From positions 1 to 25,767 of IMG/VR virus record IMGVR_UViG_3300025594_000054: a DNA stretch of 25,767 bases. The stretch is one strand, 5' to 3'. Positions 1-25,767 of this stretch are shown here, in pieces. Numbering within the stretch: position 1 is the first letter of the stretch; every line of letters starts with the position of its first letter. The notes below the pieces were generated by a model. It was not told the DNA's origin and did not search any database. It worked only from the letters and a program-made list of their open reading frames with translations. The translations under genes were made by a program, and so were the position numbers. This DNA is from a virus.

Positions 1-1
1 T

Positions 2-508
2 GTAACAGGTGGTTTTGAATCATGGATCACATCTAACGACTCAAGAGGTGCTGGTGGTGCTTCTACAGGTGGTGGAGCTGCTCCAACTGACGGAACTCTT
101 AGAGATCTAACAGAAGACTTGTTGAAAGATGTTCTACAACTTTCTTTTGGAAATGGTGGTGAACCATCATTGGCAATTTGTGGCCCACATAACAAACAAG
201 TTATCTCTGGTTTCACAGGTAGAACTCAAGCAAGACAAATGATCGATGCAAACACTGTTGAAGCATCAGTATCTATCTACTCTTCTGACTTTGGTGAGCT
301 AAAAATAGTTCCATCAAACAGATCAAGAGAAGAATCTTTACTGTTGGTTGATCCAGAGTACGCAAAAGTATCTTACTTGCGTGATTTCAAAACTGTTGAC
401 ATTGCTACAATAGGCGATGCAATGACCAAAATGATCGTGGTTGAGTATGGATTAGAAGTATCCAACGAAGCTGCTCATGGTATCGTTGCTGACCTTAACG
501 TAAGTTAA
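2..508 (+). CDS. Major capsid protein, C-terminal part (SU10-like / DUF5309 type)
   Basis: The reading frame is open from base 2, so this is the C-terminal 168 residues of a gene that begins before the window. An ATG-less frame continues upstream of the TTG at 119, so that codon is internal and not a start. The segment has a Gly/Ala-rich stretch following FESWITSND and SRGAGGAS, then a mixed alpha/beta region ending in AAHGIVADLNVS. This pattern resembles the SU10 major capsid family (DUF5309), HK97-fold proteins that build the icosahedral shell; that link is from memory of the family, not a search. Position supports it: it lies just upstream of an SU10-type adaptor gene, and the other window edge enters a probable portal gene. 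A strong terminator follows within 20 bases, typical after a highly expressed capsid gene. Confidence 0.8.
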   Translation, partial: VTGGFESWITSNDSRGAGGASTGGGAAPTDGTLRDLTEDLLKDVLQLSFGNGGEPSLAICGPHNKQVISGFTGRTQARQMIDANTVEASVSIYSSDFGELKIVPSNRSREESLLLVDPEYAKVSYLRDFKTVDIATIGDAMTKMIVVEYGLEVSNEAAHGIVADLNVS

Positions 509-527
509 GTTCTCGGTTAATAACCTT

Positions 528-556
528 AAAGGGATGTTTCGGCATCCCTTTTTTTT
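528..556 (+). terminator. Intrinsic terminator after the capsid gene
   Basis: A perfect 9-bp stem, AAAGGGATG (528-536) and CATCCCTTT (543-551), has a 6-base loop and runs into a T tract at 549-556. It sits between the capsid stop and the next start at 573. It probably lets only part of the transcription continue into the tail operon, giving a high capsid to tail ratio, as T-phi does after gene 10 in T7. Confidence 0.9.
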
Positions 557-572
557 GTGTTAAAATTCTTGC

Positions 573-866
573 ATGGCTAAAAGAACTGTTATAGATCATA
601 AGACTGGTTTTACCAACGAGTTTATTACTGAGGGTGATAAAGATATTTACCATACAACTCAAGACATAAACCCAGTAATTGAACATTGTAAAAACATTGC
701 AGAGAATGTTACGCCAGGCAAAGATCTTCGCCATGTGGCAGAAGTACCATTGGTTGTATATCAAAGAGCGTGTCGAGAAGGATGGGCGAATGATATGAGT
801 CAATGGAGAAAGTGGTTAAATAACTCAGACAATAAAGTCTTTAGAACATGGCAAGGTAAACTATGA
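573..866 (+). CDS. Conserved phage protein of unknown function, head-tail junction region
   Basis: A 97-residue, charged, mostly helical protein with no signal peptide or membrane segment. The C-terminal third is rich in Trp, Arg and Asn (REGWANDMSQWRKWLN). I do not recognise a named family with certainty. Its stop overlaps the start of the adaptor gene by ATGA, so the two are likely translationally coupled. The position between capsid and adaptor suggests a virion assembly or head-completion role; this is inference from order only. There is no clear ribosome binding site before the ATG at 573, which lies 17 bases after the T tract of the terminator. Confidence 0.8.
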   Translation: MAKRTVIDHKTGFTNEFITEGDKDIYHTTQDINPVIEHCKNIAENVTPGKDLRHVAEVPLVVYQRACREGWANDMSQWRKWLNNSDNKVFRTWQGKL

Positions 867-1513
867 CATACGCAGAATTAAAATCTAACATCGCAAGTTA
901 TCTAAATCGTTCAGATTTAACAGACGTGATTGACACATTCATCGATAGCACAGAAGCAGAATTTAACAGAAGACTAAGAGTCAAGGGCATGATTAAACGT
1001 GCAACCGCAACCTTAGATTCTCAATATCTTGCAGTGCCAACTGATTGGTTAGAAGCTATCAACATTCAAATCGACAGTGGTAATTTTTCACCACTATTCC
1101 AGCAATCTATTGAGTCCTTGGATGTCTACAGAAAGTCTAATGACAACGTAACAGGGCAACCGATTTACTTTGCTTTGGTTGACGATTCAATTGAATTTGC
1201 ACCTACCCCAGACGGAAGTTATACAGTACAATTAACCTACTACGGAAAGATTGACGCGTTAAGCGATTCTAATACTAGCAACTTTTTATCCACAGGATAT
1301 CCAGATGCTTACCTTTACGGATCACTTAAACACGCTTCAATCTATTTAATGGAAGATGAACGAGTGCCATTATTTACAGCACAGTTCGAGAAAGCTCTGG
1401 AAGAAATGAGACTAGAGCAAGAAAAAGCAGAGTTTGCAAAAGGTTCTTTAATGCAAAGAAGAAGAACATACGGCAAACAAAGAAAAAACATTTATTACTT
1501 TGGTAATAGCTAG
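863..1513 (+). CDS. Head-tail adaptor protein (SU10 adaptor-like)
   Basis: 216 residues. The N terminus (MTYAELKSNIASYLNRSDLT, then VIDTFIDSTEAEFNRRLR) matches the helical opening of phage adaptor proteins such as the SU10 adaptor. These bind the portal ring below the capsid vertex and connect it to the tail, the job of gp4 in P22. A beta-rich middle (about residues 50-130) is followed by helices with a basic end (MQRRRTYGKQRKN). It overlaps the previous gene by ATGA and is followed after 11 bases by a tail-associated gene, as expected for a head-tail joining module. No enzymatic motif is visible. Confidence 0.75.
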   Translation: MTYAELKSNIASYLNRSDLTDVIDTFIDSTEAEFNRRLRVKGMIKRATATLDSQYLAVPTDWLEAINIQIDSGNFSPLFQQSIESLDVYRKSNDNVTGQPIYFALVDDSIEFAPTPDGSYTVQLTYYGKIDALSDSNTSNFLSTGYPDAYLYGSLKHASIYLMEDERVPLFTAQFEKALEEMRLEQEKAEFAKGSLMQRRRTYGKQRKNIYYFGNS

Positions 1514-1524
1514 GAGTATAAGAA

Positions 1525-1920
1525 ATGGCTGGATTTAGTGATTATTTAGAAGACAAGGTACTTGACCATGTATTTGGTGGAACTGCTTACACAGCACCAG
1601 GAACATTGTATGTTGGTTTATATACAGCAGCACCATCTGATTCAGGTGGCGGCACTGAAGTTTCTGGCGGATCTTACGCTAGAAAAAGTATGCCAGCTAT
1701 GACTGTATCTGGAACTTCACCTACAGAAGCAACCAATGGAGCAGCAGTAGAATTTATAACTGCAACTGGCTCATGGGGAACTGTGACTCATGTTGGAGTT
1801 TTTGACGCATCATCTAGTGGAAACCTACTAGCTTGGGCTGCTTTAACTGCTTCAAAAACAGTTTCAAGCGGTGATGTATTCAGATTTGACGCTGGCGACT
1901 TAGACATCACATTAGCTTAA
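1525..1920 (+). CDS. Small phage tail-fibre-associated structural protein
   Basis: 131 residues. It opens MAGFSDYLEDKVLDHVFGG, then YTAPGTLYVGLYTAAPSD, followed by Gly/Ser/Thr-rich beta segments. This arrangement is typical of a widespread small phage protein usually annotated as tail fibre protein (LYVGLxTxAP motif, then a beta sandwich). The fold should form a trimeric or appendage-associated domain on the virion; the exact role is unknown. GGAG lies 10 bases before the ATG. It is followed 5 bases later by the repeat protein, and the three genes 1525-4711 look like one fibre cluster. Confidence 0.7.
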   Translation: MAGFSDYLEDKVLDHVFGGTAYTAPGTLYVGLYTAAPSDSGGGTEVSGGSYARKSMPAMTVSGTSPTEATNGAAVEFITATGSWGTVTHVGVFDASSSGNLLAWAALTASKTVSSGDVFRFDAGDLDITLA

Positions 1921-1924
1921 TAAC

Positions 1925-2710
1925 ATGGCCTCAGTAGGCTATGGAGCATATAACTACGGGGTTGCCGCTTACGGCACTCCGCAGTATCAAGTTGCATCCG
2001 CAACAATTGCACAAACATCAGACTTTGACGCAGTAGCAGGCTTAACATTTCATGTGTCTGCAATATCAGCGCAGACTTCTGGATTTACATCATCGGCTTT
2101 ACTGGTTAAACCAGGGGCAGCGACAATAGCGCAAACCTCTGGCTTTGACGCAACAGCCGAGGTTGTTAAATTAGGATCTGCGGTTATAGCTCAAACCTCT
2201 GGGTTTACTGCAACAGGAAGACAGATAGATCGTGGACAAGCCACGATTGCACAAACATCAGACTTTATTTCCACAGGCCAGATTGTTAATCTTGGCTCGG
2301 CTACCATTGCACAAACATCTGGAGCAACAGGTACTGCTACCATTGTTTTAGATGGTGTAGCAACTATTGCTCAGACATCAGACTTTACATCAAGCGGTGT
2401 TCGCATAGCACTAGGTCAAGCGACTTCGGCTCAAACATCAGCCTTTACCGCGACAGGAAGGTTCATTATTGGAGCAGATTCAGTTATAGCTCAAACAAGC
2501 GATATGACTGCATCGGGCGGCATTAGATTCTTTGGTTCAGCAACCATCTCACAAATCAGTAGTTTTTCTGCTGTTGGTGGTTTAAAATGGGAAGACATTA
2601 CAGTTCCAGCTGAAACATGGACGAATCAAGCTGCATCAAGCAGCGAATGGACAGAACAAACTGTTCCATCAACGGACTGGACAACATTAGGCAAACAAGA
2701 CGCAGCTTAA
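1925..2710 (+). CDS. 20-residue-repeat protein, probable fibre or tail appendage
   Basis: 261 residues. After a Tyr/Gly-rich start (VGYGAYNYGVAAYG) there are nine complete tandem repeats of exactly 20 residues (residues 26-205) and a partial tenth (to about 219). The core is A-T-I-A-Q-T-S-[GD]-F-x-A/S-T/S-G, then a variable half. The C-terminal tail has three Trp motifs (ITVPAETW, SSSEW, TVPSTDW). The strict period suggests a beta-solenoid or stacked-strand shaft; that is inference. I do not know a named family for the repeat. It lies between two fibre-type genes, starts 5 bases after the previous stop and lacks a clear ribosome binding site, suggesting coupled translation. Confidence 0.75.
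   Translation: MASVGYGAYNYGVAAYGTPQYQVASATIAQTSDFDAVAGLTFHVSAISAQTSGFTSSALLVKPGAATIAQTSGFDATAEVVKLGSAVIAQTSGFTATGRQIDRGQATIAQTSDFISTGQIVNLGSATIAQTSGATGTATIVLDGVATIAQTSDFTSSGVRIALGQATSAQTSAFTATGRFIIGADSVIAQTSDMTASGGIRFFGSATISQISSFSAVGGLKWEDITVPAETWTNQAASSSEWTEQTVPSTDWTTLGKQDAA
2000..2581 (+). repeat. Tandem 60-bp coding repeats (about 9.7 units)
   Basis: The units keep a 60-base period in frame. The conserved part of each encodes AxIAQTS[GD]F; the second half of each unit is divergent. Synonymous differences between units show the array is old and not a recent slippage product. Confidence 0.9.
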
Positions 2711-2722
2711 AGGAATTTTTTT

Positions 2723-4711
2723 ATGGCAGATACATTTACTACTAATCTTAATCTTACCAAGCCAGAGGTCGGTGCATCCACTGATACCTGGGGTACTAAG
2801 CTCAACACAGACTTAGACAGCCTAGATGCAGTCTTTAGTGCTACTGGTACATCGGTAGCAATTAACTTAGACGGAGCAGTTATTGATAGCTCTGTCATTG
2901 GTGGTACAACCCCCGCTGCTGGAACATTTACAACTTTAACTGCAAACACTTCTATCACAGGCACACTTGCAACAGCAGCACAAACAAACATAACTAGCGT
3001 TGGTACTTTATCAGCTCTTACAGTTACAGGCGAAATTACAGCCAATGGCGGAATAGCATTGGGCGACAATGACAAGGCTACGTTTGGTGCGGGTGATGAT
3101 TTACAGATTTATCACGATGGGTCTAATAGTTATATTGTGGATAACGGCACTGGTGACTTGTTTATTCGTGCGGAAAACAATCTGTTTTTAAAACGCACAA
3201 ACAGTGATGAAACATATTTTTCTGGTGCGGTAAATGGTGCTGTGACGCTGTTTCATAACAATAATGCAAAAATTGCAACAACGGTTTCAGGCATAGACGT
3301 AACAGGCACAGCCACAATGGATGGTTTGACTGTAGATGGTACTGGTGCAGAAGTAATTTCAGTAAACTCAGCAGCAAATGGTTCACAAATTGCTTTTGAC
3401 AGTGCAACAACCTCCACTGATTGGAGTGTTGGTATTGCCAATGATGCAACCGATGACTTTTTAATTTATCAAGGTGGTGCAGGTACTGGAGATATTCTAC
3501 TTTACACTGATGGCACAGAGCGTTTAAGAGTTTTACATGGCGGCAACGTTGGTATTGGTACGACTTCGCCAGATGATAAGTTAGAGGTAAGGGGTTCGGG
3601 CTCTCAGACAGTCTCCATTGGCTCTACGGCATACGACCAACAGTTGACACTAAAACTTCTGGAAGGCACTGACCAAGTAAACCCGTCAGGGGGGTATCTC
3701 AAGTATGATGGGCTAAACAACTACACTGCACTTGGCACAATATCCACTGCGTTAGTCGAAACTGACAGGTTAGTTATAGCTAGAGACTCAGGCAACGTGG
3801 GTATTGGTACGAGTAGTCCTTCTGCCCGCCTTACAGTGGACGGTGGAACAAGCGCAGACCAATTACGCTTAGGGAATGACCCACATTATTATAAAATTGG
3901 GCGTAATAGCGTTTCTGGACCTTTGGAGTTTTATGGCACTCAGTCTGGTGTAACTGGATATGTATTTGGCGGGGTTGATGGAGAACGCATGCGCATCGAC
4001 TCATCAGGCAACTTGTTGGTGGGTACTACTGACGATAATCCGTTTGATAATACTGCTGGTTCTGATGCAGACAACGGAATTGCGTTAAAAGATAATGGTC
4101 AGTTACAAGTAGCGGCTTATAAAGACACTGCTAACTCTGGCTCTGTTGTTTACTTAAACCGCACCAGTACAGACGGCAACATTATAGACTTCCGCAAAAA
4201 CGGCACATCCGTAGGTAGTATTGGTACAAATTCAAACGGTGATTTTTGTTTTACTGGAGCATCAAATGTCGGCATTGGGTTTCAAGGAAACGCTTTTATA
4301 CCATTAAATGGGTCAAGTGTAAGGACTGATAATGCTAAAGATATTGGGGCATCTTCTGTTCGTTTTGATGACATCTACGCTACCAATGGCACTATACAAA
4401 CTTCAGACAGAAACGAGAAACAAGACATAGAAGCTCTAACAGATGCAGAAACTAGAGTAGCTGTTGCAGCCAAAGGACTATTAAGAAAATTCAGATGGCA
4501 GTCTGCTGTAGAAGAAAAAGGTGATGATGCTAGAACTCACTTTGGAATTATTGCCCAAGACTTACAAGATGCTTTTACAGCAGAAGGTTTAGATGCAGGT
4601 GACTATGCTATGTTTATTAGTAGCACTTGGACTAATGATGATGGAGTAGAACAAACTAGGTTAGGAGTTCGTTACAGTGAACTACTAGCATTTATAATTG
4701 CAGCAATTTAA
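2723..4711 (+). CDS. Tail fibre/spike protein with C-terminal S74 intramolecular chaperone
   Basis: 662 residues. The N terminus ([34 protein letters not shown]) is a common phage fibre virion-attachment opening. The shaft (about 80-540) has repeated modules such as [32 protein letters not shown] and a [14 protein letters not shown] block, typical of host-recognition fibres. The C terminus (about 555-662) is a Peptidase_S74 chaperone domain: S561-D562 with K566 fits the Ser-Lys dyad spaced by five residues that self-cleaves after trimer folding in endosialidase-type fibres. The chaperone is short (about 100 residues) and ends at a hydrophobic helix ([10 protein letters not shown]). AAGGAA precedes the start. 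This is the best candidate for the receptor-binding protein. Confidence 0.88.
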
Positions 4712-4725
4712 CAAAGGAGCATAAC

Positions 4726-5070
4726 ATGGCAATATCATATAACTGGGACGTAAACACTGTAGACGTATACCCAACAGACGAAGAACAAACAAACGTAATT
4801 TATAACGTACACTGGCGATTAAACGCTGTAGACACACAAGTAGATGCAGAGGGCAATCCCTACACAGCAAGTGTTTATGGCACTCAAGTGTTAGACACTT
4901 CAGACTTATCAGGCTTTATAGACTTTGACAGCGTGACAGCAGCAGAGGTGCAAGGCTGGGTAGAAAGTGCGATGGGTGAAGAGCAAGTGCAATCTTTAAA
5001 AGATGCCCTTGATTCAAACATTGCAGGTCAAATAACACCTACATCGGTCACTAAAACTTTAGTAGCATAA
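4726..5070 (+). CDS. Small fibre-adjacent phage protein (DUF7936-like)
   Basis: 114 residues. The pattern is an N-terminal beta strand with Trp/Asp (MAISYNWDVNTVDV), a central YTASVYGTQVL, then helices (VTAAEVQGWVESAMGEEQVQSLKDAL). It resembles a small phage protein commonly found beside tail fibres and filed as DUF7936; I judge this from memory of the pattern. Function is unknown; a virion or fibre-assembly role is possible. A good ribosome binding site (AAAGGAG) precedes the ATG. It lies 14 bases after the S74 fibre and 4 bases before the gp10-like gene. Confidence 0.7.
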   Translation: MAISYNWDVNTVDVYPTDEEQTNVIYNVHWRLNAVDTQVDAEGNPYTASVYGTQVLDTSDLSGFIDFDSVTAAEVQGWVESAMGEEQVQSLKDALDSNIAGQITPTSVTKTLVA

Positions 5071-5074
5071 GTGA

Positions 5075-6583
5075 ATGGCATTATTTCCAATCACTCCACC
5101 AGCAGGCATAGTCAAAAACGGAACTGATTATGCCAACAAAGGTCGTTGGATTGACGGGAATTTAATACGCTTCGAAAATGGCTACCTTAAACCGATAGGT
5201 GGCTGGACAAAACTCAAACAAACAGCATTAGATGGCGCACCCATTGGGATGTACGCCTACAACGATAATCTCGGTCAACCCATTCTTGCGGTTGGTACAA
5301 GAGAAAAAGTTTACGTTTTATACGACAACACCTGGACTGACATTACCCCTGTAGGCTTTGTGAATGATGCCTCTAATGACCCTCTTGGCTATGGTGCATA
5401 CCATTACAACGTAGAAGACTATGGTGATGCGCGTTCACAATCAGGATTGCCTTTAGATTCAGGTCATTTCTCCTTTGACAATTGGGGTGAACACCTCAAC
5501 TTCTGTTTCTCTGGTGATGGTAAGATTTATCAATGGCGACCAAACTCAGGTGGAACAGCCGATACCATAGCAACAGTCGTACCCAACGCACCCACAGGCA
5601 ACCAAGCTATTATTGTTACCAACGAAAGACATTTAGTAGCTATAGGATCAGGCGGAGATCCAAGAAAGATTGCTTGGTCTAACAGGGAAGACAACACCAA
5701 CTGGACATCTAAAGCGACCAACACCGCAGGTGATTTACAAATCCCTACAGGTGGTCGAGCCATAGCCGCAGCTTCACATGGCAACGATATTATTATCTTT
5801 AGTGATACTGGAATCAGCAGAATGTTCTATGCAGGTTCACCCTTTGTTTATGGTATTGCAGATGCAGGTACTAACTGTAAAGCGGTTAGTATAAGAACCA
5901 TTGTTCCAACTGGTAACTTTCTATCGTGGATGGGTGAAAACTCTATCTTTGTGTACGATGGTACAGTGAGAGAAATACCATGCGATGTGCATGATTATGT
6001 TTACGATTTATTAAATGTACCAGGCAAAAAGGCTTGCTGGGGTGGACACAACTCTAACTTCAACGAAATATGGTTTGGATTTCCAAGCGGTGAATCACAA
6101 TACTCACCAAATAAATATGTGATTTGGAATTATGGTGAAAATGTTTGGTCTATTGGTGAGCTAGATAGAGGATGCTGGGTTGACCAAGGTGTCTTTGATT
6201 TCCCAACTTCAGCAGACAATGCTGGGTTTATTTATCAGCACGAATCAACTGTGCTAGGTAACTCACCGAATTTAGGCTCTGCCGTTCCATTTGCGACCTC
6301 TGGGCCTATCCAAATAGGTAATGGCGACAACTATGTCCAATGCAATCAAATACTACCAGACGAAGAAGCTAACACGCTTCCAGGTGTCACCCTTAGTTTC
6401 AAGGGTAAATTTACTCCACTAGGCCCTACAACGGACTTTGGATCATTTACTTTTGAAAGTGATGGTTATACTGACGCGAGATTCACAGCAAGACAAGTAC
6501 AAATGACTGTGACAGGCAGTACCACACAAGACTTTCAAGTGGGTAATATACGCTTAGATGTGAAGCAAAGAGGTAAAAGATAA
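5075..6583 (+). CDS. Tail hub / packaged-DNA stabilisation protein (P22 gp10-like)
   Basis: 502 residues. N-terminal LFPITPPAGIVKNGTDYANK and GRWIDGNLIRF are followed by a beta-rich body with repeated Trp/Asp/Gly blades (for example AIGSGGDPRKIAWS, DIIIFSDTGISRMFYAG, FLSWMGENSIFVYDGT, KYVIWNYGENVWSIG). This looks like the beta-propeller family of podovirus tail proteins represented by the P22 gp10 stabilisation protein, which sits below gp4 and closes the DNA channel. The call rests on overall pattern, length near the family and position downstream of the adaptor. Its TAA overlaps the next ATG (TAATG). The ATG at 5075 has no clear ribosome binding site and is 4 bases from the previous stop. 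Confidence 0.65.
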   Translation: MALFPITPPAGIVKNGTDYANKGRWIDGNLIRFENGYLKPIGGWTKLKQTALDGAPIGMYAYNDNLGQPILAVGTREKVYVLYDNTWTDITPVGFVNDASNDPLGYGAYHYNVEDYGDARSQSGLPLDSGHFSFDNWGEHLNFCFSGDGKIYQWRPNSGGTADTIATVVPNAPTGNQAIIVTNERHLVAIGSGGDPRKIAWSNREDNTNWTSKATNTAGDLQIPTGGRAIAAASHGNDIIIFSDTGISRMFYAGSPFVYGIADAGTNCKAVSIRTIVPTGNFLSWMGENSIFVYDGTVREIPCDVHDYVYDLLNVPGKKACWGGHNSNFNEIWFGFPSGESQYSPNKYVIWNYGENVWSIGELDRGCWVDQGVFDFPTSADNAGFIYQHESTVLGNSPNLGSAVPFATSGPIQIGNGDNYVQCNQILPDEEANTLPGVTLSFKGKFTPLGPTTDFGSFTFESDGYTDARFTARQVQMTVTGSTTQDFQVGNIRLDVKQRGKR

Positions 6584-6945
6584 TGGATTTATCCTCACAA
6601 AGACAGTACATCCAAAGAGCAGAAACAGCTCACGAGATACTTACAACCACAGATTTAACAACACTCTACACATCGCCTAGCGGTGGTGATTTTGATTTTT
6701 CTATTGTTCAGTCTATCTTGGTATGTGACCATGACAATAATACAACAGACATTACTGTGACTGTCACACATGATGCGACAGTGTATAACCTGTTTAAAGA
6801 GTTTACGATTGCAGCCTACACCACCGAAGAACTATTAAGTAAAAGTATTATTATCCATCAAGGCGATGTTTTAAAGGTACAAGCCAATCGTGCTGGTAAT
6901 TTAACTGTTTATGCAAGTATCGTAGAATATGGAAAAGGCGACTAA
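6583..6945 (+). CDS. Small beta-rich virion protein of unknown function
   Basis: 120 residues, with alternating polar/hydrophobic strands (SIVQSILVCDHDNNTTDITV, GDVLKVQANRAGNLTVYASI). The layout matches small beta-sandwich virion proteins common in phage tail clusters, but I do not recognise a named family. It is joined to the gp10-like gene by TAATG and overlaps the next gene by 17 bases, so it is expressed with them. No signal peptide, membrane segment or catalytic motif is visible. Confidence 0.75.
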   Translation: MDLSSQRQYIQRAETAHEILTTTDLTTLYTSPSGGDFDFSIVQSILVCDHDNNTTDITVTVTHDATVYNLFKEFTIAAYTTEELLSKSIIIHQGDVLKVQANRAGNLTVYASIVEYGKGD

Positions 6946-7333
6946 TAAAGTTACACCAATCAAGAAAGCACCAGAAGACTGGGAAATTGAATGGGAACGC
7001 TGCAAACCATATATAGCAAAAGCGATCAAACATCAAGATTCCTATACAATAGACGATATAGAAGATAAAATAAGGCATGGAATATTCCATTTATGGCCAG
7101 CCGAAAAGGCAGCCATGATAACTGAATTCGTGGTATTCCCCCAGAACACAGCGATGAACTTGCTGTTTTGTGGTGGTAACTACAAGGAGTTAGAGAATAT
7201 GTTGCCATCTTTAGAAGCATTTGCTAAAGCCGTTGGATGTAAAAGATTATATGGCGGTGGCAGAAAAGGATGGTTAAAAAAAATAAGCCACTTAGGCTTT
7301 AAATCAGAACATTTAATAAGTAAAGAATTATGA
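6929..7333 (+). CDS. GNAT-like fold phage protein (T7 gp13-like context)
   Basis: 134 residues. A region with ITEFVVFPQNTAMNLLFCGG, then a helix (LEAFAKAVGCKRLYGG) and GRKGWLKKISHLGFK, matches the C-terminal half of GNAT acetyltransferase-like proteins that phages carry beside internal virion genes; T7 gp13 has this fold. The acetyl-CoA loop is not obvious, so catalysis is doubtful and an assembly role is equally possible. The start lies inside the upstream gene (17-base overlap), and the stop overlaps the next start by ATGA. It directly precedes three probable ejection proteins, which fits the T7-like comparison. Confidence 0.55.
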   Translation: MEKATNKVTPIKKAPEDWEIEWERCKPYIAKAIKHQDSYTIDDIEDKIRHGIFHLWPAEKAAMITEFVVFPQNTAMNLLFCGGNYKELENMLPSLEAFAKAVGCKRLYGGGRKGWLKKISHLGFKSEHLISKEL

Positions 7334-8655
7334 GTAAAGGCCCAACAACATCAACAGCAACCATGCCAGCATGGCAACAAGCACAGCAGGAAAAACTTTT
7401 TCAAGCTGCAGAGGTTGCATCACAACAACCATTCGTTCCATACACAGGCGCAAGAGTTGCTGGATTTAACCCAGATCAATTACAACAGTTTCAAGCCACT
7501 CGTGGTTTATTTGAAAGTGGTATGCAATACGATCCCTTGTCTGGACTGCAAGAATTAGCACAAGCTCCAACCCCAACAATTCAACCAATCACAGGATTTC
7601 AATCACCAACCATACAAGGTCTACAAGGCCCTCAAGCCGCACAGATTGGTGGCGTTCAAACTCCTGAATTTAGAGGCTTATTAAGCCAAGATATTGGTGC
7701 ATATCAATCACCTTATCAACAGCAAGTGATCGATCAGTCTATGGCTGATATTCAACGACAGGCTGATATTTCTAGGGGTCAAGCACAATCCAGAGCAATT
7801 GGTGCTGGTGCATTTGGTGGATCTCGATCTGCTTTATTAGAGGGTGAATCACAAAGACCATTCATAGAACAAATGGCTAGAACATCTGCTGGGTTAAGAG
7901 AGTCTGGTTTCCAACAAGCACAACAAGCAGCTCAAGCTGATTTAGCAAGACAGCAACAGCTTGGTATATTTGGTGCAGGGCAAGAACAACAAAGAGCTTT
8001 ACAACAAGCACAATTCGGTCAACAAGCTGGTTTAACAGGCTTCGAGGCACAACAACAAAGAGCTATGCGACAAGCAGAATTGGGCCAACAAGCAGGATTA
8101 GCTAGTCAAGATATTCAAGCAAGAATGAACATGATGCAACCAGAACTAGAGCTTAGAGCGCAACAACAAAGAGCTGGATTACTTGGTGGTATCAGCGCAG
8201 AACAACAAGCAAGACTTGGTCAGCTTGGTCAAATTGGTCAACAACAACAACAGCTACAACAACAAGGTCTACAAGTACCTTATCAAGAATTCCAAAGAGC
8301 TTTGGCTTATGGGCCTCAACAGCTTGGTTTATTACAAGCTGGGATGGGTGCGCCTTTGGTTGGACAAACAAGTCAAAAAGATACTGGTACTGGCGATATC
8401 TTAGGTACTGCTGCTCAGTTATTTGCAACAAAACTTATGTTTTCAGATGAAAGATTAAAAGAAAACATTAAACCTATTGGCAAGTCTGAAAATGGACACA
8501 ATGTATATACCTGGGATTGGAACGATAAAGCAAAAGAGCTTAGAGTAAACGACTTAACTACAGGTGTTCTCGCCCAAGAAGTGAAAAAGTATATGCCTGA
8601 AGCAGTCACAGAGGACGAGAACGGCTACTACAAAGTTAATTACGGAGTTTTATAA
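7330..8655 (+). CDS. Gln-rich internal virion protein with short C-terminal S74 domain
   Basis: 441 residues. Residues about 110-345 are extremely rich in Gln and Ala (QQQ runs, FGQQAGL, LGQQAGL) and should form long helices or coiled coils, like podovirus DNA-ejection proteins. The C terminus carries SDERLKENI: S372 and K377 form the Ser-Lys pair of Peptidase_S74, followed by YTWDWN, GVLAQEVKKYMPEAV and an end at VNYGVL. Only about 70 residues follow the Ser, so the helical arm of full S74 chaperones is missing. The N terminus (TSTATMPAWQQAQQEKLF) is a known opening of such virion proteins. It is coupled to both neighbours (ATGA and TAATG overlaps). It could instead be a second fibre-like component. 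Confidence 0.75.
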   Translation: MSKGPTTSTATMPAWQQAQQEKLFQAAEVASQQPFVPYTGARVAGFNPDQLQQFQATRGLFESGMQYDPLSGLQELAQAPTPTIQPITGFQSPTIQGLQGPQAAQIGGVQTPEFRGLLSQDIGAYQSPYQQQVIDQSMADIQRQADISRGQAQSRAIGAGAFGGSRSALLEGESQRPFIEQMARTSAGLRESGFQQAQQAAQADLARQQQLGIFGAGQEQQRALQQAQFGQQAGLTGFEAQQQRAMRQAELGQQAGLASQDIQARMNMMQPELELRAQQQRAGLLGGISAEQQARLGQLGQIGQQQQQLQQQGLQVPYQEFQRALAYGPQQLGLLQAGMGAPLVGQTSQKDTGTGDILGTAAQLFATKLMFSDERLKENIKPIGKSENGHNVYTWDWNDKAKELRVNDLTTGVLAQEVKKYMPEAVTEDENGYYKVNYGVL

Positions 8656-9332
8656 TGGCGGATTTTGGTAAAATTTTACAAGCGTTTAATCAAGGCGGTG
8701 GTCAACCTGGTGCAATGCAACCTCTGCAATCACCTATGGGTATGCCACCAGTTGGCTCTGCTGACAAGGATGCTAAAAACCAAAAGTTATCTATGATGCT
8801 TTACGCATTGGGTGGCGCATTAAAAGGCGATAAAGATTTTGTGCAAAACACCTTGGCATTACAAAATATGCAAGAAGGCAAGAAGAAGCAAGCGGAAAGA
8901 AAGAAAAGGTTTAATGAAGCCGTAGAAAAAATGGATCCCAATTCTTCGCTTTATAAGTTTGCAATAAGAATGGGCCCTGACGGAATGGATAAGGTCGCTC
9001 AAGCACAGTTCGACCTTGAGACTAGGGTGCCGAAGAAAAAAACAGCGTCAGACTATGTTGCAGACATAATGGCAAAAGTTCAAAATGTTCCTGGTTATGT
9101 AATGACCGAAGAAGACAAAAGAATATTGCAAGTCTCCAGAAAAGCAGATCCAGCAACCATGATGATTGAGGATATTCAAGCTCAAGCCCTTGCTAAAGCT
9201 AAACTGAACCAGACTGGCGGACAATCAACATCTCTTCAAACTTTTGCATCGACAGCAGCGGCAGTAGCGGCCGGATTAAAGCCAGGAGATCAGTTTATGA
9301 CTACAGATGGAAGAATACTTACAATTCAGTAA
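8655..9332 (+). CDS. Probable internal virion / DNA-ejection protein
   Basis: 225 residues. There is a Gly/Gln/Pro/Met-rich N-terminal segment (about 10-35), then a short hydrophobic helix (LSMMLYALGGAL), a lysine-rich helix (EGKKKQAERKKRF), and an Ala-rich C-terminal helix (STAAAVAAGLKPGDQF). There is no recognisable catalytic motif. Lying between the Gln-rich S74 protein and the very large protein downstream, it matches the middle member of a podovirus ejection triad (compare P22 gp7, gp20, gp16), by order only. The start overlaps the previous stop (TAATG). Confidence 0.65.
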   Translation: MADFGKILQAFNQGGGQPGAMQPLQSPMGMPPVGSADKDAKNQKLSMMLYALGGALKGDKDFVQNTLALQNMQEGKKKQAERKKRFNEAVEKMDPNSSLYKFAIRMGPDGMDKVAQAQFDLETRVPKKKTASDYVADIMAKVQNVPGYVMTEEDKRILQVSRKADPATMMIEDIQAQALAKAKLNQTGGQSTSLQTFASTAAAVAAGLKPGDQFMTTDGRILTIQ

Positions 9333-9338
9333 AATGAA

Positions 9339-12300
9339 ATGGCAGAAACAAATCAAACCAATCCATACGCAGGAGCTGTAGAAGTAACAACAGATCCATA
9401 CGCTGGTGCTACTCCCGTAACCCAAGATCCATACGCTGGTGCTACACCGCTATCCGCGAAAGACGATAAAGAATCTTCTGGCCTTTCAGATATTACAGAT
9501 GAAGCCTACAAAATCATTGTGGGTGGTGCTAGAAATGTAGCAGCAGCAACACTTAGCAATCAAGCATTTAAAGAAAGAATATCACCAATGGTAATTGGTC
9601 AGTCAATTGGTAAGGCAATAAGAGACAAAGACTCGTCAGCCTTGAGTGCGTTAAACAGTGCGCTGAAAGAACCAAACGCATATGAAATAGCAGCCAATAA
9701 AATTGCGGCACCAGAATCAATGCGGCCAACCTCTACCTCTAATATCGGCTTCCCGGATATTAAGGTTGGTAAAAAAGAAATTCCACTTGGCTTTAAAGAT
9801 GTTCCTGTTGGCGAGTTTGCTCAAGATATTGGGCAATTTATGGTTCCTTATGGCGGCATTACAAAAGGCGTAACAAATCTATTCGGTGCTAAAAGTCTTC
9901 CAGACATAATCAAACAAGGAGCAAAAGTAATCACCGCTGGTGCGGCAGCAGAACAATTTGCTTTTTCTCCATATGAAGAAAGGCTTTCAAATGTTATACA
10001 AGAAGTTGCCCCAAATGCTGTAACAGAATTTTTGGCGGCAGATCCAGATGATAACGAAGCTGTTGCAAGATTTAAAATGGCTGTTGAGGGTGCTGGTATT
10101 TCAATCCCGGTAGAAGGTCTATTTAGATTTGCTGGTAAATTAAGAGCCAATAAAAAAGCACAAGAAATACAGCCGGTTGATGTGCCTGAAAACAAGTCGA
10201 TAGATATTCCAGACCAACTTGTAAAAACAGAAACCATAACTTCAGGCCCGTACGCTGGTGCGAATGTTGTTTCTCCGATGAGTGTTGCTGAAGCTCAAGC
10301 ACAGAAACAAGCAGAGCGATTGGCAAAGAAAAAAAATCCATTTAAAGTTGATGATGAAACTGGAATTATTACTGCAAAAATTAAAGGTAATGATGTTGCC
10401 ATTGTTAGAAATGCAGACGATAAATACGAAGCAATACTTAAAGATACAAGAACAGATCAAGAGATTAATGACGCTTTGGAAAACTTGCAAACAAACAGGG
10501 ATCTATCCCCGGTTGAAGTTCAAGAAGCAATTAAACTTTTAAAGCAAGAAAAAATAAACAGGCCAATAAAAACGTATGAGTCTTTAGGCGAAGCAAAGAT
10601 AGATATAACTAAAACTTTTGACTCTGGCGTCATGCCAAGATCTTTAAAACCAAGTGCAGAACCGAAAGTCAGAAGAGCAAAAGAATATATTGTAAGAAAT
10701 ATTAGTCCTGAATTTTACAGAAAAACAGAATTAATTAATGCTATTGGTGCTAAAAATGACAGGTTGCCGCCATGGGTTTTTCCTTATGGTGGTGATGCAA
10801 GAGTTGGTGCTGGTTGGAAAGATTTTGATTCAATTCAAGAAGCAATGGAGCAAGATGGATTTTTACCAGCAAGGGAAACTTATCAGGGAGAAGTTCTAGA
10901 TTTAGCAGATGATATTATAGATGCAATAGCAGACAATAGAATTCATCCAGAGGATCAAATATCTTACGATCAGTGGAAACAAGCAGAAGCTAGGAAGTTA
11001 GAAAAAATAGATATTTTAGAAGAGAATGGTTTTGATCCATTAAGAATGTCTGATGCTGATGTTGAACAAGCATTTAAAAAAATAAATAAAAGGGACTCGG
11101 ATATTGCTATTCAGGCAGATAGGATTGAAAAACAAAACATAGCCAGGCAACAAACCGATGAAATATATCAGCAAGAAATGGCAAGGGAAAAAAGTATATC
11201 TATGTCCCAAGAGGACCTTGCAAAAATTAAACCTATAGATGAAGTTCCATCTAGCTATACTCCAAAAGATTATGGTTTTGCTAACAGGCCGCCAAGAGTA
11301 CCACCATCAGATACACCGCCAGGAGTAAGCGTTCCTGATGATAAGTTTGCTGGCAACATTAACTTAGACAAAATTAACGAACCGAGTGAGATAATAAATA
11401 TTATTCGCAAGACTGCAAAAGACAATAGCAGTTTTGAAATAGCAAGAAGGGGTGTTGTTAAGTTTGGAACCAATGGTGAAAACTTAGAAGCGTTGGCTAG
11501 GTCTTTAAACTTATCTGATTCGACCTTATTAAAAAGAAACATTGGTCAAGCATTTAACTCTGAAGAGGTAATGGCCGCAAGAATTTTATTTGATGAAGCA
11601 TTAAAAGATGCTTTTGATTTATCTGTTATAGCCAAAGGTACAAATGCATCACAAGTTGACTTAATAAAGTTTCAACAATCTATGGCCAGGGTTGCGGCAA
11701 TTCAAGAACAAATAGCTGGCATTACTGCTGAAGCTGGTCGCGCATTAAGATCCTTTAAAGAATCAATCGGCCCTGCATCATCTAAAAATCCACAAGCCAG
11801 GGATAAATTAATTCAAGATTATCTTAATGTTAAAGGTGGTGATGCAAACATTAAAGATATTGCACAAAAAATGTCTATGCTTGATGATCCTGCGGCTATG
11901 GCAAAATTTGCAAGAGATCAATTTAAACCCAGATTTATTGATTACATACAAGAATTTTGGATCAATGCTTTGTTATCATCCCCATCAACACACCTTGTTA
12001 ATACTTTATCTAATACGCTGGTAGCTGGTTTAACGCCAATAGAATATTTTGGAGCATCTGTAATTGGTGCTATCTCCAGAAACCCCGATAGAATAACTTT
12101 TGGAGAATCTGGAGCAAGACTATTCGGAAGTATATATGGTGCTTTAGACGGCATCAGGGCGGCTAGAAAAGCCATTATAGATGGTGAAGCTATTGATCCG
12201 ATGAGTAAATTGGAACTAGATAGGCAGAAAGTTATACCTGGGCCTATAGGCTCATTAATTAGAGCTCCTGGAACGGCCCTAGTTGCTGAAGATGCTTTCT

Positions 12301-13640
12301 TTAAATCTATTGGTTATCGTCAAGAAATTTGGGGACAAGCATTTAGAACGGCTCAAAAGGAAGGAAAGGGAATTAAAAGAGCGTATGAGTTAATGCGTAA
12401 TCCAGAAAAATTAGATCCAAAGGTACACTTAGATGCGATTGATGCTGGTCGATACCAAACATTTACTACACCACTAGCGGAAGGAAAAATAGGTGCTGCT
12501 GGCCAATCATTGCAAAGGGTCATACAAAAAATACCATCTCTCAGATTTATTGTCCCTTTTGTAAGGACGCCAGTTAATATTGTTAGATATGCTTTTGAAA
12601 GATTCCCCGGAACAGCAATGTTTACAACTGCATACAAAAAAGCAATTAAACAGGGTGGCCGTCAGGCTGATTTAGCTAGATCAAAATTAGCAATAGGGTC
12701 TGCAGTTGCTGCCGGAGTTTATTATTATGCTGGAGCTGGTTTAATTACTGGCAGAGGGCCATCAGACTCTAGGCAAAGATCTGTGATGTTAGAAACTGGA
12801 TGGCAACCCTATTCAATTAAAATAGGCGATAAATATTATTCTTATAATAGATTTGAACCTATTGGTATTTTGTTTGGGCTTACTGCTGATATATCCGACA
12901 TTGGAAAATATGTAGAAAGAGGTCTTACAGAAGATGAAGAGCTTGAAATTGGACAACTAACCGCAATGGTTGCAGCATCTTTCTCAGAAAACATTACCAA
13001 TAAAACATTCTTAACTGGTTTAAGTGATGCGATCGAAATGTTAAATGATCCGGATAGGTATGGCGAAGTAACGATTAGAAAATTCTTAGCTAGTTTTGTT
13101 CCAACCGCTTTGTATTATGAAAGGAAAGCAGACGATCCTATAATAAGAGACGCTCGATCATTTGGTGACTCTTTTGTTAATCGTTTCCCAGAGGTGTTTA
13201 GTGAGCTTGGTGCAAGAACATCCAAAGATTTGCCGGCCAGAAGAAATGTATTCGGAGAAATAAAAACATATAAAGATACGCTTGGTGGTAAATATTCTCC
13301 AGTCAATGTTTCGCCAATAAAAAATGATGTAGCTTTTAATGAATTTGTAAAACTTGGATATGTGCCACCGCTAGCAAAAAGACAGATCGGAGATGTTAAG
13401 TTAACTCCGGAGCAATACGAGCAACTATTGGCAATACAGCAAGATCTAGGCCTTAGGCAGCAAATAGAAGGATTTGTTCAAACGCCTGGTTATAAAGCGG
13501 TGCTAAAATCAAAAAAAATAGAAACATTAGATAGAATGTTTAGAATAAATCAAGAAAAGGCAAGAGAAATGTTACAAGCATATTACACAGAAATAGTAAC
13601 AAAAGAAGCAGAGCAAACAGTAAAAGAGTTGTTAGAATAA
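9339..13640 (+). CDS. Giant internal virion protein (probable DNA-ejection / polyvalent protein)
   Basis: 1433 residues, the largest product. The N terminus has three tandem 11-residue units (NPYAGAVEVTT, DPYAGATPVTQ, DPYAGATPLSA), with a further GPYAGANVV near residue 305. Charged helical regions follow, then a hydrophobic stretch near 875-905 (LLSSPSTHLVNTLSNTLVAG) and another near 1118-1135 (IGSAVAAGVYYYAGAGLITG) that could insert in a membrane. The size, position and mixed hydrophobic/helical make-up match large phage internal virion or polyvalent proteins that enter the cell with DNA. I see no lysozyme or transglycosylase motif, though one could be hidden. There is no ribosome binding site before the ATG at 9339, 7 bases after the previous stop; coupled translation is likely. 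Confidence 0.7.
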   Translation: MAETNQTNPYAGAVEVTTDPYAGATPVTQDPYAGATPLSAKDDKESSGLSDITDEAYKIIVGGARNVAAATLSNQAFKERISPMVIGQSIGKAIRDKDSSALSALNSALKEPNAYEIAANKIAAPESMRPTSTSNIGFPDIKVGKKEIPLGFKDVPVGEFAQDIGQFMVPYGGITKGVTNLFGAKSLPDIIKQGAKVITAGAAAEQFAFSPYEERLSNVIQEVAPNAVTEFLAADPDDNEAVARFKMAVEGAGISIPVEGLFRFAGKLRANKKAQEIQPVDVPENKSIDIPDQLVKTETITSGPYAGANVVSPMSVAEAQAQKQAERLAKKKNPFKVDDETGIITAKIKGNDVAIVRNADDKYEAILKDTRTDQEINDALENLQTNRDLSPVEVQEAIKLLKQEKINRPIKTYESLGEAKIDITKTFDSGVMPRSLKPSAEPKVRRAKEYIVRNISPEFYRKTELINAIGAKNDRLPPWVFPYGGDARVGAGWKDFDSIQEAMEQDGFLPARETYQGEVLDLADDIIDAIADNRIHPEDQISYDQWKQAEARKLEKIDILEENGFDPLRMSDADVEQAFKKINKRDSDIAIQADRIEKQNIARQQTDEIYQQEMAREKSISMSQEDLAKIKPIDEVPSSYTPKDYGFANRPPRVPPSDTPPGVSVPDDKFAGNINLDKINEPSEIINIIRKTAKDNSSFEIARRGVVKFGTNGENLEALARSLNLSDSTLLKRNIGQAFNSEEVMAARILFDEALKDAFDLSVIAKGTNASQVDLIKFQQSMARVAAIQEQIAGITAEAGRALRSFKESIGPASSKNPQARDKLIQDYLNVKGGDANIKDIAQKMSMLDDPAAMAKFARDQFKPRFIDYIQEFWINALLSSPSTHLVNTLSNTLVAGLTPIEYFGASVIGAISRNPDRITFGESGARLFGSIYGALDGIRAARKAIIDGEAIDPMSKLELDRQKVIPGPIGSLIRAPGTALVAEDAFFKSIGYRQEIWGQAFRTAQKEGKGIKRAYELMRNPEKLDPKVHLDAIDAGRYQTFTTPLAEGKIGAAGQSLQRVIQKIPSLRFIVPFVRTPVNIVRYAFERFPGTAMFTTAYKKAIKQGGRQADLARSKLAIGSAVAAGVYYYAGAGLITGRGPSDSRQRSVMLETGWQPYSIKIGDKYYSYNRFEPIGILFGLTADISDIGKYVERGLTEDEELEIGQLTAMVAASFSENITNKTFLTGLSDAIEMLNDPDRYGEVTIRKFLASFVPTALYYERKADDPIIRDARSFGDSFVNRFPEVFSELGARTSKDLPARRNVFGEIKTYKDTLGGKYSPVNVSPIKNDVAFNEFVKLGYVPPLAKRQIGDVKLTPEQYEQLLAIQQDLGLRQQIEGFVQTPGYKAVLKSKKIETLDRMFRINQEKAREMLQAYYTEIVTKEAEQTVKELLE
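9392..9445 (+). repeat. Direct repeat in the N-terminal PYAGA region
   Basis: A 21-base exact repeat begins at 9392 and again at 9425, 33 bases (11 codons) apart, encoding DPYAGAT. A third, diverged unit precedes it at about 9360. It reflects a recent in-frame duplication in the virion protein. Confidence 0.85.
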
Positions 13641-13641
13641 A

Positions 13642-14040
13642 ATGCCCCTAGCAACAGAACGAGTTGGTCGTTTTGGTGAATACCTCACAGCTGCAATCCT
13701 ATCTCAAGTGTGCGACACAGTAGCAGTCGTACCACACAACGCATCTGCTGATATCGTCTTTGAGCACAACCTTAAACTTTACCGATGCCAGGTGAAGACA
13801 CAATCCAAAATAGAAGAAAATCGTGGTAACTGGCGGTTTGATATGCGTAAGGGCCAACGAGTCAAGCACAGGAAATACAAGGACAACGAGATAGATTTGT
13901 TTGCTTTTGTTGCTGTAACACACCGCAACGTAGTTTTTTCCTTGCCCTTAAAACAATCTCAACTAACCATCGTAGACGAGCATATGAAAAACAACGATGC
14001 CGTCAAGAATGTCTTGGAAATTTTAGAAGGTCTTAGTTAA
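13642..14040 (+). CDS. Small PD-(D/E)XK nuclease-like protein
   Basis: 132 residues. The core has GRFGEYLTAAIL (E13), SADIVFEHN (D37), then YRCQVKTQSK (Q50-V-K52), spaced as in the PD-(D/E)XK nuclease fold (E, D, [E/Q]xK). A Lys/Arg-rich stretch (RKGQRVKHRKYKDNEID) could bind DNA. The fold is used by Holliday-junction resolvases and by PDDEXK proteins linked to group I introns. Gln in place of the usual Glu is found in some active members. It begins 2 bases after the giant protein gene, and its stop codon overlaps the stop of the opposing leftward gene. It may process replicated DNA before packaging; role inferred. Confidence 0.6.
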   Translation: MPLATERVGRFGEYLTAAILSQVCDTVAVVPHNASADIVFEHNLKLYRCQVKTQSKIEENRGNWRFDMRKGQRVKHRKYKDNEIDLFAFVAVTHRNVVFSLPLKQSQLTIVDEHMKNNDAVKNVLEILEGLS

Positions 14041-14252
14041 AGACTTTCTATGTCAAAAACAACTTTCTGATCCTTGTCGTACTTCGCAGAGTTAATTCCT
14101 AACGAAAGGAAATACTCTGCTAATACACGAGGATCTTTCTTGTTTGACTTAGCAAAATCAACAAGAGAACGGGCGATGTATTTATTAATATACAAAGCAC
14201 TATTGTTATTCCTCTCATTGATGATTGGATCATCAAAGTCAGATAAGTTCAT
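14037..14252 (-). CDS. Small helical phage protein, unknown
   Basis: 71 residues from the second of two close ATGs. AGGAG (plus-strand 14260-14264) is 7 bases from the ATG at 14252 but only 1 base from the one at 14258, so the downstream ATG is preferred. The product is helical and charged (KYIARSLVDFAKSNKKDPRVLAEYFLSLGI). No family is recognised. It is the second gene of the leftward unit begun by the DUF3310 gene, whose stop codon overlaps this gene's ribosome binding site. Its end meets the rightward virion operon head-on, with overlapping stop codons. Confidence 0.7.
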   Translation of the reverse strand: MNLSDFDDPIINERNNNSALYINKYIARSLVDFAKSNKKDPRVLAEYFLSLGINSAKYDKDQKVVFDIESL

Positions 14253-14262
14253 TGCCATACTC

Positions 14263-14568
14263 CTATAAGGATTTTTTTAGCATGTCCTCTGGAATTTTAT
14301 TTCCATTACCATCAACCCCATAAACCTTTTCCAATTCTAAATCTATGTAATGCTTGGCTTTCCTGAGATCTTCAATCTTGTCATGCTTATCTCTGGTTAC
14401 AAGTTTAATTACATTACCTAAACACCACCCAATACCATTGGCCATGATGTAATCAATCGGTTCTATGTTGGTTCCCTTGTTATAATGGTCGCCACCGATT
14501 TGGTTGTTGGAAGCAAGGCTGTCAATAGCCTGATCCCAGTCCTGTGGTGTAGCTTCGTCAATAGACAT
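14263..14568 (-). CDS. DUF3310 protein, T7 gp1.7-like nucleotide kinase family
   Basis: 101 residues. The family signature is clear: IGGDHYNKG, EPIDYIMANGIGWCLGNVIK, then the helix KIEDLRKAKHYIDLELE. DUF3310 proteins include T7 gp1.7, which phosphorylates dGMP and dTMP and so supports phage dNTP supply; whether this short form is active is not shown. A good ribosome binding site (AAGGAG, 7 bases from ATG) is on the minus strand, and a perfect TATAAT box lies about 55 bases upstream. It shares the divergent control region with the recombination/replication operon. Confidence 0.88.
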   Translation of the reverse strand: MSIDEATPQDWDQAIDSLASNNQIGGDHYNKGTNIEPIDYIMANGIGWCLGNVIKLVTRDKHDKIEDLRKAKHYIDLELEKVYGVDGNGNKIPEDMLKKSL

Positions 14569-14594
14569 ATAAATACTCCTTATTTATTTAATAA

Positions 14595-14617
14595 AATATT
14601 ACCATTTTAGTAATATT
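14595..14617. promoter_or_regulatory. Perfect inverted repeat, candidate operator
   Basis: AATATTAC (14595-14602) and GTAATATT (14610-14617) are perfect 8-bp arms around a 7-base spacer. The site covers the probable -35 of the rightward promoter and the start of the leftward transcript, so one bound dimer could affect both. The nearby HTH protein (from 14655) is an obvious candidate binder; that is inference. Confidence 0.7.
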
Positions 14618-14627
14618 GATGTATTAT
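14599..14627 (+). promoter_or_regulatory. Probable rightward promoter of the recombination/replication operon
   Basis: TTACCA (14599-14604; 4 of 6 to the sigma-70 -35) is followed after 17 bases by TATTAT (14622-14627; 5 of 6 to the -10). Transcription would start near 14635, giving a short leader before the ATG at 14655. Confidence 0.55.
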
Positions 14628-14651
14628 AGGCTAAATCGGGAAAAAGGGAAA
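14623..14651 (-). promoter_or_regulatory. Probable leftward promoter for the DUF3310 unit
   Basis: The minus strand reads a perfect TATAAT at 14628-14623, with a weak -35 (TTTCCC, 14651-14646) 17 bases upstream. The -10 overlaps the rightward -10 on the other strand, so polymerase could occupy only one promoter at a time. Confidence 0.5.
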
Positions 14652-14654
14652 TTC

Positions 14655-14870
14655 ATGGAAATAAAAGATTTAAAGCAATTTGATATTAATAATACTATAG
14701 ATGCGGACGGCCTATCTAAAAGATGGGGCGTCAGCAAGAAGACTATAGATAATAGAAGATCTAAAGGACTCGGGCCAAGTTATTGGAAAATAACTGGCAC
14801 TATCTTGTACGATCTTGATGATGTCAAAAGAATAGAAGAACAATCTTATATTTCCAGCAATGCCAAGTAA
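14655..14870 (+). CDS. Small HTH DNA-binding protein (MerR/AlpA/excisionase-like)
   Basis: 71 residues. The motif ADGLSKRWGVSKKTIDNRRSKGLGPSYWKI, given here in part, is a helix-turn-helix followed by a beta wing, and it ends with LYDLDDVKRIEE, typical of the HTH_17/AlpA/excisionase group. A longer frame opens at 14616, but AGGGAA lies about 5 bases before the ATG at 14655 and 14616 lies inside the control region, so I take 14655. It is first in the rightward operon and next to the inverted repeat at 14595-14617, so an autoregulator role is likely but unproven. Overlaps the next start by 11 bases. Confidence 0.75.
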   Translation: MEIKDLKQFDINNTIDADGLSKRWGVSKKTIDNRRSKGLGPSYWKITGTILYDLDDVKRIEEQSYISSNAK

Positions 14871-15600
14871 GCACGCATTATTATCACCTTCATCCGCAGA
14901 TAAGTGGACTGCGTGTCCTGGTATGCCTAGGTTAGCGGCACAAGTTTCATACACAACAAGCATCCCGGCTGTTACTGGTACGTTGGTTCACCAGATGAGT
15001 GAGACTTTAATGAAAGGACATTTGGATGGTGATATATCTTTAGAAGATTATTGGCTTGGCAAGGTCGAGATGGTTGAAGATTTTGAAGTTGAGATAGACC
15101 AAGAGATGATTGATTGCGCTAGAACCTACACAGAGTATGTGGCGAAAAGAACAGAAGAGCTGAATGGTAAGTTATTAATCGAAGAGCAAGTATCTATGGA
15201 AGAGATCAGCGAAAACATTTGGGGTACTGCTGATGCAATCATACTGGCAGAAGGTCGTATCTGTGTAATTGATCTTAAGTCTGGTAGATGGCAGGTTGCT
15301 CCAGATCACAACAAACAGTTAATGATTTATGGCCTTGGCGCACTTACCAGGTACGGCAATGCTGAAACAATTATGGAGCTAACGATAGTTCAACCTCGGG
15401 GGGTCAAGAAAGAACGGGCAGTTAAGACATGGGAAACTACCGGTGAAAATCTTGCTAACTGGGGATACGATTTTCTGAAACCACGGGCAGATGCCTGTAT
15501 GGATGAAAACCCTGAGTATGTATTTGGGGATCACTGCAAATTCTGCAATGGACGCAGTCTTTGTGAAACTTATAAACGAAACCAAGGAGTAAAATTATGA
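14860..15600 (+). CDS. Cas4/RecB-like PD-(D/E)XK exonuclease (DUF2800)
   Basis: 246 residues. N-terminal HALLSPSSADKWTACPGMPRLA is the DUF2800 signature (only part quoted per motif). Nuclease motifs are in order: GTADAI (D125), VIDLKSG (D138, K140), and Q153-x3-Y157 (QLMIY), as in RecB/Cas4 nucleases. Four cysteines, C19 and then C226, C229, C235 (HCKFCNGRSLC), match the Fe-S cluster arrangement of Cas4 and AddB. The likely role is 5' or 3' end resection to feed the downstream Sak4-like ATPase in recombination. Its stop overlaps the next start (ATGA). Confidence 0.88.
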   Translation: MPSKHALLSPSSADKWTACPGMPRLAAQVSYTTSIPAVTGTLVHQMSETLMKGHLDGDISLEDYWLGKVEMVEDFEVEIDQEMIDCARTYTEYVAKRTEELNGKLLIEEQVSMEEISENIWGTADAIILAEGRICVIDLKSGRWQVAPDHNKQLMIYGLGALTRYGNAETIMELTIVQPRGVKKERAVKTWETTGENLANWGYDFLKPRADACMDENPEYVFGDHCKFCNGRSLCETYKRNQGVKL

Positions 15601-15857
15601 GTGAAGAAAATAAAGAAGAGCTAACGTTTAGCTTTGATGATAAGGGTAAAGAATACAAAGTTGAGGAGCTTTCTGATGAAACTAGATTGCTGTACAACAA
15701 GACTGTTCTATGCAATCAAGAAATAAACAGATTGCAACAAGACCTAGCTAGGTTGCAGTTTGAGATAGAAATCAAACAACTAGCAGCAGCTAAATACAGT
15801 GGAGAATTAAAAGACGCTGTTGAAGGTGATGAATCTAAAGTTGAGGTGGCAAAATGA
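15597..15857 (+). CDS. Small coiled-coil protein (DUF6447-like)
   Basis: 86 residues. A short beta hairpin (LTFSFDDKGKEYKVEELS) is followed by a long helix with heptad leucines and isoleucines (EINRLQQDLARLQFEIEIKQLA). This is the shape of DUF6447, a small phage family of unknown function; the assignment is from pattern memory. AAGGAG precedes the ATG. It is linked by ATGA overlaps on both sides to the nuclease and the ATPase, which suggests a partner role in recombination. Confidence 0.75.
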   Translation: MSEENKEELTFSFDDKGKEYKVEELSDETRLLYNKTVLCNQEINRLQQDLARLQFEIEIKQLAAAKYSGELKDAVEGDESKVEVAK

Positions 15858-16600
15858 GTCTAGCTGATATTAGAACAAAGAGCAGACAAAGACCACCTAG
15901 GTTAGTGCTGTATGGTGGTGCTGGAATTGGTAAGACAACCTTTGGTGCGTCTATGCCGGATCCTATTTTTATCTTAACTGAGGACGGCATGGGTACTATC
16001 GATGCTCCACAGTTTGATTTATGTAAATCTTTCAACGAAGTCATGGGCTGTCTTAATGATCTTGCTGATGAATCGCATGATTACAAAACAGTCATCATTG
16101 ATTCACTGGATTGGCTTGAACCATTGATTTGGCAACAAGCGTGCGAAGATAATGGATGGCGTTCAATCGAGCAGCCTGGATTCGGGAAGGGTTACGTTGA
16201 GGTACTTAGATACTGGAGACAGTACATAGAGTTGCTAAACAAACTCCGTGAAGAAAAGAATATGATTACTTTGCAGATTGCACATAATCAAATTAAACGA
16301 TTCGAGTCTCCGGAGATAGAAGGCTACGACCGCCATGAGCTAAAACTCCACAGAAAGGCGGCTGACTTAATTTTAGAACACAGTGATTGTTGTTTCTTTG
16401 CTAACTACAAACTTGGTACTGTTAAAGTCCAGGGGAAAGGTGGCAACATGACAACAAAAGCGGTGTCTGGAGATGTGGTTGCTTACTGTCGTGAGAAACC
16501 TGCCTATCTTGCAAAAAATAGGTACGCACTTCCAGATCAACTTCCATTCTCATGGCCTGAGATTAGAAAGGCTATGTTGGGGGAGGAAAAGGGTGAGTAA
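15854..16600 (+). CDS. RecA-fold ATPase, Sak4-like recombination protein
   Basis: 248 residues. Walker A is GGAGIGKTT (K27), Walker B is TVIIDSLDWL (D83 after hydrophobic strand). The rest fits phage AAA_24/Sak4-type single-domain RecA-like ATPases, which act with SSB-like proteins in homologous recombination. Genomic context is strong: DUF2800 nuclease upstream, DUF669 SSB-like protein downstream. The gene ends over the start of a 66-residue gene with a strong ribosome binding site. A role as replicative helicase loader is less likely but not excluded. Confidence 0.82.
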   Translation: MSLADIRTKSRQRPPRLVLYGGAGIGKTTFGASMPDPIFILTEDGMGTIDAPQFDLCKSFNEVMGCLNDLADESHDYKTVIIDSLDWLEPLIWQQACEDNGWRSIEQPGFGKGYVEVLRYWRQYIELLNKLREEKNMITLQIAHNQIKRFESPEIEGYDRHELKLHRKAADLILEHSDCCFFANYKLGTVKVQGKGGNMTTKAVSGDVVAYCREKPAYLAKNRYALPDQLPFSWPEIRKAMLGEEKGE

Positions 16601-16793
16601 TTTGGGCGAAGTTGCAGAGGTAACGATGAAGTTCGAGGAATTTATTAAGGTCTTAGATAATTTTTTAGACACAATAAATCCAGAGAATAATTCTTTACCT
16701 GCTGACGGCCTACATCAACTTGCCGTTATAAAGGTGGATTGTGAAAGTTATATCGACTACTTAGGCGATTATGACAGTTATGATCCTGGTTAA
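16593..16793 (+). CDS. Small acidic phage protein, unknown
   Basis: 66 residues from GTG at 16593. A strong GGAGG (16582-16586) sits 6 bases before the GTG, which overlaps the ATPase stop; an ATG at 16626 with a weaker AGAGG is the alternative and would give 55 residues. The frame also runs further upstream inside the ATPase gene, but there it is a shadow. The product is acidic and helical (EFIKVLDNFLDTI; YIDYLGDYDSYDPG). No family recognised. Confidence 0.65.
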   Translation: MSNLGEVAEVTMKFEEFIKVLDNFLDTINPENNSLPADGLHQLAVIKVDCESYIDYLGDYDSYDPG

Positions 16794-16827
16794 AATATTT
16801 ACACATTATTATATATAAGGAGAAAAA

Positions 16828-17286
16828 ATGAAATTAAGTGAATATAAAGCACAGGCTGAAAACAGCATCTTGGAAGAACTCGAACCAGGGGCATATGATC
16901 TTGAATGTGTCCGTGAAGAGGAAATCGAAGGTCAGAATGGATGGAAAGCTCTAAAACTTTTATTTAGAGTTGTTGATAAACCTAACTTTATGATTGGTCA
17001 TGCTTTCACAGTAGACCATGAAAAGAGTGAGGGAGCTATTAGCATTGGTTTATCATCATTACACGCAATGTCTATTGCTGGTGGATTTCCTGATGGTTTT
17101 CCAGATGAAAGTTCTAACTTGATTGGTATAAAAGTTAGAGCAAATGTTATCAAAGATGTGAAGGGTTATGCCGCCATCGATGATATGAAAGGTAAAGGGT
17201 GGTTAGCACCTAAATCAAAAGTGACAGAAGTAAAAGCGGATGAGCCTGTTTTTAGCAAAGAAGCCGAAGACAACATCCCATTTTAA
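16828..17286 (+). CDS. DUF669-like ssDNA-binding protein with SSB-type C-terminal tip
   Basis: 152 residues. A beta-rich N-terminal domain (LEPGAYDLECVREEEI, WKALKLLFRVVDKPNF, SNLIGIKVRANVIKDV) fits the OB-like DUF669 phage family. The tail is acidic and ends EDNIPF, like the DDDIPF tip by which bacterial SSB recruits partner proteins. This suggests an SSB role with the Sak4-like ATPase and the Toprim-helicase. AAGGAG precedes the ATG. Family call is by pattern; the tip is seen directly. Confidence 0.7.
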   Translation: MKLSEYKAQAENSILEELEPGAYDLECVREEEIEGQNGWKALKLLFRVVDKPNFMIGHAFTVDHEKSEGAISIGLSSLHAMSIAGGFPDGFPDESSNLIGIKVRANVIKDVKGYAAIDDMKGKGWLAPKSKVTEVKADEPVFSKEAEDNIPF

Positions 17287-17662
17287 CTTCTTAAAATCAG
17301 ATAGGCCCTCACTATGCGGTTGCTGTGGCGATCCAGTGGGGCCTCTTCTGGTCGAGGTAGATGGTAAATGGTTTGGGGCCTGTAGTATGGAACATCAAGA
17401 AGAAATTAAGAAAGGTAATAGATCGCCAAAGGTGGCACAAGTATCTGTGGCTGGTGTTCTTCATGCTAAGTCGCAAATAAAAGATAGATATAAAGAATTT
17501 TCTGTTAAAAATAAAAGCTGGGCGTTTCGTGATTGGAGTGAGGACGATCGATGCAGTTTTTTTGAGGGTTTTACCAGAGAATATTTAAAATATGCCAACG
17601 AAATGGCAAGGAAAGGGGTAGATGGATCTTATAAAATACAAGATAAAACACGGACTGAATAA
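17240..17662 (+). CDS. Zinc-binding small phage protein
   Basis: 140 residues. Residues about 26-55 hold CGCCGD, then WFGACSMEH about 20 residues later, a plausible Cys/His zinc site. The rest is basic and helical (SQIKDRYKEFSVKNKSW, SFFEGFTREYLKYANE). No family recognised. The start overlaps the SSB-like gene by 47 bases; no other ATG, GTG or TTG lies between 17240 and the cysteine motif, so the overlap is real if the protein is. The end overlaps the primase-helicase gene by 41 bases. Confidence 0.6.
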   Translation: MSLFLAKKPKTTSHFNFLKSDRPSLCGCCGDPVGPLLVEVDGKWFGACSMEHQEEIKKGNRSPKVAQVSVAGVLHAKSQIKDRYKEFSVKNKSWAFRDWSEDDRCSFFEGFTREYLKYANEMARKGVDGSYKIQDKTRTE

Positions 17663-19457
17663 AGATAAGAGTTATTTAGAAAAGAACAAGGGCAATGAAC
17701 AGGATCTTATTGCAGAAATGCAAACAATAGGATTGAATGTTGGATTTTTAAACACAAGCGGTGATCTGGTAAGGATCTCAGTACAAGCAACCCCGGGAGT
17801 GAGGCCGGATAAAGGCAATGAAAAATCAGGGTGGTATGTTATTAATGTTGTTAATAATCACATATTCGCAACTTACGGAAATTGGAGAACGGGGGCGGAA
17901 TACAAATGGAGTTCTGTCCAGATCAATACACTTAGCCCAAATGAAAAACAAAACTTACAGTTAAAGATGCAACAGGCCCAGGAAGAGGCTAAAAAACAAA
18001 AGCTGCAAAGGTATGAGGAAGTTGCTAAAGATTGTCAGAATCGTTTTAAGACTTACTCAGAGGTTATAAAACATCCTTACCTGGACGCTAAACAAATTAA
18101 AAGTTATTCATTAAAGCTACACAATAAATCTCTGGTCGTTCCTATTTATAATGTTAATGGTGAGATTAGATCGTTGCAGTTTATCCAGGAAGATGGATCT
18201 AAAAGGTTTGTATCAGCCGGTCAAGTTAAAGGAAACATCTTTTTAATAGGGACTGACTTTAATTCTCTATCAAAAGTTGAATCTCTGGTCGTGGTTGAGG
18301 GCATGGCGACCGGTGTAAGTGTATGGGATGCAACGCAGATGCCCGTGGCTTGTGTTTTTTCGGCTAACTTTGGTAGTGATGCGGTAGAAAACATAAGGAA
18401 AAAGACTGATGCCAGGATTTATTTAGCCTTTGATAACGATAAAACAGACATTGGCCGAAAGAAAGCAGAAGAGATTGCGACCAGATACTACAACTGCCTG
18501 GTAAGAATCCCATCCATTGAAGGTGATTTTAATGATTTGGCAGTTAAACAAGGATTGGATGCGGTTAAGTTAGAGATTAGCGACCAGGGTTTAGGCATAA
18601 GAAGTTTCTCTATCAAACAATTAAAGGGAAATCCACCGCCCAGATCTTGGTTAGTAGAGGGGTTGTTAGAAAAATCTAAACCTAGTTTGTTGGCGGCAGT
18701 CGGTGGTGTTGGTAAAAGTATGTTGGCCCTGGATTTGGCTATCAAAGTGTCCCAGGGGCAAGGAACTTGGTTAGATAAACCTATTAAAAATGCCGGTAAT
18801 GTTCTCATGCTGATGGCAGAAGATGATAGAAACGAAGTCTTTAGACGGGTTAAGGCGTTGGATATTGGAGATAAGAGGCATAACGCTATGTATGATGTCT
18901 TTGCTTATACAGTGCCAGATGCACCTAAACCATTAATATTATTAAAGGATGATGCTAGGGGTTTAGATCTAACGCCCGAGGCTCACGAACTTATTAATGA
19001 GATATCCACCATTCCAGATCTATCTCTGGTCGTGATCGATCCAATACAATCTTTTGTTGCGGCACCTATTACTACCAGTCAAGAAGCGGCTCAACTGTAT
19101 TGTCAATTTTGTTCTTCTATCGCATCAAAGTTTGAGTGTTCTGTTTTATCTATTCATCATATGAGCAAGGCCGGATTGCAGAGCCAGGAATCAAGCTGGG
19201 ATTCTCGTTCGTCGATAAGGGGATCCGCGGCTATTGTCGATGGAATGAGAATGGCGGCCACTATTTCTATCACAGACGAAAAGACTGCGGAAAATATTTG
19301 TGCGGATGAGGGGTTAGAGTTTGATAGAACCAGGGTTGTAAATTTCCAGGTGGTGAAAGCTAACTCAAATGAAATGGATACCAATCCCATGACATTGTTA
19401 AGGCGAAACGCAGTCCTGGAAGTGTATAAAAAAGATGCTATTAAGTGGGAATTTTAG
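17622..19457 (+). CDS. Toprim-helicase fusion (primase-helicase, RepA-like ATPase)
   Basis: 611 residues. The N-terminal third is unrecognised, then a helix-rich linker (QQAQEEAKKQKLQRY). Toprim motifs follow: VVVEGMATG (E226), AFDNDK (D271, D273), DFND (302-305). The C-terminal half is a RepA/AAA_25-like ATPase: AAVGGVGKS (K365), SLVVIDPIQSF as Walker B, and SVLSIHHMSK as a sensor-like strand. Such fusions prime and unwind DNA at the phage origin. No phage DNA polymerase is in the window, so host polymerase is probably used. It shares 41 bases with the upstream zinc protein, and the next ATG follows the stop directly. Confidence 0.85.
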   Translation: MDLIKYKIKHGLNKDKSYLEKNKGNEQDLIAEMQTIGLNVGFLNTSGDLVRISVQATPGVRPDKGNEKSGWYVINVVNNHIFATYGNWRTGAEYKWSSVQINTLSPNEKQNLQLKMQQAQEEAKKQKLQRYEEVAKDCQNRFKTYSEVIKHPYLDAKQIKSYSLKLHNKSLVVPIYNVNGEIRSLQFIQEDGSKRFVSAGQVKGNIFLIGTDFNSLSKVESLVVVEGMATGVSVWDATQMPVACVFSANFGSDAVENIRKKTDARIYLAFDNDKTDIGRKKAEEIATRYYNCLVRIPSIEGDFNDLAVKQGLDAVKLEISDQGLGIRSFSIKQLKGNPPPRSWLVEGLLEKSKPSLLAAVGGVGKSMLALDLAIKVSQGQGTWLDKPIKNAGNVLMLMAEDDRNEVFRRVKALDIGDKRHNAMYDVFAYTVPDAPKPLILLKDDARGLDLTPEAHELINEISTIPDLSLVVIDPIQSFVAAPITTSQEAAQLYCQFCSSIASKFECSVLSIHHMSKAGLQSQESSWDSRSSIRGSAAIVDGMRMAATISITDEKTAENICADEGLEFDRTRVVNFQVVKANSNEMDTNPMTLLRRNAVLEVYKKDAIKWEF

Positions 19458-19670
19458 ATGTATAACCAAATTACCAGAGAATCAAAAATGCCAGGAAACG
19501 TGATAACTTCGTTAAGGGCAGAGCATGGACCGGGTAAAGAAAATGCCTTAGAGGGCATCTCAGAGCCTCGTTTTTTTAATAAATGGGTTGGAAAAATGAT
19601 TAACTACCCGAGTGGATGGTTTGACACTAAACAATTACCAGGAGGTGAAGATGGCAGGCAAAGGAGATAA
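19458..19670 (+). CDS. Small basic phage protein, unknown
   Basis: 70 residues, starting directly after the primase-helicase TAG, with GGGA 7 bases before the ATG. The middle is basic (FFNKWVGKMINYPSGWFD) and the end is charged (GGEDGRQRR). It overlaps the next gene by 20 bases. No family recognised; the short size and overlaps are typical of phage accessory genes. Confidence 0.55.
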   Translation: MYNQITRESKMPGNVITSLRAEHGPGKENALEGISEPRFFNKWVGKMINYPSGWFDTKQLPGGEDGRQRR

Positions 19671-19797
19671 ACCCAGAGATTTAATTTACACAGAACAATA
19701 CCGAGATAACTTCGACCGGATCTTCGGCAAAAAGAAACCAAAAGAAACCAATAAGGAGGATTCAAAAGATGATGGTAAAAATACTAATAACAGATGA
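19651..19797 (+). CDS. Small charged phage protein (MAGKGDKPR type)
   Basis: 48 residues. The start at 19651 is set by a near-perfect ribosome binding site (AGGAGGTGA, 19640-19648). A frame 39 bases longer exists but lacks one. The opening MAGKGDKPRDL, then YRDNFDRIFGKKK, is a recognisable small phage protein found near replication genes in many phages, function unknown. The lysine-rich tail looks disordered. Confidence 0.7.
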   Translation: MAGKGDKPRDLIYTEQYRDNFDRIFGKKKPKETNKEDSKDDGKNTNNR

Positions 19798-19939
19798 CGA
19801 AAAGGAACTCATGGTCAATGCCTTGGCCGAGCATGGCAAACCCCTGGTCAAAAAAGAGAAACTTACCAGGCAAGAGAAAAAAACCCTGGATTCTCTCGAG
19901 AAAATAATCCATCAATTAGTCTTTGGTAATCAGGATTAA
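19769..19939 (+). CDS. Small helical phage protein, unknown
   Basis: 56 residues. AAGGAGGA (19753-19760) lies 8 bases before ATG-ATG at 19769. The product reads VKILITDDEKELMVNALAEHG, followed by a charged helix (EKLTRQEKKTLDSLEKII). It overlaps the previous gene and stops 3 bases before the next ATG. No family recognised. Confidence 0.65.
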   Translation: MMVKILITDDEKELMVNALAEHGKPLVKKEKLTRQEKKTLDSLEKIIHQLVFGNQD

Positions 19940-19942
19940 TAG

Positions 19943-20122
19943 ATGATAATAAAATTTGATAACGCGATCGGGACTCTCTCCTTAAAACGTAAAGATGAGA
20001 AATGCCCGAACCCTACCCCCAAAAAGAGGGTGTTTCATTCATCCCTGGTCGCGTTGTCACTCTGTTTAATGGCACTAGTAGTACCATACTATGGCACTAG
20101 TAGTACCTATGAAGGGTACTAG
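19943..20122 (+). CDS. Possible small membrane protein, unknown
   Basis: 59 residues, with a basic N-terminal half followed by a hydrophobic stretch at about residues 33-50 (SSLVALSLCLMALVVPYY) that could cross the membrane once. It has a weak ribosome binding site but starts 3 bases after the previous stop. The last part of the gene coincides with direct and inverted repeats at 20069-20107, so the DNA may be a control element and the frame accidental. A holin-like role cannot be claimed. Confidence 0.4.
   Translation: MIIKFDNAIGTLSLKRKDEKCPNPTPKKRVFHSSLVALSLCLMALVVPYYGTSSTYEGY
20069..20107. repeat. 17-bp direct repeats forming an imperfect palindrome
   Basis: The 17-base ATGGCACTAGTAGTACC occurs exactly at 20069-20085 and 20091-20107. 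Between them TAGTACCATA (20079-20088) and TATGGCACTA (20090-20099) form a 10-bp inverted repeat with one mismatch and a 1-base centre. Related GGTACTAG and TGTACCATA follow at 20115-20130. This looks like a protein-binding array or a replication-origin element upstream of the winged-helix gene. Confidence 0.6.
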
Positions 20123-20152
20123 ATGTACCATATATCCCAAACAAAACAAATA

Positions 20153-20177
20153 GGAAAACCCCATGAAGGGGGTTTCC
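20153..20177. terminator. Hairpin before the winged-helix gene (terminator or leader structure)
   Basis: GGAAAACCCC (20153-20162) pairs with GGGGGTTTCC (20168-20177) with one mismatch around ATGAA. Only a weak T tract follows, so read-through or an mRNA regulatory structure is as likely as full termination. The loop holds an ATG opening a 10-codon frame that stops 5 bases before the next gene. Confidence 0.45.
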
Positions 20178-20199
20178 CTTATTCAGATAGAGTGAACGA

Positions 20200-20643
20200 A
20201 TGAACGATCAATACTGGTGGATAGAAAACTCCATCCCGGACAAAGAGAACGAATCCGGATGCGTACGTGCGTCCGTGCTGAGTAAGTATAAGAGTTATTC
20301 GAAACTGAAATCGTGCGTGTGGAAGTGGTTCCGTTCCCGTGCGGGAGATACTTCCCTTAGACCGGCCACGAAGTTAGTTCTTTGGGCGATCTGCGAAAGG
20401 CATAGAATTTTGAGCTGTTCCTCGCATGATGCGTATATTTATTATGGCAAGATGACCGGGTTGAATAGGCGTACTGTTGGTCGGTGCGTGGATGAGCTGG
20501 TCGAAGCGGGGATCTTATGGATTGCGGTAGAGGGAGAACGCAGGATCGTTAAACAAGCAAAACCGGGCGTGCGGAAACATCTCCTGTTGGTCGGCCTGGG
20601 CAAGATTATGATCGAGGAATTGTCTGAGCAAGGGGATCGCTGA
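20200..20643 (+). CDS. Winged-helix replication-initiator-like protein
   Basis: 147 residues. The C-terminal half has a helix-turn-helix and wing: ATKLVLWAICER, then MTGLNRRTVGRCVDELVEAG and ILWIAVEGERRIVKQ. This is the layout of helix_turn_helix_36-type phage and plasmid replication proteins. An in-frame TAG at 20188-20190 makes 20200 the first ATG. It is preceded by the repeats at 20069-20107, which could be its binding sites. The gene uses more GC-rich codons than its neighbours (for example gcgtacgtgcgtccgtg in part), a sign of separate origin. Its last 129 bases are also read by an opposing gene. Confidence 0.65.
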   Translation: MNDQYWWIENSIPDKENESGCVRASVLSKYKSYSKLKSCVWKWFRSRAGDTSLRPATKLVLWAICERHRILSCSSHDAYIYYGKMTGLNRRTVGRCVDELVEAGILWIAVEGERRIVKQAKPGVRKHLLLVGLGKIMIEELSEQGDR

Positions 20644-20808
20644 ATCGCTGAAAGTATAGTTTTCGGCCTGTTGTAGGATGGCCGGGTCGATTGGGTATTC
20701 GTCATAGCCTTGGGCGGTGATGCAGTCGTAGAGGTCGTCTTCCGTCCGTGCGTTGGCTCGAATGAGCCTGGCCCCTTTGTATGCTTTGTTGTAGTTGTAT
20801 TTGCTCAT
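20515..20808 (-). CDS. Leftward phage protein overlapping the winged-helix gene
   Basis: 97 residues. The N-terminal two thirds look genuine (YNYNKAYKGARLIRANA, TEDDLYDCITAQGYDEYPID, AILQQAENYTFSD). The C-terminal 43 residues are antisense to the end of the rightward gene. No family recognised and no clear ribosome binding site is seen before the ATG. If real, transcripts of the two operons would meet and overlap here. Confidence 0.5.
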   Translation of the reverse strand: MSKYNYNKAYKGARLIRANARTEDDLYDCITAQGYDEYPIDPAILQQAENYTFSDSAIPLLRQFLDHNLAQADQQEMFPHARFCLFNDPAFSLYRNP

Positions 20809-20967
20809 AATTAAATCTTAAAGGTGGGGCGAGTTGCGTTCAAGGTTAATGACAGAAAAACCCTAAACATTCGCCCCGGTGCTTGTTTTCTTTGGTAAAG
20901 TACAAGCGGACTTTCTTTTGCGGTATCAATCTTCTTAATTTAAATAATTAATTAGACCGCCCAAATT
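20809..20967. other. Non-coding spacer with small inverted repeats
   Basis: No supported gene. GCTTGT (20881-20886) and ACAAGC (20902-20907) enclose CTTT/AAAG and can fold as a stem-loop; GGGGCGA (20826-20832) and TCGCCCC (20871-20877) are a wider inverted repeat. On the minus strand a 19-codon frame ends 7 bases before the ATG at 20808. The spacer may hold a promoter or leader for the 20515-20808 gene; no clear -10/-35 pair is visible. Confidence 0.4.
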
Positions 20968-21069
20968 CTATTTATCCATCCAGTGATTGGCTACCGCGTA
21001 AAGAATACATACAGCAACTAACCATATTAAAAAACCGATCCCGGTTATGTAGCCAATTATTTCAATCAT
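20968..21069 (-). CDS. 33-residue single-pass membrane peptide
   Basis: The product reads MIEIIGYITGIGFLIWLVAV followed by a short tail ending NHWMDK. Residues about 3-26 are hydrophobic with a positively and negatively charged end, a single transmembrane segment. Its ATG overlaps the upstream gene's TGA (ATGA), strong support for a real coupled gene despite the size. Function unknown; a small holin-like or inhibitor peptide is possible but not shown. Confidence 0.6.
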   Translation of the reverse strand: MIEIIGYITGIGFLIWLVAVCILYAVANHWMDK

Positions 21070-21254
21070 TGGTGCGATTCCTGGATAACAATATCTTTCT
21101 TGCGTTTATCCTCGTAAGTTTTAACAATCTTTCCGCACGGGTAGGTTAAGAGCCAGTAATCTTTTTTAAAGTTCCGGCTCATGCTTGGGATGTTTTGTTT
21201 TTTCGTGCTGAGTAACATCCGGGCCTCATCAATCATTTCTTTATGCTGTGTCAT
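21066..21254 (-). CDS. Small basic phage protein, unknown
   Basis: 62 residues from the ATG at 21254. GGAGG lies about 9 bases upstream, and the ATG overlaps the zinc-ribbon gene's stop; the longer frame to 21413 is a shadow. The product has helix EMIDEARMLLST and a strand-rich basic end (DYWLLTYPCGKIVKTYEDKRKK). Conserved-looking but not recognised. Confidence 0.65.
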   Translation of the reverse strand: MTQHKEMIDEARMLLSTKKQNIPSMSRNFKKDYWLLTYPCGKIVKTYEDKRKKDIVIQESHQ

Positions 21255-21456
21255 TTTCGTTTTCCTCCAAAATATAATAATCAAAACTTTTACAACTAGG
21301 GCATACAACATGGTCTTCTGTATTCCAGGAAGTAATCTCGTTTCCTTTTTTGCTGTAAACTTCTCCATACTCGTATGAGGTGTAATCACACGCCATACAT
21401 TGATTAAGTTCATCAGCTATTAAAACATCCATTTGTGATACATTTTTAGCGTACAT
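21241..21456 (-). CDS. Small zinc-ribbon protein
   Basis: 71 residues. Two CxxC pairs, CMAC near residue 20 and CPSC near residue 52, are spaced as a zinc ribbon with a beta loop between. Such small phage ribbons often bind nucleic acid or RNA polymerase; no partner is shown here. GGGGAG precedes the start. It overlaps genes on both sides. Confidence 0.75.
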   Translation of the reverse strand: MYAKNVSQMDVLIADELNQCMACDYTSYEYGEVYSKKGNEITSWNTEDHVVCPSCKSFDYYILEENENDTA

Positions 21457-21643
21457 CTTTCTCCCCCTCGGTTAGTTGGATGAGTTTATCCTGGTTAAAG
21501 ATTAATACCTGGTGGATCTTGTTGATCTTATCTATGGCGGTTTCAATAGATGGTTCACCGGAAATTATATCTTCCTTTAGATCCAGGGCGATATAACTAA
21601 GGTCGGCCAGGTCTTGGATTATTTGGTTTAGTTCTTTATTCAT
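21446..21643 (-). CDS. Small helical phage protein, unknown
   Basis: 65 residues, almost all helical with regular Leu/Ile spacing (LNQIIQDLADLSYIALDLKEDI, quoted in part; IDKINKIHQVLIFNQDKLIQL). It may form a coiled-coil dimer. GAGGGA lies before the ATG. It overlaps the next upstream gene by 8 bases and the zinc ribbon by 11. Confidence 0.65.
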   Translation of the reverse strand: MNKELNQIIQDLADLSYIALDLKEDIISGEPSIETAIDKINKIHQVLIFNQDKLIQLTEGEKDVR

Positions 21644-21869
21644 TGTTGGTTCCCTCGTTTAATAATTGTTTAATTTCTTTTTTTGCCCTTGCTATTTGAA
21701 TATCGGTCATGCCTTCGGCAATTTGCTGAGCCTGATATAAAATTTCTTGCAGTTGTGGTTCTTTATCTTTTGGGGCGGTTATAAAAAGAACTGACGCAAA
21801 CTTAAACATACTTACATCGTCCTCCTTGCTTATCCATTCTGACATTTTTAATTCTATTGCTTCATTCAT
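21636..21869 (-). CDS. Small helical phage protein, unknown
   Basis: 77 residues, acidic N-terminal half (MSEWISKEDDVSMFKFASV) and a charged helical end (ARAKKEIKQLLNEGTNNE). A good AAGGAG lies about 8 bases before the ATG. No family recognised. Part of the overlapping leftward series. Confidence 0.7.
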   Translation of the reverse strand: MNEAIELKMSEWISKEDDVSMFKFASVLFITAPKDKEPQLQEILYQAQQIAEGMTDIQIARAKKEIKQLLNEGTNNE

Positions 21870-21885
21870 AATATTTATCTCCTTA

Positions 21886-22281
21886 TTAAAATAATGATGG
21901 TTGGTTTGCCTTCGCCCCTGGTTTAATCAGAGGCTCAGAGTTAAAAGTTTTTATATCCCTAGGGGTTGCATCATGTTTAATGCTTTGCGTTGCGTGTGGC
22001 TCATGTGAGACGCTAGAAAATAGATCTTCCTCCAGGTTATCCGGGTCTTGTTCCCCGTTCTGTTCATAGAACCAAGTTATAGCCTCGGCCATGGTGAAAT
22101 TATCCGGGAATTTGCAAAAGTGCGATCTATACCCGGTTGGGGTTAGTGGGATCGGGTGTTTGTCCAGGGTATTAATTTCTATATGATCTATGCCAGGATC
22201 TACGTTTTCAAAATAATTCCAGGTAATAGTAATATCAACGGGAACGCCTCGGTAATTAATCCGGGTTGTTTCTTCTTTCAT
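21886..22281 (-). CDS. Early phage protein with C-terminal beta-clamp-type motif
   Basis: 131 residues. The N-terminal part is beta-rich (RINYRGVPVDITITWNYFE, then HIEINTLDKHPIPLTPTGY); a helix at about 65-80 (TMAEAITWFYEQNG) precedes a polar, probably disordered tail. The last five residues are QPSLF, matching the QxSLF consensus by which proteins bind the bacterial sliding clamp. Function is otherwise unknown. Its ATG overlaps the previous stop (ATGA). A role in redirecting host replication is inference. Confidence 0.7.
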   Translation of the reverse strand: MKEETTRINYRGVPVDITITWNYFENVDPGIDHIEINTLDKHPIPLTPTGYRSHFCKFPDNFTMAEAITWFYEQNGEQDPDNLEEDLFSSVSHEPHATQSIKHDATPRDIKTFNSEPLIKPGAKANQPSLF

Positions 22282-22484
22282 AATACTTTGCCCGTGTTTG
22301 CGTCAATGGTTGCTATGGTCTCATAGTCATCATTTCTAAGCGTCCATAATGGACATTCTTTTAGATTTACAACCAGGTTTAAAACTGTTGATGTATCCCG
22401 GCTAGGTATATCTAACTCGCCAACTAATCCCAGGACATCCCGGGCATAACAACTATATTTATATTTAGCTTGTTCGAATGTCAT
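22278..22484 (-). CDS. Small phage protein, unknown
   Basis: 68 residues from the ATG at 22484, which overlaps the TGA of the 47-residue gene upstream and has AGGGGGA 6 bases before it. The longer frame to 22553 would run inside that gene and is unlikely. The product has helix FEQAKYKYSCYARDVLGLVG, quoted in part, and a beta end (YETIATIDANTGKVL). No family recognised. Confidence 0.65.
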   Translation of the reverse strand: MTFEQAKYKYSCYARDVLGLVGELDIPSRDTSTVLNLVVNLKECPLWTLRNDDYETIATIDANTGKVL

Positions 22485-22624
22485 GCTTTCCCCCTGGTAA
22501 TAAAACATTCTAAATGCCCGTCCTGGATTAATCGTTTTTGTTTGTCCAGGCATTGCCCTAGGTTATCGGATCTCATCACTGTAATGGTGCCGAGGTTCTC
22601 ATCCTCAATTATTACTTCGTACAT
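22481..22624 (-). CDS. 47-residue phage protein, unknown
   Basis: The product starts MYEVIIEDENLGTITVMR and continues SDNLGQCLDKQKRLIQDG. It is linked by TAATG to the upstream gene and by ATGA to the downstream one, so the frame is well supported although it is short enough for gene callers to miss. It has a beta hairpin then a helix; no family recognised. Confidence 0.65.
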   Translation of the reverse strand: MYEVIIEDENLGTITVMRSDNLGQCLDKQKRLIQDGHLECFITRGKA

Positions 22625-23070
22625 TATTTCCACCTCTCGCATTCTAGGAACTCATCGCAGACATTCCAGGATTCGGAATCTTTAGGAACCATGACATGGG
22701 CACCATCAAACCAATCCATGTACCAATATTCGATAACATCAATATCTTTGTCCCGGTCTACATAGATTCGAAACTCGTCAGATGGTCCGCCCCAGGATAA
22801 CTGCAATCGATAATATCCGGCTTCTCTGCCCTCGCTGTCTACATAATCCCAGGATAAAGCGGTTTGATTTATATAATCGAACATATCATCGTATTCATGG
22901 AAATAATCGCCCCGGTGTTTGTCAAACACTTTCATGGCAATTTGTTCGCCCTCGGTTGCGTCCTGGTATTCTTGAAAGAATTTTCGGGCCTCCTTATAGG
23001 TGGCCTCGGTGTCGTTGAATTTGTCCTGGACTAAGTCCGCACATTTTGGATTTTGTTTTGCATTTATCAT
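22624..23070 (-). CDS. Acidic, aromatic-rich conserved phage protein, unknown
   Basis: 148 residues. A helical N-terminal part (ATYKEARKFFQEYQDATEGE) is followed by an acidic, Trp/Tyr-rich domain with YRLQLSWGGPSDEFRIYVD and IEYWYMDWFDGAHV. I recall similar LSWGGPSDEFR...MDWFDGA proteins in phages and plasmids but no function. The high acidic charge is reminiscent of DNA-mimic inhibitors; that is speculation. It starts by ATGA overlap with the first operon gene. Confidence 0.7.
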   Translation of the reverse strand: MINAKQNPKCADLVQDKFNDTEATYKEARKFFQEYQDATEGEQIAMKVFDKHRGDYFHEYDDMFDYINQTALSWDYVDSEGREAGYYRLQLSWGGPSDEFRIYVDRDKDIDVIEYWYMDWFDGAHVMVPKDSESWNVCDEFLECERWK

Positions 23071-23279
23071 TTGGCCACCCCAAATTTGTTAAATGCTTTT
23101 AATCTTTTAGCAATTACCAGGGCCGGTTCATCTGAATATTTAATCACAATATCAGCGAATGATTTATCGCTGATGCAGTCATCAAAAATTAACCCTGTTT
23201 TGCTTTCAAATATGTCGGCTATGATGTCCAACTTGTCCTTCAATCCAGGGCTGTTGTTGGTAGTGGTTACGTTATTCAT
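23067..23279 (-). CDS. First gene of the leftward operon, small helical protein
   Basis: 70 residues, with helices (LKDKLDIIADIFESKTG, DEPALVIAKRLKAFNKFG). AAGGAG lies about 9 bases before the ATG. It is the promoter-proximal gene of the leftward block; the promoter candidate is at 23326-23355. No family recognised. Confidence 0.7.
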   Translation of the reverse strand: MNNVTTTNNSPGLKDKLDIIADIFESKTGLIFDDCISDKSFADIVIKYSDEPALVIAKRLKAFNKFGVAK

Positions 23280-23325
23280 AATTCTATTCTCCTTAAAATG
23301 CCCAGGTGTTCCCCTAGGTTCCTAG

Positions 23326-23355
23326 ATCTTCTCATAGGTGATATAAGAATGTCAA
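23326..23355 (-). promoter_or_regulatory. Probable leftward early promoter
   Basis: The minus strand has a consensus -35 TTGACA (23355-23350), then 18 bases to a weak -10 GAAGAT (23331-23326). Nearby CCTAG repeats (23312-23325) could be an operator. It would drive the overlapping genes from 23279 leftward. Confidence 0.45.
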
Positions 23356-23407
23356 CATATTTATCAAAAAGATGAATAACTTCCTCAATACTGCATTAAA
23401 CTAGGCT

Positions 23408-23968
23408 ATGGAAAAGAAACGACCAGGCAGAAAAAAAAAGATGCTCAACGATTCTGAGACGCTAGATAAAATAGTTGCACTCGGATCTCAAGGATTAACA
23501 TCCGGACAAATCGCAAGATGCCTCGGGGTTTCCTGGTCAACTATTGATAGAAGACGAAAGGAATTTGGGGAAATTGAGGAAGCTATAAAAAAGGGTGAGG
23601 CATTGGGAATTTCCCGGGTAGCTAATGCACTGTATGAATCAGCGACAATAGATAAGAATGTAACGGCCCAAATCTTCTACTTAAAGAACAGATCCGAGAA
23701 CTGGGCCGACCGGCAGGAAGTTGTAGCCAACTTCGACCTGGCCAACCTGCTCACGCAAGCACACGGGAGAATTTTAGCTCCGGCCTCGGACGCCTTAGAG
23801 CTTCATGAGTCAATCGATTCGGCCCGGGAGCGTACAAACGTTCACCCGGACGAACGAACGTCTCAGAACGCACCAGGTAAAGCTAGGGACGACCTTGACG
23901 ACCCGGACGGGCACACGGGCGAACGAACGGGCGAAAATCCGGACGATTTGACGGGCGGACGTGCTTGA
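23408..23968 (+). CDS. Small terminase subunit (TerS)
   Basis: 186 residues. N-terminal basic (KKRPGRKKK), then a helix-turn-helix (LTSGQIARCLGVSWSTIDRR) and the conserved TerS-like stretch ANALYESATIDKNVTAQIFY, ending LKNRSENWADRQE. TerS binds the packaging site and hands DNA to TerL. Residues about 130-186 are a polar, disordered tail with ERT/GERT repeats and a clear rise in GC. It is directly followed by TerL. A weak ribosome binding site lies before the ATG. Confidence 0.8.
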   Translation: MEKKRPGRKKKMLNDSETLDKIVALGSQGLTSGQIARCLGVSWSTIDRRRKEFGEIEEAIKKGEALGISRVANALYESATIDKNVTAQIFYLKNRSENWADRQEVVANFDLANLLTQAHGRILAPASDALELHESIDSARERTNVHPDERTSQNAPGKARDDLDDPDGHTGERTGENPDDLTGGRA

Positions 23969-24066
23969 GAGAAAAAACCGATTTGACCCCCCCGTTCGTG
24001 CGTGGTGGGCGCGTATATATATATAACTAATGAACTAAATTTTTGTTATTTTTTTAAAATTTTTTT
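23850..24066. other. Repeat-rich TerS tail and TerS-TerL spacer, candidate packaging site
   Basis: CGAACGAACG occurs at 23851-23860 and 23920-23929, and an inverted near-copy CGTTCGTGCG at 23993-24002. The 98-base spacer also has a C7 tract, then six TA steps (24014-24025) and an AT-rich stretch before TerL. Packaging sites often lie in or beside terS, so this is a candidate pac/cos region; not proven. Confidence 0.4.
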
Positions 24067-25599
24067 ATGAAATATAAAGTAGAAGACGAAAAGAAACTCA
24101 TGACCGAAATATGGTCAATGAACATCAAGGACGATCCGCTTAACTTTGTTAAGTTTGTCTTCCCATGGGGTTTAAAAGATACCCCCCTTGAGCACTTCAC
24201 AGGGCCTAGGAAGTGGCAGGAAAAAATTTTAAGGGAAATGACCACGCATATTGCTCGCAATGGTGTAAAAGATTTACCAGAGATGTTTAGAATGGCTGTA
24301 GCTTCAGGTCGTGGTATTGGCAAATCTGCACTGGTTTCCTGGATTATCATATGGATGCTATCTACCAGGCTAGGAGCAACCATTATCGTTACTGCCAACA
24401 CCGAACAGCAGCTTAGATCAAGAACATGGGCTGAACTTGGTAAGTGGATGACTCTTTCCATGAACGCTCACTGGTTCCAAAAGACTGCTACAACCATTAA
24501 ACCAGCACCATGGTTTCAAAAAGCCCTGGAAGAAGACCTTAAGATCGACACTGGCTACTACTACGCACAAGCGCAACTCTGGTCAGAAGAGAATCCAGAT
24601 GCTTTCGCTGGTATTCACTCCTCGTACGGGGTGTGTTTAATTATGGACGAAGCGTCCGGTATACCAGCTCCCATATATTCCGTATCTGAAGGATTCTTTT
24701 CCGAACCAACGGCCAATAGATACTGGTTTACCTTTTCTAATCCACGTAGAAACTCCGGCCCTTTTTATGATTCGTTCCACAGCAAACAAAAGTTTTGGCA
24801 AAATCTACAAATAGACTCCCGCACAGTCGAAGGCACGGACAAATCTTTATTTGAAAAGATGATCGAGCAGTACGGGGAAGACTCAACAGTCTCCAGAGTA
24901 GAGGTCATGGGCGAATTCCCGCAATCAGACGATGACACTGTGATCCCCATGCAATTAGTCAGAGATGCCATCAACAGAGAGGTGTCTCTTACGCCAAGTG
25001 AACCAATCCTTTGGGGATTAGATGTTGCTAGGTTCGGTGGAGATAACTCTGCTCTGTGCGTGCGCCAGGGAAATACAGTCTTTGAGATCACCTCTTTTGC
25101 TTCAATGGATCTGATGCAATTGTGCGGGGTGATTAAGAATCGCTACGATGATGCAACTGTGATGGACAAACCGCAAGAAATATTGGTTGATGTGATTGGC
25201 ATTGGTGCGGGCGTGGTCGATAGACTGCGCGAGCAAAACCTTCCCGTGCGTGGCATAAATGTTTCCGAGTCTCCATCATCTAAAAAGAACTATTTGAACT
25301 TGCGTGCTGAATTATGGTTTGCGATTAAAGATTGGCTGGCGCAGCGAGATTGCCGACTTCCTATGGATGATGAGCTTGCCTCGGAATTGGCTGCGCCATT
25401 GTACAAATATACCTCTGCCGGAAAGATAAAGATAGAGAGCAAAGATGAAATGCGTAAGCGCGGAATTAAATCTCCAGACAAAGCAGACGCACTTGCATTG
25501 ACCATGGCAAGTAGTGCCGCAAGTTTTAGTGGAAGCGAGAGTGTTTTCGGTTATAATTTCAAAAAACCTTTAAAGTCTCGAATTATTCGAGTGGGATAG
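24067..25599 (+). CDS. Large terminase subunit (TerL)
   Basis: 510 residues. N-terminal ATPase: Walker A SGRGIGKSA (K86) and Walker B VCLIMDEAS (D194, E195). C-terminal RNase H-like nuclease: WGLDVARFGGDNSA (D319), EILVDVIGIGAG (D375) and SPDKADALA (D471/D474), the three acid positions of the family. The enzyme pumps DNA into the procapsid and cuts it at packaging ends. It follows TerS and precedes the portal. The ATG at 24067 lies after an AT-rich leader with no ribosome binding site; ATG 24100 is an alternative but would lose 11 residues. Confidence 0.93.
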   Translation: MKYKVEDEKKLMTEIWSMNIKDDPLNFVKFVFPWGLKDTPLEHFTGPRKWQEKILREMTTHIARNGVKDLPEMFRMAVASGRGIGKSALVSWIIIWMLSTRLGATIIVTANTEQQLRSRTWAELGKWMTLSMNAHWFQKTATTIKPAPWFQKALEEDLKIDTGYYYAQAQLWSEENPDAFAGIHSSYGVCLIMDEASGIPAPIYSVSEGFFSEPTANRYWFTFSNPRRNSGPFYDSFHSKQKFWQNLQIDSRTVEGTDKSLFEKMIEQYGEDSTVSRVEVMGEFPQSDDDTVIPMQLVRDAINREVSLTPSEPILWGLDVARFGGDNSALCVRQGNTVFEITSFASMDLMQLCGVIKNRYDDATVMDKPQEILVDVIGIGAGVVDRLREQNLPVRGINVSESPSSKKNYLNLRAELWFAIKDWLAQRDCRLPMDDELASELAAPLYKYTSAGKIKIESKDEMRKRGIKSPDKADALALTMASSAASFSGSESVFGYNFKKPLKSRIIRVG

Positions 25600-25605
25600 T
25601 TGTAC

Positions 25606-25767
25606 ATGGCAAAAGATTACGAAGACAAAATAGAAGACATACTTGAGCAAGAAGAGATCGAATCTTCTGAGATGGAAGTAGAGGTCGATGAAGAAATAGA
25701 CATGGAACATCTTGCTGGCGTTATTAAATCCGAGATGGATGACGCTAAAGATTTCATTCATCAAGTA
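25606..25767 (+). CDS. Probable portal protein, N-terminal fragment
   Basis: 54 residues before the window ends. The product is very acidic (KIEDILEQEEIESSEMEVEV), followed by HLAGVIKSEMDDAKDFIHQV, an opening like podovirus portals just downstream of TerL. The portal forms the ring through which DNA enters the capsid. It starts 6 bases after TerL. The family call is by position and opening only. Confidence 0.55.
   Translation, partial: MAKDYEDKIEDILEQEEIESSEMEVEVDEEIDMEHLAGVIKSEMDDAKDFIHQV

Follow-up and report, generated by a model that had tools for sequence, protein, structure and literature searches.

A gap of only 86 nt separates two divergently oriented gene units in a marine phage genome. 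The preliminary description of this locus saw in it a self-regulated genetic switch, in which two overlapping promoters and an inverted repeat would be governed by a small HTH protein. The window, i.e., the whole stretch of DNA that was analyzed, consists of the 25,767 bases of the virus record IMGVR_UViG_3300025594_000054. The following genes and ribosome-binding sites surround or occupy the gap:

14037-14258, minus strand: gene of a small conserved protein, the second gene of the left unit (73 aa; no family)
14263-14568, minus strand: gene of the DUF3310 protein (101 aa; Pfam DUF3310, 1e-11)
14569-14654: divergent intergenic region between the DUF3310 gene (leftward) and the HTH gene (rightward); 86 nt, 22% GC
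14576-14581, minus strand: Shine-Dalgarno sequence AAGGAG of the DUF3310 gene, read from the sequence
14646-14650, plus strand: Shine-Dalgarno-like GGGAA of the HTH gene, kept in all clades of relatives
14655-14870, plus strand: gene of the HTH_17/excisionase-like winged-helix protein (71 aa), overlapping the start of the next gene by 11 nt
14860-15600, plus strand: gene of the DUF2800/PD-(D/E)XK exonuclease, the first enzyme of the recombination/replication operon

As proposed earlier, the first rightward gene, an ORF of 71 aa starting at 14655, encodes a small HTH protein. It is followed by the genes of the DUF2800/PD-(D/E)XK exonuclease, a Sak4-like ATPase, and a primase-helicase, and the leftward unit comprises two genes, those of the DUF3310 protein and of the 73-aa protein. 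The latter protein belongs to no family in Pfam, PHROGs, or PDB profiles and is conserved across all clades beside DUF3310. Its candidacy as a ribbon-helix-helix regulator, which came from a pattern seen by eye, was rejected, as it is unsupported by Pfam, PHROGs, PDB profiles, PF01402, and hhalign.

Many DNA-level relatives of the window are present in IMG/VR. Among 50,697 phage records there are none, and a cultured phage with the same locus was not found; cultured phages offered remote HTH matches and DUF2800 exonucleases at ≤36%, with different neighbors in the two records inspected, while the only match in cellular genomes is spurious. A near-complete relative (G001, 32.7 kb) additionally encodes a portal, a scaffold, an endolysin, and a RusA-like resolvase. 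As approximately 7 kb of this relative (the portal, endolysin, and scaffold region) is absent at the window ends (25599 to 119), the window constitutes a partial genome. T7-type polymerase (PF00940) gave no match here, and none in the control genomes either. Other parts of these genomes are variable: the 1433-aa protein encoded at 9339-13640 of the window is almost unconserved, and unrelated-looking large ORFs (1349, 791, and 646 aa) occupy the same place in relatives. The terminase small subunit gene (23408-24066) encodes a repetitive, Arg/Asp-rich C-terminal tail in a GC-rich segment (about 23770-23968) that differs in relatives, and a TATATATATA stretch is located between this gene and that of the large subunit. 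The relative contig G005 (L205:3003-7684, minus strand) carries genes of CsgG, CsgF, a FecR-domain protein, and a CHASE2 plus guanylate-cyclase protein near the endolysin gene, i.e., curli-secretion-like and signaling genes in a phage.

Within the gap, the -10 boxes do overlap on opposite strands, as the preliminary description had it, and the arms of the 8-bp inverted repeat are in place at 14595-14602 (AATATTAC) and 14610-14617 (GTAATATT). The elements on which the argument turns are the following:

14595-14617, minus strand: inverted repeat, read as a putative 5'-terminal RNA stem-loop of the DUF3310 message (10 pairs including one G-U, loop of 3)
14599-14604, plus strand: rightward -35-like hexamer TTACCA, with a 17-nt spacer
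14607-14618, plus strand: conserved block TTAGTAATATTG, 3 nt from the -10 7-mer; it falls in the spacer of the rightward promoter, at the leftward start, and in the 5' arm of the leader hairpin
14616, minus strand: predicted start of the leftward transcript (A), at a distance of 18 bp from that of the rightward one
14622-14628: shared -10 7-mer TATTATA (rightward TATTAT 14622-14627, leftward TATAAT 14628-14623)
14634, plus strand: predicted rightward transcript start (A), 7 nt past the -10 hexamer
14646-14651, minus strand: weak leftward -35-like TTTCCC (3/6), coinciding with the ribosome-binding site GGGAA of the HTH gene

The sequence of the window alone proves nothing about these elements. 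When the 86-nt gap was shuffled 3000 times with its dinucleotides preserved, 11% of the shuffles contained an inverted repeat of 8 bp or more, 66% overlapping -10 boxes, and 7% both features, so that chance is not excluded from this sequence taken singly. Relatives are more informative. Thirty-five distinct upstream sequences from viral contigs, drawn from the matches listed (more than 200 matched), fall into five clades (T1-T5), with the window in T1, and by their comparison the block, the 7-mer, the gene order, and the hairpin are conserved. The DUF3310 gene is divergent in 35/35 distinct homologues, the gap measuring 77-107 nt, and in every sequence that extends into the downstream gene, the HTH gene and the start of the exonuclease gene overlap by 8-20 nt. 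The region preceding the HTH gene has TTAGTAATATTG and TATTATA at a constant separation of three free bases. When T1 is compared with most T2 members, the 11-nt block is identical at 11/11 positions and the 7-mer at 6/7 or 7/7, whereas fourfold-degenerate sites of the next gene are approximately 33% identical, i.e., the silent sites are saturated. Since the block and the 7-mer are conserved in spite of this saturation, the pattern is significant, unlike the single-sequence statistics. The clades T3, T4, and T5 keep 7-8 of the 11 block positions and the whole 7-mer, of which the first T, the second and fifth A, the sixth T, and the seventh A are invariant in all 35 sequences.

The block is also specific to this locus. 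When its pattern was scanned for across 2.9 million viral contigs (IMG/VR), 136 of the 137 full-context matches proved to be located directly upstream of this HTH gene; the sole full-context block without the HTH gene behind it, on a 35.7-kb contig (L375), is probably a chance occurrence. A further divergent gap in this genome (23280-23407) is devoid of any block shared between clades. As an operator or promoter element elsewhere the motif does not recur: it is present in a single copy in the window, and relatives have no second strong site. A chance pattern in AT-rich DNA, which the 7% of shuffles with both features could suggest, is contradicted by the cross-clade conservation and the locus specificity and is hardly credible as an explanation of the elements; on the comparative evidence, chance is refuted for the block and the 7-mer and remains only for parts of the hairpin.

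The explanation that we favor, with a probability of about 0.6, is that the gap is a bidirectional sigma70-type promoter with a shared -10, that the leader of the leftward message forms a hairpin, and that the HTH protein probably binds here. A sigma70 weight matrix, which may not be that of the host, puts the top-scoring site of the gap, rightward as well as leftward, on the same 7-mer in 11/11 representatives, with individual scores that exceed those of shuffles only marginally (p about 0.01 to 0.7). On the rightward side, the -35 is TTACCA or a similar hexamer at a spacer of 16-18 nt (18 in most relatives), and the leftward TATAAT is a perfect consensus -10 in most clades. GGGAA was considered as a leftward -35 and rejected, since its distance to the -10 varies from 16 to 18 and it doubles as a ribosome-binding site 9-12 nt from the ATG. 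The reciprocal pair -11A/-7T (14623/14627) is kept in 35/35 sequences. From these patterns we infer promoter activity in both directions, with starts at A14616 (leftward) and A14634 (rightward), 18 bp apart; the leftward +1 is A (T on the plus strand) in 30/35 and the rightward +1 is A in 32/35. Transcript maps describe bidirectional promoters with a symmetric -10, reciprocal -11A/-7T, and starts mostly 18 bp apart, in which the first base is A and position -18 of the opposite strand consequently T (PMC10268837; PMC12825309). In E. coli, the basal use of bidirectional promoters was free of interference, and activation in one direction did interfere (PMC12825309); by analogy with this behavior, the relevance of polymerase competition at the phage locus would depend on promoter strength.

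The way in which the inverted repeat varies among relatives favors its reading as an RNA hairpin at the start of the DUF3310 message over that as a protein operator. The hairpin folds at the same place in 34/35 distinct sequences, with a shuffle p ≤0.05 in most, although the sequences are related and the p-values therefore overstate their independence. It begins about 0-5 nt from the base opposite 14618, i.e., close to the predicted 5' end, and is located upstream of the ribosome-binding site. The only disrupted leader hairpin among the 35, that of L225, has a bulge, and the block and the -10 are kept there. The hairpin is A/U-rich and weak (-3 to -8 kcal/mol), particularly in clade T3 (p 0.16), and matches no Rfam family; when compared with AT-matched 33-mers from its own genome, it ranks within the best 1-3% in 5/6 genomes. 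Changes on both sides of a pair, from U-A to A-U, occur in L269, T4, and T5. In the six inner pairs, all of the one-sided changes correspond to G-U wobbles in the leftward sense (approximately five separate events) and to none in the other sense, and the two outer pairs include two cases that wobble in the opposite sense. The covariation score in the leftward sense is 0.245, compared with 0.145 ± 0.039 for shuffles (5/500 as high) and 0.138 in the opposite sense; pairing worsens when 3' arms are swapped between clades, the true pairing ranking 3/120, and in both the swap and the covariation tests the hairpin register was chosen to maximize pairing. Thus, compensatory and wobble changes in the transcript sense conserve the stem-loop, at moderate strength. 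The fixity of the right arm is not explained by pairing, and a protein site or constraints on the start region may add to it.

HTH_17 is detected in 17/17 homologues of the HTH protein (best 4.4e-7), the window protein alone being below the curated cut-off, and phrog_66 (excisionase and transcriptional regulator) likewise in 17/17. An AlphaFold model built from 17 sequences (pLDDT 77) replaced an earlier, poor model built from 8 sequences (pLDDT 67). Compared with the PDB, it has RdfS as the top Foldseek match and VIA-align Z values of 7 to 7.7 to GIsul2 excisionase, BldC, RdfS, and Xis (Pukovnik). By profile and predicted fold, the protein is an excisionase/BldC-type winged helix. Members of the BldC/RdfS class recognize AT-rich DNA, on which they mostly assemble as head-to-tail oligomers over direct repeats (PMC5859096; PMC11963761), and RdfS represses its own promoter (PMC11963761). 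Because this class often autoregulates, as RdfS does, autoregulation is a reasonable expectation here, one to which we would give by analogy slightly less than even odds. Direct repeats spaced 9-11 bp, as for BldC-like proteins, are absent from the gap; indirect readout may not need them. As the motif occurs once per genome, any role of the HTH protein at it would be local.

Several features of the gap could be accommodated by other readings. The two -10 boxes use the same bases, so that their conservation is inseparable and one promoter could account for most of it. If only the rightward promoter were real, the DUF3310 unit would be transcribed from elsewhere, e.g., from inside the HTH gene, where a leftward TTGACA is followed after 17 nt by GATAGT (14827-14799), and the presence of the rightward -35 and -10 next to a poor leftward -35 agrees with such an arrangement. 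It is, however, improbable in view of the perfect leftward TATAAT of most clades, which belongs to the best leftward gap site in every representative, of the A at the seventh 7-mer position in 35/35, and of the conserved leftward-sense hairpin that begins at the start predicted for this very promoter. The inverted repeat could also be a palindromic operator, as the preliminary description implied: a dimer of the HTH protein would bind both arms of the inverted repeat, covering the rightward -35 and the leftward start, and repress both transcripts. The protein is a DNA-binding winged helix, the 8-bp arms are perfect in clade T1 and in L264, the constraint on the right arm is stronger than pairing needs, and in T4 and T5 changes in the recognition helix are accompanied by changes in the right arms, although this correlation is weak. 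In a palindromic operator, both half-sites and their spacing should be conserved. Among relatives only the right arm is kept; the strict 8-bp repeat is lost, the left arm is not above the level of shuffled sequence in T3, T4, and T5, and the arm spacing takes values of 7, 8, 10, and 11 nt, which rotates the half-sites with respect to each other. Besides, the inner-arm mismatches are C/A on the plus strand, equivalent to G-U in the leftward RNA and thus of the kind that its stem tolerates, and related wHTH proteins usually bind direct repeats head-to-tail (PMC5859096; PMC11963761), not palindromes. Binding of a dimer across both arms is accordingly judged unlikely, whereas binding of a protein to the right-arm block only is quite possible.

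The divergent overlapping promoters with a regulator gene on one arm had further suggested a genetic switch that chooses between two programmes (lysis/lysogeny or early/late). A two-state switch needs an opposing regulator; the left unit (DUF3310 and the small protein) holds no identified one, so the switch reading is not supported. Both units, moreover, look like DNA or nucleotide metabolism. Tyrosine integrase (PF00589) was found in 0/21 records, serine recombinase (PF00239) in 0/12, and HTH_3 over the cut-off in 0/15, the CI-type HTH_3 giving one weak sub-threshold match in one relative; the searched records may be incomplete, with the replication and early modules covered. The same searches provide no partner integrase, which a functional phage excisionase needs. 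A choice between two programmes is therefore very improbable. In several relatives the promoter block and the HTH gene stayed in place when the DUF3310 gene was exchanged or gave way to a different DUF3310 subtype (L101 vs L102 and L111; L203; L158 vs L163), with the breakpoint in the leader. That the block remained with the HTH side while DUF3310 alleles were swapped (L101 vs L102) is more in keeping with a shared promoter than with a co-adapted switch.

With a bidirectional promoter, host RNA polymerase would bind the shared, pseudo-symmetric -10 TATTATA either way, serving one direction at a time. The rightward message, from about 14634, would encode the HTH protein, the exonuclease, the Sak4-like ATPase, and the primase-helicase, and the leftward message, from about 14616, the DUF3310 protein and the small protein. 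The latter message would begin with the hairpin a few nucleotides from its 5' end, which most likely guards a short leader rich in A and U against decay that depends on the 5' end. The first product of its message, and coupled in translation to the exonuclease, the HTH protein probably binds the AT-rich gap and damps both transcripts.

As far as the comparison of relatives can tell, the locus is probably a conserved bidirectional promoter of a known class, whose conserved leader hairpin had been mistaken for an operator. Such an apparent operator palindrome is distinguishable from an RNA leader hairpin by changes in loop length and by strand-specific wobbles. What is known of bidirectional promoters comes from transcript maps of laboratory bacteria; in the present case, one is suggested by the comparison of uncultured viruses, and its apparent retention by selection across clades with randomized silent sites provides evidence that two-way use can be functional and not a by-product of symmetry. 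The locus could also serve as a regulatory anchor for a common, uncultured marine phage group. A rather speculative and improbable extension is that approximately 22 bp perform three conserved jobs, as the shared -10, the site of the HTH autoregulator, and the 5' arm of the hairpin in the opposing mRNA. If this were true, binding, the choice of direction, and message lifetime would be evolutionarily locked together in a widespread marine phage group.

Each of the known systems that resemble the locus differs from it in some respect. Divergent promoters and a candidate autoregulator are shared with the lambda-type cI/cro switch, but only one candidate regulator is present here, without a repressor/integrase module. 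The HTH protein resembles RdfS, BldC, and Pukovnik Xis (HTH_17) in its predicted winged-helix fold and profile matches; unlike them, it is accompanied by no integrase or attachment site, heads a recombination/replication operon, and is 13-25% identical. The soxR/soxS promoter with its MerR-family activator SoxR (PMC12825309) is likewise bidirectional, flanked on one side by the gene of a MerR-superfamily regulator, and provided with a site in the spacer. However, the spacer here is 16-18 nt, whereas MerR activators correct spacers of 19-20, and the HTH protein is without the MerR dimerization helix and sensor. A 5'-terminal stem-loop can stabilize mRNA in E. coli (ompA type; Emory, Bouvet and Belasco 1992, as listed in PMC7509114), and the phage hairpin is likewise predicted to start about 0-4 nt from the 5' end, upstream of the ribosome-binding site; in contrast to the ompA type it is A/U-rich and weak, and its stabilizing effect is conjectural. 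Bidirectional promoters whose two directions share one symmetric -10 (Warman et al. 2021, as cited in PMC10268837), the regulation of which is treated in PMC12825309, have the following in common with the locus: opposed -10 boxes overlap, -11A and -7T are reciprocal, predicted starts are 18 bp apart and consist of A, and -18T is present on both strands. The proposed phage promoter differs from those described in being located between two coding units of a phage and in its conservation, which spans divergent clades and extends to a spacer block and a leader hairpin.
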